The position numbers and the translations under genes are program-made. From Polaromonas sp. (GTDB lineage Bacteria > Pseudomonadota > Gammaproteobacteria > Burkholderiales > Burkholderiaceae_C): DNA of 64,000 bases. Positions 1 to 64,000 of this stretch are shown one piece after another. The notes below the pieces were generated by a model, which worked only from the letters and a program-made list of their open reading frames with translations, was not told where the DNA came from and searched no databases. Numbering within the stretch: position 1 is the first letter of the stretch; the number at the start of each line of letters is the position of its first letter. The stretch is taken from contig JAURWY010000017.1 of NCBI GenBank assembly GCA_030654695.1, positions 186,001-250,000 on the forward strand, given 5' to 3'.

Positions 1-2
1 CG

Positions 3-1004
3 AAAAGCAAGATCATGGCGATGCCGCGTGGCGCCACCATCGTCGACTTTGCCTACGCCATTCACAGCGACATCGGGCACCGCGCTGTGGCCGCCAAAGT
101 CAACGGCGAGCAGGTGCCGCTGCGCACCGAATTGCACAACGGCGACGTGATCGAGATCGTCACCACCCCGGTCTCCAGCCCCAACCCTGCTTGGCTGGGT
201 TTTGTTCGCACGGGCAAGGCACGGTCGAAAATTCGCCATCACCTCAAAACCATGGCGCTCACTGAGTCGCAAGACCTGGGCGAGAAAATGCTGGCCCAGG
301 CGCTGCGTGCAGAAGGCATCGACAAGCTGCCCGATGACGACGAAAAAAATCGCCTGTTGTGGGAAAAAATCCTCCGCTTCAGTGGCAACCGTTCACGCGC
401 CGACTTACTCACCGACGTCGGTCTTGGCAAGCGCATCGCCACCATTCTGGCCAAACGCATCGTTGGCCTGCTCGGCGAAACTGGCGAAAAACCCAATGTG
501 CTGCTGATGAGCCGGGAACGCTTTACAGAGCACGAGTCGGTGTCACAAGGTGCCCTGTTGCTGGACGGTAGCGAAGGTGCCTCTATCCACTTTGCCAAGT
601 GCTGCAAACCGATTCCCGGTGACAGCGTCATGGGCTATCTGGGTCGCGGCGAAGGATTGGTGGTACACACCGAAGATTGCGCTGTGGCCAAGCGGCTGCT
701 TCAGCGCGACAGTGAGCGCTTCATTGCCGTGGATTGGTCTGACGAGCCCGTTCGTGCGTTTGAGACAGATTTGTTGGTGACCGTTTCAAACGGCAAAGGG
801 GTCTTGGCCCGCGTCGCTGCAGCCATGGCGTCAGCAGAGGCAGACATCACCCAAGTCGAGATCGAACAGGGCTCAGGGCAAGATGCGACCGATTTGCGCT
901 TCAGTGTTGACGTCCGCGACCGTGTTCATCTGGCGGCCATCATGCGCAATGTGAAACGCGCCACCTCGGTGCTGCGCGTGCAAAGGGTCAAGTCGGGGGC
1001 ATAG
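3..1004 (+). CDS. spoT: (p)ppGpp synthetase/hydrolase of the RelA/SpoT family, C-terminal part (5' truncated by window edge)
   Basis: The reading frame is open from base 3, so the start and the catalytic HD and synthetase domains lie outside the window. What remains is the regulatory half. It begins with a TGS domain (MAMPRGATIVDFAYAIHSD, roughly the first 60 residues). A helical region follows, then the conserved cysteine segment HFAKCCKPIPGD near residue 195, and a C-terminal ACT domain in the last 75 residues. In this family the C-terminal half senses starvation and controls the balance of alarmone synthesis and hydrolysis. The spoT symbol rather than relA rests on betaproteobacterial similarity and on greB next door. 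The last 17 bases overlap the 3' end of convergent greB. Confidence 0.9.
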   Translation, partial: KSKIMAMPRGATIVDFAYAIHSDIGHRAVAAKVNGEQVPLRTELHNGDVIEIVTTPVSSPNPAWLGFVRTGKARSKIRHHLKTMALTESQDLGEKMLAQALRAEGIDKLPDDDEKNRLLWEKILRFSGNRSRADLLTDVGLGKRIATILAKRIVGLLGETGEKPNVLLMSRERFTEHESVSQGALLLDGSEGASIHFAKCCKPIPGDSVMGYLGRGEGLVVHTEDCAVAKRLLQRDSERFIAVDWSDEPVRAFETDLLVTVSNGKGVLARVAAAMASAEADITQVEIEQGSGQDATDLRFSVDVRDRVHLAAIMRNVKRATSVLRVQRVKSGA

Positions 1005-1554
1005 CAGAGGGTGCCGGGTAATGAACTTCCAGCACTTCCACCACTTGCACGCCATTGGGCGTTACCAAGTTAACTTCATCTCCCACACGCGCCTTCAGCA
1101 GAGTGCGCGCTGCCGGTGACACCCAGCTGATCTCACCGGCCGCGCTGTCTGCCTCGTCAATGCCTAGGATGGTCACGCGTTGCTCAGTCTTGCCGTCAAT
1201 CAAATAGCGCACGGTCGCGCCAAAAAATACTTGGTCTCCGCCATGATGAACTGAAGGGTCAGTGATCTCGGCGATCTCCATTCGCTTTGTCAGGAAGCGG
1301 ATGCGGCGGTCAATTTCGCGCAGACGTTTTTTGCCGTAAATGTAGTCGCCGTTTTCAGACCGATCGCCGTTGCTGGCAGCCCAGTGAACAATGTCGACCA
1401 CCTTCGGTCGCTCGTTGTCGATCAGATCCAGCAGCTCGGCTTTGAGGCGTGCATAACCTGCAGGCGTGATGTAGTTTTTGCCCCCCACGGGAAGAGGCGG
1501 CAACGTTAGCTCTTCATCGTCCGAATCAGTTTCTTGGGTGAAGGCTTTGCTCAT
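988..1554 (-). CDS. greB: Transcription elongation factor GreB
   Basis: This 188-residue protein has the GreA/GreB layout: an N-terminal coiled-coil finger (about residues 30-105) and a C-terminal FKBP-like domain. The coiled coil carries the GreB-type segment NGDRSENGDYIYGKKRLREI, whose tip acidic residues enter the RNA polymerase secondary channel. GreB stimulates transcript cleavage in backtracked complexes. It has a short acidic N-terminal extension before ITPAGYARLKAEL. It is convergent with the upstream alarmone synthetase gene and overlaps its 3' end by 17 bp, with no terminator between them. Confidence 0.93.
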   Translation of the reverse strand: MSKAFTQETDSDDEELTLPPLPVGGKNYITPAGYARLKAELLDLIDNERPKVVDIVHWAASNGDRSENGDYIYGKKRLREIDRRIRFLTKRMEIAEITDPSVHHGGDQVFFGATVRYLIDGKTEQRVTILGIDEADSAAGEISWVSPAARTLLKARVGDEVNLVTPNGVQVVEVLEVHYPAPSAMPPT

Positions 1555-1668
1555 GGGGTTGACAGTGACAACTGCGTTTCAAAAGAATGAGCTTACCGTG
1601 ATTTAGAGCAATCAAAGCGTCAGCCGATTCGGGCATGATGTTTCAAAAAATAAACTCGGAACAGCAAC

Positions 1669-2421
1669 ATGAAGCTGGCTTTACTGTCTGATATTCACGC
1701 CAACATCCAAGCCTTTGATGCTTGCCTGAACCACGCCCGCGCACAAGGTGCGCAGCAGTTTGCCTTGCTGGGCGATTTGGTGGGCTACGGGGCTGACCCG
1801 CTGGCGGTGCTTGAGCGCGTGCAAACCTTGGCGACTGCCGGTGCGTTGATCATCAAGGGCAACCACGATGAGATGGCCGTGTCGCCACCGGCAGAGGCAC
1901 AGCACGTGGGCAGCAGCACTGCCGCCTGGACCCATGCACAGCTCTCCTCAGACCAGCATTCTTTTTTGGATCAATTGCCTTTGACGGTGCAACAAGGCGC
2001 TGTTTTATTGGTTCACGCCAGCGTCAACAACCCTGAGCGCTGGCGTTACGTCACCGACGAACGCAGCGCCGCTGCGAGTTTGGATGCTGCGGCTGACAGA
2101 CCCGAGGTGCGCTACGTCTTTGGCGGCCATGTGCACCATCAAACACTGTATTACCGGGGTGCTGGTGCGGGCCTGATGGCCTTCAAGCCCACGCCCGGTG
2201 TGGCCGTTCCGGTGCCCAAGCACCGACACTGGCTGGCCACCGTTGGTTCGGTCGGGCAACCGCGCGACGGCCATCCGCAAGCCATGTACGCCTTGTTTGA
2301 CCTTGACAAAGCGCAGCTCACCTTTCAACGCGTCGCCTATGACCACCACGCGGCGGCGGCAGCTATTCGACAGGCCGGTTTACCGGCGTATTTTGCAGAC
2401 CGGCTGGAGACAGGACTGTGA
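1669..2421 (+). CDS. Calcineurin-like metallophosphoesterase
   Basis: A 250-residue metallophosphoesterase with all the metal-binding motifs in order: SDIHAN (8-13), GDLVGYGADP (about 36-45), GNHDE (about 64) and GGHVHH (about 152-157). Its size and motif spacing fit the YfcE/MJ0936-type diadenosine or phosphodiester hydrolases, or protein phosphatases. The stop overlaps the GTG start of the downstream kinase gene by four bases (GTGA), so the two are translationally coupled. That pairing suggests a kinase/phosphatase signalling unit, with this enzyme perhaps reversing the kinase reaction. The substrate cannot be told from sequence. Confidence 0.85.
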   Translation: MKLALLSDIHANIQAFDACLNHARAQGAQQFALLGDLVGYGADPLAVLERVQTLATAGALIIKGNHDEMAVSPPAEAQHVGSSTAAWTHAQLSSDQHSFLDQLPLTVQQGAVLLVHASVNNPERWRYVTDERSAAASLDAAADRPEVRYVFGGHVHHQTLYYRGAGAGLMAFKPTPGVAVPVPKHRHWLATVGSVGQPRDGHPQAMYALFDLDKAQLTFQRVAYDHHAAAAAIRQAGLPAYFADRLETGL

Positions 2422-3893
2422 AGCTGCTGCAACCCAACGCGCAGCTTGATGGCTTCACCATCGAAGACTGCATCCACTCCGGCGGCATGGCGCACATTTA
2501 TCGGGTGCGCTACACCGAAGGTGCACGCGACCCCGGCTTTCCGCTGGCGATGAAAATACCGCGCATGACTGCAGGCGACGGCGCTGAAACCATCGTCAGT
2601 TTCGAGGTCGAACATCAGATCATGCAGGTGCTGTCCGGCTCGCATGTACCCCGCTTCGTGGCGGCTGGCGATCTAGACAAAGTGCCTTACCTGGTGATGG
2701 AATATGTGCACGGGCGCACGCTAGCGCATTGGCTGGACACCCCAGACCGCCCTGATGCGGCTGAGATTGCCCGTCTCGGTGCCGCCGTGGCACAGGCCGC
2801 ACACAGCCTGCACCAGCAAAATACAGTGCACTTGGATTTAAAACCCGCCAACGTGTTGATCCGCCCTGACGGCAGCGCCGTGCTGCTGGACTTTGGCTTG
2901 TCCTGCAACGCCCTGTACCCCGACCTGCTGGCCGAGCAGCTCCGCAAAGCGGTGGGTTCACCGGCCTGGATCTCGCCTGAACAAGTGGTGGGCGTTCGGG
3001 GTGATCCGCGCAGCGACATTTTTGCCATCGGTGTCATGCTCTACCAACTGGCCACCGGTGAGCTGCCATTTGGTGCGCCGCAAACGCGCGGCGGTCTGCG
3101 TCAGCGCCTGTGGATGGATCCACCGCCACCGCGCAAGCTCAGGCCCGATGTGCCTGAGTGGCTGCAAGAAATCATCCTGCGTTGCTTAGAGCCCGAGGCC
3201 GCCAAACGCTACCCCTCGGCGGCGCATCTGGCCTTCGACCTGCGCCACCCAGAGCAAGTTAACTTGACCGAGCTGGGCCGCAAGACCACCGCCACCGGGT
3301 TTGTCACCCACTTCAAGCGTTGGCTCAAAGCCGCCGGCATGGACTACCAACCCAGCCCCTTGCCAGCGCAGCAAATTCAAGAAGTGCCCATCATCATGGT
3401 CGCCATTCCGCACAAAGACGTGAGCGACGCCACGCTCTACTCATTGCGCCAAGCAGTGGCTCGCTCGCTCGGCACCCGACCGGGCGCGCGTTTGGCCTGC
3501 GTGACGGTCATCTCACCCAATCAAACCAACAGCACCAGTGATGACAAAAGTGAAACCAGCGTGCACCGCCGCTACCTCACCAACCTGCGCCAGTGGGCAC
3601 TGCCGCTGGACGTGCCGGGCCACCAAACGTCATTCCACGTGCTCGAATCCGGTGATGTGGCACAGGCGCTGCTCAACTACGCCACCGGCAATCAAGTCAG
3701 CTTGATCGTCATGGGTGCAGCTACCCATGGCATGAAGCTGCAGCGCTTCGCCAGCACCGTCCCCATCAAAGTCGCTATGGATGCACCGTGTACTGTGATT
3801 TTGGTCAAACAGGCCCTGCCGTTTGAGCGGCTGATAGAACAAGCCGCGAAACTAAAACCGATGTGGAACCAGGATTTAGACGCGCCCTTTTAG
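2418..3893 (+). CDS. Ser/Thr protein kinase with C-terminal universal stress protein domain
   Basis: A 491-residue fusion. Residues 15-275 form a Hanks-type kinase: glycine loop IHSGGMAHIYRVR, ATP-binding lysine in AMKIP (about 46), catalytic loop HLDLKPANVL (about 137) and DFG (about 157). The catalytic loop has Leu where Arg is usual (HRD to HLD), so it is a non-RD kinase. Residues about 325-467 form a UspA-like domain ending in LIVMGAATHG and APCTVILVK, which recalls the Usp nucleotide-binding loop. No transmembrane segment is obvious, so it is probably cytosolic. The start is GTG, overlapping the stop of the phosphoesterase gene; no alternative start fits as well. Confidence 0.88.
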   Translation: MKLLQPNAQLDGFTIEDCIHSGGMAHIYRVRYTEGARDPGFPLAMKIPRMTAGDGAETIVSFEVEHQIMQVLSGSHVPRFVAAGDLDKVPYLVMEYVHGRTLAHWLDTPDRPDAAEIARLGAAVAQAAHSLHQQNTVHLDLKPANVLIRPDGSAVLLDFGLSCNALYPDLLAEQLRKAVGSPAWISPEQVVGVRGDPRSDIFAIGVMLYQLATGELPFGAPQTRGGLRQRLWMDPPPPRKLRPDVPEWLQEIILRCLEPEAAKRYPSAAHLAFDLRHPEQVNLTELGRKTTATGFVTHFKRWLKAAGMDYQPSPLPAQQIQEVPIIMVAIPHKDVSDATLYSLRQAVARSLGTRPGARLACVTVISPNQTNSTSDDKSETSVHRRYLTNLRQWALPLDVPGHQTSFHVLESGDVAQALLNYATGNQVSLIVMGAATHGMKLQRFASTVPIKVAMDAPCTVILVKQALPFERLIEQAAKLKPMWNQDLDAPF

Positions 3894-4004
3894 ACCGTTG
3901 ACCTTGCCCAAGTTCACCAGACATTTCTCAGGGCCAGGTACGGCCCGGCTAACTGAAAACATCTGTTTTACCAAAAGGGGCGTCGCCAGACGACAACCAT
4001 TTAG

Positions 4005-4169
4005 GAATTCATTCAGGTCGTTGATTCCTACATCCGCTGATATAACGAAAAGCGCATCAAGATCTCCCTTGGCTCACTCAGTCCCATCGAATACCGAGTG
4101 AGCCTCGGATTGACGGCATCACCCAGTCCAAGTTTTACGCCGCACCCCCATTGGCTCAATTTTCAAAAT
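4005..4169 (+). pseudogene. IS3-family transposase C-terminal remnant
   Basis: Reading from 4005 gives EFIQVVDSYIR, a stop (TGA at 4038), then YNEKRIKISLGSLSPIEYR. This is the signature tail of IS3/IS150-group OrfB integrases, where the stop position is normally Trp (YIRWYNEKRIK). The catalytic DDE core and OrfA are gone, so this is a decayed fragment with a nonsense change (TGG to TGA). The following SFTPHPHW stretch resembles the terminal inverted-repeat region of such elements. It sits in the 375-bp gap between the kinase gene and the Gly-rich gene. Confidence 0.72.
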
Positions 4170-4232
4170 GTATCAACAGGACGTGATGCAGATCAAAAGT
4201 CGTAGTGATGCAGCGTCATACGATAAATACAG

Positions 4233-4251
4233 AGGGATCAATCCGATCCCT
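4233..4251. promoter_or_regulatory. Short inverted repeat in the leader of the Gly-rich gene
   Basis: AGGGATC and GATCCCT form a perfect 7-bp stem around a 5-base loop, 19 bases upstream of the ATG at 4270. It could be an operator or a leader hairpin near the ribosome-binding site (TAGGAGATCACGATG). No function can be assigned. Confidence 0.35.
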
Positions 4252-4269
4252 GTTATTTAGGAGATCACG

Positions 4270-4605
4270 ATGAAGACCAAATTAGCAGCTATTTTGACGG
4301 CCACGTTGTTGGTGGTAATGTCTGGCGCCTTTGCCCAAGGTGGAGGTGGAGGCGGTGGTGCCAGTGCAGGTGGTGCCGGTGCCAGTTCAGGTAGTGGTCG
4401 CGCAGTGGGCGGTGCAGCGGTAGGCACCAGGATCGGCGTGCCGGCCATCGACGGCACTGGACGCGGTGCACCAGTTGGAGCGGGCACCGGTACCGACGTG
4501 CCAGCCATCGACGGCACTGGACGCGGCGCACCGGTTGGAGCGGGGACCCAGCAGAGTCAGCCAGCACAAGCCACACATGCGCCTGGTACAGGGTTGACAA
4601 AGTAG
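4270..4605 (+). CDS. Small secreted Gly/Ala-rich protein with a tandem 20-residue repeat
   Basis: A 111-residue protein with a clear signal peptide (MKTKLAAILTATLLVVMSGAFAQ, cleavage after AFA) and an AGGAG ribosome-binding site. The mature part starts with a run of seven glycines. It then carries two near-identical units (VPAIDGTGRGAPVGAGT) repeated with a 60-bp period at about 4438 and 4498. No enzymatic motif is visible and no family was recognised. Export to the periplasm or cell surface is inferred from the signal peptide. It lies immediately outside the left end of the integrated elements, so the att/terminator copy at 4640 probably also ends its transcript. Confidence 0.6.
   Translation: MKTKLAAILTATLLVVMSGAFAQGGGGGGGASAGGAGASSGSGRAVGGAAVGTRIGVPAIDGTGRGAPVGAGTGTDVPAIDGTGRGAPVGAGTQQSQPAQATHAPGTGLTK
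4438..4548 (+). repeat. Two-copy 60-bp tandem coding repeat
   Basis: The first unit starts GTGCCGGCCATCGACGGCAC at 4438 and the second GTGCCAGCCATCGACGGCAC at 4498. They differ at a few third positions only, which points to recent duplication under protein-level constraint. Confidence 0.8.
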
Positions 4606-4639
4606 CGTGAGAAGTCCACAGATGCTGGGTGTAGCGCCC

Positions 4640-4695
4640 ATGAAAAAGGCCGCTAACTGTATGTCGTTAGCTGCCTTTGTCATGCGGTATGGTGG
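4640..4695. repeat. att copy 1 (outer), with damaged terminator hairpin
   Basis: This 56-bp match to the sequence downstream of the tmRNA 3' end includes the hairpin AAAGGCCGCTAAC...GTTAGCTGCCTTT. One G-to-T change at 4672 breaks a stem pair. The left flank differs from the other two copies, which marks this as the junction with the chromosome. The hairpin also lies 35 bp after the Gly-rich gene. Confidence 0.8.
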
Positions 4696-4992
4696 TGAGC
4701 AACCCGTGTGCAAACGGTCTTGGAATAGAGTTCCCCGGCCCTGTCTAGCCACAGCTGTTAGCGCCGAGGTTGAATTGCCCCAGGGTGCCGATTTCCACTA
4801 ACCCACCTCATCGGACGGGAGAACCGCACAGCACAATGATTTCAGCCTCGTTGCCCTAGGGCAGTCAAAGTCGGCAGCCTGGGTCAAAAGGTCGTCGGCG
4901 CCAACACGTCGACCCCTCCGGTGGAAATTACGGTCGCTACGTTGCCTGTCTGGGATAAATTAAAAGGCCGGAAGATCGCCGCCGCTGCAACT

Positions 4993-6114
4993 TCATGTCA
5001 GCAGCGCCAACTCGTAGCTTGTGCTGCGACCACTGGCGTCAGACTTCCTCAAAACTCCAAGCTCCAGCAGATCCGAGATATCACGCAGCGCAGTGTCTTG
5101 CGAACATTTTCCAATTGATGCCCACTTGCTGCTAGTCAGTTTGCTGTCGAAGCCATCCAGAATCTTGTTGAGCAACTTAATCTGACGCTCATTCATCGGC
5201 TTGCCTGCCCAATGCTGCCAATAGCGTGCCTTCATCAGCACTGAGGCGAGCGTCTGCTCCGCCCCCTGAAGGCATCTGAGCAAGCACGCTAGAAACCACT
5301 CCAACCAATCGGTAACATCCATGCTTCCCTTTTGGGTTGCTTCTAGATGATCGTAGTAAGTCTTACGCTCACGCTGTATCTGCGCTGACAAGCTGTAGTA
5401 GCGTTGTACCGAGGCTTCCGCTTTAGCCAATGCCATGTCTCCTACGGCACGCGCCATCCGCCCGTTGCCATCTTCAAAGGGGTGGATGGTCACAAACCAC
5501 AAATGCGCAAGTCCGGCCTTGATCACCGGGTCATCTTGTTGATCGACGTTGAACCACAGCAGGAAATCCGACATCTCAGCGTCCAGATGAAGCGCTGGGG
5601 GCGCTTCATAGTGAACCTTGTGACGGTGCATGGGTCCTGAGACCACCTGCATTGGCCCTTGCGCATCATCTCGCCACTGACCGACACGGATTTTGGAAAG
5701 ACCGCTGTATCCCGTTGGAAACATCGCCGCATGCCATCCACACAAGCGCTCAGCAGACAGTGGCGTGTTGTGCTTCTGGGTCGCATCCAGCACCATGTCG
5801 ACCACACCATCAACGTGTCGGTCCGCAGGCGCCAGTGCTCCGATGTCGACCCCGAGTCGGCGGGCGATGGAAGAACGCACCGAATCGGCGTTGAGTTTCT
5901 CCCCTTCGATTTCACTGGTCTTGAGCACGTCCTCAGTCAAAACACGCAGCGTCGCCTGGACACGCAAATCCATACCAAGGTCGTACATACGCCCTTGCAG
6001 ATGCCCCTGAGCCTGGTGCACTTGAGCGAGCAAGGGAGCCAGCCGCCGGTGGTCATAGATCCAGTTCGGCCAAGCTTTGAGTTGCCAAATGTAGAGTTCT
6101 TCTCCGCTTTTCAT
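4993..6114 (-). CDS. fic: Fic family protein (AMP-transferase type) with DUF4172-like N-terminus and winged-helix C-terminus
   Basis: A 373-residue Fic protein. The N-terminal YIWQ...WPNW segment matches the DUF4172-type domain. T66-S-E-I-E70-G71 fits the (S/T)xxxE(G/N) autoinhibitory motif upstream of the Fic core (class II). The active site HPFEDGNGR lies at about 210-218 and is complete (His, Asp/Glu, Gly-Asn-Gly-Arg). The last 60 residues (SSKWASIGKCSQDTALRDIS) look like a winged helix, so it may bind DNA. Fic enzymes transfer AMP from ATP to target hydroxyls. The ATG is followed at once by coding sequence with no Shine-Dalgarno and lies where transcription should begin, so the message is probably leaderless. 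Confidence 0.88.
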   Translation of the reverse strand: MKSGEELYIWQLKAWPNWIYDHRRLAPLLAQVHQAQGHLQGRMYDLGMDLRVQATLRVLTEDVLKTSEIEGEKLNADSVRSSIARRLGVDIGALAPADRHVDGVVDMVLDATQKHNTPLSAERLCGWHAAMFPTGYSGLSKIRVGQWRDDAQGPMQVVSGPMHRHKVHYEAPPALHLDAEMSDFLLWFNVDQQDDPVIKAGLAHLWFVTIHPFEDGNGRMARAVGDMALAKAEASVQRYYSLSAQIQRERKTYYDHLEATQKGSMDVTDWLEWFLACLLRCLQGAEQTLASVLMKARYWQHWAGKPMNERQIKLLNKILDGFDSKLTSSKWASIGKCSQDTALRDISDLLELGVLRKSDASGRSTSYELALLT

Positions 6115-6196
6115 GCGGTAATTATGCGGACTATTCGCCGCACGGTCAAGATATTCACCGCATTTTATACGGCTTTAAATGTTTGCATTCTCCGCA
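6113..6196. promoter_or_regulatory. Repeated TGCGG-type sites around the fic promoter
   Basis: Three copies of ATTCNCCGCA occur at 6133-6142, 6153-6162 (20 bp apart, two helical turns) and 6187-6196. In addition ATGCGG occurs at 6113 and 6124 in the opposite sense. They overlap the -10/-35 spacer and its upstream flank, as expected for a repressor operator. The winged helix at the end of the Fic protein is one candidate binder. Confidence 0.5.
6121..6149 (-). promoter_or_regulatory. fic promoter
   Basis: On the minus strand TTGACC (6149-6144) is separated by 17 bases from CATAAT (6126-6121), a good sigma-70 match. The expected start point is at 6114-6115, the A of the ATG or one base before it. 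The spacer contains the repeated TGCGG motif listed separately. Confidence 0.65.
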
Positions 6197-6285
6197 TGAT
6201 CAGAGGCAGAAACCGTGTGTCCAACTAAATTCCTGAGGCACAGCCTCTCAAGCGTACCTCCTTTAGGCTGTACACCCCTGCAACG

Positions 6286-6359
6286 TAAGTCATTGATTTA
6301 CCAATGAAAAAGGCCGCTAACTGTATGTCGTTAGCGGCCTTTGTCATGCGGTATGGTGG
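6286..6359. repeat. att copy 2 (shared boundary of elements A and B) with intact hairpin
   Basis: This 74-bp copy matches 19282-19355 with two mismatches (CC for AA). It contains the 13-bp perfect stem AAAGGCCGCTAAC/GTTAGCGGCCTTT at 6309-6342. To its right GCTGGGG at 6360 resembles the tmRNA 3' acceptor region. Confidence 0.85.
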
Positions 6360-6430
6360 GCTGGGGTCAATTGAAAGATGGCTTGAAACGCTCATGGAAT
6401 ATAGGTTTTCTGTTTTTAAAAACTAATTTA

Positions 6431-6468
6431 TACCCCCGCCTGTACCCCCGCTTTTGCTTTGCTACCCC
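6431..6468. promoter_or_regulatory. Putative integrase arm-type sites, left end of element B
   Basis: TACCCCCG (6431), TGTACCCCCG (6441) and a weaker CTACCCC (6462) form a cluster about 75 bp inside the left att copy. The same TGTACCCCCG core recurs by the right att copy, as expected for arm-type binding sites of a tyrosine integrase. Confidence 0.45.
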
Positions 6469-6764
6469 TTGTCTATAAGCCATGGCCAACCCAGTGATAT
6501 CACCCGTTTTAAGTTGAACAGCAGCGTGAAATATATTTTCAGCATCTCAAGGCAACGAAGCACTCAATGTTGAGTCAGGGTCGCCAGTCGTTTTGTTTAG
6601 GTCAGCCAGACCATCGACCAATCCTCGCCCACCCCCGGGTGGAGGAAAATTGCTAGGTTAAAAAATTTCCGCATGACAGCTTTTAACGGCGCGGCAAATT
6701 TTGAACAAGGGGGGACACTTGTGAGGAGCATGCTTACCAACCACACCAACATGGCTATTTGTCC

Positions 6765-6928
6765 TCCGCACTGAGTGTGAGGTTAAGTCCGCACTGAGTG
6801 CGGAGTTACGCGCTGACAAGTTTCTGGGACTATTCCTACGCGCTGGGTGCAGACCCTGAACTTGCTGCTGTGTACGCATGGATGCCACGGGGTGCAAATC
6901 AATTTGGATGTTCCGCACCCGGTGCGGA
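6765..6928. promoter_or_regulatory. Three palindromic TCCGCAC...GTGCGGA sites
   Basis: TCCGCACTGAGTGCGGA at 6788-6804 is a perfect palindrome with one central base. TCCGCACTGAGTGTGAG at 6765-6781 is a decayed copy 23 bp upstream. TCCGCACCCGGTGCGGA at 6912-6928 is a third copy with a different centre. They lie 230-400 bp before the pyrophosphohydrolase/helicase pair and look like dimeric repressor operators. No regulator gene is adjacent. Confidence 0.5.
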
Positions 6929-7169
6929 TGCTTCTAAAACATCAAAAGAATTAGCAGCAATTGCTGGAACTGGAACCCGGTCAATTGAACAAGCCAAGGG
7001 TGCTGAAGAAGTTGTTGATGCCTGCCACTCGGCCTCACAAACACGAAGCCCTTTGTACACTATGGGAATGAATAATTTACGCGCTTTCCCTGTGCGTGCG
7101 GGAACTAATCTTCAAGCTCAGAGTGATCCTGTTCAGTCCGTGAGCCACAAAAGGCAGTCGCATGAATGA
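6798..7169 (+). pseudogene. Possible remnant of a helix-turn-helix phage/plasmid protein
   Basis: An open frame of 123 codons covers most of the gap before the pyrophosphohydrolase gene. Its middle (SKELAAIAGTGTRSIEQAK, about residues 49-67) resembles the helix-turn-helix stretch of ParB-like phage and plasmid proteins. The flanks look like no protein family, the only start is a GTG inside a palindrome, and no Shine-Dalgarno is present. I read it as a decayed fragment or chance frame. The rest of 6366-7161 holds only the arm-site and palindrome repeats described separately. Confidence 0.25.
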
Positions 7170-7551
7170 CCCTGAACACGAATCAACAGATCGGCCTTTG
7201 ATAAACGTGTCGGCGCTTGCGGCCGCTTTGGAAGCATTCGCAGTTGAGCGGGACTGGGAACAATTCCACTCCCCAAAAAATCTAGTCATGGCCTTGACAG
7301 GCGAAGTGGGCGAACTTGCTGAAGTATTCCAGTGGATGACCGAGGAGGCATCCAAGGGAGCATCAACCGACCCGCGCACGGCACAAAGCGTAAAAGATGA
7401 GCTCGCCGATGTCCTTCTGTACCTTGTTCGTTTGTCGTCAGTCCTTGGAGTGGATCTTGACGCTGCAGTTCGGGACAAGCTTGAAACCAACCGCTTGAAG
7501 TACCCGGTCGAAAAAGCACGTGGCAGTAGCAAAAAATACACCGAAATGTAA
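7162..7551 (+). CDS. MazG-like nucleotide pyrophosphohydrolase (dCTPase/RS21-C6 type)
   Basis: A 129-residue all-alpha NTP pyrophosphohydrolase. The metal-binding EExxE/ExxD pattern is visible as E48-V-G-E51 and E80-L-A-D83, with the family motifs GEVGELAEVFQW and DELADVLLYLVRL. Length and the SPKNL...QW segment fit the single-domain RS21-C6/DCTPP1-like group, which hydrolyses (d)NTPs, often dCTP or modified nucleotides, to the monophosphate. The ATG has an AAGG site 7 bases upstream. The gene is followed after 17 bases by the nuclease-helicase gene on the same strand, so the two form an operon. In a defence island, nucleotide depletion or removal of modified phage nucleotides is a plausible role. 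Confidence 0.82.
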   Translation: MNDPEHESTDRPLINVSALAAALEAFAVERDWEQFHSPKNLVMALTGEVGELAEVFQWMTEEASKGASTDPRTAQSVKDELADVLLYLVRLSSVLGVDLDAAVRDKLETNRLKYPVEKARGSSKKYTEM

Positions 7552-7568
7552 GATAACAAGGGAATTGC

Positions 7569-9446
7569 GTGATTGTTTACGAAGCCACCAAGAGCCAGTT
7601 CTTAAAAGACAACAACGACCGTGACATTGAGGAAGTAATCCTAGAGCGGTTCAAGGCAACGACGGGGAGAGGCGTAGCAATTGGGGAGCTTAGGTCATGG
7701 AAGGAATCCCTTGGATTTATGGCTCGCGTCCTCACGGACCCGGAAATTCCCGAAGACACTGGCGTCGGTGTTGAGCTTCATCTTCCTCAAAGCTCCAAGC
7801 GAATTGACATCACGTTGACAGGGCTCGGTGCGGCCGGTGAAAAAAATGCGGTACTCATTGAGCTGAAGCAATGGGACAAGATAACAGCCAGTCCCAAAGA
7901 CGCAATTGTCGTGACTTACCTAGGTAAGGCCCAGCGTGAAGTAGTTCATCCATCCTATCAATCGTGGTCCTACTCCACCTTGCTTGAAAGCTTTAACGAG
8001 GCGGTTCACCAAACAGACGGTATTTCCGTTTTGCCATGCGCATATCTGCACAATTACTCGCGCGATGGAGTGATTGACTCCCCTCACTACAGTTCCTACA
8101 CGGAGCGTGCACCACTCTTCCTAAAAGGGGAGGCTGAACGCCAGCTGCTGAGAGAATTCATCAAAAAATACGTCAAATATGGCGACAAAAAAGCAGTCCT
8201 TTACGAACTATCGAATGGCAAAGTTCGGCCGTCCAAGGCGCTCGCAGATGGCTTGAAGGGGCTCATAAAGGGCAACCCTGAGTTTGTTCTCATTGATGAC
8301 CAAAAAGAGGTCTACGAAGCCGCGTTAACGGCCGGCAAAGCGGCTACTGCTGCATCGCCTAGGGTTGTGCTTGTTGAGGGTGGCCCCGGCACCGGAAAGA
8401 CGGTGTTGGCGATCAACTTGCTGGGAAAACTGATTGAGTCGGGATTGAACTGTCGGTATGTTTCCAAGAACGCCGCACCTCGCAAGGTTTACGAGAGCAA
8501 ACTGGTTGGCACCATAACTCGAACTCGTTACTCACATCTTTTTGGAGGGTCCGGTGCTTTCATAGATGCTGAGCCCAATGCGTTTGATGTCCTTATCGTG
8601 GACGAGGCGCATCGACTCAACGAAAAGAGCGGCCTGTATAGCAACTTGGGCGATAACCAGATCAAGGAGCTCATCAAGTCGGCCAAATGCGTGGTGTTCT
8701 TCATTGACGAGGACCAGCGGATCAGTCTGGACGACATCGGAACGAAAGCCGACATCAGCGCCTTCGCTCAGACCAAGGGGGCATCCGTTGAAGAGTACTC
8801 GTTAGCCTCCCAATTCCGATGCAGCGGCTCAGACGGCTACATCGCTTGGCTCGATAGCACTCTCGGCATTCGAGGAACAGCCAATACCAACTTGCCCAAG
8901 GAAGAGTACGACTTTCGTGTGTTCGCAACGCCGCAGGACATGCACAACGCAATTGAAGAAAAGAACGAGAGAAACCGCTCGCGGGTGGTCGCCGGTTACT
9001 GCTGGAAATGGATCACGAAGAAGGAGGATCCAACAGCTTTCGACATCGTCATTGGAGACGATTACAAGCGGCGCTGGAACCTCGAGAAGGATGGGAGCCT
9101 TTGGATCGTCACTGAGGGCTCAATCAATGAAATCGGATGCATCCACACTTGCCAAGGGCTAGAGCTTGACTATGTGGGTGTCATCGTTGGACCGGACTTC
9201 ATCGTTCGCAATGGCAAAGTAGTCACAGTTCCCAAGGCCAGAGCCCGACATGACAAGACAATGAAGGGCTTCAAAGGCTTCCTCAAAGCGGACCCTGAAG
9301 GTGCTAAAGAAGCGGCCGACCGGATCATCAAAAATACATACCGCACGCTTATGACGCGGGGCATGAAGGGTTGCTTTATTTACTGCACAGATTCTGAGAC
9401 GGCAGCCTACTTCAGTGATGGCCTGTCGCTGCCGATGCAGTATTGA
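7569..9446 (+). CDS. DUF2075 helicase with N-terminal PD-(D/E)XK nuclease-like domain
   Basis: A 625-residue protein starting at GTG with AGGGA six bases upstream. Residues 65-105 contain D80 and E98-L-K100 on predicted strands (RIDITLTG...VLIELKQW), the pattern of a PD-(D/E)XK nuclease. Residues about 265-615 form a DUF2075/SF1-like ATPase with Walker A EGGPGTGKT (about 271), Walker B VLIVDEAHR (about 341), a glutamine-containing segment ASQFRCSGSDGY, and late motifs HTCQGLELDYVGVIVG and RTLMTRGMKG resembling SF1 motifs V and VI. It is probably an ATP-driven nucleic-acid nuclease. It is coupled to the preceding pyrophosphohydrolase; I know of no named defence system with this exact pair. Confidence 0.85.
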   Translation: MIVYEATKSQFLKDNNDRDIEEVILERFKATTGRGVAIGELRSWKESLGFMARVLTDPEIPEDTGVGVELHLPQSSKRIDITLTGLGAAGEKNAVLIELKQWDKITASPKDAIVVTYLGKAQREVVHPSYQSWSYSTLLESFNEAVHQTDGISVLPCAYLHNYSRDGVIDSPHYSSYTERAPLFLKGEAERQLLREFIKKYVKYGDKKAVLYELSNGKVRPSKALADGLKGLIKGNPEFVLIDDQKEVYEAALTAGKAATAASPRVVLVEGGPGTGKTVLAINLLGKLIESGLNCRYVSKNAAPRKVYESKLVGTITRTRYSHLFGGSGAFIDAEPNAFDVLIVDEAHRLNEKSGLYSNLGDNQIKELIKSAKCVVFFIDEDQRISLDDIGTKADISAFAQTKGASVEEYSLASQFRCSGSDGYIAWLDSTLGIRGTANTNLPKEEYDFRVFATPQDMHNAIEEKNERNRSRVVAGYCWKWITKKEDPTAFDIVIGDDYKRRWNLEKDGSLWIVTEGSINEIGCIHTCQGLELDYVGVIVGPDFIVRNGKVVTVPKARARHDKTMKGFKGFLKADPEGAKEAADRIIKNTYRTLMTRGMKGCFIYCTDSETAAYFSDGLSLPMQY

Positions 9447-9682
9447 TCTAAAAGGGCTGATGCTGGACTCACATACACACCAGAATCTCGCTCAAAACGA
9501 GAATGGTTTTGACGTCAACGACATTGAATCCACTGGCTGTGAGTCAGTCTGGCATCATCAAGTTCACCGGCCTAAAGTGAACAAAGATAACAGTAAGGCC
9601 CGGAGCAGGCAGCAGGTACTTCAGCTTGGCCACAATGAAACCCCTGAAAAGACGAAGTGCAGCTTATCCCACACAGCTTGCA

Positions 9683-9710
9683 TTGTCATTTTTTCGCCCC
9701 CTGGTATGGT
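9683..9710 (+). promoter_or_regulatory. Candidate promoter for the shosA-shosT pair
   Basis: TTGTCA at 9683-9688 and TATGGT at 9705-9710 are 16 bases apart, ending 24 bases before the ATG at 9735. The rest of 9447-9734 holds no gene I can support. Confidence 0.35.
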
Positions 9711-9734
9711 AATAAAGTAAAAAAATAAGCGGCA

Positions 9735-10748
9735 ATGAATTCACCTACTTTCATTCGCATAGACGCGGAAGCCTTTGGATACTCACCTGGCGTACTCGCG
9801 ACCTTAGGCCTAAGCTCAATTCCAGGTATCGGCGTATCCAGCCTGCGCCGTCTTGGAGATCCAAGTTTTGTTACAGAGCTCTTTGCCGGCGAGGACCTGG
9901 ATGTCTTCACCTCCACAATCAATGCTCTTGGTGCCAAGTTCTCCCCAATGAGCTCCGACATAGCAGACTGGCAATCACTTAGGGAGCGCGTTTGGAGGTC
10001 TGGCCGCAACGCTGCAGCAGAGCTAATGACGGCGGGAATCAGATGCATCACACCATCCTCGGCTTTGTACCCAAATCGTTTAAACGACTTGAAAGACCAT
10101 CGCCCAAACTGGCTTTTCTTGAAGGGAAATCTGGCATTGCTTACCGCAAGTAGTGTGGCGGTAGTTGGGACGAGGGATCCGTCTGAGAGCGGAGACTTCC
10201 TAACCAAATATGCTGTGGCAGCCCTGAGAGAACTAAATTGTCCAGTTATCAGCGGTCTGGCAAAAGGGATCGATAGCATTGCCCACGAGTGGTCCCTGAG
10301 ACTTCACGTGCCAACGATTTCAATACTAGGGTCAGGGCTCCTAGCCCCGTACCCAGCTCGCAATGCCGACTTATCGGAACGAATTGTGGCTGAGGGTGGT
10401 CTATTGATCTCCGAATACTTGCCCCGACAAGCGGCCTCTTCCGAAATGTTCGTTTGGCGCAACCGACTTCAAGCATGCTTGTCCGATTGTGTAATTGCTA
10501 CGGAATGGAAAAAAAGTTCAGGCACAGCACACACAATCCGATTTGCTCGAGAGCTTCGAAGAACAAACATCAGTCTTAGTCTTGCCGGCACCCAAACGTC
10601 CCCTGAACAGGGTCGCGCAGAACAACACTTCGTACTCCCTACGGAACACGCGCGCTTTATGGAGTCAATCTCGGGATCAGTGCGCGATGAGCTCACCCAT
10701 TTGGCTGAACCGCAAAACGATCAGCTCAATCAAAACACTCTTTTCTAG
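9735..10748 (+). CDS. shosA: DprA/Smf-like protein, ShosA-type antitoxin
   Basis: A 337-residue protein with the DprA Rossmann core: VAVVGTRDPSESGD (about 140-153), then VISGLAKGIDSIAHE, TISILGSGLLAPYPARN and a late ATEWKKSSGTAHTIRFA segment. The N-terminal part has a degenerate helix-hairpin-helix (SIPGIGVSSLRRLG). Chromosomal DprA loads RecA onto incoming ssDNA. Here the gene sits 8 bases before a phosphoribosyltransferase-domain gene on a mobile element. That DprA plus PRTase pairing is the ShosTA toxin-antitoxin/anti-phage system, in which the DprA-like partner is the antitoxin. Identification is by domain pairing. Confidence 0.72.
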   Translation: MNSPTFIRIDAEAFGYSPGVLATLGLSSIPGIGVSSLRRLGDPSFVTELFAGEDLDVFTSTINALGAKFSPMSSDIADWQSLRERVWRSGRNAAAELMTAGIRCITPSSALYPNRLNDLKDHRPNWLFLKGNLALLTASSVAVVGTRDPSESGDFLTKYAVAALRELNCPVISGLAKGIDSIAHEWSLRLHVPTISILGSGLLAPYPARNADLSERIVAEGGLLISEYLPRQAASSEMFVWRNRLQACLSDCVIATEWKKSSGTAHTIRFARELRRTNISLSLAGTQTSPEQGRAEQHFVLPTEHARFMESISGSVRDELTHLAEPQNDQLNQNTLF

Positions 10749-10756
10749 GTATCGCA

Positions 10757-11977
10757 ATGGCTTTAAAGCTTGTTTTAATCAGCCCCTCTGGCACATTGGA
10801 GAGGGGTGGCAAGCTGAACAATGATGACATGCTTGCCCTAGGGAAAGTCATTAATAGGTTAGCCGCCTTAGAGATAAAAGTTGCAGTTTGGTCAAACAGA
10901 AACTGGTTAGTTGGGAAAATCAAACCCCTAGAGCAGTATTTATCCGAAAAATCGGGGGTCGAAGTATTAGCCGTAGGGCGTGGTCAAGGCAATCAATACC
11001 CTATTCGGCAACGCGCTGGCTCTATATCTTCAGTTCTTGAAAAATTTGGCGTAAAACTAGAGGAGACTGTACTAGTGGGAGCCCGTACTGAAGACATGCA
11101 AGCGGGAGTAAATAACAAGCTTCTCCTTTTGCGCCCCGCTTGGTACGGGGGCGATTTACAGTATGGGTTTAAGCTGGAATCAATACTTGAGCTAGAGCGT
11201 TTTTGCACTTTATTTGGAACTCGGATACATTCCTTTTACTGGCGGATAGATGATGCAAGCCGCGACTATCGCATGTATGCCCTTGGCCCGTTCTCCACCT
11301 ATATTCAGAGTTTTGCAAAATTTGGCGAGGATGCCGTTCAGGCAGCTAAATATGAAGCAGGGACTCTTAAATTTTGGGACCAGCTTATTATTTCAACTCT
11401 ATATTTTTCAGGAATAATTCATCAAGTTGATTACATCACAGTTTATCCTGGGCATAGCGCTACCATTAAAGAAAAAGCGTTTCACGAAGTTTTAAGCTTA
11501 CTTGGAAAATGCTTTTCAAAGCCATTTTTAGTTGACTTTATTTTACGACATGAAGACGCAATAAAAAGCACAAAGCAAAAGTCTATAGATAGAAAATTTA
11601 TTAGCCAGATCAATACATTAAGGTTGAATTCCAACCCATCAAAATATGGATCTGCTCCTCGTAAGTCAGCGATTCCAATAAATAACAAGGGCGTACTTGT
11701 GGTTGATGATATATGTACATCCGGCCGAAGTATGGACACAGCTCGAGCTTATCTTGCCGCTGCCGGAGCTCACACCGTTCTCTTCTCCTGGCTGAAGACG
11801 GTCAACACTGACTTTGTCTCCATGGAGCCAGCTCTTGAATTAAAGCCGTTTGAAAAAAATATGATAACTTCAGAACCGAATACATTCACCTATAAATATT
11901 CAAATCATATAGTTGATGCGGCTGCAGCTACCGAAATAGATAATGTCTTAAAAGCGTTTAAAGAATTTAAGATTTAA
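10757..11977 (+). CDS. shosT: HAD-like/phosphoribosyltransferase fusion, ShosT-type toxin
   Basis: A 406-residue two-domain protein. Residues 1-150 resemble a HAD hydrolase (VLISPSGTLERGG, VAVWSNR, VLVGARTEDMQAGVNNKL), but the usual DxDGT nucleophile motif reads SPSGT, so phosphatase activity is unlikely. The C-terminal part carries the PRPP-binding loop VLVVDDICTSGRSMDTAR (about 313-330), complete with both acidic residues, as in type I phosphoribosyltransferases. In ShosTA the PRTase partner is the toxin, thought to act on nucleotide metabolism. The gene is clearly more AT-rich than the flanking chromosome. It follows shosA by 8 bases and converges with the HNH gene 12 bases away. Confidence 0.72.
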   Translation: MALKLVLISPSGTLERGGKLNNDDMLALGKVINRLAALEIKVAVWSNRNWLVGKIKPLEQYLSEKSGVEVLAVGRGQGNQYPIRQRAGSISSVLEKFGVKLEETVLVGARTEDMQAGVNNKLLLLRPAWYGGDLQYGFKLESILELERFCTLFGTRIHSFYWRIDDASRDYRMYALGPFSTYIQSFAKFGEDAVQAAKYEAGTLKFWDQLIISTLYFSGIIHQVDYITVYPGHSATIKEKAFHEVLSLLGKCFSKPFLVDFILRHEDAIKSTKQKSIDRKFISQINTLRLNSNPSKYGSAPRKSAIPINNKGVLVVDDICTSGRSMDTARAYLAAAGAHTVLFSWLKTVNTDFVSMEPALELKPFEKNMITSEPNTFTYKYSNHIVDAAAATEIDNVLKAFKEFKI

Positions 11978-11989
11978 GATTTACCAAAG

Positions 11990-13036
11990 TCACTTTAGTT
12001 CTATCGAGCGCTGAAATGTTTCCAAATCAGGACATCCTGCCCGATGTATTGCACGATGGCAATTACTACACAGAACCATAAAGTCTGATGCCGTTGGCTT
12101 CAATATTGCGCCTTCATCAGGAAGTGAATATATTGGATTTTTGTGATGAGCCTCAATATATCCCGACATACCCGCTCCATAGCGACTTTCAAATGAAAAA
12201 TTACATGCTTGGCACCTAGTCCCAAGTAATTTTTTTACATCTGAAACTAGCTTTGAATTTCTTACTCGTGTTTCAAATTTTTTATGCCAAATTACTTTTT
12301 TCGCACCATCAACGGAACCTTCTGGTAACTCACCCTCCTCTTTTAGCCCCTCTAAGGCCTCATCTACCTTAGTGAATCGCATCGATGAATCTTTAGCTAA
12401 CAAATCATAAAATTTAATCATTTTAATGACATCAGCGGAAATCATTGAGTCATTAGGCATTGCGGCTAACGAGTATCGTTTTCCGAACGCCACTGAAACC
12501 GACCATGGATCAGTGTCTGATTTTTTTTCGCTTTGTACAGATGCACGACGCATGGTCGCAAAGGGCCCTAGCGAAAATCCCTCCTTCTCCCAAGAAACTG
12601 CAGCCCTACGCATTTGGACTGCCCTTGCGCTGAGTTCAACAAGAGCTGCTTTTTTCCCTACTGCTTTGACAAGTTTTTCGGCACCTTGTCCCATTACTAG
12701 ACAAACCGTCTCGAAACCAGGTTCAAAGAGAAAGACCGGATAAAATCCACCTGTAGCCGATGAAGTGATATCTTTCCGAAACACAGCAAGCCATGGCGCA
12801 TCCGACCATTGACCGAGTCCGGGGCTTGAATCAAGCGAATACTCTTCTTCATTGAGGGGGGTCCCAGCCAATGTGAGTGCAGAGCTAAGTGCACCTGGCC
12901 AGTCTTTTCTGATACGGGAGGCCAGCGGGTGACCCTTAAAAGCCTCTTGTTTCGACTTAAGAAAAGTGTTTCCAATTTCCTTTGTAACTTCGGTGAACGT
13001 CATATGCTTCCCATTTGGCAATAAATATCTTGTCAT
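11990..13036 (-). CDS. McrB-N (DUF3578)-like domain fused to HNH endonuclease, type IV restriction-like
   Basis: A 348-residue protein. Residues about 10-190 match the McrB N-terminal/DUF3578 modified-DNA recognition domain (GQWSDAPWLAVFRKDIT followed by GGFYPVFLFE). Residues about 275-345 form an HNH nuclease with zinc ligands (CQACNF, LCSNCH) and the catalytic YIEAHHKNPI and CHRAIHR. This layout, a modified-base reader plus HNH, is that of stand-alone type IV restriction enzymes that cut methylated or hypermodified phage DNA. It has its own orientation, convergent to ShosT, so it is probably a separate defence unit. The target modification cannot be predicted. Confidence 0.8.
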   Translation of the reverse strand: MTRYLLPNGKHMTFTEVTKEIGNTFLKSKQEAFKGHPLASRIRKDWPGALSSALTLAGTPLNEEEYSLDSSPGLGQWSDAPWLAVFRKDITSSATGGFYPVFLFEPGFETVCLVMGQGAEKLVKAVGKKAALVELSARAVQMRRAAVSWEKEGFSLGPFATMRRASVQSEKKSDTDPWSVSVAFGKRYSLAAMPNDSMISADVIKMIKFYDLLAKDSSMRFTKVDEALEGLKEEGELPEGSVDGAKKVIWHKKFETRVRNSKLVSDVKKLLGTRCQACNFSFESRYGAGMSGYIEAHHKNPIYSLPDEGAILKPTASDFMVLCSNCHRAIHRAGCPDLETFQRSIELK

Positions 13037-13175
13037 AGAGAGTATGGCTTGATCCGAGCCACGTTTTAGCTGAATTCGTATTACCGATCGTTACAGGCCA
13101 AAGCATCACGGAGACGCTTGCGCAGGGGAAAATCTTTCTGTAGATTTGAGTGAGGTGGACCACTTGAAGGCGAGC

Positions 13176-13400
13176 ATGGCAAAACAGGAAGGTTTTTACC
13201 GATTAGCGAAGGTGATTCGTGGGTTGGGTGTACTAATGGCATCCTTGATGCTGCTTTTATTCTGGGGACTGCTTTCCAAAGGCAAGAGCTTTTCAGACAA
13301 CATGGGATTTTTCATCGGCATCCTTTGCGTGGCAGCATTCTTTTATGTTGGGGCACGCGCTTTGGCTTGGGTCATAGAAGGTTTTGCCAGTGATAAATAG
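13176..13400 (+). CDS. Small two-TM membrane protein
   Basis: A 74-residue protein with two hydrophobic helices (LMASLMLLLFWGLL and FFIGILCVAAFFYVGARAL) and charged ends. I chose the ATG at 13176 because GAAGG lies five bases upstream; an in-frame TTG at 13146 would give 84 residues. No family recognised. It is divergent from the HNH gene and stands alone on the plus strand inside element B. A membrane role in the defence cassette is possible but unsupported. Bases 13401-13594 hold nothing I recognise. Confidence 0.55.
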   Translation: MAKQEGFYRLAKVIRGLGVLMASLMLLLFWGLLSKGKSFSDNMGFFIGILCVAAFFYVGARALAWVIEGFASDK

Positions 13401-13594
13401 CTTCTAGTGCCATTCAAGCCATCCGGAGTTCAAAGATCTATGAACACCAAGGGGTTTAACTTCGCACCTTCTTGAACTCGGGCTCGAAGGCGATTTGAAG
13501 TGTCTACTCGCATCTTCTTTAAACAAGGCAAACGTCAGGTTTTGACAAGCAGATCATCGCAATTCGACGACAACTTAAACGCCCTCAATCACCG

Positions 13595-13801
13595 CTATGT
13601 TGTTGATTTTAAATAACTATCTGTTACGGCTATTAAATAGCTTTTAACTATTTTCATTCCCCGGCATAGCCGTTGTTCAGCTCGTTGGTTTGTCTTCAAA
13701 ATCACCGTAGATGGAACCTTGCAAACAGTCATCCAACCGAATCGGGAGGATCGCCGTGTCACTTCGGATTTACCAATTAACAGGACTGTTGGGGTTGTCA
13801 C
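13595..13801 (-). CDS. Small hypothetical ORF coupled to the preceding gene
   Basis: A 68-codon frame whose GTG start overlaps the TGA stop of the upstream hypothetical gene (GTGA), which favours real coding. The product is basic (many Arg/Lys) with no motif I recognise. It would be the last gene of the satellite replication operon. Chance frame remains possible. Confidence 0.3.
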   Translation of the reverse strand: MTTPTVLLIGKSEVTRRSSRFGWMTVCKVPSTVILKTNQRAEQRLCRGMKIVKSYLIAVTDSYLKSTT

Positions 13802-14310
13802 TGGATACGGTTACCAGTAAGCGGCGGTGTTGTCCTCATTGAATCCATTGACGCGGCATAAGCCAGCCAAAGCGCTGCACCAGCTTCGCACCGCAAACCG
13901 TACCGAATCCCCCGGCCTGCTGCAATGCACTGGAGACAACGGAAGTGGTGACAGTGGTAAGCCTTCGCCGTTGATTGCTCCTCGTCTGTCAGCCATGGCC
14001 CGCGTTTCCTAAACACTCGTTTTGGCTCTGGTTGATGGTCTGCAATGATTTTTTCAGGGGTATCAAAGGTATCAAGGGTGCAACCCAATTCCCATGCGGG
14101 TTGCGGCTGATACCTTACGCTTTTCGGTTGGGTACCCGGGGTAACAATGTCGCCATTCATTGCTGCGTCCAAACCTTGTATGCCTGTTTCCTCTGATACC
14201 TCAGACAAACCCGCTGGGGTAACAGTGAAACCCGCATAAACAGGCGCTTGCACCCTTGGTACCTCTGTAACCTCAGAAGTCAGCGCCGCCCACAGAGCAT
14301 CAAGCGCCAT
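13798..14310 (-). CDS. Hypothetical protein with C-terminal Cys/His cluster
   Basis: A 170-residue protein. The N-terminal two thirds are low in predicted structure. The C-terminal region YHCHHFRCLQCIAAG followed by YGLRC contains a Cys/His set that could bind zinc. It overlaps the 3' end of the DUF927 gene by 11 bases and is transcribed with it. I cannot assign a function; its place after primase/helicase suggests a DNA-related role in the element. Confidence 0.6.
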   Translation of the reverse strand: MALDALWAALTSEVTEVPRVQAPVYAGFTVTPAGLSEVSEETGIQGLDAAMNGDIVTPGTQPKSVRYQPQPAWELGCTLDTFDTPEKIIADHQPEPKRVFRKRGPWLTDEEQSTAKAYHCHHFRCLQCIAAGRGIRYGLRCEAGAALWLAYAASMDSMRTTPPLTGNRIQ

Positions 14311-16141
14311 AGTCGCCGTCTTCCATTTTTTTAGGATTTATCGGGTACAGCCGCGAGCTGTTGCCGCCTACTCTGTAGACTCGCGCACGTTTGCCATCGG
14401 CCCCCGGTGCAGGCAACGCGCCTAGTTCCTGCAGTACGTCCAACGCGCGTTTGAAGTCAAACCCTTTCAGGGCTTCGTGCATACCGTCTGACGTAAACAG
14501 ATATTCGCGTCCAGCATTGGAGTCACGCCAATAGCCCGCTCGATCCCGCACAAAAGGTTGAGGGTCTCCTGTGTAATCGGAATTGGAGAATCTTGCATCG
14601 CCGTGTCGATCGATAAAACCGCGCACCTTGTCGGCAATCTGCCTGCGTTCGTCGTTGCCTTTGCCGCGCCCGGATTGCCACAACTTGAATGCGTGCGCCG
14701 CTGCCTTAATTGCGCCGCCTGCCTGCCAGCCTGTCAGGCCATATTCGGTGGCCAGTTCACCTGCCAAACCAATCATTGCAAACCGTGCCGCTGCTCGCTT
14801 GTCCTGACCCTCAGTGCCATCGGTTGCAAATTGTGGCAAGGCTTTTAACTTTTCCAATTCAGCGCAGTAGTCAGCCAAGTCAAATGTCAGCTTTTTCAGA
14901 AACGCTCGGCCTGCATGTCCGTGGTGTTGAGCAGCTGCCCGTTTGATCGCGTCCGAAAATGCTGCCGGACTCGTCGTTTCATGCAGGACGTCCCACGCGC
15001 CATATTTTTGTGCCACTGGAATGTCCAGCAGCCGCATGGCCTGACCTGCTTTTGCACGGTACCCACCCTCGGCCATCGTGGTTGCAATGGTGCGTTCGCC
15101 ATTGGACATAACAAAACTGCGCCACTGGGTTACGCCACGCGCATTGCCGCTACGGTTTGCGCGCTGTTTGCCACGCCCATTGCCCAGCATGTAAACAATT
15201 TCACCAACTTGCTTAGGGTCGCACTCGCTGATTTCGTCTAGTGCCAGCAGGCAATCATTGAACATGGCCGCCGCACCTTCTAGGCCGTTGCCTGTTGCCC
15301 TCCAACTGCGCATAAAGCCTTGCCCGCCCCATGTTGCGCACCCGCCAACCATTAACGTACTTTTGCCAGTGCTGGAGTCACCGAAAAGGTGAATCCCACC
15401 GCTTTCCGCATTGCACCGTTGCAGCAGTGGCCCTACGAATGATGCCGATACAGCCAACATCAGTAGCGGGTTGCCAACTGCCATTGCCGCGATACCTTGC
15501 TGCCAGCCTTCTAGCGTTCCTGCCTGCGTGTGTTCTTCATGGCCTCGCTCACCGCTTTGGAAGATCACGTCCTTAGACTTTGGCCCGATCACTACATCAG
15601 GCAACACAAACGAATCACCACACCAGCCAACTTGCAACGCGCAATGTATTTGACGCTTTGGGTGTTCGCTTTGCAGGTAGTGTGGTAACTGCTGCTTGGC
15701 TTTATAGGGGTCAAGCTCCACGCCCATTGCCAATAGTTCGCCGCGCAATTGGGCACCATCGCCAGCCAGTAGCTCCATTGGCATAGCCCATTTCCGCCAG
15801 TCGCCGACAGTTGGTTTGAAGCGCAACAGTCGTCCGAAGTTATTGTTTTGTCCGTCAAACGTCACCGCATCAATGTGCATGGGCGAACATAGCCATGTGT
15901 TAACCGGTTCCGGGGGATCGTTTTTATTACCTGCTGTCATTGCACAGTAGTAAACGCCGGGGCGATGCTTCCCGTCAGCCGATTTTTCCCAATCGTCCAA
16001 CACCACATAACGCGGCCGTTCATCCATACTGGGGAAAGGGCTTGCCTCGCTGCCAGATGATGCCGTGTTCAACTCGATCGCTGGAAGTCCCACATCCACA
16101 TCCAATTGCGCGGCGATCGCTTCATAGTCGTTTGGCTTCAT
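14300..16141 (-). CDS. DUF927 domain ATPase (satellite replication helicase/primase-type)
   Basis: A 613-residue protein of the DUF927 family found in phage satellites and integrative elements. Walker A FGDSSTGKST lies at about 250-260 and Walker B LLALDEIS some 45 residues later; MSNGERTIATTM matches the family's sensor-like segment. These proteins are viewed as superfamily 3-like replicative helicases acting with a primase. Its ATG overlaps the stop of the zinc-finger primase-like gene by four bases, so the two should work together to replicate the excised element. Confidence 0.85.
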   Translation of the reverse strand: MKPNDYEAIAAQLDVDVGLPAIELNTASSGSEASPFPSMDERPRYVVLDDWEKSADGKHRPGVYYCAMTAGNKNDPPEPVNTWLCSPMHIDAVTFDGQNNNFGRLLRFKPTVGDWRKWAMPMELLAGDGAQLRGELLAMGVELDPYKAKQQLPHYLQSEHPKRQIHCALQVGWCGDSFVLPDVVIGPKSKDVIFQSGERGHEEHTQAGTLEGWQQGIAAMAVGNPLLMLAVSASFVGPLLQRCNAESGGIHLFGDSSTGKSTLMVGGCATWGGQGFMRSWRATGNGLEGAAAMFNDCLLALDEISECDPKQVGEIVYMLGNGRGKQRANRSGNARGVTQWRSFVMSNGERTIATTMAEGGYRAKAGQAMRLLDIPVAQKYGAWDVLHETTSPAAFSDAIKRAAAQHHGHAGRAFLKKLTFDLADYCAELEKLKALPQFATDGTEGQDKRAAARFAMIGLAGELATEYGLTGWQAGGAIKAAAHAFKLWQSGRGKGNDERRQIADKVRGFIDRHGDARFSNSDYTGDPQPFVRDRAGYWRDSNAGREYLFTSDGMHEALKGFDFKRALDVLQELGALPAPGADGKRARVYRVGGNSSRLYPINPKKMEDGDYGA

Positions 16142-16602
16142 TGGAATGCCTCCGCGATCTGGTTGATACGTCTGGCTGATATCAACAGCCGAGCAAGGTC
16201 AACTTCGCTCAGTACAACGCCTTTGCCCATGTTGCCCGCAGCAACGGCTGTGATGGTCGATTCAAAGGCAAGAACCGACAGCGCCTGCCTTGGTGTCAAT
16301 AGGCTGGGCTTGTGCTGGACTTGGGGTCGGCCATCGTTCACCCATGCGCCCAATGTCTTGCAGGCATCCACAAACTCGGCACCCGTAGATTGCATTTCGT
16401 AAGGCAGCACATCACCGCCTTTAACTAAGCAGTTCATGCAAACCCAACCACCGCTCCTCGGGTTGATGCGCATGGAGTCGCTGCCGCCGTGGAATGAGCA
16501 GGATGTGGTTCTCCACTTACCGGAGCCTTTGAGTACTAGGCCGTGGTTTTCAAAGTAGGCGATTGGCTCGGGTAGGTTGTTGCGTTGGAAGGTCATGTGC
16601 AA
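16138..16602 (-). CDS. CHC2-type zinc-finger primase-like protein
   Basis: A 154-residue protein with CSFHGGSDSMRIN followed by WVCMNCLVKGGDVLPYE, a DnaG-type CHC2 zinc finger (Cys, His, Cys-x2-Cys at about 35-60). It lacks a Toprim domain, so it is a split or minimal primase component that recognises template DNA, while the catalytic part may be the neighbouring DUF927 protein. It overlaps its neighbours on both sides, as in an operon. Confidence 0.8.
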   Translation of the reverse strand: MHMTFQRNNLPEPIAYFENHGLVLKGSGKWRTTSCSFHGGSDSMRINPRSGGWVCMNCLVKGGDVLPYEMQSTGAEFVDACKTLGAWVNDGRPQVQHKPSLLTPRQALSVLAFESTITAVAAGNMGKGVVLSEVDLARLLISARRINQIAEAFQ

Positions 16603-16814
16603 ACCTCCACCTGTTTTGCGAAGGCTTGCCGCTCTGTAACGTCGCTCGCGATACCCTTGTGGACTACGTAGCCTGCAAGTGCAAAGAGAGCTATTTCGGT
16701 GGGGGCTTGCTCTATAGCTGTGCCACTGCGAAAATCAGCGTTGCTGGTGTAGGTTTGCAGGCCGTTGGCGTTAGTAGCGTCAGCGGCCTTTTGCTTGGTG
16801 GCGGTGTAGATCAT
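16593..16814 (-). CDS. Small hypothetical satellite protein
   Basis: A 73-residue protein between alpA and the zinc-finger gene, overlapping the latter by 10 bases. The sequence contains TEIALFALAGYVVHKGIAS, perhaps one amphipathic helix. No family recognised. Tight packing in the operon is the main support. Confidence 0.5.
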   Translation of the reverse strand: MIYTATKQKAADATNANGLQTYTSNADFRSGTAIEQAPTEIALFALAGYVVHKGIASDVTERQAFAKQVEVCT

Positions 16815-16824
16815 GGCCTACCCC

Positions 16825-17070
16825 TCATGCAGTGGCCAGTTCGGTGCGCTTGGAGTGAAGCCGCTTTACCAGTTCCCTGATTTCAGCCTCAGACTTTGCA
16901 GCGATCCTCGCCGCGTTGATGGCCTGCACCTCATCTGAAGGCCAGCCTACAGAGCGTTGGCCGATCTGGACCGGCATGGTGAACAAGCCCGCTTTGATGG
17001 CGTTATAGATAGACGCGTGGGAACGGTGCCCGGTTTCAGCTTTGACGGCTGGCATTCTGAGAATTGACAT
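16825..17070 (-). CDS. AlpA-family excisionase/transcriptional regulator
   Basis: An 81-residue MerR-like winged-helix protein: MPAVKAETGHRSHASIYNAIKAGLF, then PVQIGQRSVGWPSDEVQAI, the standard AlpA layout (P4 Vis/AlpA). Such proteins switch on the integrase or replication genes and can act as recombination directionality factors. It heads the replication operon and lies near the integrase, as in P4-like islands. Confidence 0.85.
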   Translation of the reverse strand: MSILRMPAVKAETGHRSHASIYNAIKAGLFTMPVQIGQRSVGWPSDEVQAINAARIAAKSEAEIRELVKRLHSKRTELATA

Positions 17071-17154
17071 TGGAAACCCCCATCCGGCTTTGTATGCCGT
17101 TGTTACGATGGGGTGAATGTCTACGCTGAGCGGCTTTAGTGGAATGCGCTATGC

Positions 17155-17189
17155 GGTGCAGCGGCTAGACGGTGCAGTGCAGCGGCTAG
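17155..17189. repeat. Short direct repeat upstream of alpA
   Basis: GGTGCAGCGGCTAG at 17155-17168 recurs as GTGCAGCGGCTAG at 17177-17189, 21-22 bp apart. A shorter GAGCGGCTTTA lies about 28 bp before. The second copy covers the stop codon of the upstream hypothetical gene. It could bind AlpA or an initiator, or be an origin iteron; evidence is thin. Confidence 0.35.
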
Positions 17190-17776
17190 GGAGTTGGTTT
17201 GGGGTTTGGATTGTCTGGCGTGCCAATTAAATGCTTGCGTGTTTTTGAATACGATAAGCCAATCCCAGCGCACTCCTCCTCAGCGCATAAATCCCGTGAC
17301 CAATACTTCCCGCTTGCCCATATTTTGAGGATGGCAGCCTTCTTTTCATGGCTACCACCCGGTTTGCTGTGCAGAAAATTTGCTGCTTTTTTTGCACGCC
17401 TTGACGCCTTAATTTCCATTGTTTTTACGCCTGATAAGTACATCTTCTGTACAAGGCTATTTTGTGCTTTTTTAATATCTTCAACTAAGTCACAGAGACG
17501 TTCCATTTCCGACTTTTGCCAATTCTTTCCCATTTGATTTCGGTCAATTTTTTCAAAGAATTCATTGGTTTCGTTAAAGAGACGTTTGTATGTATCAGCT
17601 TCAAGCTGCGCAAGTGCAAACCTTTCCAAAAGTTGGTCGAAGGAGTAATCTCTCGCAATAGACTTCAAGTTGCAGAGTTGTCTATCGAAGTCATCTGACT
17701 GCGATAGTTGTGCATACAGATCCCAGCTGACTGTTTCGTCAATCTCAATCGGATCGTCCAGTTCTTTACCCCGCAT
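17186..17776 (-). CDS. Hypothetical element protein with C-terminal conserved patch
   Basis: A 196-residue soluble, charged protein preceded by a strong AGGAGG site. The middle is helical and probably coiled (LLERFALAQLEADTYKRLF). The C-terminal part (KKAAILKIWASGKYWSRDLC, then GLSYSKTRKHLIG) resembles a helix-turn-helix-like segment seen in proteins next to island integrases. Function unknown; DNA binding is possible. Confidence 0.6.
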   Translation of the reverse strand: MRGKELDDPIEIDETVSWDLYAQLSQSDDFDRQLCNLKSIARDYSFDQLLERFALAQLEADTYKRLFNETNEFFEKIDRNQMGKNWQKSEMERLCDLVEDIKKAQNSLVQKMYLSGVKTMEIKASRRAKKAANFLHSKPGGSHEKKAAILKIWASGKYWSRDLCAEEECAGIGLSYSKTRKHLIGTPDNPNPKPTP

Positions 17777-17883
17777 TTCGTCCTCCTGTCACGCCTGCTA
17801 AGAAAACCAACGCCACTGGGCCAAGGGAGTCCCAGCTTTCACCATCTGGTATTAATCGATCGTTAGGTGTAGTCGAAAATTTG

Positions 17884-19122
17884 TCACGCCGACTTCAACT
17901 GGATCACTTCACCACCAGCAGCCAGCTTGTCTAAGTAGTCGGCCCATTGTTGAATCATCTTGAACCGCTGTTTTACATACTGGGTTCGGTTGTAGCTGCG
18001 CCCGTTAGCATCTTTTACCGCGTGGGCTAAGTTGGCTTCGATGACGTGGTGGTCGATGTTCAACTCGTCCACAAGCATGGTGCGTGCACTTGCCCGGAAA
18101 CCGTGCCAAGTTTGTTCTTTGCCAAAACCTAGCGCATAGAGGGCACTGCGTACGGAGTTATCAGAAACGGGCCTGTCGTGGCTGCGCTCACCCGGGAACA
18201 CATAGCGCCCGTGCCCAGTCAACGGCTGAATTCCGCGAAGTAAGGCCACGGCCTGCGTGGGCATTGGCACGGTGTGGGCTTCACCCTGCTCTTTTTCCAG
18301 CTTAGTGCGCTTCATTTTCATACTGGGGATCGTCCACAGCGCACCGTCTAAATCAAGTTCGGCCCATTCCATCATGCGCAGGTTGCCGGGTCGTTGATAC
18401 AGGTATGGCGTCAGCTGCAAAGCCGTGCGCACAATTGGCCCTCCCTTGTAGCCCTTGATAGCCCGCATCAAGCCACCCATGCGCACCGGATCGAGAATGG
18501 CGGCGAAGGACTTGCCACGGTAAGGCATCAACCGTCCTTTCAGCCCTTCGGTGATATTTCGCTGCTGCACTTCGGCGGTAGGTAGCCAGTAGTCCCAAAC
18601 TTGCCGCGCCAGCATCAGTACACGATCAGCCGTTTCGATCGCGCCTCGTTCTTCAATTTTTTGGAGCGCCGCCAACAAATCCATGGCATGAATCTCACTC
18701 ATCTGCCGCTCACCAATCCAAGGAAACAGGTCACGCTCCAGTTGCCGCAATGAACGGTCTGCATGGCTACCACTCCATTGCGGAGCTTGTTTGCCGTACC
18801 ATTCCAAAGCCACGGCCTTGAAGGTGTAACTGCCATCGGGTGTAGTTTTCAGCTTTTCAAGCTTGCGCGCCTGCACAGGATCATTCCCTAGTGACTTTTG
18901 AAGCTTGGCAGCGTCACGGGCTTTGCGTGCCGCAGCCAACGACACATCTGGATAACTGCCAAGTGCCAATTGCTTTTCAACGCCAGCAATGCGGTATTTC
19001 AGAAACCAGCGCTTAGAGCCTGTCGGACTAACTTGTAGGTACAAGCCACCGGAGTCGAAAAAGCGCACCTGTTTCTTTTCTGGGGGGCAAACTGCATTAC
19101 GGCACTTGGCATCGATCAACAT
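17884..19122 (-). CDS. int: Tyrosine-type integrase, P4/DUF4102 family
   Basis: From ATG 19122 the protein is 412 residues. It has an N-terminal arm-binding DUF4102 domain (FFDSGGLYLQVSPTGSKRWF...LGSYPDVSLAAAR) and a C-terminal catalytic domain with the first Arg in YLYQRPGNLR, then HGFRASARTM and the tyrosine in GRSYNRTQY. The frame is open 90 bases further upstream, but that extension has no homologous look and crosses the arm-site repeats. The gene is the outermost of element B and reads in the same direction as ssrA. It should catalyse integration into and excision from the ssrA 3' region. Confidence 0.9.
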   Translation of the reverse strand: MLIDAKCRNAVCPPEKKQVRFFDSGGLYLQVSPTGSKRWFLKYRIAGVEKQLALGSYPDVSLAAARKARDAAKLQKSLGNDPVQARKLEKLKTTPDGSYTFKAVALEWYGKQAPQWSGSHADRSLRQLERDLFPWIGERQMSEIHAMDLLAALQKIEERGAIETADRVLMLARQVWDYWLPTAEVQQRNITEGLKGRLMPYRGKSFAAILDPVRMGGLMRAIKGYKGGPIVRTALQLTPYLYQRPGNLRMMEWAELDLDGALWTIPSMKMKRTKLEKEQGEAHTVPMPTQAVALLRGIQPLTGHGRYVFPGERSHDRPVSDNSVRSALYALGFGKEQTWHGFRASARTMLVDELNIDHHVIEANLAHAVKDANGRSYNRTQYVKQRFKMIQQWADYLDKLAAGGEVIQLKSA

Positions 19123-19236
19123 GGGGGTACAGCTCCAATTAAAAGTGGAAAAAAGGCCATGTTTCCATTCACAAATGGGGGTGCAAAACCTCCAAAAAAA
19201 TGAAAAACACAACTTACACCCCCATTTGTACCCCCG
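19121..19236. promoter_or_regulatory. Putative integrase arm-type sites, right end of element B
   Basis: Four (T)G/ACACCCCC-type sites lie here: GGGGGTAC (19123, inverted), GGGGGTGC (19177, inverted), TACACCCCC (19215) and TGTACCCCCG (19227). The last is identical to the site at 6441 by the other att copy. They overlap the int promoter region, so integrase may regulate itself. Confidence 0.45.
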
Positions 19237-19281
19237 ACACTAAGTGGATGTCAATATCAGCCTTTGTAGGCCAATGCCGCA

Positions 19282-19355
19282 TAAGTCATTGATTTAAAAA
19301 TGAAAAAGGCCGCTAACTGTATGTCGTTAGCGGCCTTTGTCATGCGGTATGGTGG
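19282..19355. repeat. att copy 3 (ssrA-proximal boundary of element B)
   Basis: A 74-bp direct repeat of 6286-6359 (two mismatches). It runs from inside the element through the ssrA terminator hairpin up to the first bases of the tmRNA acceptor stem (CCA at 19350-19352, minus strand). Confidence 0.88.
19303..19338 (-). terminator. ssrA Rho-independent terminator
   Basis: A perfect 13-bp stem (AAAGGCCGCTAAC, 19305-19317, with GTTAGCGGCCTTT, 19326-19338) with an 8-base loop. On the minus strand it is followed by a T run, 12 bases after the tmRNA CCA. The same hairpin is duplicated in the other two att copies. Confidence 0.85.
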
Positions 19356-19736
19356 AGCTGGGGGGATTTGAACCCCCGTCCGCAAGCCTTTTTCGGGCAG
19401 ATCTACATGTTTAGCGGTCTGATTTAAGTCTCGCCACCTGTGTCGCGCAGTCGCACGCTACACAAGACGCCAGCACCCTATTTTCTTGCCCCGGGTTAAG
19501 GTACCCAGCCCGGAGCCAGCCGATTAAATTATCTTTACAGCCTGGAACCCTTAGCTTGCGCTAAAGAACCCTTGCCCAGCCCATCGGCATGCTGTTGTAA
19601 AGCTCACTGGCAATTAAGCAGCGAGTGCGAAACGTTCGTCGTTTGCAGTTAGTTTTTTTGAATCAGATTAACGAGCACATTCAGCTCGACATGCACCACA
19701 CCGCGTCCGAACCCACGTCGAAACCAATGCAGCCCC
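19350..19736 (-). ncRNA. ssrA: tmRNA
   Basis: One-piece tmRNA of about 387 nt. The 5' GGGGCUG (19736 downward) pairs with CAGCUCC just before the ACCA end. The T-arm GGGGGTTCAAATCCCCC is clear, and the TTTCGACGTGG start is typical of betaproteobacteria. The tag frame at complement(19614..19646) reads ANDERFALAA and then TAA. tmRNA with SmpB rescues stalled ribosomes and tags products for proteolysis. Its 3' region is the integration target of the two elements; the copy here is intact. Confidence 0.95.
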
Positions 19737-19748
19737 AAGCCAACTAGT

Positions 19749-20432
19749 TTAAGGCATTCGGAGGAATTTCAATAGCTCTCCTGCAGATCGAATCGTGGCA
19801 TGTGCATTCCACGCGTCTGTTTCGCCCGTAGCGCCTAGGTAACCGTAGGCGGCAGCCACGGTCGGCATGCCAGCGGCGCGTCCGGCCACAATGTCGCGCT
19901 CGTCGTCGCCCACGTACAAACAGCGCTCCGGCAAGATATTCAACTGCCGCGCGGCCTCCAGCAAAGGCGCCGGATGCGGCTTGGCATGCGGCGTGGTGTC
20001 GCCGCAGACCACGGTCGAAGCCGTCGCAAATAGCGGCATGCCGCGCGTCAAGGGCAAAGCAAAACGCTCTGACTTGTTGGTCACAATGCCCCATTTCAAG
20101 CCAATGCCTTGAATGTCATGGATCAACTCGGCAACCCCGTCAAAGGCGTAGGTGCGTTCAGTCAGGCAGGCTTCATAGTTCAAAAAGAACTCTTCACGAA
20201 GTTCCAAAAAAGCCGGGTCTTGCGGACTCAAGCCGAAAGCCACGCCAATCATTCCGCGCGCACCTGCGCCCGCCATCGGGCGGTAATCGGCCAAAGGCAG
20301 CGGCGACAAGCCACGGTCGGTGCGCATTTTGTCGGCGGCAGCGCCTAAGTCAGGTGCGCTGTCAATCAAGGTGCCGTCTAGGTCAAACAACACGGCTTCA
20401 ATGCCATCAAAAAATTGCAGGCGTGAACTCAT
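19749..20432 (-). CDS. gph: Phosphoglycolate phosphatase, HAD family
   Basis: A 227-residue HAD hydrolase with DLDGTLIDSAPDL (nucleophile Asp near residue 17), the VTNKSE motif II, and KPHPAPLLEAA plus GDDERDIVAGRAAGM motifs III/IV. It dephosphorylates 2-phosphoglycolate, from DNA 3' repair or photorespiration-like side reactions. Its ATG overlaps the stop of ubiG (ATGA), the normal ubiG-gph order in Burkholderiales. Its stop is 12 bases from the 5' end of ssrA. Confidence 0.9.
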   Translation of the reverse strand: MSSRLQFFDGIEAVLFDLDGTLIDSAPDLGAAADKMRTDRGLSPLPLADYRPMAGAGARGMIGVAFGLSPQDPAFLELREEFFLNYEACLTERTYAFDGVAELIHDIQGIGLKWGIVTNKSERFALPLTRGMPLFATASTVVCGDTTPHAKPHPAPLLEAARQLNILPERCLYVGDDERDIVAGRAAGMPTVAAAYGYLGATGETDAWNAHATIRSAGELLKFLRMP

Positions 20433-21136
20433 GCTTTTTGCATGGCAAGCATGTAGTTGACGCTGGTGTTGGCGCTGAGCCAGTAATGGCGCGTCAGCGG
20501 GTTGTATTCCATACCGCGGGTGTGTTGCAGGTCGAGGCTAGCAGCGCGGGCGTAAGCTGCCAGCTCACTGGGTTTGATGAACTTGGCAAACTCATGAGTG
20601 CCACGTGGCAACAAGTTCAGCACGTATTCAGCCCCGACGATGGCAAACAAAAATGCTTTGGGGTTGCGGTTGATGGTCGAAAAGAAAACCCAGCCTCCGG
20701 GCTTGACCAGCGTGGCGCAAGCCCGCACCACCGATGCAGGGTCTGGCACGTGCTCCAGCATTTCCATGCAGGTGACGACATCAAAGCTGGCGGGCTGTTC
20801 GTCGGCTAGTTTTTCAGCGCTGATTTCGCGGTAAGTCACGCCCTCGGTTTGGGCCTCAAGAGCGTGGAGCTGGGCCACCCGCAGCGCCTTGGTGGCCAAG
20901 TCGATGCCCAGTACCTCAGCCCCTTTGCGCGCCATCGAGTCAGCCAGAATGCCGCCGCCACAGCCAATGTCCACCACTCGCTTGCTTTTGAGAGGCACCA
21001 GATCATCAATCCAGGCGAGGCGCAGGGGATTGATTTGATGCAAGGGTCGAAACTCACTCTCCGGATCCCACCAACGGTGAGCCAAGTCAGAGAATTTAGC
21101 CAGTTCGGCCGGGTCGGCGTTTTCAGTTGGGTGCAT
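20429..21136 (-). CDS. ubiG: Ubiquinone biosynthesis O-methyltransferase
   Basis: A 235-residue class I SAM methyltransferase: VVDIGCGGGILADSMA (SAM motif I, about 54-69), CMEMLEHVPDP, and the UbiG-type N-terminus FSDLAHRWWDPESEFRPLHQ. It performs both O-methylations in ubiquinone synthesis at the membrane-associated Ubi complex. It is cotranscribed with gph. Confidence 0.94.
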   Translation of the reverse strand: MHPTENADPAELAKFSDLAHRWWDPESEFRPLHQINPLRLAWIDDLVPLKSKRVVDIGCGGGILADSMARKGAEVLGIDLATKALRVAQLHALEAQTEGVTYREISAEKLADEQPASFDVVTCMEMLEHVPDPASVVRACATLVKPGGWVFFSTINRNPKAFLFAIVGAEYVLNLLPRGTHEFAKFIKPSELAAYARAASLDLQHTRGMEYNPLTRHYWLSANTSVNYMLAMQKA

Positions 21137-21160
21137 GGCCTTGATTATCGTTGAGACATA

Positions 21161-21188
21161 AAAAAACCGCGCCGAAGCGCGGTTTTTT
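21161..21188. terminator. Rho-independent terminator between ompA and ubiG
   Basis: AAAAAACCGCGC, loop CGAA, GCGCGGTTTTTT: a perfect 12-bp inverted repeat with A and T runs on both sides. It lies 17 bases after the ompA stop and ends the ompA transcript (minus strand). Confidence 0.85.
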
Positions 21189-21205
21189 GAAGCGATCCGG
21201 AAGGA

Positions 21206-21865
21206 TTACTTGTTAGCGCGTGTGCCAACAACTTCGATTTCGACGCGGCGATTTTTCGCACGGCCTTCAGAAGTTTTGTTGTCAGCGACTGGCTGTGTCT
21301 CGCCTTTGCCTTCGGTGTAGACGCGGTTTTTCTCGATGCCTTTGGACACCAAGTAAGCCTTAACGGACTCAGAGCGCTTGACCGACAGCTTCTGGTTGTA
21401 GGCATTGCTACCGATGGAGTCAGTGTGACCCACAGCGATGATGACTTCAAGGTTGATGCCTTTGATCTTGCCGATCAGGTCGTCCAACTTGGCGCGGCCT
21501 TCTGGCTTCAGGGCTGACTTGTCAAAGTCAAAGAATGCGTCAGCAGCGTAAGTCACTTTGGTGGCAGCCACTGCAGGCACAACGGCAGGCGCTGGCTTGG
21601 CAACAGGTGCAGGTGCTGGCGCTGGTGCTGCGGCACGTGGTGCAGGCGGAGCCACAACGGCTGGTTTTGGAACAATCGCGCCATCGCAGCCTTTGGCAGC
21701 AGTGGCAGGGGTCCAAGAGGCATCACGCCAGCACAGGTCACCGGCGCCGTTTTTCCAAGCCAGTTCGCCGGTACCGTTGCGCCAGTTGTCGACGGATTGA
21801 GCACCCGCGGCAGTAACCATCGCTACGGAAGCGAACAACACTGCTAATTTATTGAGTTTCTTCAT
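21206..21865 (-). CDS. OmpA-family outer membrane / peptidoglycan-associated protein
   Basis: From ATG 21865 (AGAGGA site) the protein is 219 residues. It has a signal peptide (KLAVLFASVAMVTAAGA) and a short repeat region with WRNGTG, WKNGAG and LCWRD. A long Ala/Pro linker follows, then a C-terminal OmpA domain (FFDFDKSALKPEGRAKLDDL, GHTDSIGSNAYNQKLSVKRS, EGRAKNRRVEI) that binds peptidoglycan. It lacks an N-terminal eight-strand barrel, so it is the short Burkholderiales form that anchors the outer membrane. The 22-codon extension upstream of the ATG is not supported. Confidence 0.9.
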   Translation of the reverse strand: MKKLNKLAVLFASVAMVTAAGAQSVDNWRNGTGELAWKNGAGDLCWRDASWTPATAAKGCDGAIVPKPAVVAPPAPRAAAPAPAPAPVAKPAPAVVPAVAATKVTYAADAFFDFDKSALKPEGRAKLDDLIGKIKGINLEVIIAVGHTDSIGSNAYNQKLSVKRSESVKAYLVSKGIEKNRVYTEGKGETQPVADNKTSEGRAKNRRVEIEVVGTRANK

Positions 21866-21930
21866 AGTTGTCCTCTGAGAGTTGCCGCAGCAGGGCTGCG
21901 ATGACTGAATTGCTGATTTGATTAACACGC

Positions 21931-21960
21931 TTTAAATGACCATCACTCGAAGCGTTACAA
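21931..21960 (-). promoter_or_regulatory. Candidate ompA promoter
   Basis: On the minus strand TTGTAA (21960-21955) and TTTAAA (21936-21931) are 18 bases apart, giving a 5' leader of about 60 nt. The rest of 21866-22175, between ompA and gyrA, holds only the divergent promoter region. Confidence 0.35.
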
Positions 21961-22175
21961 CAATTGTGCCATATGTATCTGTGGCAAAAACCAAGGTCAA
22001 GGCCTTGTCTCACAAGAATGCACCCTTTAAGATTCATTTATGTTGCGCACCAGCTACAAAATATTATGCTGTGAGAGGCCGTAAAATGCTCGGTTGTACC
22101 AACTCGGCGTAGTCAAGTTGTGTTTTCGCCTCATCCAAGCGTTTTGCTTATTTTGCGACTTCTCTCAGGCCCTCC

Positions 22176-24827
22176 ATGACCCAGTTTGCCAAAGAAACCC
22201 TCCCCATCAGCCTGGAAGAGGAAATGCGGCGCAGCTACCTAGACTACGCCATGAGCGTGATCGTCGGGCGTGCGCTGCCAGACGCCCGCGACGGACTCAA
22301 ACCCGTGCACCGCCGAGTTTTGTTCGCCATGCACGAACTCAACAACGACTGGAACAAGCCGTACAAAAAGTCAGCCCGTATCGTGGGTGACGTGATTGGT
22401 AAATACCATCCACACGGTGACAGTGCGGTCTACGAAACCATCGTTCGCATGGCGCAGGATTTCTCCCTGCGCCACTTGCTGGTAGACGGCCAAGGTAACT
22501 TCGGTTCGGTCGACGGCGACAACGCAGCTGCGATGCGTTACACCGAAATCCGCATGTCCAAAATTGCCCATGAGCTACTGGCTGACCTGGACCAAGAAAC
22601 CGTTGATTTCGGCCCCAACTACGACGGCAGCGAATATGAGCCGCTGGTCATGCCGGCTCGGTTTCCGAACTTGCTGGTCAACGGCTCGTCCGGCATTGCC
22701 GTTGGCATGGCCACCAACATTCCACCGCACAACCTCAATGAAGTGGTCGACGCCTGCCTGCACATGCTGAAGCATCCGGACGCCAGCATCGACGACCTGA
22801 TGGACATCATCCCAGGCCCCGACTTCCCGACGGCCGGCATTATTTACGGCATCAACGGTGTACGTGACGGTTACCGCACCGGCCGCGGCCGTGTCGTGAT
22901 GCGGGCGAAATGCCACTTTGAAGACATCGACAAAGGTCAGCGTCAGTCCATCATCGTTGACGAACTGCCTTATCAGGTCAACAAGAAAACGCTGCAAGAG
23001 CGCATGGCCGAGTTGGTCCACGAAAAGAAGATCGAAGGCATCAGCCACATTCAAGATGAGAGCGACAAATCAGGCATGCGTCTGGTGATCGAACTCAAAC
23101 GCGGTGAAGTGCCCGAGGTTGTGCTCAACAACCTCTACAAACAAACGCAGCTGCAAGACAACTTCGGCATCAACATGGTGGCGCTGATCAACGGCCAGCC
23201 CAAGCTGTGCAACTTGAAAGACTTGATTGAGGTCTTCCTGTCGCATCGCCGGGAAGTGGTCACGCGCCGCACCATCTTCACCTTGCGCAAAGCCCGTGAA
23301 CGCGGCCATGTGCTGGAAGGTCTGGCCGTCGCGCTGGCGAACATTGACGAGTTCATTGCCATCATCCGCAATGCCCCAACACCGCCTGTCGCTAAAGCTG
23401 AGCTGATGCTCAAGCCGTGGGACAGCCAGCTGGTCCGCGAGATGCTGACGCGTGCCCGCGCCGATGGCGGCGTGGTCAATGCAGACGACTACCGACCTGA
23501 CGGTCTTGAGCGCGAATTTGGCATGGGCTCTGACGGCTTGTACCGGCTGTCAGAAACCCAAGCACAAGAAATTCTGCAGATGCGTCTGCAACGCTTGACC
23601 GGCCTTGAGCAAGACAAGATCGTCGTTGAGTACAAGAACGTCATGGCGGAGATCGACGACTTGCTCAACATTCTGGCCCACCCCGAACGCGTCTCCACCA
23701 TCATTGGTGAAGAGTTGACGGCTGTGCGCACTGAGTTCGGTCAGACCAAAATCGGCGCGCGCCGTAGCCTGATTGAACACAGCTCGTTTGACCTCAGCAC
23801 CGAAGACCTCATCACACCCACCGACATGGTGGTGACCTTGTCGCATCTGGGTTACGTTAAGAGCCAGCCGTTGAGTGAATACCGCGCGCAAAAACGCGGT
23901 GGTCGCGGCAAGCTGGCCACCGCCACCAAAGAAGACGATTGGGTCGACCAGCTCTTCATCGCCAACACGCACGACTACATGCTGTGCTTCTCCAACCGTG
24001 GCCGTCTTTACTGGCTCAAAGTATGGGAAGTTCCAGCCGGCTCACGCGGTTCACGCGGTCGCCCGATTGTCAACATGTTCCCTTTGCAAGAAGGCGAAAA
24101 AATCACCGTTGTGCTGCCCTTGACGGGCGACAACCGCAGCTTCCCGGCTGATCGATATGTCTTCATGTCGACCTCCATGGGTACTGTCAAAAAGACGCCG
24201 CTGGATGACTTCAACAATCCGCGCAAGGCCGGCATTATTGCCGTCGCCCTTGATGATGGCGACTACCTGATTGGCGCGGCACTCACGGATGGCAAGCACG
24301 ACGTGATGCTGTTCTCGGACGGCGGCAAGGCAGTGCGTTTTGATGAAAACGACGTTCGCCCGATGGGCCGCACGGCCCGCGGCGTGCGCGGCATGATGCT
24401 GGAAGAAGGCCAAAACGTCATCGCCATGCTGGTCGCTGAAGACGAACTGCAAAGCGTGCTGACGGCCACCCAAAATGGCTACGGCAAGCGCACCTCGATC
24501 GACGAATACACCCGCCACGGACGCGGCACCAAAGGCATGATCGCCATCCAGCAAAGCGAACGCAACGGCAAAGTTGTGGCCGCCACGCTGGTTCACCCCG
24601 ATGACGAAATCATGCTCATCACCGACCGCGGTGTGCTGGTCCGCACCCGCGTCAGCGAGATCCGTGAAATGGGCCGCGCCACGCAAGGCGTGACCCTGAT
24701 CGGCCTCGACGACGGCTCGCAACTGAGCGGCCTGCAACGCATCGTTGAAAACGACGCCACACTGGACGACGCTGAGTCTGGCGACGGCAATGACAGCAAC
24801 GATGCCAACCCGGAAGTGACTGAATGA
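22176..24827 (+). CDS. gyrA: DNA gyrase subunit A
   Basis: An 883-residue GyrA. The catalytic tyrosine lies in [12 protein letters not shown]; the quinolone region reads [17 protein letters not shown], so Ser83 (E. coli numbering) is present and position 87 is Glu rather than Asp. The GyrA-box QKRGGRGK marks the C-terminal beta-pinwheel that wraps DNA. The protein ends in an acidic tail ([17 protein letters not shown]). No intein is present. It starts the long run of housekeeping genes through lapB and overlaps the DUF2059 gene by four bases. Confidence 0.97.
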
Positions 24828-25456
24828 AGAGATTAATCACAGCCATCGCTCTAGCGACACTTGGCGTTAACGCATGGTCGCAAGCACCGCAAACGCCAAC
24901 CGCAGCGTCAGCTTCGCAAGCCCCCTTCGTCGCCGATCCCAAATTGGAATGGGCGACCAAAGTGGTGGCCTTGCAGCAAGGCCCTGATATGGATCGTCTG
25001 GTCGCGAATCTCGCGGACGGTACCACGCAGGACATGATCAACAACTGGCAACCTCGCTTGTTGGCCAACGTAGCGAAGCCTCAGCAAGCCAAGGTCTCCG
25101 CCGAGCTGAATGCTGAGTTGCAAAAATACGCTGACGAAGTCAGCAAGATCATTCGCAGCAAGCTTCAACAAGTCGGCACCGACGCTTTGGTGCCGGTTTA
25201 CATGGAACGGTTCACACTTGAAGAACTGAAGCAGATTGCTACTTTTTTGGAAGCGCCAGCGATCCGAAAATACCAAGCCATCGCACCAGAACTCGGCTCG
25301 ATTTTCACCGGCAAACTGGTGGAAGCATCGCGCGCGGAGGTGATCGCTAGAGCCAAGCTGTTTGACGAAGCCGCAACCCGCATCGTTGGGCCGGCGCCTG
25401 CTGCACCCGCCGCTGCAAAACCAGCCGCACCGACAGCCAAACCCGCTAAAAAATGA
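24824..25456 (+). CDS. DUF2059 periplasmic protein
   Basis: A 210-residue protein with a signal peptide ([17 protein letters not shown]). The DUF2059 core includes [21 protein letters not shown], a helical motif. The C-terminus is a low-complexity Ala/Pro/Lys tail. Function unknown; the family is common in Gram-negative periplasms. It overlaps both gyrA and serC by four bases (ATGA), the standard order in this lineage. Confidence 0.85.
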
Positions 25457-26544
25457 GTCGTCCCTACAACTTTTCGGCTGGCCCCGCAGCGCTGCCTGAA
25501 GAAGTCCTTGAGCGCGCCGCAGCCGAGATGCTGGACTGGCATGGCAGCGGCATGAGCGTGATGGAAATGAGCCACCGTGGCAAAGAGTTTGTCTCGATTT
25601 ACGAGGCCTCTGAAGCCGACATCCGAGAGCTCTTGGCGGTGCCCAAAGAGTTCAGCATCCTCTTCATGCAAGGCGGCGGCATTGCTGAAAACGCCATCGT
25701 TCCGCTGAACCTGTCACGCGGTGAGCAAGCAGACTACGTGGTCACCGGCAACTGGAGCGAGCGTTCACAAAAAGAAGCCCGCAAGTACTGCCAAGTCAAC
25801 ATCGCCGCCAGCAACAGCGCGGACGGCCACACCAGCCTGCCAGCACCTGCCACATGGCAATTGCGCGATGACGCGCGCTATGTTCACATTTGCACCAACG
25901 AGACCGTGCATGGCGTTGAAATCCATGAATTACCCGACCTCAAAGCACTCGGCAGTGCAGCACCACTGGTGATTGACATGTCTTCGCACATGGCCTCACG
26001 GCCGGTGGACTGGTCGCGTGTTGGTTTGGCTTATGGTGGCGCCCAGAAAAACGTAGGCCCCGCTGGCGTGACGCTGGTGTTTGTTCGCAAAGACTTGCTC
26101 GGCCACGCCATGCAGCATTGCCCTTCGGCTTTTGACTACAAAATAGTGTCTGACGCTGAGTCGATGTACAACACGCCGCCAACGTACGGTATTTACATCG
26201 CCGGCCTGACCTTTCAGTGGCTGAAAAAGCAAGGCGGTATGGCCGCCATTGAACAGCGCAACATCGCCAAAGCGAAGCTGCTGTACGACTACATTGACAG
26301 CTCTGATTTCTACACCAGCCGCGTCGCCAAGAACTGCCGCTCGCGCATGAACATCCCATTTTTTCTGGCTGACGACAAGCTCAACGACGCCTTCTTGGCA
26401 GAGGCCAAAGCGCGTGGGCTGCTGCAGCTCAAAGGCTATAAAAGCTTAGGCGGCATGCGCGCCAGCCTGTACAACGCCATGCCACTGGCCGGCGTTGAAG
26501 CCCTGGTCAGCCACATGCAAGAATTCGAACAAAAACGCGCCTGA
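25453..26544 (+). CDS. serC: Phosphoserine aminotransferase
   Basis: A 363-residue fold-type I PLP enzyme beginning [16 protein letters not shown], the SerC signature. The PLP lysine is in [12 protein letters not shown]. It converts 3-phosphohydroxypyruvate and glutamate to phosphoserine, and also serves pyridoxine synthesis. Length and start are canonical. It precedes pheA by 15 bases. Confidence 0.96.
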
Positions 26545-26559
26545 CATGCGCCAGACAAC

Positions 26560-27642
26560 ATGACACCCAATCTCCCTGACTTACGAATTCAAATCGACAA
26601 GCTCGACAAAGAACTGCTGGCGCTGTTGAACCAGCGGGCCCATGTGGCGGAGCAGGTTGGCGAGGTTAAAAAGCTGGAAGGCTCGCCCTTCTTCAGGCCT
26701 GATCGTGTCGCCGCAGTCATTGACAAAATTCAGCAAGCCAACACGGGGCCCCTGAAGAACGAACACGTTGCTGCCATCTGGAACGAAATCATGTCGGCCT
26801 GCTTGGCGCTGGAGGCGCCCGTGCGAGTGGCCTACCTAGGCCCCGCCGGCACCTTCAGCGAACAAGCTGCCCTGAATTTTTTCGGCACAAGCATCGAACA
26901 CGTGTCATGCAGCAGCATCGACGAAGTCTTCCGTTCAACGGCTGGCGGCAGCGCTCAGTACGGCGTGGTGCCGGTCGAAAACTCCACCGAAGGCGTGGTC
27001 TCGCGTTCGTTGGATCTGTTCCTGAATTCGCCCTTGCACATCATTGGTGAAACCAGCCTGCTGGTGCGTCACAACTTGCTGCGCCTGTCCGATTCTCTTG
27101 AGGGCATTGAGGCGGTGTACGCGCACCCGCAAGCTCTGGCGCAATGCCAAAACTGGCTCACAGCACACTTGCCTAACGCTGAACGCCGCACGGCTTCAAG
27201 CAACGCCGAAGGTGCGCGGCTGGCGACCACGAATCCGGCTTGGGCCGGCATCGCCAGCGACCGTGCCGGCACCCAGTTTGGACTGCACACGGCCGCTCAC
27301 GCGATTCAAGACGACGCCTTCAATCGCACGCGCTTTGTCGTGGTCTGCCTGCCGCAAACACTGCCGTCACCGCCGCCTTCCGGCAAAGACTGCATCAGCT
27401 TGATTGTCTCGGTGCCGAACCGTCCCGGTGCGGTGCATGACATCCTCGGTCCACTCAAAACACATGGCGTGTCGATGACGCGTTTTGAATCCCGTCCAGC
27501 CCGTTCCGGCCAGTGGGAATATTACTTTTACATCGACCTGCAGGGCCACACGTCAGAGCCGCACGTCAGTGCCGCACTGAAAGAATTGCAGCAGCTCTGC
27601 GCCTTCTTCAAAGTGCTGGGAACTTACCCTGCAGGCGCCTGA
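26560..27642 (+). CDS. pheA: Bifunctional chorismate mutase/prephenate dehydratase
   Basis: A 360-residue fusion. Residues 1-90 are the AroQ chorismate mutase (LRIQIDKLDKELLALLNQRA). Residues about 91-275 are prephenate dehydratase (RVAYLGPAGTFSEQAAL, VPVENSTEGVVSRSLDLF, and TRFVVVCL in the TRF motif). The last 80 residues are an ACT regulatory domain (ISLIVSVPNRPGAVHDIL, SRPARSGQWEYYFYID) for phenylalanine feedback. It makes phenylpyruvate from chorismate. Confidence 0.96.
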   Translation: MTPNLPDLRIQIDKLDKELLALLNQRAHVAEQVGEVKKLEGSPFFRPDRVAAVIDKIQQANTGPLKNEHVAAIWNEIMSACLALEAPVRVAYLGPAGTFSEQAALNFFGTSIEHVSCSSIDEVFRSTAGGSAQYGVVPVENSTEGVVSRSLDLFLNSPLHIIGETSLLVRHNLLRLSDSLEGIEAVYAHPQALAQCQNWLTAHLPNAERRTASSNAEGARLATTNPAWAGIASDRAGTQFGLHTAAHAIQDDAFNRTRFVVVCLPQTLPSPPPSGKDCISLIVSVPNRPGAVHDILGPLKTHGVSMTRFESRPARSGQWEYYFYIDLQGHTSEPHVSAALKELQQLCAFFKVLGTYPAGA

Positions 27643-27653
27643 GGTTGGCCGTC

Positions 27654-28532
27654 ATGTATGAGCAACTCGGTCTGATCGGCTGCGGCCTGATGGGCAGCTC
27701 GTTTGCACTCGCACTGAAACGTGCGGGTCTGGTCAAGCGCGTGGTCGGCTTCAGCCCTTCAAAAAACACCACCGAACTCGCACTGAAGATGGGCGTCATT
27801 GACGCCATCGCCAGCTCAGCCGCAGAAGCAGCCACTGGCGCTGACCTGGTCTTATTGGCGGTGCCAGTGGCTGCGACCGACATGACGCTGCGCGCCATTC
27901 AACCGGTCATCGCAACCACCACGCTGGTGATGGACGTTGGCTCGACCAAGCGTGACGTCGTGAACGCCGCTTTGCAAACGCTAGGCAACCGACTGCCCTG
28001 CTTTGTGCCCGCGCATCCTATTTGCGGACGCGAAGTTTCAGGCGTGCAAAACGCGTTGGTCGATTTGTACGTCGGCAAAAAAGTCATCCTCACGCCGCTG
28101 CCAGAAACTGCCGCTGTTCAACTCCAACAAGCTCGCCAGCTTTGGACGGCACTGGGCTCTATCGTCAGCGAGATGTCACCGCAAACGCATGACGCCGCTT
28201 ATGCCGCCGTCAGCCATCTGCCGCATTTGCTGGCTTTTGCCATGATGAACAGCTTGGAGTCACAAGCTGACGGCCAGCAGTACTTGTCGCTGGCGGGGCC
28301 GGGGTTTCGGGATTTCAGCCGCATCGCGGCCGCTGAACCAGCCATGTGGCGCGATATTTTTCTGGCCAACCGCGATGAGCTGCTGGCGCAATCACGTCAA
28401 TTTCAAGCCAGCCTACACGCGCTTGAAAAATTGATCGAAGCCGGCGACGCAGCATCCCTGCAAGACAGCATCCGTCAAGCCAGCCAAGCCCGCGCCAACT
28501 GGCAACACGCGCCAGCAGCTTCTTCCAAATAA
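27654..28532 (+). CDS. tyrA: Prephenate dehydrogenase
   Basis: A 292-residue NAD(P)-dependent enzyme. The Rossmann motif GLIGCGLMGSSFALAL is at the N-terminus, and VPAHPICGREVSG and AVSHLPHLLAFAM are the TyrA substrate-site motifs. I start it at ATG 27654 (MYEQLGLIG); the same frame stays open upstream inside pheA, but that has no Rossmann homology. It oxidatively decarboxylates prephenate for tyrosine synthesis and follows pheA by 11 bases. Confidence 0.94.
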   Translation: MYEQLGLIGCGLMGSSFALALKRAGLVKRVVGFSPSKNTTELALKMGVIDAIASSAAEAATGADLVLLAVPVAATDMTLRAIQPVIATTTLVMDVGSTKRDVVNAALQTLGNRLPCFVPAHPICGREVSGVQNALVDLYVGKKVILTPLPETAAVQLQQARQLWTALGSIVSEMSPQTHDAAYAAVSHLPHLLAFAMMNSLESQADGQQYLSLAGPGFRDFSRIAAAEPAMWRDIFLANRDELLAQSRQFQASLHALEKLIEAGDAASLQDSIRQASQARANWQHAPAASSK

Positions 28533-28566
28533 CCTTTCAGACTTTCCTGATTAGAGTTGGTGCTTC

Positions 28567-30549
28567 ATGTTTGACATTGAATTTCTGGACATTCCGCCGC
28601 TCACCGGTGCGCACGGCACGGTTCGCCTGCCCGGCTCTAAAAGCATCTCGAATCGCGTGTTGCTGCTGGCCGCTTTGAGCCAAGGTGAAACCGTGGTGCA
28701 CGACTTGCTGGCCTCGGACGACACCGCCGTGATGCTGGCCGCCCTCAAGCAACTCGGCTGCTCGGTCGAGCAAACCGGTCACACCGCCGTCATTGGCGGT
28801 TTGGGCGGCAAGCTGATCAGCACCCAGGGTAAATTGTTCATGGGCAACGCGGGCACGGCTATCCGCCCGCTGACAGCCGCCCTCGCCTTGTTGGGCGGCG
28901 ACTTTGAACTCTCTGGCGTGCCGCGCATGCACGAGCGACCGATCGGCGACTTGGTTGACGCGCTGCGCCAACTCGGCTGCGGCATTGACTACTTGGGCAA
29001 TGACGGCTTTCCGCCGCTGCGGCTACGGCCCGGCCAACTGCGGCTGGACGCGCCTATCCAAGTGCGCGGCGATGTGTCGAGCCAGTTCCTGACCTCGCTG
29101 CTGATGGCGCTGCCGCTGGTCGCTGAGCGCGACATTCGCATCGAGGTTTCGGGTGAATTGATTTCTAAACCGTACATCGAGATCACGCTGCATTTGCTGG
29201 CCCGCTTCGGCATTCAGGTGCATCGTGACGGTTGGCAAAGCTTCACCATTCCGGCCGGCAGCACCTACCAGTCGCCGGGCGAAATTCATGTGGAAGGCGA
29301 CGCTTCATCGGCCAGTTACTTTGTCGCGCTCGGAGCCATCGCGACAGGCGCAGATCCCAGCCACGCGATTGAAGTCTGGGGCATTGGCTCGGGTTCGATT
29401 CAAGGCGACATCCGCTTTGTAGAAGCCGCGCAGCTGATGGGTGCCAAGGTTGAAAGCAGCCCGAACTCGCTGAAAATATCACGCGGCGCCTGGCCACTCA
29501 AAGCCATCGACCTCGACTGCAACCACATCCCCGACGCTGCCATGACGCTCGCCGTCATGGCGCTGTACGCTGACGGCCAAACCACGTTGCGCAACATCGC
29601 CAGCTGGCGCGTCAAAGAAACAGACCGCATTGCCGCCATGGCCTGCGAGCTGCGCAAGCTAGGCGCTGAGGTTGAAGAAGGCGCAGACTTCATCCGCATC
29701 AAACCACCGCAGCAATGGCACAGCGCCGCCATTCACACCTACGACGACCACCGCGTGGCCATGTGTTTTGCGTTGGCAGCCTTCAACCCAGCGGGCCTAC
29801 CGGTGCGCATTCTTGACCCGAAATGCGTCGCTAAGACTTTTCCTGATTACTTTGAAACCCTGTTTTCGGTCGCGCAAGCCCGGCCCGCCGATATTCCGGT
29901 GCTCAGCATTGACGGCCCCACCGCTTCTGGCAAAGGCACGCTGGCAGCGGTTGCCGCGCACCGGCTCGGCTACCACTATCTCGACTCTGGCGCGCTTTAC
30001 CGCTTGGCGGCCTTTGCAGCCAGCCGCGCAGGCGTTGACCTGAGCGACGCGAACGGCGTTGCAATCATTGCCGCGACCCTGCCCGTGCGCTTTGTCGGCG
30101 ACCAGATTTTCCTAGCTGGCGAAGACGTGTCCGACGCCATCCGCACCGAAAGCGCAGGCATGGCGGCCTCGCAAGTGTCGGTTCACCCACCCGTGCGCGC
30201 CGCTTTGCTGGCGCTGCAACGCGGCTTTCGGCAGCTGCCTGGCTTGGTCGCCGACGGCCGCGACATGGGCACCGAGATCTTCCCTGACGCCGCGCTCAAA
30301 GTCTTCCTCACGGCGAGTGCCAAGCACCGCGCTGAGCGCAGGCATAAGCAGTTGATTTCAAAGGGTATTCCGGCTACACTAACCAACATTGAAAAGGACT
30401 TGGAAGCCCGCGATCTGCGTGACTCATCACGCCAAAGCGCACCCTTGAAACCCGCTCAAGACGCCAAGCTGCTCGACAATTCTGAGATCTCGATTGAGTC
30501 ATCAACCGACCTCTTGATTGACTGGTGGCTTAGCACCCGGCCCATCTGA
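28567..30549 (+). CDS. aroA-cmk: Fused EPSP synthase / cytidylate kinase
   Basis: One 660-residue frame carries two complete enzymes. Residues 1-435 are 3-phosphoshikimate 1-carboxyvinyltransferase ([49 protein letters not shown]). After a short linker (ARPADIPVL), residues about 446-655 are CMP kinase ([18 protein letters not shown]alker [24 protein letters not shown] lid). In most bacteria aroA and cmk are adjacent separate genes; this fusion is known in Comamonadaceae. It links shikimate-pathway and pyrimidine nucleotide steps in one polypeptide. No frameshift is visible across the junction. Confidence 0.95.
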
Positions 30550-30676
30550 AGCTTCTTCAGCTGGTTCACAACTTAACCCGCGGTCTTCTCCAAGGCCGCA
30601 CCAAACCGCCGTAGTCAGCTCTAAAAACGATAGCAATTCCGCTGTCGGAAAACTGTTCTATGGATTAGGAAAATCA

Positions 30677-32359
30677 ATGTCTGAATCTTTTGCCGCCCTA
30701 TTTGAAGAATCCCTCAAGCGCTCAGAAATGCGCACGGGCGAGGTTATCACTGCTGAAGTCATTCGCATCGACCACAACCACGTTGTTGTCAATGCCGGAC
30801 TGAAATCCGAGGCCTATGTGCCTCTCGAAGAATTCAAAAACGACCAGGGCGAGCTCGAAGTCCAAGTTGGCGACTTTGTGGCTGTGGCCATCGACTCGGT
30901 CGAAAACGGTTACGGCGACACCCTGCTGAGCCGCGACAAAGCCAAGCGCTTGGCATCGTGGATGAGCTTGGAAAAAGCCCTAGAATCCGGCGAATTTGTC
31001 ACTGGCCAGACCAGCGGCAAAGTCAAAGGTGGCCTGACCGTTCTGGTCAACGGCATCCGCGCTTTCCTGCCAGGTTCGCTGATCGACACACGCCCTATCA
31101 AGGACTTGACTCCGTACGAGAACAAGACCATGGAGTTCAAGGTCATCAAGCTCGATCGCAAGCGCAACAACGTTGTGCTGTCACGCCGCGCAGTGGTCGA
31201 AGCCAGCATGGGCGAAGAACGCGCCAAGCTGATGGAAACCCTCAAAGAAGGCTCGTCTGTCAAAGGCGTTGTCAAGAACATCACCGAATACGGTGCCTTC
31301 GTTGACCTCGGCGGCATTGACGGTCTGCTGCACATCACCGACATGGCCTGGCGCCGTGTCCGTCACCCAAGCGAAGTGGTGACAGCGGGTCAAGAAATCG
31401 TGGCCAAGATCCTGAAGTTCGACACCGAGAAAAACCGTGTCTCACTGGGTCTGAAGCAAATGGGCGACGACCCATGGATGGGCGTTTCCCGCCGCTACCC
31501 ACAGGCTACCCGCCTGTTTGGCAAGATCACCAACATCGCTGACTACGGCGCATTTGTTGAACTCGAGCCAGGTATCGAAGGTCTGGTCCACGTGTCCGAG
31601 ATGGACTGGACCAACAAAAACGTGGCCCCGAACAAGCTCGTCGCTCTGGGTGACGAAGTCGAAGTCATGGTTCTGGAAATCGACGAAGACAAGCGCCGCA
31701 TTTCCCTGGGCATGAAGCAATGCAAAGCCAACCCTTGGCAAGAATTTGCACAAGACACCAAGCGCGGTGACCGCGTCAAAGGCCCAATCAAGTCGATCAC
31801 CGACTTCGGCGTCTTTGTGGGTCTGGCTGCCGGTATCGACGGTCTGGTTCACCTGTCTGATTTGTCGTGGAACGAAACCGGCGAAGCCGCCGTTCGTAAC
31901 TACAAAAAGGGCCAAGAAGTCGAAGCGATTGTGTTGGCTGTCGATGTCGACCGCGAGCGTATCTCCTTGGGCATCAAACAGCTTGACTCCGATCCGTTCA
32001 CCACCTTCGTGTCGATCAACGACAAAGGTGCGATCGTGACCGGTAAGGTCAAGACCGTTGACGCCAAAGGCGCTGAGATCGATCTGGGCGAAGACATCAT
32101 TGGTTACCTGCGTGCCAGCGAAATCAGCCGTGACCGCGTTGAAGACGCGCGCAACGTGCTGAAAGAAGGCGACGAAGTCTCGGCTGTTGTGGTGAACGTG
32201 GATCGCAAGACCCGCAACATCCAACTGTCGGTCAAAGCCAAAGACAACGCTGACCAGCAAGAAGCCATGACCACGCTGAACCAACAGTCCGCACGCGAAA
32301 GCTCCGGTCTGACCAGCCTGGGCGCATTGCTGCGCGCTAAGCTGGACAACAACAGCTAA
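30677..32359 (+). CDS. rpsA: 30S ribosomal protein S1
   Basis: A 560-residue S1 from ATG 30677 (AGGA seven bases before), beginning [19 protein letters not shown]. Six S1/OB repeats are visible, for example [41 protein letters not shown] and [20 protein letters not shown]. It recruits mRNA to the 30S subunit. The 127-bp leader after cmk probably carries the autoregulatory target, but I cannot draw its fold with confidence. Confidence 0.97.
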
Positions 32360-32374
32360 GTCTTGACAACTTAA

Positions 32375-32427
32375 AAAGCGGGCGGGGCGATTGACCTTCA
32401 AAGGTTTTTTGTCCCGCTTTCTTTTTG
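32375..32427 (+). terminator. Putative rpsA terminator
   Basis: AAAGCGGG (32375-32382) pairs with CCCGCTTT (32413-32420), followed by CTTTTTG. The loop is long (30 bases), so it may be a partial terminator that lets ihfB be read through. Confidence 0.55.
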
Positions 32428-32466
32428 TCTGTCTCCTTACTTTTTGCCAACTCTCCCCACCATTCA

Positions 32467-32784
32467 ATGACCCGCTCAGACCTTGTTGAAGAACTGGCCA
32501 ACCGCTTTCGCCAACTCACCCACAGAGACGCAGAGCACGCCGTCAAGACGATTCTTGATGCCGTGAGCAACGCGCTGGTGAAAGGCCACCGAATTGAGAT
32601 TCGCGGTTTCGGCAGTTTTTCCGTCAGTCACCGGCCGCCCCGCATGGGACGCAACCCCCGGTCTGGCGAGAGCGTGGCTATTCCTGAAAAACGCGTCCCG
32701 CACTTCAAGCCTGGCAAAGCCCTGCGCGAATCCGTCGATGCCCGCACGCAAGAACTCCTGCTCGTGCCTGAATCCAAAAAATGA
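32467..32784 (+). CDS. ihfB: Integration host factor beta subunit
   Basis: A 105-residue HU/IHF protein from ATG 32467 ([14 protein letters not shown]). The DNA-intercalating arm reads [25 protein letters not shown], with the Pro of the beta-ribbon tip. It bends DNA as a heterodimer with IHF-alpha. The frame runs 42 bases upstream, but the rpsA-ihfB spacing and homologous start favour 32467. Confidence 0.95.
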
Positions 32785-32830
32785 GTTTGGCTGCTCGCTA
32801 CAATCGCCAAACCAACAGGGAGTCTTGCCC

Positions 32831-33121
32831 GTGAAATACATCCTCTGGCTGCTCAAAGCAGCCATTTTTTTTACGCTGTTTGCCTTCGCGCTGAACAACC
32901 AGCAAGTCGTCTCCGTCAACTTCTTCTTCGGCACACTTTGGGATGCACCGCTGGTGCTGGTCGTGCTGGCCACCTTCACGGCCGGTGTGGCTCTGGGTGT
33001 GCTGGTGATGATGCCGCGCTGGTGGAAAAATCGCCGCGCGGCAACAGCCAAAACCGTCGCCAAAAGCAAAGCCCGCACGGCCGTTTCAAACACCACAGAA
33101 GATGCGCCCCATGGAGTTTGA
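32831..33121 (+). CDS. lapA: Lipopolysaccharide assembly protein LapA (DUF1049)
   Basis: A 96-residue inner-membrane protein starting at GTG 32831, with AGGGAG about ten bases upstream. Two transmembrane helices (LLKAAIFFTLFAFALN and APLVLVVLATFTAGVALGVLVM) flank VVSVNFFFGTLWDAP, the DUF1049 motif, and a basic cytoplasmic tail follows. With LapB it adjusts LpxC turnover. It overlaps lapB. Confidence 0.88.
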   Translation: MKYILWLLKAAIFFTLFAFALNNQQVVSVNFFFGTLWDAPLVLVVLATFTAGVALGVLVMMPRWWKNRRAATAKTVAKSKARTAVSNTTEDAPHGV

Positions 33122-34256
33122 TTTCACGTGGTTGTTGCTCGGCTTTCCGGTGGCATTTGCGCTCGGCTGGTTGGCTTCTAGGTTCGACCTGCGGCAACTC
33201 CGAATTGAAAACCGCCAAGCCCCCAAGGCTTATTTCAGGGGCCTGAACTTTCTGCTGAATGAGCAGCAAGACCAAGCCATCGACGCCTTTATCGAGGCGG
33301 TGCAAAACGACCCCGACACCTCAGAGCTGCACTTCGCACTGGGCAATCTGTTCAGGCGCCGGGGGGAATACGACCGCGCCGTGCGCGTGCACGAACACCT
33401 GCTGTCGCGCGGCGACCTGAGCCAGAGCGAACGCAACCGCGCGCAAAACGCCATCGCCCTCGACTTTTTAAAAGCCGGCCTACTAGACCGCGCTGAAGCC
33501 GCGCTGCGCAAACTCGAAGGCACCAGCTACCAAGAAGAAGCCCGAATCGCCTTGCTATCGATTTATGAGCGATCCAGCGACTGGACCCAAGCCACTGAAA
33601 TCGCCGCCAAACTCGACAGCAGCAGCCACGGCAGCTTCGGTGTGCGGCAAGCCCATTACCTGTGCGAGCAAGCCACGGCCAGCGTTGCCAGCGGAGCAAC
33701 AGACCAAGCGCTCGCGCTTTTCAAACAAGCCGCCGCGCTGGCACCCGCTTCCCCAAGACCGTTGATTGAACTCGCCAAATTAGAAAACCAACTCGGCCGG
33801 CACACTGAGGCCTTCCACACCCTGCTGCAACTCGAACAACACGCACCGCAAGCGCTCCCCTTGGCTGCCGAATTACTGGCCAACGTCGCGGCCAAGAGCC
33901 AACAGCAACAAGCGGCTCTGGCGCTGCTCAAACGCAGCTACGAAAGCATGCCTTCAGTTGACGTGGTCGAAGCCATCATCACGCTCGACAGCGACACCCA
34001 TTCGGCTCGCGACTGGTACGTCAAACATCTCGCGCAGCAGCCGTCGTTGGTCGCCGCTGCGCGCTGGATTGCCGGCGAGCGCTTTGAAAACGAGCAGCCC
34101 CACGGCTTGGTGCAACGCGCACTCGACAAAGCCACCAAGCCCCTGATGCGCTACCGCTGCGCCGCCTGCGGCTTTGAAGCCACCCAGCACTTCTGGCACT
34201 GCCCCGGCTGCCAAGCGTGGGACAGCTACTCCGCCAGGCGGATTGAAGAGCTTTAA
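33111..34256 (+). CDS. lapB: Lipopolysaccharide assembly protein LapB (YciM), TPR/rubredoxin
   Basis: A 381-residue protein from ATG 33111 (MEFDFTWLLLGFPVAFALGW, N-terminal membrane anchor); an ATG three codons earlier is an alternative. TPR repeats cover residues 70-330. The C-terminus has a rubredoxin-type zinc ribbon (RCAACGF, then CPGCQAWDSY). LapB recruits LpxC to FtsH for degradation and so controls LPS synthesis. Neighbouring LPS transferase genes agree with this. Its 3' end overlaps the convergent glycosyltransferase gene by four bases. Confidence 0.93.
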   Translation: MEFDFTWLLLGFPVAFALGWLASRFDLRQLRIENRQAPKAYFRGLNFLLNEQQDQAIDAFIEAVQNDPDTSELHFALGNLFRRRGEYDRAVRVHEHLLSRGDLSQSERNRAQNAIALDFLKAGLLDRAEAALRKLEGTSYQEEARIALLSIYERSSDWTQATEIAAKLDSSSHGSFGVRQAHYLCEQATASVASGATDQALALFKQAAALAPASPRPLIELAKLENQLGRHTEAFHTLLQLEQHAPQALPLAAELLANVAAKSQQQQAALALLKRSYESMPSVDVVEAIITLDSDTHSARDWYVKHLAQQPSLVAAARWIAGERFENEQPHGLVQRALDKATKPLMRYRCAACGFEATQHFWHCPGCQAWDSYSARRIEEL

Positions 34257-35134
34257 GCCTTGAGCCTCGGGTAAGCCCGACACAAACCCACAATGCGCCC
34301 AACCAAGCGCGCCAGATAACGCGGCTGCGGCAGCAGCAACCTAGGCACCAACGTCAACAGCGCCAGCAGTAGCGTCTTCCAGCGCAAGCGCAAAGCATCG
34401 GCGGCGCCAAAGTACTTGCTTTCAAACACCAGCTTGGACTGCGCATGGTGGTATCCGCGAATGAATTCCGACTTGAGCGGATTCGGCCCCTTCACCGAGC
34501 CTCGGGACAAATGCGTGATCTCGACCTCCGGCACCAACACGATCTGCTGGTTCGCCAAAAATACCCGCTGGCACAAGTCCTCATCTTCGTAATACAGAAA
34601 AAAAGTTTCGTCGAAAAAACCGATGTTCTTCATCACCGCCATGTTCAGCAGCATCACCGCACCGCACACAAAACCAACGCAACACGGCCCCTCCGCCTTG
34701 GGGCCTTTAGACAACCAATGCGTCGCCGGCCAGCGGTAACTCACTTCAGGCGAGCCATCACGGCGAATCAAATGTGGCGCGATGATGGCGGCGTCGGGGA
34801 AATTCGCCGCCGCTTGCAACATACTTTTTAAAAAAGCAGCGGTGGGCAAACAATCTGGGTTGAGCAGCAAAGCGTAGGGCGTGGTGACCGTCGCCAAGGC
34901 CCGATTGTTAGCCGCACCGAAGCCGAGGTTTTTGGCGTTGCGAATCAAGGTCGCGCTGGGTAGTGCAAGCTGCAGTTGCGCCTCAATCTCGTCATCACTG
35001 GCGTTGTCAACAATGACGACGTTTTTCATCGTCTTCAGTGCCTCTGACAACGCGGGCAGACAGTGCGCGCTGTTGTAGGTGACCGAAATAACGGTCACGT
35101 CGTCTGCATCAACTTTTGTCATCATGTCCATCAC
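34253..35134 (-). CDS. Glycosyltransferase family 2 (rhamnosyltransferase-like)
   Basis: A 293-residue GT2 enzyme: VTVISVTYNSAHCLPAL, DNASDDEIE, NLGFGAANNRAL, LLLNPDCLPT (the DxD-like site) and FFLYYEDEDLCQRV. These are typical of the WbbL/rhamnosyltransferase branch. Hydrophobic C-terminal residues (LLLALLTLVPRLLL) may anchor it to the membrane. It is the last gene of the LPS operon, nine bases after the GT4 gene. The start could be any of the first Met codons. Confidence 0.85.
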   Translation of the reverse strand: MMDMMTKVDADDVTVISVTYNSAHCLPALSEALKTMKNVVIVDNASDDEIEAQLQLALPSATLIRNAKNLGFGAANNRALATVTTPYALLLNPDCLPTAAFLKSMLQAAANFPDAAIIAPHLIRRDGSPEVSYRWPATHWLSKGPKAEGPCCVGFVCGAVMLLNMAVMKNIGFFDETFFLYYEDEDLCQRVFLANQQIVLVPEVEITHLSRGSVKGPNPLKSEFIRGYHHAQSKLVFESKYFGAADALRLRWKTLLLALLTLVPRLLLPQPRYLARLVGRIVGLCRAYPRLKA

Positions 35135-35143
35135 GCAGTCACA

Positions 35144-36127
35144 TCAGTTCCACGGCAGACGGACGTCACGTCCGGTCGCACGCGGATGGTTTTTTGACAA
35201 GCGTTCACCCGCCAAAACTTGTTCGTACTTTTCAAGGTAACCACGGGCCATTGTTTCAGCATTGAAATGCGCAACCGCCTGCTGATGGCAGGCGCGCATG
35301 TCAAAGGACTGCTCTTGAATTGAAGAAACCAATTCAGCCTTGTTAGCGGACAAAAATCCATGCTCAGGGCCAACCAACTCAGGCAACGCACCGTACGGTG
35401 TGGCAAAAACTGGGCAGCCGAAATAAAGACTTTCGATCACAGCCAAACCGAACGGCTCATGCCAGCGCACCGGAAATATCAGTCCATTGGACGTGTTGAG
35501 AAGTCGGAATTTATCTTGTCCGCCAACCATCCCGTGAAATTGAATTCTGCGCGACCACGTGAAGCGAAAGCCACGCTTGAGGTTCAGCCGTGTTCCGCCC
35601 ATCACCGCCAGCTCGACGCCAGCATCCAAAGCGACATCAATGGCACCAGTGACATTTTTAACGCGCCAAGCTGCTTTGCCCAAAAAATGATGATGCTCAC
35701 GCCGCGCATCAAAATCAACCGCACCATAAGCATCCCAGTTCAACCCGTTGTAGACAAACTGATCTGAACCGTGACGCTGCGCATGGTTCTTAGATACAAA
35801 AATGGAATTAAACGGTAGCAAATTGTCAGCCGCCGTATTGCCGTGCTCGGTCACGACATACGGTTTGTTGAAGTCTTCATCCAAACTGAAATCTGGACTG
35901 AATTGGAAATGAACAATATCAATCCCATCCGGAATTTGCATCCTCAAATCAACGCTGGGATCTATGTACAAAACCTCGGCAAAAGGACAAGTCGAGCCCG
36001 CTGCCACCAGATAAGTCACTTGGTGACCCAACTGGCTGAGCGCATAGCCTAAATCCCAGATCACACGTTCAGTACCACCATAGGCATAGACTGGGATAGA
36101 CGTGTAGCTGATTAATATAATTTTCAT
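35144..36127 (-). CDS. Glycosyltransferase family 4
   Basis: From ATG 36127 the protein is 327 residues with a GT-B fold. The N-terminus MKIILISYTSIPVYAYGGTERV is the acceptor-site loop, and the C-terminal EPFGLAVIESLYFGCPVFAT contains the E-x7-E nucleotide-sugar motif. Substrate unknown. Five extra codons upstream (MTCNV) are not conserved in style. It lies in the LPS operon, 34 bases after the AT-rich GT2 gene. Confidence 0.87.
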   Translation of the reverse strand: MKIILISYTSIPVYAYGGTERVIWDLGYALSQLGHQVTYLVAAGSTCPFAEVLYIDPSVDLRMQIPDGIDIVHFQFSPDFSLDEDFNKPYVVTEHGNTAADNLLPFNSIFVSKNHAQRHGSDQFVYNGLNWDAYGAVDFDARREHHHFLGKAAWRVKNVTGAIDVALDAGVELAVMGGTRLNLKRGFRFTWSRRIQFHGMVGGQDKFRLLNTSNGLIFPVRWHEPFGLAVIESLYFGCPVFATPYGALPELVGPEHGFLSANKAELVSSIQEQSFDMRACHQQAVAHFNAETMARGYLEKYEQVLAGERLSKNHPRATGRDVRLPWN

Positions 36128-36161
36128 AACATTACAAGTCAATAAAAATAAATAACCAGCT

Positions 36162-37016
36162 TCAAATAAACTTTTTATATATTTTAATTAGCTCCGGATG
36201 TTGCAAAGTAAAATCAGAACAACCAATTCTCTTTATAAGCTCCCGATAGAAACTTTTCTTTGAATATCCTTTGAATACCCTACCTATTCTCATCAACAGT
36301 CTAGAAATGTGGATACGAAATGTTTTTTTCTTTACTTCAAAGTTGTTAGAGTTACCATCGTGTATTCTGTATTCGATGAGTGGTTTCGAAATAAACCTGA
36401 CTTCAGACAATGGTGCAATAACCTTTAGAATCCAGTCATCATGACCCTTCCCGGGAAATATAGGAATAATCACATCATTGAAATCACGGCGGAAGGCCAT
36501 CATGCAGCCGCACCACGCCCTTGGATTTGGAAAAAGGAAAATTTTTATCGAATTATTTATAATTTCCTTTGGCAATTGAGAAGAAGTCAATTTATCAACT
36601 CCATAGACCTCTTCCGCCTCTAGATAATTAAGACCCCTTGAATCTATTTTTTTAAAGCCATGAAAAACCAATCCGACAGCTGATTCAGCATCAAATACAG
36701 CCACTACTTGCTGAATTTTATCGGGCGCCCAAAGATCATCTTGATCACATAAAAAAATAATATTAGATTGGCAAAGACTGATCGCCTTTTCAAAATTTTT
36801 AACATAACCAAAATTTTTGACATTTCTAAAAATTCTCACTTTGAATTTTGAATTTATAGAAAATTTCTCTGCAATGAGGATTGTGCCGTCAGATGATGCA
36901 TCATCACAAATAATTAACTCATCAGGCAACACAGTTTGTGCAGCCAACGAATCAAGTTGTTGCTTCAAAAACTGCTCACCGTTGTAAGTACAGAGGGCCA
37001 CAGAAGTTGAACTCAT
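36162..37016 (-). CDS. Glycosyltransferase family 2 (AT-rich, probably acquired)
   Basis: A 284-residue GT2 of the rhamnosyl/alpha-L type: VALCTYNGEQFLKQQLDSL, CDDASSDGT, FLCDQDDLWAPDK (the DQDD metal site) and HDDWILKVIA. Its codon use is much more AT-rich than its neighbours (many AAA, ATT, TTT codons), as expected for transferred O-antigen genes. It overlaps the ligase gene by four bases, so it is nonetheless part of the operon. Confidence 0.87.
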   Translation of the reverse strand: MSSTSVALCTYNGEQFLKQQLDSLAAQTVLPDELIICDDASSDGTILIAEKFSINSKFKVRIFRNVKNFGYVKNFEKAISLCQSNIIFLCDQDDLWAPDKIQQVVAVFDAESAVGLVFHGFKKIDSRGLNYLEAEEVYGVDKLTSSQLPKEIINNSIKIFLFPNPRAWCGCMMAFRRDFNDVIIPIFPGKGHDDWILKVIAPLSEVRFISKPLIEYRIHDGNSNNFEVKKKTFRIHISRLLMRIGRVFKGYSKKSFYRELIKRIGCSDFTLQHPELIKIYKKFI

Positions 37017-38266
37017 TCTTTCCCTCTATTTGACTTATTTATTAAAATAATGAATGACAGGCTCACTGCAACCGACAACATCGTCGGATAGTAATTATGA
37101 GCAAAATTAACATTGGTCAAGCTACTGGTCGCATGCATAAAAAAAACACCCGCTATACCCAAAGCAGCCATTTTCTGCTCTTTTCGTAAACGCATTACCA
37201 TACAGCCAAGACCTACCAGATAAGACAAAAAGCTAGCAAGCCCAAATAATCCCTGGTCAAATAATTCTTCAATGTAATTGTTGTGAACATGCCCCAGACG
37301 TTGAACCGCTGTGGAATTAACTTCAACGCCCCAGCGCTGGATGGATGCCATGCGCTCCTCACGACCAACTCCCAACACGAGATGATCTGGTACTTTCTCA
37401 ATAGCCCTCTTCCAAAGATAGAGCCGAATACCGACTGATGTGTCAATGCTTACTTCTTTCGAGCTGTCCATTGCTGAAAATTCTTTCATGGCTAGCTGGA
37501 CACGCTGCGCCGGGATAGAAATAAGTTGGGGAAATATTTGTACAAGCAAGGTGATGGCAATGACAGCGACCATGACACGACTCGCCAATGCAGGCCACCT
37601 GATACCGCTTCTTGCGTAGTGCCACAGCACAACCCCCGCGACCCAAAGAACAATGCCGTAAGAACCGCGTGCTTGGCTGAGCAACACGGCACACACACCA
37701 ACGACCACGCCAGAGGCATAAAACAAACGTACCGGCAGTCGTTGTGATGAAGTACTAAACGTCAATGCCAATACGACACAGACCAGCAATGACATGGAAG
37801 CGCCCCAAGGTATTTGATTCGTCGGTGCCAGTGCAGCGCCAAACACAAGCATCCATCCGAAACCAGCCCACAAAGCTAAGACCAATGCATACCCAAGCCT
37901 TGTCAATTGGACGCTGGTGAAGCGTGCGTAATGGACAAGTCCCAGCAAACCGAGTGCGCCAAATAAGAGTCGGAACTCAGCGTGCCTCTCCCCCCAGCTA
38001 TCGCCCCAGTAAAACTGGGTGACAGTTCTAAGCGCAAGTGCTGCTAGGCATGCAAAGACCCAGCCCTTAGCCGCAGAAAATTCTGCAGTCGACTCTTGCG
38101 CTGAGCCACGTTTGAAAGACCACACACCTATAAGAAAAAGAGCTAACCAGCACGCACCAGCCAATTTTGAATTGAGTGGCGCCAATACCAACAAGAGTAA
38201 AACTGCACTCCATTGCCAGTTTTTGACGCCTTTTGAATTCGTTTCAATCAACGGCATCGCAGTCAT
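37013..38266 (-). CDS. O-antigen ligase family protein
   Basis: A 417-residue polytopic membrane protein with about ten to twelve hydrophobic segments and a large periplasmic loop. Around LVLGVGREERMASIQRWG and LGHVHNNYIEELFDQGLFGL it carries the Wzy_C/O-antigen ligase motif HxxNxxxE..x..GxxG. Such proteins transfer polysaccharide to lipid A-core in the periplasm (WaaL); a Wzy polymerase role is the alternative. It overlaps both neighbours by four bases. Confidence 0.83.
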   Translation of the reverse strand: MTAMPLIETNSKGVKNWQWSAVLLLLVLAPLNSKLAGACWLALFLIGVWSFKRGSAQESTAEFSAAKGWVFACLAALALRTVTQFYWGDSWGERHAEFRLLFGALGLLGLVHYARFTSVQLTRLGYALVLALWAGFGWMLVFGAALAPTNQIPWGASMSLLVCVVLALTFSTSSQRLPVRLFYASGVVVGVCAVLLSQARGSYGIVLWVAGVVLWHYARSGIRWPALASRVMVAVIAITLLVQIFPQLISIPAQRVQLAMKEFSAMDSSKEVSIDTSVGIRLYLWKRAIEKVPDHLVLGVGREERMASIQRWGVEVNSTAVQRLGHVHNNYIEELFDQGLFGLASFLSYLVGLGCMVMRLRKEQKMAALGIAGVFFMHATSSLTNVNFAHNYYPTMLSVAVSLSFIILINKSNRGKE

Positions 38267-39069
38267 TTCCGCGCCGCCAGATTCTTCAAATCATTCACGT
38301 CGTACTTCAAGGCTGCGTACCTAAAAAAGCACTCCAGTGCGATGAAGAAACAAAACAAAAACCCCTCTGCACCGCACAAAAAACCACGCCTAAAAACATA
38401 CAAGCGGAGAAAGATGGCGAAGCCAGATGCCAGTCCGCGCAGCACACCGCCGGTTTTTCCGGCTTGGGCGCGCTTGGCAGCACCCAGCTGAACGTATTGC
38501 GCCAGCTTGTTCAGGCTGCCGTAAATGGATTCGCGTGAGTAATGAAACAGTCGGGCCTTGAACCGCTTGACCGATTGCTGACCGCCGTGCATTTCCGCTT
38601 TTTCGTGGACAACACCTGTGAACTCGCGGATTGAATCGGTCTTGAACATGCGCGGAATGCCGCCTGTGCTTTTCATCAAGGTCAGCGGCTTACCAAACGC
38701 CACCTGGTTCCACTGAACCTCCCAAATCTCGTCCTTGCCCGAGGCGATCACGGCTTCAATTTCAGCCTGCATCTCAGGTGGCATTTCTTCATCTGCGTCT
38801 AGAAAGAAGATGTACTCGCCCTTGGCGTGTTGCAACACGCGGTTGCGCTGCACGGCAAAGCCCTGCCAGTCGGGGTAGTCGTGAACCTCTGCGCCCAGCG
38901 CCTTGGCAATGTCGCGGGTTTTGTCTTTGCTGCCGCTGTCAATGACGAGAATTTGGTCTGCAAATTTCGCGCTGTTGATGCACGATGCGATGCGCTTTTC
39001 TTCGTTCAGGGTCAGAATGCCGACGGTCAATTTTGGTCGGATGCTGTTCAGGTCTAGCTGCTCGTTCAT
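38263..39069 (-). CDS. Glycosyltransferase family 2, WaaE/KdtX-like LPS core transferase
   Basis: A 268-residue GT2: LTVGILTLNEEKRIASCI, ILVIDSGSKDKT, WQGFAVQRNRVLQHAKGEYIF, FLDADEEMP. This pattern matches the WaaE/KdtX beta-1,4-glucosyltransferase branch that acts on heptose of the LPS inner core. A hydrophobic C-terminal half follows. Coupled to the GT4 gene upstream and the ligase downstream by 4-bp overlaps. Confidence 0.85.
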   Translation of the reverse strand: MNEQLDLNSIRPKLTVGILTLNEEKRIASCINSAKFADQILVIDSGSKDKTRDIAKALGAEVHDYPDWQGFAVQRNRVLQHAKGEYIFFLDADEEMPPEMQAEIEAVIASGKDEIWEVQWNQVAFGKPLTLMKSTGGIPRMFKTDSIREFTGVVHEKAEMHGGQQSVKRFKARLFHYSRESIYGSLNKLAQYVQLGAAKRAQAGKTGGVLRGLASGFAIFLRLYVFRRGFLCGAEGFLFCFFIALECFFRYAALKYDVNDLKNLAARK

Positions 39070-40193
39070 GGGGTTGCCTGCTCATTGCTTTGTTGGGTAA
39101 GCATGGTTTTTCCGGCTGCGTCTTTGGCCCACACGGCGACATACACCGCAGCTATGCCCTCAGCCTCTCGCTCCACTGAAAACAGCTGCTCAACGCGCTG
39201 CCGTCCCAAGCGGCCCATGTCGGCGGCGCGCACCGGGTCTTGCATGACGCGGCGCAAGGCCAACACCAGTGCCGTCACATCGTCGGTTGGCACCACATGG
39301 CCAGTCACGCCTTCGTTGACGATGGCTTTGAACGCGCCCGTGTCGCTGGCCACCACGGCGCAAGCGCAGGCCATGCCTTCGAGCGGCGTCAGGCCGAAGG
39401 GCTCGTAGCGCGGGCAAGCGACGGTGATCAAGACGTTTTGGTACCACTCACCCACGGCAGCGGGCGCAACTTCACCCAAGAAAACAATGCGATCTGACAA
39501 ACCCTGCGCTGCAATTTTTTGCACCAAGGCTCGCTTGAAGTCTTCATGCTGCGGCTGGCACAGGCCGGCAATCACGGCGGTGTAAGCGGGGAACTCAGGC
39601 AGCAGTTGCAGCATGGCGTCGACATAAATGTCGCTGCCCTTGTCGGGCCGTACGCGCCCAAACACACCCACGCCGTATTGGCCTGGCAAACCCGTTCTTT
39701 GCCAAACTGTGAGCTTGTTGTTTGGCGGCGCGAAGCGCTCCAGGCTGATGCCGTGGTGAACGATGCGGGTGGTGTTGGGCACGTAACTGCCGGCTTCGGG
39801 CGTCGTCGAAATAACGCCGTCCATCTTGGAAATCAGCCAGCGCGGAAACCACGAATGCCGGTGCTTGGCCGCAGAGGTAAAAACCAAAGCAATGGGCAGC
39901 CGCAGCACGTCTCGCAACAAAATGGCGAGCATCATTTCCGGGTCTCGGCGCACATGCCAAATGCGCTTGCGTCCGTCCGGCAAACGCGTGCAAGACAGCC
40001 GCAACGCCTGCCAAAACGTCAAGCGCGTGAAGCGCTCGCCGCATTGCGCAGCGGCAAGCCCTGCGCCTGGCATGTCAGACCCCAAATAACCCAGGTTCAA
40101 CGCCCGCGCCTGCACTGGCAACAACGCATTGACCGTGCCGGAAACACCGGTAAAACGCTTTTTGATGTTGGTGACAATGACTTCAGGGTTCAT
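39066..40193 (-). CDS. Glycosyltransferase family 4 (LPS core type)
   Basis: A 375-residue GT-B enzyme. The C-terminal domain has VGVFGRVRPDKGSDIYVDA and the CPRYEPFGLTPLEGMACA E-x7-E motif. The N-terminus (IKKRFTGVSGTVNALLPVQ) resembles that of alphaproteobacterial and betaproteobacterial core transferases. It is the first gene of the LPS operon; its promoter must lie in the AT-rich gap to its right. Confidence 0.87.
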   Translation of the reverse strand: MNPEVIVTNIKKRFTGVSGTVNALLPVQARALNLGYLGSDMPGAGLAAAQCGERFTRLTFWQALRLSCTRLPDGRKRIWHVRRDPEMMLAILLRDVLRLPIALVFTSAAKHRHSWFPRWLISKMDGVISTTPEAGSYVPNTTRIVHHGISLERFAPPNNKLTVWQRTGLPGQYGVGVFGRVRPDKGSDIYVDAMLQLLPEFPAYTAVIAGLCQPQHEDFKRALVQKIAAQGLSDRIVFLGEVAPAAVGEWYQNVLITVACPRYEPFGLTPLEGMACACAVVASDTGAFKAIVNEGVTGHVVPTDDVTALVLALRRVMQDPVRAADMGRLGRQRVEQLFSVEREAEGIAAVYVAVWAKDAAGKTMLTQQSNEQATP

Positions 40194-40513
40194 GCGACTT
40201 GGGGATCTTGTTTGTCTGGTGAAAGCAGTGAGTTAGAAAGTGTTGCCGTCCAAGTCAGAGTATCTCATCTGCTCCCGATTGAATCCCATCTGACTGACCG
40301 GCCATCCGTTTTAATCACAAAACTACCCCCGAAATCTGACCTATTGTTTTCAAACCATCTGACAAATGTTAATTAATACTTAAATTGTGTTAATTATTTT
40401 TTATTTATTGATATTAAATATTAAAATTTAGTTACATTCAAAAAGAGCCTGCAATGATCCCACTGCAGACTTCATTCTTTAACCGGCACTTTAATTTTGA
40501 TAAGGAATTCAAC
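40194..40513. other. AT-rich intergenic region between the LPS operon and the ComEA-like gene
   Basis: About 320 bp without a gene, with a very AT-rich core at 40365-40440 (runs of TTAATTA and TATTAAAAT). It separates divergent genes and should hold both promoters; IHF or H-NS-like binding would be plausible there. No clear hexamer pair can be chosen. Confidence 0.5.
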
Positions 40514-40849
40514 ATGTTTAAGAAAATTTTCGCTTTCATCGCGGCCATGTCACTCGTGACAGCTTTCGCGGCTGTTGATGTCAACAAGGGTTCTGCCGCT
40601 GAACTGGACAGCATCAAAGGCATTGGCCCGGCCACCAGCAAAGTGATCATGACCGAGCGCCAAAAAGCAGAGTTCAAAAACTGGGACGATCTGATTTCCC
40701 GCGTCAAAGGCTTGGGTGACAAAACCGCTGCCAAGCTCTCCGAAGGGGGTCTGACCGTCGGCGGTGCCGGCTACAAGCCAAGCGCTGCAGCAAGTGCAAA
40801 ACCAGCAGCTGCGCCGGCAGCAGCCAAGCCAGCCGCCGAAAAGAAGTAA
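40514..40849 (+). CDS. Secreted ComEA-like helix-hairpin-helix protein
   Basis: From ATG 40514 (AAGGA site) the protein is 111 residues. A signal peptide (IFAFIAAMSLVTAFA) is followed by VDVNKGSAAELDSIKGIGPATSKVI, the helix-hairpin-helix of ComEA-type DNA receptors. The C-terminus is an Ala/Pro/Lys tail. It lacks a membrane anchor domain, like small periplasmic ComEA proteins that bind DNA during uptake. An upstream in-frame ATG at 40454 would hide the signal peptide and is unlikely. Confidence 0.88.
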   Translation: MFKKIFAFIAAMSLVTAFAAVDVNKGSAAELDSIKGIGPATSKVIMTERQKAEFKNWDDLISRVKGLGDKTAAKLSEGGLTVGGAGYKPSAAASAKPAAAPAAAKPAAEKK

Positions 40850-40871
40850 GACCCAAGCTAACGGCAACCCG

Positions 40872-43800
40872 TCAAGGCTTGCCGAACCCGCCGCCCCCTG
40901 GCGTGTGAATCTCAAACACGTCACCGGGCTGCATGTCGGCTTGGCCAATATGGCCCAAGGTTTCCACGCTGCCATCTGCCCTGCGCACCAAGTTCAAACC
41001 CAGCTCACCGGCACTGCCGCCGGCCATGCCAAAAGCACCGTGAAGTCGCCCATTCGACAAGATGCTGGCCGTCATGCGCTCCAAAAACGTCACCCGCCGC
41101 ACACCACCGTTGCCGCCCTGCCAATGCCCTGCACCGCCAGATCCCTGCCGAATTTCATAGCTTTCAAGCCGCACCGGAAAGCGAAACTCCAGCACTTCCG
41201 GGTCGGTCAGCCTTGAGTTGGTCATATGGGTCTGCACCACACTTGTGCCGTTAAAGCCAGCGACCGGCTCACCCGCCGCATTGCTTTCGCCACCCGCACC
41301 GGAACCGCCTGAAATGGTTTCGTAATACTGGTAGCGCTCGTTGCCGAAGGTGAAGTTGTTCATGGTGCACTGGCTGGCCGCCATCACACCCAGCGCGCCG
41401 TACAGCGCGTTGGTGATGCAGCTGGAGGTTTCGACATTGCCCGCAACCACCGATGCGGGTGGGTTCGGGTTCAACATCGAACCCGCTGGGATGATGACTT
41501 TCAGCGGCTTCAGGCAACCCGCGTTCAGCGGAATGTCGTCATTCACCAGCGTCCGAAAAACGTAGAGCACCGCAGCCATGCAGACTGCAGTGGGGGCGTT
41601 GAAGTTGTTCGTCTGCTGCGGGGATGTCCCAGTGAAATCAATCTCGGCGCTGCGCTCTGCGGTGTTGACGCGGATCGCCACCTGAATCTGCGCGCCGTTG
41701 TCCAGCGGCAAAGTGAAGGCACCGTCTTTCAGGCGCGTGATGACGCGGCGCACCGACTCTTCTGCGTTGTCCTGCACATGACCCATGTAGGCCAGCACCA
41801 CGTCCAAGCCAAACTGCTCGACCATCTTGCGCAGCTCTTGCACGCCTTTTTCGTTGGCGGCAATTTGGGCTTTCAGGTCGGCCATGTTTTGGGCTGGGTT
41901 GCGGGCTGGGTGTGGGCCGCTTTTCAGCAAGGCCAGCATCTCGGCTTCGCGCAGCACGCCGCGGTCAACCAACTTGACGTTGTTGATCTGCACGCCTTCG
42001 TCTTCAATGCGCGTCGAAAAAGGCGGCATCGAACCCGGCGTGATACCGCCAATGTCCGCGTGATGACCGCGTGAACCGACGTAAAAAATCGGCGCATCCG
42101 TGGACAAATAAACCGGCGTGATGACGGTGATGTCAGGCAAATGTGTGCCGCCGTGGTACGGGTCGTTCAGCACAAACACGTCGCCGGGCTGCATCTTGCC
42201 TTGGTTCTCACGAATCACGGTCTTGATGCTTTCACCCATAGAACCCAAATGCACCGGCATGTGCGGCGCATTGGCGATCAGGTTGCCGTCGGTGTCAAAC
42301 AGCGCGCAGCTGAAGTCCAGCCGCTCTTTGATATTGACCGAATGCGCCGTGTTTTGCAGCTGCAAACCCATTTGCTCGGCGATATTCATGAAGAGGTTGT
42401 TGAAGACCTCCAGCAGCACCGGGTCGACTTGCGTGCCCGCGGCAAACTGCACCGCGCGTACGGTGCGGCGCTCCATCACCAAATGGTCTAGTGCTGTCAG
42501 CGTGGCCTCCCAGCCGGGCTCGACCACCGTGGTGGCATTTTTCTCGGCAATGATGGCTGGGCCGGGAATGATGTCACCGGCTTGCAAGTCTTCACGCACC
42601 ACCAGCGCGGCATCGTGCCACTCGCCAGCTGAATAGACGCGAACCGTTTCGCGGCGCGGCACGTCACGCGGTGCGTGCAGGGTGTGCAGCGGCTCACTGG
42701 TCGCATCGCCAGCCACCACCGCTTCAACCGACACTGCCTCCACCACCAAGCCCTTGCCCTGCATGAGGAACGCAAAGCGTTGGCGGTAAGCCGCCTCAAA
42801 GCTGGCCTCAATGTCGGCCAACGTGCCGAAGAGAACGATCAAAGCAGAGTCGCTGCCTTCGTAGCGCACATGCACGCGCTGGTGCACGCGGCTGGCACCA
42901 CCGCTGGCCGCTTGACGCTGCAGCTCAGCGAGCGCGTTGGCTGCCAGCGCTTGCAACTGCTCGGCAATGGCAGGCATCGCGGCGGCGGAGAGTTTGACCT
43001 CCACGGCTTGCTCGCGGATCACGTTTTGATCAGCCAGCCCCATGCCGTACGCACTCAACACCCCCGCCAGTGGATGCACCAGCACACGCGTCATGCCCAG
43101 GGCGTCTGCCACCAAACAAGCATGCTGACCACCGGCACCGCCAAAGCACTGCAAGGTGTAGCGCGTCACGTCGTAGCCACGGGCGACGGATATTTTTTTG
43201 ATCGCGTTGGACATCTGCTGCACCGCGATGTTGATGAAGCCTTCGGCCACCACTTCGGCGCTACGGCCAGTTTGCTGGGCCAGCGCCTCGAACTTTTCAT
43301 GTACGGCCTCTGCACTCAGCGCTTCATTGGCATCAGGCCCGAACACTTTAGGGAAGTAACGCGGCTGCACTTTGCCAACCATGACATTGGCGTCCGTCAC
43401 CGCCAGCGGGCCGCCACGGCGGTAACTGGCCGGGCCAGGATTGGCACCCGCGCTTTGCGGGCCGACACGAAAACGATCGCCATCAAATGTGAGCAAAGAA
43501 CCACCGCCAGCCGCCACGGTGTGAATGCTCATCATCGGTGCGCGCATGCGAACGCCCGCCACCTGGGTTTCAAACTCACGCTCAAACTCACCGGCGTAAT
43601 GCGACACGTCGGTCGATGTGCCGCCCATGTCAAAACCAATCACTTTGGCCACGCCCGCGATCTCTGCCGTGCGTGCCATGCCCACAATGCCACCCGCAGG
43701 CCCGCTCAAAATCGCGTCTTTGCCTTGGAAGGCATGCGCATCGGTCAAGCCCCCCGATGACTGCATGAAAAAGAGTTTGACGCCTGGCATTTCGGCCGCC

Positions 43801-44531
43801 ACCTGCTCGACATAACGCCGCAAGATCGGCGACAAATACGCGTCCACCACAGTGGTGTCGCCCCGGCTGATGAACTTCATCATCGGGCTGGTTTCATGCG
43901 AGGTGCTGATCTGCGTGAAGCCGACGTCTTCGGCCAGCCGACGTGCGGCTTTCTCGTGCTCAGTGAAGCGGTAGCCGTGCATGAAAACAATCGCCACGCT
44001 GCGCAAACCTTGCGCGTATTGCGCCTGCAGCGCTGCCTTGAGCGCAGCTTCGTCCAACGGCTGCAAAATGTCGCCGTGCGCACCCACGCGTTCGTCGGCT
44101 TCGACCACCGCGCTGTACAGCAGCTCGGGCAACACAATGTGCCGGTCAAACAAGCGCGGCCGGTTTTGGTAACCGATGCGCAGCGCGTCCTTGAAGCCAC
44201 GCGTCGTCACAAGCAACGTTGGCTCGCCCTTGCGTTCCAGCAACGCATTGGTGGCCACCGTGGTGCCCATCTTCACGCACTCCACCACGTCGGCGCTGAC
44301 CGGCTCGCCGGCTTTCAGACCCAGCAGATGGCGAATACCAGCCACCGCCGCATCGCGGTAATGCTCTGGATTTTCAGACAACAGCTTGTGGGTGACCAGC
44401 GAGCCGTCCGGCTTTTTACCCACGACATCGGTGAATGTGCCGCCCCGGTCGATCCAGAACTGCCAGCGTTTATCAAGCATGGGTTCGGCGGCTGGGTTGG
44501 TCGACTGCGCGTCTTGAGAAAGTGATGTCAT
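40872..44531 (-). CDS. Fused hydantoinase A/B, 5-oxoprolinase-type
   Basis: A 1219-residue protein from ATG 44531. Residues about 20-700 are HyuA ([25 protein letters not shown] phosphate-binding motifs, ATP-dependent). Residues about 720-1215 are HyuB ([46 protein letters not shown]). The fused architecture and length match 5-oxoprolinase, which opens 5-oxoproline to glutamate; related proteins hydrolyse hydantoins or carboxylate ketones. It is divergent from a TRAP transporter operon that may supply its substrate. A 34-codon upstream extension is open but unlikely. Confidence 0.88.
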
Positions 44532-44709
44532 GAAGTTCCAGGAAATTTGGGAAAGGATAAGCCATGGACCGACATAATTCTGCCGCTGGGGTATGCCCGG
44601 ATCAATTGGCATTAAATTTGCGTCTATCCTCAAGCCCTGTGTTTCGGCTTATCTCACTGATCCGCAACACCGAATTAACCTTTCAATCGTTCAATCCTAG
44701 GAGCTCGTC

Positions 44710-45693
44710 ATGAAATTTAAGTTCTCCCTGCTCACCGCTGTCACTGCGGTCACCACGGCCCTGAGCTTTGGGTCTGCCGCCATGGCTCAAACCAAATGGG
44801 ACCTGCCTGCAGCTTACCCAGCCACCAACTTCCACAGTGAAAACTTGGTTCAGTTCGCTAACGATGTCGACAAGGCCAGCGGTGGCAAGCTGAAGATCAC
44901 CGTTCATGCCAACGCATCATTGTTCAAAGCGCCAGAGATCAAGCGCGCCGTTCAGGGCGGTCAAGCACAAGCTGGCGAAATTTTGTTGGCCAATTTCCAA
45001 AACGAATGGCAAATTTTCGGCACCGACGGCCTGCCCTTTCTGGCCGACAGCTACGACACCTCCATGAAGCTGTACAAGGCCCAAAAACCAGCCTTAGAAA
45101 AGAAATTCGCAGAGCAAGGCATGCAGTTGCTTTACGCCGTGGCATGGCCACCGCAGGGCATTTATGCCAAGAAACCAATCAATTCTGCCGCCGACCTCAA
45201 AGGCATCAAGTGGCGCGCGTACAGCCCCTCCACCGCCCGCATTGCCGAGCTCGTCGGTGCCCAGCCTGTGACAGTGCAGGCAGCCGAGTTCTCGCAAGCG
45301 CTGGCCACGGGGGTTGTCGAATCGACCATGACCTCCGGTGCCACCGGCGTTGACAGCAAGCTTTACGAGCACCTGAAGTATTACTACGACGCGCAAGCTT
45401 GGCTTCCAAAAAACGCTGTGATCGTCAACAAGGCGGCTTTTGATGCCCTAGACGCTGCAACCAAACAAGCCCTGCAAAAAGCGGCCGCCGACGCTGAAGT
45501 GCGCGGCTGGGCAGCCAGCAAGAACGTCAACACCAAGACACTTGAAACCCTCAAGGCCAACGGCATGCAAATCGCACCACCTTCTGCACAGCTCAAAGCC
45601 GACATGCAAAAAGTCGGTGACGTGATGCTCAAAGAATGGCTCGCCAAGGCGGGCCCTGAAGGCCAAGCCATCATTGATGCTTACCGCAAATAA
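44710..45693 (+). CDS. TRAP transporter substrate-binding protein, DctP family
   Basis: A 327-residue periplasmic binding protein with signal peptide (VTTALSFGSAAMA) and a TAGGAGCTCGTCATG start. The DctP core includes WPPQGIYAKKPINSAADLKG and the substrate-binding loop RAYSPSTARIAELVGAQPV, where an Arg (WRAYS) usually contacts a carboxylate. The ligand is probably an organic acid, perhaps related to the divergent 5-oxoprolinase. It starts the operon with the two membrane subunits. Confidence 0.92.
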   Translation: MKFKFSLLTAVTAVTTALSFGSAAMAQTKWDLPAAYPATNFHSENLVQFANDVDKASGGKLKITVHANASLFKAPEIKRAVQGGQAQAGEILLANFQNEWQIFGTDGLPFLADSYDTSMKLYKAQKPALEKKFAEQGMQLLYAVAWPPQGIYAKKPINSAADLKGIKWRAYSPSTARIAELVGAQPVTVQAAEFSQALATGVVESTMTSGATGVDSKLYEHLKYYYDAQAWLPKNAVIVNKAAFDALDAATKQALQKAAADAEVRGWAASKNVNTKTLETLKANGMQIAPPSAQLKADMQKVGDVMLKEWLAKAGPEGQAIIDAYRK

Positions 45694-45704
45694 AAACAGC
45701 TGAC

Positions 45705-46214
45705 ATGCGCAAACTGCTAGACGGTATTTACGACAGCGCCGCCGCTTTGGCGGCGCTTTTCATGCTCGGCCTGCTGCTGATGGTGCTGCTGTCCATCGTC
45801 AGCCGGCAGTTGCACTTTTATGTTCCTGGCGTTGACGCCTACGCTGGCTACCTGATGGCGGCGAGCGGATTTTTAGCAATGGCACACACCCTCAAACGCG
45901 GTGAGCATATTCGCGTCACCTTGCTGCTCAACGCCGTGCGCGGGCGCTGGAAAAAAGGCATGGAGCTGTTTGCCCTGGGGATGGCCGTTTTCTTGGCCGT
46001 ATTGCTTGCTTTTTACAGTTGCAAGCTGGCTTGGCAGTCGCATGTTTTCAACGATATGTCCACCAGCAGTGACGCCACGCCGTTGTGGCTCCCGCAGATC
46101 GCCATGGCCTATGGTTCCGTCATTTTTGCGCTTGCCTTCATCGATGAAGCGCTGCTTGAAATACAAGGCCGGCGTGTGACTCGCTCCAGCGACGAAGCCC
46201 TGCGCAATGAATAA
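45705..46214 (+). CDS. TRAP transporter small permease, DctQ family
   Basis: A 169-residue protein with four transmembrane helices (LAALFMLGLLLMVLLSIVSR, YLMAASGFLAMAHTL, LFALGMAVFLAVLLAFYS, IAMAYGSVIFALAFIDEAL) and the DctQ motif TLKRGEHIRVTLLL. It joins the large permease in the inner-membrane complex. It is 11 bases after dctP and 18 before dctM. Confidence 0.9.
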   Translation: MRKLLDGIYDSAAALAALFMLGLLLMVLLSIVSRQLHFYVPGVDAYAGYLMAASGFLAMAHTLKRGEHIRVTLLLNAVRGRWKKGMELFALGMAVFLAVLLAFYSCKLAWQSHVFNDMSTSSDATPLWLPQIAMAYGSVIFALAFIDEALLEIQGRRVTRSSDEALRNE

Positions 46215-46232
46215 CCCAACCGAATTTTTCGC

Positions 46233-47534
46233 ATGAACGATCTTGCCATCATGGCCCTGTTGGTGGTGTCGCTGTTCCTGATTTTGGGCAGCGGTGTGTG
46301 GATTGGCTTGGCGCTGTCAGGTGTCGCTTGGATCGCCATGGAACTCTTCACCGCACGCCCCGCGGGTGACGCGATGGCGGTAACCATCTGGGGCACAGCG
46401 TCAAGCTGGACCTTGACCGCACTACCGCTCTTCATCTGGATGGGCGAGATTCTTTTTCGCACGCGTTTGTCGCAAGACATGTTCAAAGGTCTTTCACCCT
46501 GGATGCAGGCGCTGCCCGGCAGGTTGCTGCACACCAACGTGGTGGGCTGCACCATCTTTGCGGCGGTCTCTGGTTCCAGTGCGGCTACGTGCGCCACCAT
46601 CGGCAAGATGTCGCTGCCCGAGCTGAAACGCCGTGGCTACCCGGAACACATGATCGTCGGCACGCTGGCGGGTGCCAGTACGCTGGGTCTGTTGATTCCG
46701 CCATCGATCATCATGATTGTTTACGGCGTGGCAGCCGAAGTCTCGATCGCCAAGCTGTTCATCGCGGGTGTCTTTCCCGGCTTGCTGCTGGCCTGTCTTT
46801 TTTCAGGCTACATCGCCCTATGGGCGCTGCGCAACCCAGAGCAGATTCCCCCGGCGGACGAAAAAACCACCTTCGTGGAAAAGCTGAGCGCCTCGCGCGC
46901 GCTGTTTCCGGTGATCTCGCTGATCGCCGCAGTGCTCGGCTCGATCTACGCCGGTATCGCCACCGCCACGGAAGCAGCTGCCGTCGGCGTGCTGGGCGCG
47001 CTGGTCATTTCGACGCTGCAAGGCTCCATGAGCTGGGCCACCTTCAAAGACTCTTTGATGGGCGCCACGCGGCTGTATTGCATGATCGCGCTGATCCTTG
47101 CGGGCGCCGCCTTCTTGACGCTGTCGATGGGCTACATCGGCCTGCCACGACACTTGGCCGAATGGATTGTGTCGCTGAACCTGAGTCAGGGACAACTGAT
47201 TTTGGCGCTGACCCTTTTCTTTATCTTGCTGGGCTGCTTTCTAGATGGCATCTCCATGGTCGTGCTGACCATGGGCGTGCTCATGCCGACCATTCAAGCC
47301 GCCGGCATTGACCCGATCTGGTTTGGTATTTTTGTGGTGCTGGTGGTCGAGATGGCGCAAATCACACCGCCGGTTGGCTTCAACCTGTTTGTGCTGCAAA
47401 GCATGACGGGCAAAGAACTGCCGTGGATCGCCAAGGTCACGCTGCCCATGTTCTTGCTGATGTGCCTTGCCGCCGTGCTCATCTATGTGTTTCCCGGTAT
47501 CGCTACGTGGCTGCCCACGCACATGAGCACCTGA
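46233..47534 (+). CDS. TRAP transporter large permease, DctM family
   Basis: A 433-residue polytopic protein of the DctM family with conserved [18 protein letters not shown] and [19 protein letters not shown], and [12 protein letters not shown] in the second repeat. It drives Na+-coupled uptake of the bound solute. The stop overlaps the crcB start by one base (TGATG). Confidence 0.92.
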
Positions 47535-47920
47535 TGCTGCCGGTCCTAGCCATCAGCATTGGGGCATCTGTCGGCGCTTTGGCGCGCTGGGGTTTGGGCC
47601 TGTGGCTGTCGCCCAGCGGCTTGCTGCCGTGGGGCACGCTGGCGGCCAACCTGATTGGCGGCTACTTGATTGGCGTGGCCATTGCGCTGTTCCAGGCTAT
47701 GCCGCAGCTCGACCCGATCTGGCGCTTGCTGCTCATCACCGGCTTCTTGGGCGGCCTGACCACCTTTTCGTCTTTCTCCGCAGAAGTGGTCAACTTTTTG
47801 ATGGCTGAACGCTACGGTTTAGCGCTGCTGACGGCAGGCCTGCACGTGCTCGGTTCGCTAGTCATGACGGTGTTGGGCATGAAGAGTCTGGGACTGTTTC
47901 TGGCGACTCGGATTCACTGA
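47534..47920 (+). CDS. crcB: Fluoride channel CrcB/FluC
   Basis: A 128-residue four-helix protein starting at ATG 47534 within TGATG. The signature [13 protein letters not shown] and the [16 protein letters not shown] motif are those of Fluc dual-topology fluoride channels. It follows a TRAP operon directly and no crcB (fluoride) riboswitch is visible ahead of it, so its expression is tied to the transporter. An upstream extension in frame overlaps dctM and is not real. Confidence 0.92.
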
Positions 47921-47945
47921 AAAAGCATTTAGCCAAATGCTTCAG
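47921..47945 (-). terminator. Terminator of the molybdenum-hydroxylase operon
   Basis: On the minus strand, right at the xdhC stop, AGCATTT pairs with AAATGCT around GGCT, followed by TTTTC. The hairpin lies between convergent crcB and xdhC, so it may serve both. Confidence 0.7.
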
Positions 47946-49024
47946 CGCTTGATGCCGCAGACCAGTTCGCCCGGGTCGTTGTGCTGCACCGCGCGTTCGT
48001 TCTTGGCCTGCGCCACTTCCATGTCGCGTGGCAGCACCACGCCGTTTTTCACAGCAAGCACTTCGGCCATCACGCTGACAGCGATCTCGGACGGTGTTTT
48101 GCTGCCGATGTAAATGCCGATCGGGCCACGCAGGCGCTGCAAGGTGGCGTCGCTCAGACCGAAGTGTTCGGCCATGCGCTGATGACGTGCGTCGTTGTTG
48201 CGCCGCGAACCAATCGCCCCGATGTAAAACGCATCGGTTTCCAACGCTTCGAGCAGCGCCAAATCGTCTAGCTTGGGGTCGTGTGTGAGCGCAATCACGC
48301 AGCTGCGGCGGTCCGGTTTGAAGGCCGTGACAACGTCGTCAGGCATCTCACTCAGCACCTTGGCACCGGGCACCGACCACGCGCTGCGGTATTCCTCGCG
48401 CGGGTCGCAGACGGTCACGGCAAAGCCGCTGAACAGCGCCATGGTGGCGAGGTATTCGGTGAGTTGACCGGCACCAATCAGCAGCATGCGGTATTCGGGG
48501 CCGAAGGTGTTGACGAGGTCGCTGGCCGACACGCTGAGCTCAGCCGGTGCTGCGCTCGTGGTCAGGGTCACGGTACCGTCTTTCAAGCTCACTTGCCGCT
48601 GCATCAGTTGCCCGGATTCAAGCGCTGTCACCAAACGAGCCAAGTCGGCGGCGCTCGGATCAAACTCCAGCAGCAACTCCAACGTGCCGCCGCAGGGCAG
48701 ACCAAAGCGGTGGGCTTCGTCTGCGCTGACGCCGTATTTGATAAAAGCCGGTGGTCCAGAAGGAATTGTTTTGGCTTCGACCGCAGCGCTAGCCGGTTGC
48801 GCTGCCGCAGCGTAGGCCTGCGTGTATTGGTAGATCAGGTCGTCCTCAATACAACCGCCAGACACCGAACCGACCACCGCGCCGTCTTCGCACAGCGCCA
48901 TGATCGAGCCGACCGGCCTAGGTGACGATCCCCACGTGCGCACCACCGTGGCGAGCAAAGCGCGCTTGCCAGATTGACGCCAATCGCGCAGGGTGCGGAG
49001 CACCATCACATCTAAATTTTCCAT
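47942..49024 (-). CDS. XdhC-family molybdenum cofactor chaperone
   Basis: A 360-residue XdhC/CoxI protein. The N-terminal domain has WGSSPRPVGSIMAL and GSVSGGCIEDDL. The C-terminal Rossmann domain has LLIGAGQLTEYLA, CVIALTHDPKLDDLALLEAL and YIGAIGSRRNNDAR. These proteins bind and sulfurylate Moco and insert it into molybdenum hydroxylases. It is the last gene of the operon that encodes such an enzyme. Confidence 0.9.
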   Translation of the reverse strand: MENLDVMVLRTLRDWRQSGKRALLATVVRTWGSSPRPVGSIMALCEDGAVVGSVSGGCIEDDLIYQYTQAYAAAAQPASAAVEAKTIPSGPPAFIKYGVSADEAHRFGLPCGGTLELLLEFDPSAADLARLVTALESGQLMQRQVSLKDGTVTLTTSAAPAELSVSASDLVNTFGPEYRMLLIGAGQLTEYLATMALFSGFAVTVCDPREEYRSAWSVPGAKVLSEMPDDVVTAFKPDRRSCVIALTHDPKLDDLALLEALETDAFYIGAIGSRRNNDARHQRMAEHFGLSDATLQRLRGPIGIYIGSKTPSEIAVSVMAEVLAVKNGVVLPRDMEVAQAKNERAVQHNDPGELVCGIKR

Positions 49025-49059
49025 GGCAGGACTCTCTTACCTTTTCAATTTTCAGCTTG

Positions 49060-49683
49060 TCAGTTGGCCAGCCAGTAGGACACGGCCAAAATGACGGAAG
49101 CGCCCAGCATCCAAATCCACCTTGGGATGCCGGCGATAGCGGTGCTGTCACCAGACGCCATTTTGGCGTCGGCTTTCGTCGTCGTTGGGGCGTCAGCGGA
49201 AGCGTTTGCGGCAGCGTCGCGTGCGGCATAGGCTTCAGGGTGTTGCTTTTGCATCTCGAGGTCAAAGCGTTTGAAAAAATCTTCGGCCATGGATTTGGCC
49301 GCGCCGTCGATCAGCCGTTGGCCGAGTTGCGCGACCTTGCCGCCGACCGAGGCTTGCACGCTGTAAGCCAACTCGCAGCCGGTGTCGTTGGGTGTCAGCA
49401 CCACGGCGGCGCTGCCTTTGCCGAAACCAGCCGGGCCGCCCTGCCCTTCAAAGGTGAGCTTGTAACTGACCGGCGGCTGGATGTCGCTGAGTTCAATATT
49501 GCCTTTGAACTTGGCCGACACCGGGCCGATTTTCAGGGCCATGCCGATGGCGTATTGGTTTTCGCCGCTGGCTTCGACCTTGTCGCAGCCGGGAATGCAG
49601 ACTTTGAGAACGGCCGGATCATTGAGTGCATCCCAAGCTTGTTGCTGGGTGACGGCGAGTTGCCGGCTGGCTTGCATTTCCAT
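49060..49683 (-). CDS. CoxG-type SRPBCC protein
   Basis: A 207-residue protein. The first 150 residues are a CoxG/SRPBCC (START-like) domain (SRQLAVTQQQAWDALNDPAVLKVCIPGCD). A C-terminal hydrophobic helix (WIWMLGASVILAVSYWLAN) anchors it in the membrane. In CO dehydrogenase operons CoxG recruits the enzyme to the cytoplasmic membrane and helps electron delivery to quinone. The single C-terminal helix fits that role. Confidence 0.9.
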   Translation of the reverse strand: MEMQASRQLAVTQQQAWDALNDPAVLKVCIPGCDKVEASGENQYAIGMALKIGPVSAKFKGNIELSDIQPPVSYKLTFEGQGGPAGFGKGSAAVVLTPNDTGCELAYSVQASVGGKVAQLGQRLIDGAAKSMAEDFFKRFDLEMQKQHPEAYAARDAAANASADAPTTTKADAKMASGDSTAIAGIPRWIWMLGASVILAVSYWLAN

Positions 49684-49750
49684 GGGGTCTTCTTTCTTTT
49701 TTAGGACGATTCACAACGATATTGTCAGCGCAGTTTCAAGTCCGTGTGGG

Positions 49751-50938
49751 TCATCGGTTTTTCATCAATGCCGCCAAGCTGGCCGCCAGTTCTTCAAGCC
49801 GGCTCAGGTTGTGCACAGCCAACATACCGTCAGCGTGGCGGTGCAGCACCGACGCACCGCGCGCCAGCGGCGCATAACCATCAAAGCGCAGCAAGGGATT
49901 GAGCCACAGCAGACACCGGCTGCGGCGGCGCAGCCAAGCCAGTTCACGGTCGAGCTCAGCGGGTTCACCCGTGTCCAGCCCGTCTGTGATGATGAGCACC
50001 ACCGTGCGCCTGCCGACCAACCTGCGCGCGTGCTGCAGTCGCAAACTGGCCAGCGACACACCGAGCTGCGTGCCGCCCGCAAAGTCTTCAATGGCAGCGC
50101 TCGCACGTTTCAGCATCAGGTCGGTGTCGGCCACTTCAAAACACGGGCTCAGGTCGGTCAGGCCGATGCCAAAGGCGAACACATCACGCTGCGGATGTCG
50201 CCGCGTGGCCGCATGCAAAAACGCCAGCAACAGCCGCGCATAACGCTCCATCGAACCCGACACATCGACCAAAATCAACAAGGGCAAGGCTTGCTGCCGC
50301 CGCTTGAGTCGCGGCAAATGCATCAGCTCGCCGCCGGTGCGCGCAGCGTGGTGCATGACGCCCGGCCAATGAATGCGCGGACCGTCTGAGGCGGGCCGAC
50401 TGCGGCGCGAAGAAAATTCGGGCAAGGGCAATTTGATGTCGCGCGCCAGCCGTTCGACCAGCCGGTATTCAGTGGCGGACAAGGAATTGAAATCGGCATG
50501 CTGCAAGCGTTGAATGTCACTGGCCGTCATGGCCGCGTCAAACTCGACTTTTTGGTCTTCGGTGCTGGGCTTGGCTTGCTGCCCAAAGCTTTGCTGCGGT
50601 GCCAGTGCCTCGCGCACGCGCGGCCGACGTCGGCTTGGTTCGGCCTTGCCTTCTGCGCTGGGCAGCAATTGCGCCAACAACTTGTTGGCCATTTTGGGGT
50701 CTTGAAAGTAAACCTCAAACAACTCCCGAAAGACCAAGCGGTCTTGCTCGCGGCTGATCATGACGGCTTCAAAGGCGGCGCTCAGGTCGGCTTTTTCGCT
50801 GAGGCCAACCGCCAGTGCGGCTTCTTTGGCCAGCGCAATTCGGCTGCTGTCGATCTTGACGCCGGCACGCCGCAAGGCCCGGCCAAAACCGGCGATGTTG
50901 TCAGCCAACTTGCCACTGCGGGCGTCACCTAAACGCAT
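49751..50938 (-). CDS. VWA-domain protein, CoxE-like
   Basis: A 395-residue protein with a C-terminal von Willebrand A domain. The MIDAS motif DVSGSMERYARLLL (about 225) and TDGLDTGEPAELDREL are intact. CoxE works with the MoxR-type ATPase CoxD in maturing the Mo-Cu or Mo centre of CO dehydrogenase. It lies between the coxD-like and coxG-like genes. Confidence 0.88.
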   Translation of the reverse strand: MRLGDARSGKLADNIAGFGRALRRAGVKIDSSRIALAKEAALAVGLSEKADLSAAFEAVMISREQDRLVFRELFEVYFQDPKMANKLLAQLLPSAEGKAEPSRRRPRVREALAPQQSFGQQAKPSTEDQKVEFDAAMTASDIQRLQHADFNSLSATEYRLVERLARDIKLPLPEFSSRRSRPASDGPRIHWPGVMHHAARTGGELMHLPRLKRRQQALPLLILVDVSGSMERYARLLLAFLHAATRRHPQRDVFAFGIGLTDLSPCFEVADTDLMLKRASAAIEDFAGGTQLGVSLASLRLQHARRLVGRRTVVLIITDGLDTGEPAELDRELAWLRRRSRCLLWLNPLLRFDGYAPLARGASVLHRHADGMLAVHNLSRLEELAASLAALMKNR

Positions 50939-50983
50939 GGCAATGAGTCACCAAAGACTCCGTCGCAGCTTGCTGCACAGACA

Positions 50984-51907
50984 TCATTCAGTCTCTGTCG
51001 CCTCAGCCGGCTTGAGCAACTCCACCGCGAGTTCGTGCGTCAAGGCCGCTACGTCTTCGCGTTGTTTGAACAAAATGCCGGCTGTGTCAGCGACCACTTC
51101 AGGGTCGACCACCAGCGTGTCCAGCGCCACCAATGCTTTGGCCCACTCAACGCTCTCGGCAATGCCGGGCGCGCGCTGAAAAGCGTTGCCAAAGGGCGAG
51201 TTCCGCAGCCGGTCGACAAACTGCGCCACCTGCGCCGTCAGCTCTGCGCTGGCCTCTGGCACTTGCGCCCGAACAATCGCCAGCTCGCGGTCGCGGTCGG
51301 GGTAGTCCAGCCAGTGATACAGGCAACGGCGCTTCACCGCGTCGTTGAGTTCACGGGTGCGGTTGCTGGTGAGAATCGTCACCGGTGTGATTTCCGCGCG
51401 GATGGTGCCCAGCTCTGGGATGCTGACTTGGTATTCACCGAGGTATTCCAGCAAGAAGGCTTCAAAGGGTTCGTCTGCGCGGTCGACTTCGTCGATCAAC
51501 AAGACCGCACCGGGCGCTGGCGTTTGCAGCGCTTGGAGCAGCGGCCGACGAATCAGGTAGCGGCCTTGGTAAACCTCACGCTCAACGTCACTCACATCTC
51601 CACGCCCTTCAGCGGCGCGCATGTGCAGCAGCTGCGCAGCGTAGTTCCATTCGTAAAGCGCTTCGCGCTGCTCCAGCCCGTCATAGCATTGCAAGCGAAT
51701 CAGCTCGCGCTGCAGCGCGATCGACAAAGCCTTGGCCAGCTCAGTTTTGCCGACGCCGGGCTCACCTTCGAGCAGCAGCGGGCGCTGCAAACGCAGTGCC
51801 AAAAAAACGGCCGTGGCCAAACGCCGGTCCGCAAAATAACCCGCCGCTTGCAGGGCTTCGGTCAGTGCGTCAATGCTGGGGAACAGTGTTTTCAATCGTG
51901 TTTTCAA
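50984..51907 (-). CDS. MoxR-type AAA+ ATPase, CoxD-like
   Basis: A 307-residue AAA+ protein: Walker A GEPGVGKTELAK (about 48), Walker B AVLLIDEVDRADEPFEAFL, sensor ILTSNRTRELNDAVKRR. CoxD proteins are chaperone-like ATPases that act with the VWA protein on the apo-enzyme. Its ATG overlaps the stop of the FAD-subunit gene. Confidence 0.9.
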   Translation of the reverse strand: MKTRLKTLFPSIDALTEALQAAGYFADRRLATAVFLALRLQRPLLLEGEPGVGKTELAKALSIALQRELIRLQCYDGLEQREALYEWNYAAQLLHMRAAEGRGDVSDVEREVYQGRYLIRRPLLQALQTPAPGAVLLIDEVDRADEPFEAFLLEYLGEYQVSIPELGTIRAEITPVTILTSNRTRELNDAVKRRCLYHWLDYPDRDRELAIVRAQVPEASAELTAQVAQFVDRLRNSPFGNAFQRAPGIAESVEWAKALVALDTLVVDPEVVADTAGILFKQREDVAALTHELAVELLKPAEATETE

Positions 51908-52695
51908 GCCAGTGCTTTGGTCACGCCGCGTTGGGTTTGCACGCTGATGAGGTTGGCACGGTAAACCGCTGTGGCGTGAATGTCGCTGTTGAGTTCAGAA
52001 GCATCGATCTTGACTGCGGCAGCGGCCTCGGGCGTGAAGCTTTTCGACAAGGCGGCTTCTAAGCCGCTGTGCCGGAAAACACCGTTGGCCGCACCGGTGA
52101 CGGCCACGCGCACACCCGCGTCGAACTGCGCAAGAAAGACGCCGACCATGGCAAAGCGCGAGGCTGGCTGTTTGAACTTCATGTAAGCCGCACGCTTAGC
52201 AATCGGGAAGCTGATCGCGGTGATCAACTCGCCTTCTTCAAGTGCGGTGGCAAACATGCCTTGAAAAAAGTCGTCCGCAGCGATCTTGCGGCTGGTGGTG
52301 TGGATGGTCGCGCCCAAGGCCAACACCGCGCTGGGGTAGCAAGCAGCAGGGTCGTTGTTGGCGACTGAGCCGCCCAAGGTGCCCATCGCCCGCACTTGGC
52401 GGTCGCCAATGTTGGCGGCCAAGTCGGCCAGCGCTGGCAGCGCCCCCTTGAGCTCGGCATGGTTAGCAACGTCGATGTGGCGCGTCATGGCACCGATGAC
52501 AAAGGCATTGCCTTCGCGGCAAATGCCGACGAGCTCTTGGATGCCGCTCAGGTCAGCGACTTGTTCGGGGCTCGACAAACGGAGCTTCATGGAAGCCAAC
52601 ATGGTTTGACCGCCGGCCAGGGGCTTGGCGCCCGCAGCGGCGAGACGTGTGGCATCTGCCAAGGTGCTGGGTCGTTCCAGGGTAAATGCGTACAT
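51904..52695 (-). CDS. FAD-binding medium subunit of a molybdenum hydroxylase, CoxM-like
   Basis: A 263-residue FAD subunit with AAGAKPLAGGQTMLASMKLR (first flavin motif) and TLGGSVANNDPAACYPSA (second flavin motif), then the CO-dehydrogenase C-terminal domain. It passes electrons from the iron-sulfur subunit to acceptors. It is followed by the ATPase gene with 4-bp overlap and preceded by the large subunit after 49 bases. Confidence 0.9.
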   Translation of the reverse strand: MYAFTLERPSTLADATRLAAAGAKPLAGGQTMLASMKLRLSSPEQVADLSGIQELVGICREGNAFVIGAMTRHIDVANHAELKGALPALADLAANIGDRQVRAMGTLGGSVANNDPAACYPSAVLALGATIHTTSRKIAADDFFQGMFATALEEGELITAISFPIAKRAAYMKFKQPASRFAMVGVFLAQFDAGVRVAVTGAANGVFRHSGLEAALSKSFTPEAAAAVKIDASELNSDIHATAVYRANLISVQTQRGVTKALA

Positions 52696-52744
52696 AAATT
52701 TCCTTGAGAATTCTTGAAAGGCTTAAAACTTAAAGCGGGGGCGT

Positions 52745-55120
52745 TTATTTTTTGGCCGCTTGAATAGCCGACCAAACGCGGGCCGACGAGGCCGGCATGT
52801 CGAAGTCGGTCACGCCCAGCGGCCGCAGTGCGTCCAGCACGGCGTTGATGACGGCTGGCGGCGACCCGATGGCCCCGGCCTCGCCGCAACCTTTGGCGCC
52901 CAAGGGGTTGTGGCTGCAAGGCGTGCACAGCGTGTCTAGCTTGAAGTTGGGCATGTCGTCAGCGCGTGGCATGGCGTAGTCCATCAGGGAGCCGGTCAAC
53001 AACTGGCCGGTCTCTTCGTCGTAGACGCAGTTTTCCATCAGCGCCTGGCCAATGCCCTGCACCAGTCCGCCGTGCACCTGGCCTTCCACAATCATCGGGT
53101 TGATGATGTTGCCGAAGTCATCGACGGCGGTGAAGCTGTCGACCTTGACGGTGCCGGTTTGCGGGTCGATTTCAACTTCGCAAATGTACGTACCGGCCGG
53201 AAAGGTGAAGTTGGTCGGGTCGTAAAAAGCGGTTTCGTTCAGGCCGGGCTCTAACTTGTCGAGCGGGTAGTTGTGCGGTACATAAGCCGTCAATGCGACT
53301 TGGCCAAAGCTGACTTTTTTGTCCGTGCCTTTGATGGTGAATTCGCCGTTGGCAAACTCGACGTCAGCGTCGCTGGCTTCCATCAGGTGCGCGGCAATTT
53401 TCTTGGCCTTGGTCTCGATTTTATCGAGCGCCTTCATGATGGCCGTGCCGCCCACCGACATCGAGCGCGAGCCGTACGTGCCCATGCCAAAAGGCACGCG
53501 GCCGGTGTCGCCGTGAACGATGTCAACCGCGTCAACCGAGATGCCGAGACGCGCCGCTACCACTTGCGCAAAGGTGGTTTCGTGGCCTTGGCCGTGGCTG
53601 TGGGAACCGGTGAACACCGTCACGCTGCCGGTCGGGTGCACGCGCACCTCGCCGCATTCAAACAAGCCCGCACGCGCACCGAGTGCACCGGCGATGTTGC
53701 TGGGCGCCAAGCCGCACGCTTCGATGTAGCAGGAGTAACCGATGCCACGCAGCAAGCCTTTGGCGGCTGATGCGGTTTTGCGTTGCTCAAAGGTATTGAC
53801 CTCGGCCAGTTCGTTGCCGCGTTTGAGTAAGCCATGAAAGTCGCCAACGTCGTATTGCAGCGCCACCGGCGTTTGGTACGGAAACTGGGTGATGAAGTTG
53901 CGACGGCGGATCTCGTCTTGCGACAACCCCATGTCCCAGCCGCAACGCGACACCAGCCGCTCCAGCAAATAGGTGGCTTCCGGGCGACCGGCGCCGCGGT
54001 AAGCGTCCACCGGTGCAGTGTTGGTGAACCACGCGTCAACCTCGACATAGACCTGCGGCGTGCTGTACTGGCCAGCCAACAAAGTGGCATAAAGAATCGT
54101 CGGAATGGCGGGCGCAAAAGTCGACAAATACGCGCCCATGTTGGCGTCGGTATGGACCCGCATGGCTAAGAATTTACCGTCTTTGTCCATCGCCATTTCA
54201 GCGTGGCTTGAATGGTCGCGGCCGTGCGCGTCGCTCAAAAAAGCTTCGCTGCGGTCAGCCGTCCACTTGATGGGCCGATTCAGTTTTTTCGAGGCCCAAG
54301 TCAGGCAGACGTCTTCAGCGTAGAGGTAAATTTTCGAGCCAAAACCACCGCCGACGTCAGGCGCAATCACACGCACTTTGTGCTCGGGCAGACCCATCAC
54401 AAAGGCAGTGAGCAAGAGCCGTTCAACGTGCGGGTTTTGGTTAGACACATACAAGGTGTAGTCGTCGGTGGCGCGGCTGTAGTGGCCAATCACGGCGCGG
54501 GGTTCCATCGCGTTGGGAATCAAGCGGTTGTTAGTCAAATCCAACTTAGTGACATGCGCGGCATTGGCAAACGCGGCGTCTACTTGCGCCTTGTCGCCAA
54601 TCGCCCATTTGTAGCAATGGTTGTCGGGTGCTGCGTCGTGCAGCGCTGCGGCCTTGGCGGCGGCGGTCACGTTGACCACCGCGCTCAACACCTCGTAGTC
54701 GACCTCGACCAACTCGGCGGCGTTTTTGGCTTGCTCTAAAGTTTCGGCGACCACCATCGCCACGTGGTCTCCGACGTAGCGCACTTTGTCTAAAGCGAGG
54801 ATCGGGTGCGGCGGCTCTTTCATGGGTGAGCCGTCGGTGCTGGTGATCAGCCAGCCGCAAGGCAAGCCGTTGATCTTGGCATCCGCCACGTCTTGACCGA
54901 CCAGCACACCGACCACGCCAGGCGCAGCCTTGGCGGCGCGTGTGTCCACGCTCTTGATACGCGCATGCGCATGCGGTGAGCGCACGAACACGGCGTAAGT
55001 CTGGTTGGCGATGTTGATGTCGTCGGTGTACTGGCCGCCACCGGTCAGGAAGCGGTAGTCTTCTTTGCGACGAATGGAAGCGCCAATGTTGGGCAGGTTG
55101 ACGAAGTCGGATGCACCCAT
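52745..55120 (-). CDS. Molybdopterin-binding large subunit, CoxL form II-type
   Basis: A 791-residue xanthine-oxidase-family large subunit. It has the [13 protein letters not shown] and PNAMEPRAV Moco-region motifs. At about residues 371-378 it reads DAYRGAGR, the form II signature, instead of the AYxCSFR with the copper-binding Cys found in bona fide CO dehydrogenase. The substrate is therefore probably not CO alone; aldehydes, heterocycles or purine-like compounds are known for relatives. The accessory genes D, E, G and XdhC match CO dehydrogenase operons. Confidence 0.9.
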
Positions 55121-55147
55121 GGGATTACTCCAGAAAAAATATCAAAC

Positions 55148-55618
55148 TTAGACTGCCGCCATGGCAGCAGCGCCTTGCTGCACCGCTTTGACGATGTTTT
55201 GGTAACCAGTGCAGCGGCAGATGTTGCCCTCTAGCAGTTCACGAATTTCGACGTCGCTGGCTTTTGGATGGTTTTTGCACAAGTCCACCGCGCTCATGAC
55301 CATGCCGGGCGTGCAAAAGCCGCACTGCAAACCGTGGCAATCTTTGAATGCCGCCTGCATCGGGTGCATGGTGCCGTCTGCCGCCGCCAAGCCTTCGATG
55401 GTGGTGATCTCTGCGCCCGCAGCCTGCGCGGCCAGCATGTTGCAAGACTTCACCGCGCGACCATTCAGGATGACCGTGCAGGCGCCGCATTGCGCGGTGT
55501 CGCAGCCGACATGGGTGCCAGTGAGTTTGAGTTGCTCGCGCAGCACTTGCACCAGCAGCGTGTTGGGCGGCGTCTCAACGCTCTGCGCTTTGCCGTTGAC
55601 TTTGAATTGAACTTGCAT
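55148..55618 (-). CDS. 2Fe-2S small subunit of a molybdenum hydroxylase, CoxS-like
   Basis: From ATG 55618 the protein is 156 residues. It has a plant-type ferredoxin N-terminal cluster ([18 protein letters not shown]) and a helical C-terminal cluster ([27 protein letters not shown]), giving two 2Fe-2S centres. It is the first gene of the operon. The frame stays open 117 bases upstream, but the extension lacks homology. Confidence 0.93.
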
Positions 55619-55819
55619 CGACTTAACTCCGTGTTTGAAAAGCGGTTTTTTTGGGCGAAGAAAAAAAGCCCGAAAAGCTATTGTTGAAGCACACCGCGTT
55701 CTAGTGTCTAGGTTAAACCCTAGTGAGATTGACAATCCTACGGTAAATTTAAATAAAAGAACCGTCTACAACAGTGCGCGGAGCGCCAAGCTCAGCCTTG
55801 GCGCTCCGCCCTGACTCAA
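55619..55819. promoter_or_regulatory. Intergenic region with inverted repeat upstream of the molybdenum-hydroxylase operon
   Basis: CTAGG-TTAAAC-CCTAG at about 55708-55724 is a short inverted repeat placed to act as an operator for the operon. An AT-rich tract (GGTAAATTTAAATAAAAG) follows at 55741. The PCu(A)C gene ends at 55820. Confidence 0.4.
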
Positions 55820-56317
55820 TCAATGCTTGTGGTCGTTTTTCATCTCAGCCTTAGGCCCCGGCGCGACCGCCGCGACCGGCACTGTCAATTCCAGTTGACT
55901 GTCGACGCCCGCCGCATTTTTAAAGCGCAAGGTCACCGGCACGGTGCTGTCTTTCAACAGGGGGGCCTTCAGGTCCATCAACATCAGGTGATAGCTGCCG
56001 GGCTTGAGCTGTACGGTCTTGCCAGCAGGCAGTTCCAATGCTGGGATGGCGCGCATTTTCATGACGTCGCCGTCCATTTTCATTTCATGCACTTCAGCCA
56101 CGCCAGCCACCGGCGACGAGACACCAACCAGACGCGTGCCTTGGGCCGCCGTGATGTTCATGAAAGCACCCGTGCCTTTTTGGCCCTGCACGGTCGCGCG
56201 CGCCCACGCATTGTCAACTTTGACGGCCGCTGGCTGCGCCGATGCCAAGCTGGCCGCCAGCCACAGGCTAGAGAAAAAAAGCGTTCGAGCAATGGGAAAA
56301 CGAGTGGGGATAAACAT
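55820..56317 (-). CDS. Periplasmic copper chaperone PCu(A)C
   Basis: From ATG 56317 the protein is 165 residues with signal peptide (FFSSLWLAASLASA). The copper site H-(M)x10M-x21-H-x-M is visible as VAEVHEMKMDGDVMKMRAI and later PGSYHLMLMDLKAPL. The C-terminal NDHKH may add a metal site. PCu(A)C loads Cu into the CuA or CuB centre of cytochrome oxidase. The upstream extension crosses the repeat element and is not coding. Confidence 0.92.
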   Translation of the reverse strand: MFIPTRFPIARTLFFSSLWLAASLASAQPAAVKVDNAWARATVQGQKGTGAFMNITAAQGTRLVGVSSPVAGVAEVHEMKMDGDVMKMRAIPALELPAGKTVQLKPGSYHLMLMDLKAPLLKDSTVPVTLRFKNAAGVDSQLELTVPVAAVAPGPKAEMKNDHKH

Positions 56318-56392
56318 AAAGAACCTTGAGAAATTAGAAACCGAAAAATGAAAATTGAGCAACTGACAGGGCTCATTGAACGAACTAAATTC

Positions 56393-56491
56393 CGTCATGG
56401 CGAGCGTAGCGCGGCAATCCATCGTGGAGGTACGCGGAGATGGACTGCCGCGCTATGCTCGCAGGGAAGGACGTATTTTCTAGCCATGACG
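56393..56491. repeat. Palindromic repeat element (REP/MITE-like)
   Basis: CGTCATGG at 56393 pairs with CCATGACG at 56484. Inside, GAGCGTAGCGCGGCAATCCATC pairs with GATGGACTGCCGCGCTATGCTC after a 15-base spacer, giving a long imperfect hairpin of about 100 bp. The CGTCATxGCGAGCG...GCGGCAATCCA core resembles a dispersed repeat known from many proteobacterial genomes. It sits in the gap between the PCu(A)C and DUF2946 genes. Confidence 0.7.
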
Positions 56492-56516
56492 AAGCAGTGG
56501 GCAGCGGGTGCCGCAG

Positions 56517-56885
56517 TCAATTCAATACAGGCGGGCCGCGGCTGAAAGGCAGGCCACTGACGATGACGGCCCTGTCGCTAGGCGCCATTCGCAGCGCAAG
56601 CTCATAAGAAATTAAGGGGGCTGGGGTGAAGACGGCTAACGGCAGCAGTGCCAGACCGGAGGTGATGCACAAACGGCAGTGGCCGCCGAATTGAGACAGT
56701 TCTGGCTCGCCCTGCAGCTGGCCATCCAACACCGGCGCGGCATAACAAAGGCCGCCGAGTTTGCCGCTGCCAACGTCTTGCGCAAGCAGCGAAACCGGTG
56801 CGGCCAGCGCCGACAACACAGCAAGAAAGCTCAAGCACGCGGCGAAGCGAGTCCACAGAGGTTGAGAGGATGAACGTCTGATCAC
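56517..56885 (-). CDS. DUF2946 family protein
   Basis: A 122-residue protein with an N-terminal hydrophobic helix (FAACLSFLAVLSALAAPVS) and a second (SGLALLPLAVFTPAPL). The family's metal-like motif HCRLC (about 69-73) is present. DUF2946 genes usually accompany copper chaperones and TonB receptors, as here beside PCu(A)C, so a periplasmic copper role is inferred. Confidence 0.75.
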   Translation of the reverse strand: MIRRSSSQPLWTRFAACLSFLAVLSALAAPVSLLAQDVGSGKLGGLCYAAPVLDGQLQGEPELSQFGGHCRLCITSGLALLPLAVFTPAPLISYELALRMAPSDRAVIVSGLPFSRGPPVLN

Positions 56886-56923
56886 AATTGAAAATTATAG
56901 ACAGACCCTCTGCCGCTTTAAGA

Positions 56924-57766
56924 CTACTTTTTCGCGTTCGCAAAAAACAGCTGTTGGCCGTTGATTTTGTAGCTTGCGATGACGGCTTGACCGGCCGCCG
57001 AGGTGATCCAGTCGGCGAACTTTTGGGCTTCAGCGACTTTGGTCTTCGGGTGCTTGGCCGGGTTGACCACCAACACGCCATATTGGTTGAAGAGACGCGT
57101 GTCGCCTTCCACCAAAATCGCCATATTGGCGCGGTTTTTAAAAGCCAACCAAGTGCCGCGGTCAGCCAACACATAAGCGTCAACGCTGGCGGCCATGTTC
57201 AGCGCTGGGCCCATGCCGCATCCGCAGGCCTTGTAGCCGGAGAAAACGGGCGCATCGACGCCTGCCAGCTTCCAGTAGCGGAGTTCAGCCGCGTGCGTGC
57301 CGCTCTTGTCGCCACGGGAAATAAAAGCACCGTTCGCCGTCTCGAGTTTTTTCAGGCCTTGCAAAATATCCTTGCCTTTGACGCCGGCGGGATCCGTGGC
57401 CGGCCCAATCAACACAAAGTCGTTGTACATGACCGGCTCGCGCTTCAGCGCAAAGCCTTCAGCGACGACTTTTTCTTCGGCCACTTGGTCATGCACAAAC
57501 AGCACGTCAGCGTCACCGCGTCGGCCCATGTCGATGGCTTGACCGGTGCCCAGCGCGACCACTTTGACGTCAATGCCCGTGGCCTTTTTGAACTCTGGCA
57601 GCAAGTGCGCAAACAGACCCGACTGCTCGGTGGAGGTGGTCGACGCCATGACGATGGAGACGCTTTGCGCCAGCGCCAAAGAACCGCCCCAAGCCAGGCC
57701 AGCCAGCAACACGACTTTCGACGCCTGTTGGGTCAGCCCCAAGAAGTTCTTTTTTTTCAAAATCAT
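56924..57766 (-). CDS. tupA: Tungstate ABC transporter substrate-binding protein, TupA-type
   Basis: A 280-residue protein with signal peptide (VVLLAGLAWGGSLALA). The anion-binding motifs TTSTEQSGLFAHLLPEF and GTGQAIDMGRRGDADVLFVH, then ISRGDKSGTHAAE, match TupA/WtpA-like tungstate binders rather than ModA. It delivers tungstate, or molybdate at lower affinity, to TupBC. Its ATG overlaps the ATPase stop. Confidence 0.87.
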   Translation of the reverse strand: MILKKKNFLGLTQQASKVVLLAGLAWGGSLALAQSVSIVMASTTSTEQSGLFAHLLPEFKKATGIDVKVVALGTGQAIDMGRRGDADVLFVHDQVAEEKVVAEGFALKREPVMYNDFVLIGPATDPAGVKGKDILQGLKKLETANGAFISRGDKSGTHAAELRYWKLAGVDAPVFSGYKACGCGMGPALNMAASVDAYVLADRGTWLAFKNRANMAILVEGDTRLFNQYGVLVVNPAKHPKTKVAEAQKFADWITSAAGQAVIASYKINGQQLFFANAKK

Positions 57767-58482
57767 CCTAATTCCCCTTTTAAAAATTGGGCTGCAGCCG
57801 GCGGCAGCGCCCCTCCGAAAAATGCTTTGACCGGTGCATCCGCCAGCACATGTCCGTGCTCTAGGTAAATCACCCGGCTCGCCAAGCGTTTGACTTGACC
57901 AAGGTTGTGGCTGCTAAAAATCAAAGTCATGCCCGCGTCCGCAAACTCACCCATCAAGGATTCGACCTCGCGCTTGGCCGTCGGGTCCAAGCTGGCGGTG
58001 GGTTCGTCAAGCAGCAGCACTTGCGGCTTGATAGCCCAAGCTCGTGCCAGCGCCAAGCGTTGTTGCTGACCACCCGACAAGGTTTTCCCCGAACGCAGGG
58101 CCAAGTCCACCAAGCCCACACGCTCTAGTGCCACCAGCGCTTGCTGACGAGCCGCGCCCCAGCGCATGCCGCTTAGCCACAAACCCATGGCGACGTTGTT
58201 TTGCACGCTGGTGCGCAACATGTAGGGCCGCTGAAACAGCATCGCCTGACGCGCGGGCACCGGCTTTAGCATGTGCCCGCTGGACGCCGGCAGCAAGCCG
58301 TGTAAGTGACGCAACAGGGTGCTCTTACCACTGCCATTGGCGCCAACGAGGGCTAAGCGTTCACCGCGGCCGATCGTCAACGTGCAATCAACCAATGCAT
58401 TGACGCGGCCGAACTGCACGCCCACCGCGTTCAGCTTGAACAAGATGTCAACAGAATCGGACTGTGGGCTGGTGTTCGACAT
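57763..58482 (-). CDS. tupC: Tungstate ABC transporter ATP-binding protein, TupC-type
   Basis: From ATG 58482 the protein is 239 residues. Walker A ALVGANGSGKSTLLRHL, signature LSGGQQQRLALARAWA, Walker B VLLLDEPTASLDP and switch His are complete. The ATG overlaps the tupB stop by one base (TGATG), which I prefer over an upstream in-frame start within tupB. Confidence 0.88.
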   Translation of the reverse strand: MSNTSPQSDSVDILFKLNAVGVQFGRVNALVDCTLTIGRGERLALVGANGSGKSTLLRHLHGLLPASSGHMLKPVPARQAMLFQRPYMLRTSVQNNVAMGLWLSGMRWGAARQQALVALERVGLVDLALRSGKTLSGGQQQRLALARAWAIKPQVLLLDEPTASLDPTAKREVESLMGEFADAGMTLIFSSHNLGQVKRLASRVIYLEHGHVLADAPVKAFFGGALPPAAAQFLKGELG

Positions 58483-59246
58483 CAACGCTGCCCAGCAGTA
58501 GCGATGCGAGCATCCATCGTCAAATCCGCTGGCCAAGTGCCGCGCGCTTCACGGGCTTCGCGCCAGTGACGAATCAGGGCAATCAAGGCGTTCAGCAGCA
58601 ACACGACCAGCAACAGCAACACGCCCAAGGCCAGCGCCAGCGGCAGGTCGCCCTTGCTGGTTTCAAGCGCAATGGCGGTGGTCATGACCCGCGTGAAACC
58701 GTCGATGTTGCCGCCCACCACCATGACTGCGCCGACTTCTGAAATAGCCCGACCGAAGGCGGCAATCACGATGGTCAACAAGGCATAACGCTCGTCCCAC
58801 AGCAAGATCAAACCACGCCAGCCGATGCCTGCACCGAGTGACTGCAATTGCTCGCCATGCAACGCGTCGGCGTCTTCAATGTTTTGCCGCACCAGCGCGG
58901 TGACGATCGGCAGCACCAGCACGGCCTGCGCCAACACCATGGCCTGAAACGAAAACAGCCAACCCAAAAAACCCAACGGCCCCGACCTCGACAACAGCAA
59001 ATAAATCACCAAGCCAACCACCACCGATGGCAAGGCCAACGCGGTGTTGAGAAAAGCCAACACCACGCCGCGCCCGGCAAAGCGCGCCACGCCCAGCCAC
59101 GCGCCAAGCAGCAGCCCAACGCTGCAAGCCAACACGCAGGCCAAGGCACTCACGGCCAATGAACGCAGCACGATGCTGGCGAGCAAGGGATCGAAAGAAG
59201 TGATGAGAAAAAACGCTGTGGTGACGCTGTCTTGAAATGTGTTCAT
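58482..59246 (-). CDS. tupB: Tungstate ABC transporter permease, TupB-type
   Basis: From ATG 59246 the protein is 254 residues. It has five to six transmembrane helices and the EAA-like loop SLGAGIGWRGLILLWDERYAL followed by AFGRAISEVGAVMVVGGNI, the pattern of tungstate/molybdate-type permeases. It forms the transporter with the next two genes. Confidence 0.87.
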   Translation of the reverse strand: MNTFQDSVTTAFFLITSFDPLLASIVLRSLAVSALACVLACSVGLLLGAWLGVARFAGRGVVLAFLNTALALPSVVVGLVIYLLLSRSGPLGFLGWLFSFQAMVLAQAVLVLPIVTALVRQNIEDADALHGEQLQSLGAGIGWRGLILLWDERYALLTIVIAAFGRAISEVGAVMVVGGNIDGFTRVMTTAIALETSKGDLPLALALGVLLLLVVLLLNALIALIRHWREAREARGTWPADLTMDARIATAGQR

Positions 59247-59399
59247 GCGTTGAGGGTGGGCCTGCCAAGGACTGCGCACTGTAGCGTAGTTGCAGAGCGC
59301 GCGCAGCGCATTGGTAGAGACGAGCTATGAACCGATTTACATAGCCTTTTGCCCGCAAAAATGCGAAACGCCCAGCCCTTCATAATCGCAGCAGTCACC

Positions 59400-60560
59400 A
59401 TGCACAAAGTCCAACTCTCTTACCAACTGTCTGCCGAGCGCAGCCCCGACGCACTGATCCGCCATCCGCTGCTGGACTTGCTGCACGCGGTGCGCGAACA
59501 GGGCTCGATTTCAGCGGCGGCGCGCAGCCAAGGCCTGTCGTATCGCCACGTGTGGGGCGCGCTGAAAGAGGCAGAACAGACACTGGGACGCGAGCTCATC
59601 ATCTGGGAAAAAGGCCAGCGCGCCCAGCTCACCGAATTCGGCGAAAAGCTGTTGTGGGCCGAACGTCAAGCACAAGCCCGACTGGCACCGCAAATCGAGG
59701 CCTTGCGCAGTGACATTGAACGCGCCTTTTCCATGGCCTTTGACGACAGCGCCCATGTGCTGGTGCTGTACGCCAGCCATGATGCCGCGCTGGCCGCCTT
59801 GCGCCAAAAGACATCGGCCCACGGTTTGCATCTGGACATCCGCTTCATGGGCAGCGTCGACGCCATTGCAGCACTGAATGCCGGACGCTGCCTGATGGCC
59901 GGCTTTCACACACTGGAGCGGCCCGCTGCCGACTCGTTGGCCGCACAAGCCTACCGCCGCCAGCTCAAGCCCGGGCTGCACAAACTGATTGGTTTCGCAC
60001 ACCGCATGCAAGGCCTGATGGTGGCCAAAGGCAATCCGCAATTGATCACGGGACTGAAAGATCTGAGCCGGCCTGCGTTGCGCTACATCAACCGCGCCAG
60101 CGGCACCGGCACGCGGGTGCTGTTGGACGAACTGATGGCCGACAGCGGCATAGCCCCGGGCGCGATCAACGGCTACAGCACGCAGGAACCCTCGCATGCC
60201 GCCGTGGCCCAAGCCATCGCCAGCGGATCAGCCGACGCTGGCTTGGGCATTGAAGCGGCAGCCCTAGAAAAAGGTCTCGACTTCATCCCCTTGGTGCGAG
60301 AGCGCTATCACTTGGTTTGCTTGAAGTCAGCGCTGTCACAAGCCCCCGTGCAAGCCTTGCTGCAAGTCTTGCAAAGCCCGGCTTGGCAAACCACCGTGGC
60401 GCAACTGCCCGGCTACAGCGCAGCCGATGCACAAAGCGGCCAAGTTTTATCCATGCGCGCACTGCTGCCGTGGTGGCACTACAGAAGCGACAAGCCGTCT
60501 GCGGGTCAGAGCGAGCAGGAACGAAAGCCGCAAAAAACGTCGTCGCGTTCAGGCTCGTAA
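59400..60560 (+). CDS. ModE-type HTH regulator with periplasmic-binding-like sensor domain
   Basis: From ATG 59400 the protein is 386 residues. The N-terminal ModE/LysR-like winged helix has [29 protein letters not shown]. Residues about 120-340 form a PBP-like domain (LVLYASHDAALAAL, INRASGTGTRVLLDELM, AVAQAIASGSADAGLGIEAAA). Such regulators sense molybdate or tungstate and control the divergent tup genes. It lies head to head with tupB, and its 3' end overlaps the convergent EgtB-like gene by 55 bases. Confidence 0.85.
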   Translation: MHKVQLSYQLSAERSPDALIRHPLLDLLHAVREQGSISAAARSQGLSYRHVWGALKEAEQTLGRELIIWEKGQRAQLTEFGEKLLWAERQAQARLAPQIEALRSDIERAFSMAFDDSAHVLVLYASHDAALAALRQKTSAHGLHLDIRFMGSVDAIAALNAGRCLMAGFHTLERPAADSLAAQAYRRQLKPGLHKLIGFAHRMQGLMVAKGNPQLITGLKDLSRPALRYINRASGTGTRVLLDELMADSGIAPGAINGYSTQEPSHAAVAQAIASGSADAGLGIEAAALEKGLDFIPLVRERYHLVCLKSALSQAPVQALLQVLQSPAWQTTVAQLPGYSAADAQSGQVLSMRALLPWWHYRSDKPSAGQSEQERKPQKTSSRSGS

Positions 60561-61837
60561 AAATTGCGGAATTTGGGCGACTTCATGCGCGCCCGCGTAG
60601 CGAAAGAGCCACCGCGCAACACCTTGTGCGTGCCAAACCAAGGCTGTGAATAGTCCGCATACGGACCGGGTACAAAACCGGGGTAGGGCTTGAAGGTACT
60701 GCCTGTCCACTCCCAGACATCACCCCACTGAAAGCCCCGACGGCCAGCCGTGTGCGCGGCAATTTCCCACTCGACTTCAAACGGCAGCCGACGACCAGCC
60801 CAACGGCACCAAGCGTCGGCTTCCCACCAAGTCATGTGCATGGCCGGCTGGTTGCCCAGCATGCGCAGCGGCTGACCAAAGCGGTTTTGCATCACCGCGC
60901 CGCTGGCCACACTGATCTGATCGACATAGCGCGGTCCGCGCCGGCCTTCGCTCACGCTGCTCGTCTGCAACCACTGCCAGCCAGCCTCGCTCCACAATTC
61001 TTGGCGGTCGTAACCACCGTCACTCACAAACTCGACAAACTGCGCCCAACTCACCGGCTGCGCATCGATCTCAAACTCCGGCACGCGCACCTCATGCACG
61101 CCCACCTCATTGTCAAAAACAAAACCTGCGCCGTCTGCCGGACTGCCCAGCTGCCAAGCGCAAGCCGGCACCAACAGCGGTTCGCGCAGCGTCATGGGCT
61201 TGGGCGCGAAGGCTTGCAGCAGCGGCCGGTCCAGCGTCATTCCCAAGGTTTGCGCCGTCATCACCATCGCCTCAGCGTGCATGTCTTCGTGCAACAGGCA
61301 GAGGCGGTAAAAGTACAGCGCGTCGTCTGTCGCGTCAGCGCGTTCGAGCAACTCCAGCGTGCTTTCCAGCGTGTTCAGCAGGTATTCGCGGCAGGCGCTC
61401 ACGTCAGGCAGGTCAAGTGACCAACGCGTGTCGTGCGGCACCTGCGATGAATCCCACCAGCGGTCAGCCGCCGTTTCAATCGACGGCAGTCGCGGCCCTG
61501 TGGGATCGCAGTGAGCGCCTTGGCTGCGTTGCAAATTGCGGCCTATCCAGCGCTCCTGAAACCAGCCCACATGGCCCAACTCCCAGAGCGGAGGATTCAG
61601 CGTCGGCAGCACGGGCACGACAAAGTCAGCCGCCTCCAAAGCGCTTTGAAACTGCGCGAACAGATGCAGCGTGTGGTTGCGCGCGTCCATCAAGGCCAGC
61701 GACAACACGCCCAAGCCTGCGCGCCGAATCTGGGGCGAGTCGATCAGGCCGGGGCTGTCGGCTGGCGTGGCGTTGAAATCAGAGGCCAAAAGAAAAATCC
61801 TGAATAAGTCCGAGATGCGCCAAAACGGAAGCGGCAA
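60506..61837 (-). CDS. EgtB-family (SenA/EgtB-type) nonheme iron sulfoxide synthase-like protein
   Basis: A 443-residue protein. The N-terminal DinB-like bundle has LWELGHVGWFQERWIGRN and the iron-ligand segment LLHEDMHAEAMVM. The C-terminal FGE-sulfatase domain runs from PLLVPACAWQLGSPADG to RDDVFCGFRSCSL. EgtB joins a thiol and hercynine in ergothioneine synthesis; SenA is the selenium-using relative that makes selenoneine, and betaproteobacterial members of this kind are often SenA. The partners SenB and SenC are not adjacent, so the choice is open. The start is uncertain (ATG 61837 or TTG 61789, which has a better AGGA site). Confidence 0.8.
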   Translation of the reverse strand: MPLPFWRISDLFRIFLLASDFNATPADSPGLIDSPQIRRAGLGVLSLALMDARNHTLHLFAQFQSALEAADFVVPVLPTLNPPLWELGHVGWFQERWIGRNLQRSQGAHCDPTGPRLPSIETAADRWWDSSQVPHDTRWSLDLPDVSACREYLLNTLESTLELLERADATDDALYFYRLCLLHEDMHAEAMVMTAQTLGMTLDRPLLQAFAPKPMTLREPLLVPACAWQLGSPADGAGFVFDNEVGVHEVRVPEFEIDAQPVSWAQFVEFVSDGGYDRQELWSEAGWQWLQTSSVSEGRRGPRYVDQISVASGAVMQNRFGQPLRMLGNQPAMHMTWWEADAWCRWAGRRLPFEVEWEIAAHTAGRRGFQWGDVWEWTGSTFKPYPGFVPGPYADYSQPWFGTHKVLRGGSFATRARMKSPKFRNFYEPERDDVFCGFRSCSL

Positions 61838-62011
61838 ACGGTCGATGCGATTGTGACATTCACCTTTTGGGTCGACCCAACGGGGCCGTTTGAATAATTT
61901 TCAGCCAGCACCCGCCCAAAAGCTCAACTGCAAAGATCCGTTATCTATAAAATCACTCTCTCCCACGACATTTCAGATGATTTGTGCAGGGCTCGTTTAT
62001 CTGGAGAAAAA

Positions 62012-62641
62012 ATGCGTGCGCTCTTGAAGTTTTCCAAAGCCGTGGACTGGCTCAATGCCCAAGTCGGCAAGTACGTTATCTGGCTCATTTTTGCAGCCGT
62101 GGCCATCAGCGCCATCAACGCCATTGTGCGCAAGGTCTTCGACGTCAGCTCCAACGCTTATTTGGAAGCGCAGTGGTATCTGTTCGCTTGGTCATTTCTG
62201 GCTGCAGCCGGCTACACGCTGCTGCACCGCGAGCATGTGCGCATCGACGTGCTGAACAGCCGCCTGTCCAAGCGCGCCCAAGTCTGGGTCGACATCATTG
62301 GCTTCGCCTTCTTCCTGACCCCGCTGTGCATGGTCGTGCTCTACCTGGGCACACCGCTGGCCATCCAGATGTACCAAACCGGGGAAACGTCCGGCAACTC
62401 GGGCGGCCTGATTCGTTGGCCAGTCTGGGCTGCCATGCCGGTCGGCTTCGCGCTGCTGATGCTGCAGGGCTGGTCGGAAATCATCAAGCGCTTGGCCTTT
62501 CTGCAAGGTCATGGCCCTGACCCGATGGGCCGCCTCACCGACAAGACGGCCGAAGAAGAGCTGGCCGAAGCCCTGCGCGCGCGCGCGGCTGCCGAAACCC
62601 CTGAAGCCAGCGCCTCTAGCGACGCGGCCCCCCAACGCTAA
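62012..62641 (+). CDS. TRAP transporter small permease, DctQ family (second system)
   Basis: From ATG 62012 (GGAG site) the protein is 209 residues. Four transmembrane helices (YVIWLIFAAVAISAINAIVR, WYLFAWSFLAAAGYTL, VDIIGFAFFLTPLCMVVLYL, PVWAAMPVGFALLMLQGW) and LLHREHVRIDVL, the DctQ motif, are clear. The C-terminus is an Ala/Glu-rich cytoplasmic tail. It is unrelated in place to the DctPQM set at 44.7 kb, and no binding-protein gene lies upstream, so it may follow the large permease. Confidence 0.88.
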   Translation: MRALLKFSKAVDWLNAQVGKYVIWLIFAAVAISAINAIVRKVFDVSSNAYLEAQWYLFAWSFLAAAGYTLLHREHVRIDVLNSRLSKRAQVWVDIIGFAFFLTPLCMVVLYLGTPLAIQMYQTGETSGNSGGLIRWPVWAAMPVGFALLMLQGWSEIIKRLAFLQGHGPDPMGRLTDKTAEEELAEALRARAAAETPEASASSDAAPQR

Positions 62642-62659
62642 GCGCCCGGAACGACTGAC

Positions 62660-64000
62660 ATGGAATTTCTCATCACCAATTTCGCCCCGATCATGTTCGC
62701 GGGCTTGTTCGCCTTTTTGCTGCTGGGTTTCCCAGTGGCCTTCAGTTTGGGTGCCTGCGGCTTGTTCTTTGGCTTGATCGGCATTGAACTGGGCGTCTTT
62801 CCCTCTTCTGTGATCGCTTGGCTGCCGCAGCGCCTGATCGGCATCATGGCCAACGACACCTTGTTGGCCGTGCCCTTCTTCACCTTGATGGGGCTGGTGC
62901 TGGAGCGCAGCGGCATGGCCGAAGACCTGCTCGACACCATCGGTCAGGTTTTTGGCCCCCTGCGCGGTGGTCTGGCCATCGCCGTGATTTTGGTCGGTGC
63001 CTTGCTGGCCGCGACCACTGGCGTGGTGGCCGCTTCTGTCATCTCGATGGGCTTGATTTCTCTGCCTATCATGATGCGTTACGGTTATGACCGGCGTTTG
63101 GCCTCGGGCGTGATTGCCGCATCGGGCACCTTGGCGCAGATCATTCCGCCCTCGCTGGTGCTGATCATCATGGCCGACCAGTTGGGCCGCAGCGTCGGCG
63201 ACATGTACAAAGGCGCTTTTCTGCCAGGTTTCATGCTGATGGGCATGTATGTCCTCTATGTCGTGTTTCTGGCCTTCTTCAAGCCAGAGCGTGTGCCAGC
63301 ACTGCCGCTGGAGGCGCGCACTTACCGCGAAGCCGACGGCGGTGGCGGCTACACCTCGCTGCTCGTGTTGACGGCGCTGTCTGCCACCGTGTCGATCTTC
63401 CTCGCCAAGAACATGGCGGCCGTGCACACGTGGTTTGAAGGCCAAGAAGTGACCTCGGTCGCCACCGACGAAAAAGTCGTGGTCGCCATGTGCGCCGGCG
63501 TGTTCTTGGCGTTGGTCATCGCGCTGGTCAACAAAGGCGCCAAGCTCGGCCTGCTGTCACGCTTGGCAGAGCGCGTGACTTTTGTGTTGATCCCGCCGCT
63601 GCTGCTGATCTTCTTGGTGCTGGGCACTATTTTTCTGGGCGTGGCCACACCGACCGAAGGCGGCGCCATGGGTGCGATGGGCGCTTTGATCATGGGCTGG
63701 GCGCGCGGGCGGCTGGACATGAAGCTGCTCAAACAATCGCTGGCGTCGACCACTCGGTTGTCGAGCTTTGTGATGTTCATCTTGATTGGCGCCACCGTTT
63801 TCAGCCTGGTGTTCCAGGCGGCCGATGGACCGAAGTGGGTTGAGCACCTGCTGACCGACCTGCCCGGCGGCCAGATCGGCTTCCTGATCTTGGTCAACGC
63901 CATGATTTTCTTCTTGGCCTTCTTCCTTGACTACTTCGAGCTGTCCTTCATCGTCGTGCCTTTGCTGGCGCCGGTGGCTGACAAGCTGGGCATCGACCTG
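62660..64000 (+). CDS. TRAP transporter large permease, DctM family (3' truncated by window edge)
   Basis: ATG 62660 starts an open frame of 447 codons to the end of the window without a stop. It has the DctM features FAGLFAFLLLGFPVAFSLGA, GVVAASVISMGLISLPIMMRYGYD and ASGTLAQIIPPSLVLIIMADQ, plus GVATPTEGGAMGAMGALIMG in the second half. It forms the Na+-coupled solute channel with the small permease 18 bases upstream. It is of the longer DctM type with an insert in the middle. Confidence 0.9.
   Translation, partial: MEFLITNFAPIMFAGLFAFLLLGFPVAFSLGACGLFFGLIGIELGVFPSSVIAWLPQRLIGIMANDTLLAVPFFTLMGLVLERSGMAEDLLDTIGQVFGPLRGGLAIAVILVGALLAATTGVVAASVISMGLISLPIMMRYGYDRRLASGVIAASGTLAQIIPPSLVLIIMADQLGRSVGDMYKGAFLPGFMLMGMYVLYVVFLAFFKPERVPALPLEARTYREADGGGGYTSLLVLTALSATVSIFLAKNMAAVHTWFEGQEVTSVATDEKVVVAMCAGVFLALVIALVNKGAKLGLLSRLAERVTFVLIPPLLLIFLVLGTIFLGVATPTEGGAMGAMGALIMGWARGRLDMKLLKQSLASTTRLSSFVMFILIGATVFSLVFQAADGPKWVEHLLTDLPGGQIGFLILVNAMIFFLAFFLDYFELSFIVVPLLAPVADKLGIDL

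Follow-up and report, generated by a model that had tools for sequence, protein, structure and literature searches.

Within the 64,000-nucleotide stretch of DNA analyzed here (the window), two adjacent genes encode a dCTP pyrophosphatase-like protein (dCTPase) and a helicase with a nuclease-like N-terminal domain, a pairing that is real and recurs across many phyla of bacteria as well as in at least one archaeon. Defense is the best reading of the pair that its sequences offer, and we consider it on balance probable that the two genes form an immune module, carried on mobile elements, that would combine dCTP starvation with an attack on DNA. The pair and its upstream region comprise the following features:

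6766-6927 (no strand assigned): three putative operator-like palindromes, CCGCACnnnGTGCGG, upstream of the dCTPase gene; 6766-6780 has 2 mismatches, 6789-6803 and 6913-6927 are perfect
7162-7551 (+): dCTP pyrophosphatase-like (DCTPP1/MazG superfamily) protein of 129 residues, from Pfam PF12643/PF03819, a PDB sequence match and pocket residues
7569-9446 (+): nuclease-helicase partner of 625 residues
7569-8282 (+): its N-terminal PD-(D/E)XK-like domain, residues 1-238, with E69, D80, E98-x-K100 and Q131xxxY135
8361-9392 (+): its SF1 helicase domain, PF09848 at residues 265-608, with Walker A GGPGTGK at 271-277 and DEAH at 345-348

The original prediction was of a two-gene operon encoding a MazG-like pyrophosphohydrolase and a protein joining a PD-(D/E)XK-like site to a DUF2075 SF1-like ATPase, and it proved accurate as to positions and residues. 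Both open reading frames lie exactly where it placed them, on a common strand with 17 bp between 7162-7551 and 7569-9446, and the residues it singled out (E48, E51, E80, and D83 in the first protein; D80, E98, and K100 in the second) are present and conserved. The window holds no perfect copies of the CCGCACnnnGTGCGG palindrome beyond the two upstream of the pair.

The first protein matches the MazG-like and MazG families of Pfam (PF12643/PF03819), in keeping with the predicted superfamily. The generic MazG reading was set aside, because the nearest solved relatives among PDB sequences are the mammalian dCTP pyrophosphatases 2a3q (E 3.6e-31) and 6sqw (E 3.7e-31), and the protein is best read as an enzyme of that kind. 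Its likeness to DCTPP1 (RS21-C6) covers residues 25-129 and most of the substrate pocket. In the available part of a study of the human enzyme, the docked pocket comprises His38, Trp47, Glu63, Glu66, Trp73, Glu95, Asp98, and Tyr102, with His38 docked against the cytosine (PMC4491611); by alignment to the PDB relatives these listed positions correspond to L23, W32, E48, E51, W58, E80, D83, and Y87 of the window protein, seven of the eight being matched. The acidic site of DCTPP1 (E63, E66, E95, and D98) is represented by E48, E51, E80, and D83, which are kept in 63, 63, 62, and 63, respectively, of 63 paired homologs (63 of 71 dCTPases were aligned, near-duplicates and the cut copy L024 being omitted). 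In the same alignment W32 is found in 63/63, W58 is Trp in 58 and Phe in five, and Y87 is Tyr in 42, Phe in 13, and Trp in eight. Since the pocket residues match and DCTPP1 acts on dCTP and 5-substituted dCTP, as stated in the available part of PMC7162842, one of these would be the likeliest substrate. The window protein differs from DCTPP1 in being paired with a nuclease-helicase and in not keeping His38: the position is Leu in the window and L/I/V/S in 63/63 homologs (His in 0/63), and therefore the base preference may differ from that of DCTPP1.

Nucleases of the PD-(D/E)XK group share the motifs D...ExK, and QxxxY marks the RecB branch. There is modest support for a PD-(D/E)XK-like nuclease fold in the N-terminal domain of the second protein, in which E69, D80, E98, K100, Q131, and Y135 are each kept in 72/72 aligned helicases (of 81; L007 was omitted for an in-frame stop, and L009, L012, L015, L029, L030, L032, L047, and L048 mostly as near-duplicates). 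A profile of this domain gave 0 matches to PDB sequences, and Foldseek gave none at E ≤ 0.001. The remainder of the protein matches PF09848 (SLFN-g3_helicase, formerly DUF2075) with 345.5 bits against a curated cut-off of 24; its invariant residues are G271, G272, P273, G274, G276, K277, D345, E346, and H348, and its core resembles RecD, RecD2, and UvrD.

The possibility that the two genes are adjacent only here, which would have told against the original prediction, can be dismissed, as the pair is adjacent in many genomes. Relatives of the helicase number at least 8000 at E ≤ 1e-20. From a scan of a genome collection for related loci, the best 80 of 331 were retained. A dCTPase immediately precedes the helicase on the same strand in 67/80 and lies downstream in 3/80 (two on the same strand, one of them cut by a contig end, and one on the opposite strand); the underlying tally includes the window as well. 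The other 10 of these best 80 are without a dCTPase ORF: just upstream, L016 and L019 keep weak dCTPase remnants (E 0.001 and 0.008), L076 has a dCTPase piece cut by the contig end, and seven show no dCTPase trace in the available flanking DNA. Four of the seven (L051, L059, L075, and L078) have a C-terminal extension, identified by Pfam as Peptidase_S24 in both of those scanned. Intergenic gaps are short, the commonest being a 4-base overlap at 15 loci (helicase starts taken from the match).

When run on 398 genomes from the phylum of the window, the helicase profile matched 10 times, in nine genomes, with a dCTPase in the flank of nine of the ten, all adjacent (downstream in G106; the copy in G093 is broken by stops). 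The 296 genomes of a second phylum gave 15 matches, with a dCTPase in the flank of 13 and directly adjacent in 12. Over the 694 genomes of both phyla a dCTPase lies within ~1.5 kb of 22/25 helicase matches, 21 of them adjacent (one copy stop-broken); G000, G452, and G456 are rows of the helicase profile itself, and without them the figure is 19/22, with further overlap between samples and profile rows being likely (G355 and L011, for instance, have identical dCTPases). Because of this pairing in related loci (67/80 upstream) and in the genome samples (22/25), chance adjacency was set aside, as judged from the counts alone. Presence of the helicase strongly predicts a dCTPase, and presence of a dCTPase weakly predicts the helicase. 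A DCTPP1-like gene is present in 64 of the 398 genomes, namely in 9/9 with the helicase and in 55/389 without it, and 55 of the 64 consequently carry no such helicase. At 22 loci, the neighbors of unpaired dCTPases are ordinary-looking genes (judged by eye from sequence starts). The divergent helicases L118 (a second copy in G355), L166, and L174 have no dCTPase in the flank.

The nuclease is an exchangeable part of the system, with the dCTPase and helicase staying together. A GIY-YIG-like head takes the place of the PD-(D/E)XK-like one in 10 of the 25 helicase matches (L115-L117 and L167-L173); that of L115 scores 20.2 bits in Pfam, just below the cut-off of 22.6, and the other nine were read by eye from sequence. 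A dCTPase is directly adjacent to all ten, the broken G093 copy included, and because 10 of the 22 paired helicases bear such a head, the nuclease has been swapped while dCTPase and helicase persisted. The original prediction had nuclease, helicase, and hydrolase as one system; the pairing of dCTPase and helicase recurs, with the correction that the PD-(D/E)XK-like head is not a fixed member of it. With the L115 protein as query, 3/398 genomes of the window's phylum gave a match, and no additional GIY-YIG-like member came to light.

Relatives may also carry a LexA-like peptidase (S24) domain. A C-terminal S24-like domain is found in eight of the ten GIY-YIG-like helicases (L170 is without it and L116 runs off the contig) and in ten helicases with a PD-(D/E)XK-like head. 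The four fused relatives run against Pfam were all above the Peptidase_S24 cut-off, and the S24-like Ser (GxSM) and Lys, as read by eye, are present in 18/18 fused relatives aligned (two additional L073 ORFs taken in by the length rule were disregarded).

A tree of the dCTPases, built from 110 columns, omits L024 and ten loci without a domain-length dCTPase; its bootstrap had not settled, and L057, L089, and L145 form long branches. In it the partners of both head types interleave, e.g., L080 with L169 at 100/93. Its starred branches force at least two changes in the GIY label and at least six in the unpaired label, which applies to 22 copies in the tree. The association of dCTPase and helicase has formed, been lost, or changed more than once. 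A dedicated dCTPase lineage is not supported, because paired and unpaired copies interleave as well. The divergences of the two proteins are correlated across 61 loci (r 0.51 vs. at most 0.15 in 2000 shuffles), a value compatible with co-evolution and with shared ancestry alike.

In the window the pair is part of an element of ~13 kb inserted at ssrA, for which the following features were identified:

6286-6359 (+): direct repeat of the ssrA 3′ end, far boundary of the element; 72/74 bases identical to 19282-19355
9735-10748 (+): ShosA-like (DprA family) gene; PADLOC ShosA 1.9e-71
10757-11977 (+): ShosT-like (phosphoribosyltransferase-like) gene; PADLOC ShosT 1.4e-59, Pribosyltran 24.4 bits, below the cut-off of 26.3
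11990-13036 (-): MrcB_N-HNH, restriction-like protein; PF12102 3.9e-31, HNH 19.7 bits, below the cut-off of 21.4
17884-19212 (-): integrase-like ORF beside ssrA, identified as an ORF only
19282-19355 (+): repeat overlapping the tmRNA 3′ end, near boundary of the element

The ORF at 17884-19212 we take to be a tyrosine integrase. The cargo also includes a DUF927 protein that weakly matches the cassette helicase Cch1, and GC content falls from 0.58-0.61 left of the element to as low as 0.42 inside it. Within the genus the helicase occurs in 4/37 genomes, the window's own included.

Related pairs are likewise found on mobile DNA. Six annotated plasmid or phage records were examined and a dCTPase adjoins the helicase in four: an archaeal Halalkalicoccus plasmid; a Priestia plasmid, where the neighbors of the pair are ABC-three-component, MrcB_N-HNH, and type I restriction genes; a Marivirga plasmid (L089), where the helicase is broken; and the record of Microcystis phage Mwe-JY31 (L087, 22 kb, filed as phage; region 7629-11863), with a TPR protein upstream. 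This TPR protein matches PF20308 (TPR-S), and a ParA-like gene is also in the record. The Methanosphaera and Hymenobacter plasmids (L090 and L088) have the helicase without a dCTPase; the plasmid of Hymenobacter canadensis (L088) has two such helicase genes in tandem at 8001-11987, beside a restriction-modification locus. A role as a phage replication gene is disfavored; 4/50,697 phage records match. A scan of viral contigs gave at least seven loci, at least two of them long matches, and no DNA-level match was found in E. coli.

The surroundings of the pair also agree with the proposed role in defense: the window pair lies near ShosTA-like genes, and at E ≤ 1e-15 ORFs near related loci (150 of 432) matched 130 PADLOC models vs. 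80 for distant ORFs (150 of 315) and 22 for random ORFs of the window's own genome (150 of 153), counts that are of models rather than proteins, with distant genes also rich in matches and a random control drawn from one genome. The scanned ORFs were of at most 1200 residues and came from a simple ORF picker, false ORFs included. The 22 models of the random control were MADS (6 and 2 members) and Cas or DEDDh (1 member each).

Removal of nucleotides and nuclease-helicases are both known singly as means of defense. The claim that no named system has the two together agrees with PADLOC 2.0.0, which has no model joining a dCTPase to a nuclease-helicase (the first protein gave no match and the second partial matches only), and with the published literature searched (titles and abstract starts, preprints being outside its scope), where the pair is not described and no paper treats DUF2075 together with MazG. 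Neither "MazG" nor "DUF2075" was found in the available part of PMC12839542. The claim needs to be set beside the nearest entry, PDC-S41, a single-gene phage-defense candidate of PADLOC, which the second protein of the window matches in two stretches (E 2.9e-12) and its relative L109 at 2.9e-17, the best stretch of the latter (residues 4-295) being the nuclease-like part; the match is a distant one, and the one-gene model is without a dCTPase partner. The divergent helicase L118 matches PDC-S41 with E 2e-16.

Nhi and AbiO are defense proteins that combine nuclease and helicase. They have a related helicase core (7.1e-12 and 2.3e-12, window residues ~238-418), but the match stops short of the N-terminal domain and neither has a dCTPase partner; the protein was not assigned to Nhi, as residues 238-417 cover positions 180-329 only of the 470 in the model. 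Gabija likewise joins a nuclease (GajA, OLD/TOPRIM, inhibited by nucleotides) with an SF1 (UvrD-like) helicase (GajB), whereas in the window a single polypeptide holds both nuclease and helicase, and the partner gene encodes a nucleotide hydrolase. In PADLOC GajB was a weak match only (E 0.025) and GajA was unmatched by either protein. Membership of the Schlafen group was rejected, the helicase alone being shared: relative to group 3 (SLFN11), the window protein has the PD-(D/E)XK-like domain in place of the Schlafen RNase core, and the AlbA-type core was absent among 19 Pfam families at E ≤ 0.1, with none for the N-terminal domain alone. The dCTP deaminase and dGTPase defenses block phage DNA synthesis by eliminating a deoxynucleotide, as the window pair would do, but the window enzyme has another fold and product, and a nuclease-helicase is encoded beside it.

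The head swap, the carriage on mobile elements, and the setting among defense genes make an immune module coupling deoxynucleotide removal to DNA attack the most economical explanation. The product of the first gene would convert dCTP or 5-substituted dCTP to dCMP and pyrophosphate, and that of the second, an SF1 translocase powered by ATP and bearing a nuclease, would engage foreign or abnormally replicating DNA. An invader would thus be stopped by a shortage of dCTP for its replication, combined with unwinding and nicking of its DNA. The substrate, the cutting of DNA, the trigger, and the anti-phage outcome are what we infer from sequence and gene context. If the module works in this way, dNTP depletion and DNA attack are two arms of one operon. 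The original prediction of a defense system is supported in part, through recurrence in many phyla, an element near ShosTA, and PADLOC-rich surroundings, and is corrected as to enzyme identity, fixity of the nuclease, and the peptidase. That the nucleotide hydrolase is kept when the nuclease is swapped suggests a mechanism centered on the coupling of the nucleotide pool to the motor protein. More tentatively, the relatives might constitute a nucleotide-gated immune family, in which a dCTPase lowers the dNTP pool and so licenses or accompanies a helicase with an interchangeable nuclease head, with S24, in some members, as a switch that cleaves itself and is linked to DNA damage or replication stress.

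Unlikely, in our estimation, is a module for stress or repair, with the dCTPase cleaning up damaged or modified dCTP, the nuclease-helicase processing damaged or stalled DNA, and the S24 domain of relatives tying it to SOS. The RecD-, RecD2-, and UvrD-like core, the Ser and Lys in 18/18 aligned fusions, the ordinary-looking neighbors of unpaired dCTPases (22 loci, by eye), and the house-cleaning role proposed for DCTPP1 (in the available part of PMC7162842) would all suit such a module; its patchiness within the genus (4/37), its carriage by an ssrA element, plasmids, and a phage-like record, and the many PADLOC models matched by near ORFs argue against it. We regard as quite unlikely that the nuclease-helicase is the only effector, accompanied by a dCTPase that serves for guarding or self-protection, as in toxin-antitoxin pairs, or that filters out modified phage nucleotides. 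Helicases without a dCTPase trace do exist (7/80, best 80 of 331), and the distant single-gene relative is the candidate PDC-S41, but metal-site residues of the dCTPase are kept in 62 or 63 of 63 homologs and the pairing persists across the change of nuclease head. The same carriage by ssrA element, plasmids, and phage-like record might point to maintenance or replication of the carrier rather than to immunity; this is very unlikely, as the element has its own DUF927 protein, weakly matching Cch1, and besides the dCTPase there is hardly any common neighbor, the next largest cluster being found at 8/87 loci. For the proposed immune module, the two active sites, and the peptidase where present, lend themselves readily to mutation, making the order of events directly testable, and the pair is widespread under names such as "DUF2075 domain-containing protein."

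Among recurrent neighbors are a Fic gene in 7/87 loci, the window included, and a protein in 6/87 loci that we take to be EVE-like. The Fic/SoFic gene of the window (4993-6114, -) lies between an additional copy of the ssrA 3′ end at 4640-4695 (55/56 bases), which precedes the copy at 6286-6359, and that copy itself, resembling a second small insertion in series. A second AT-rich stretch lies at 35000-38000, with a GC content of ~0.42-0.43 in a region that is otherwise mostly 0.55-0.60.
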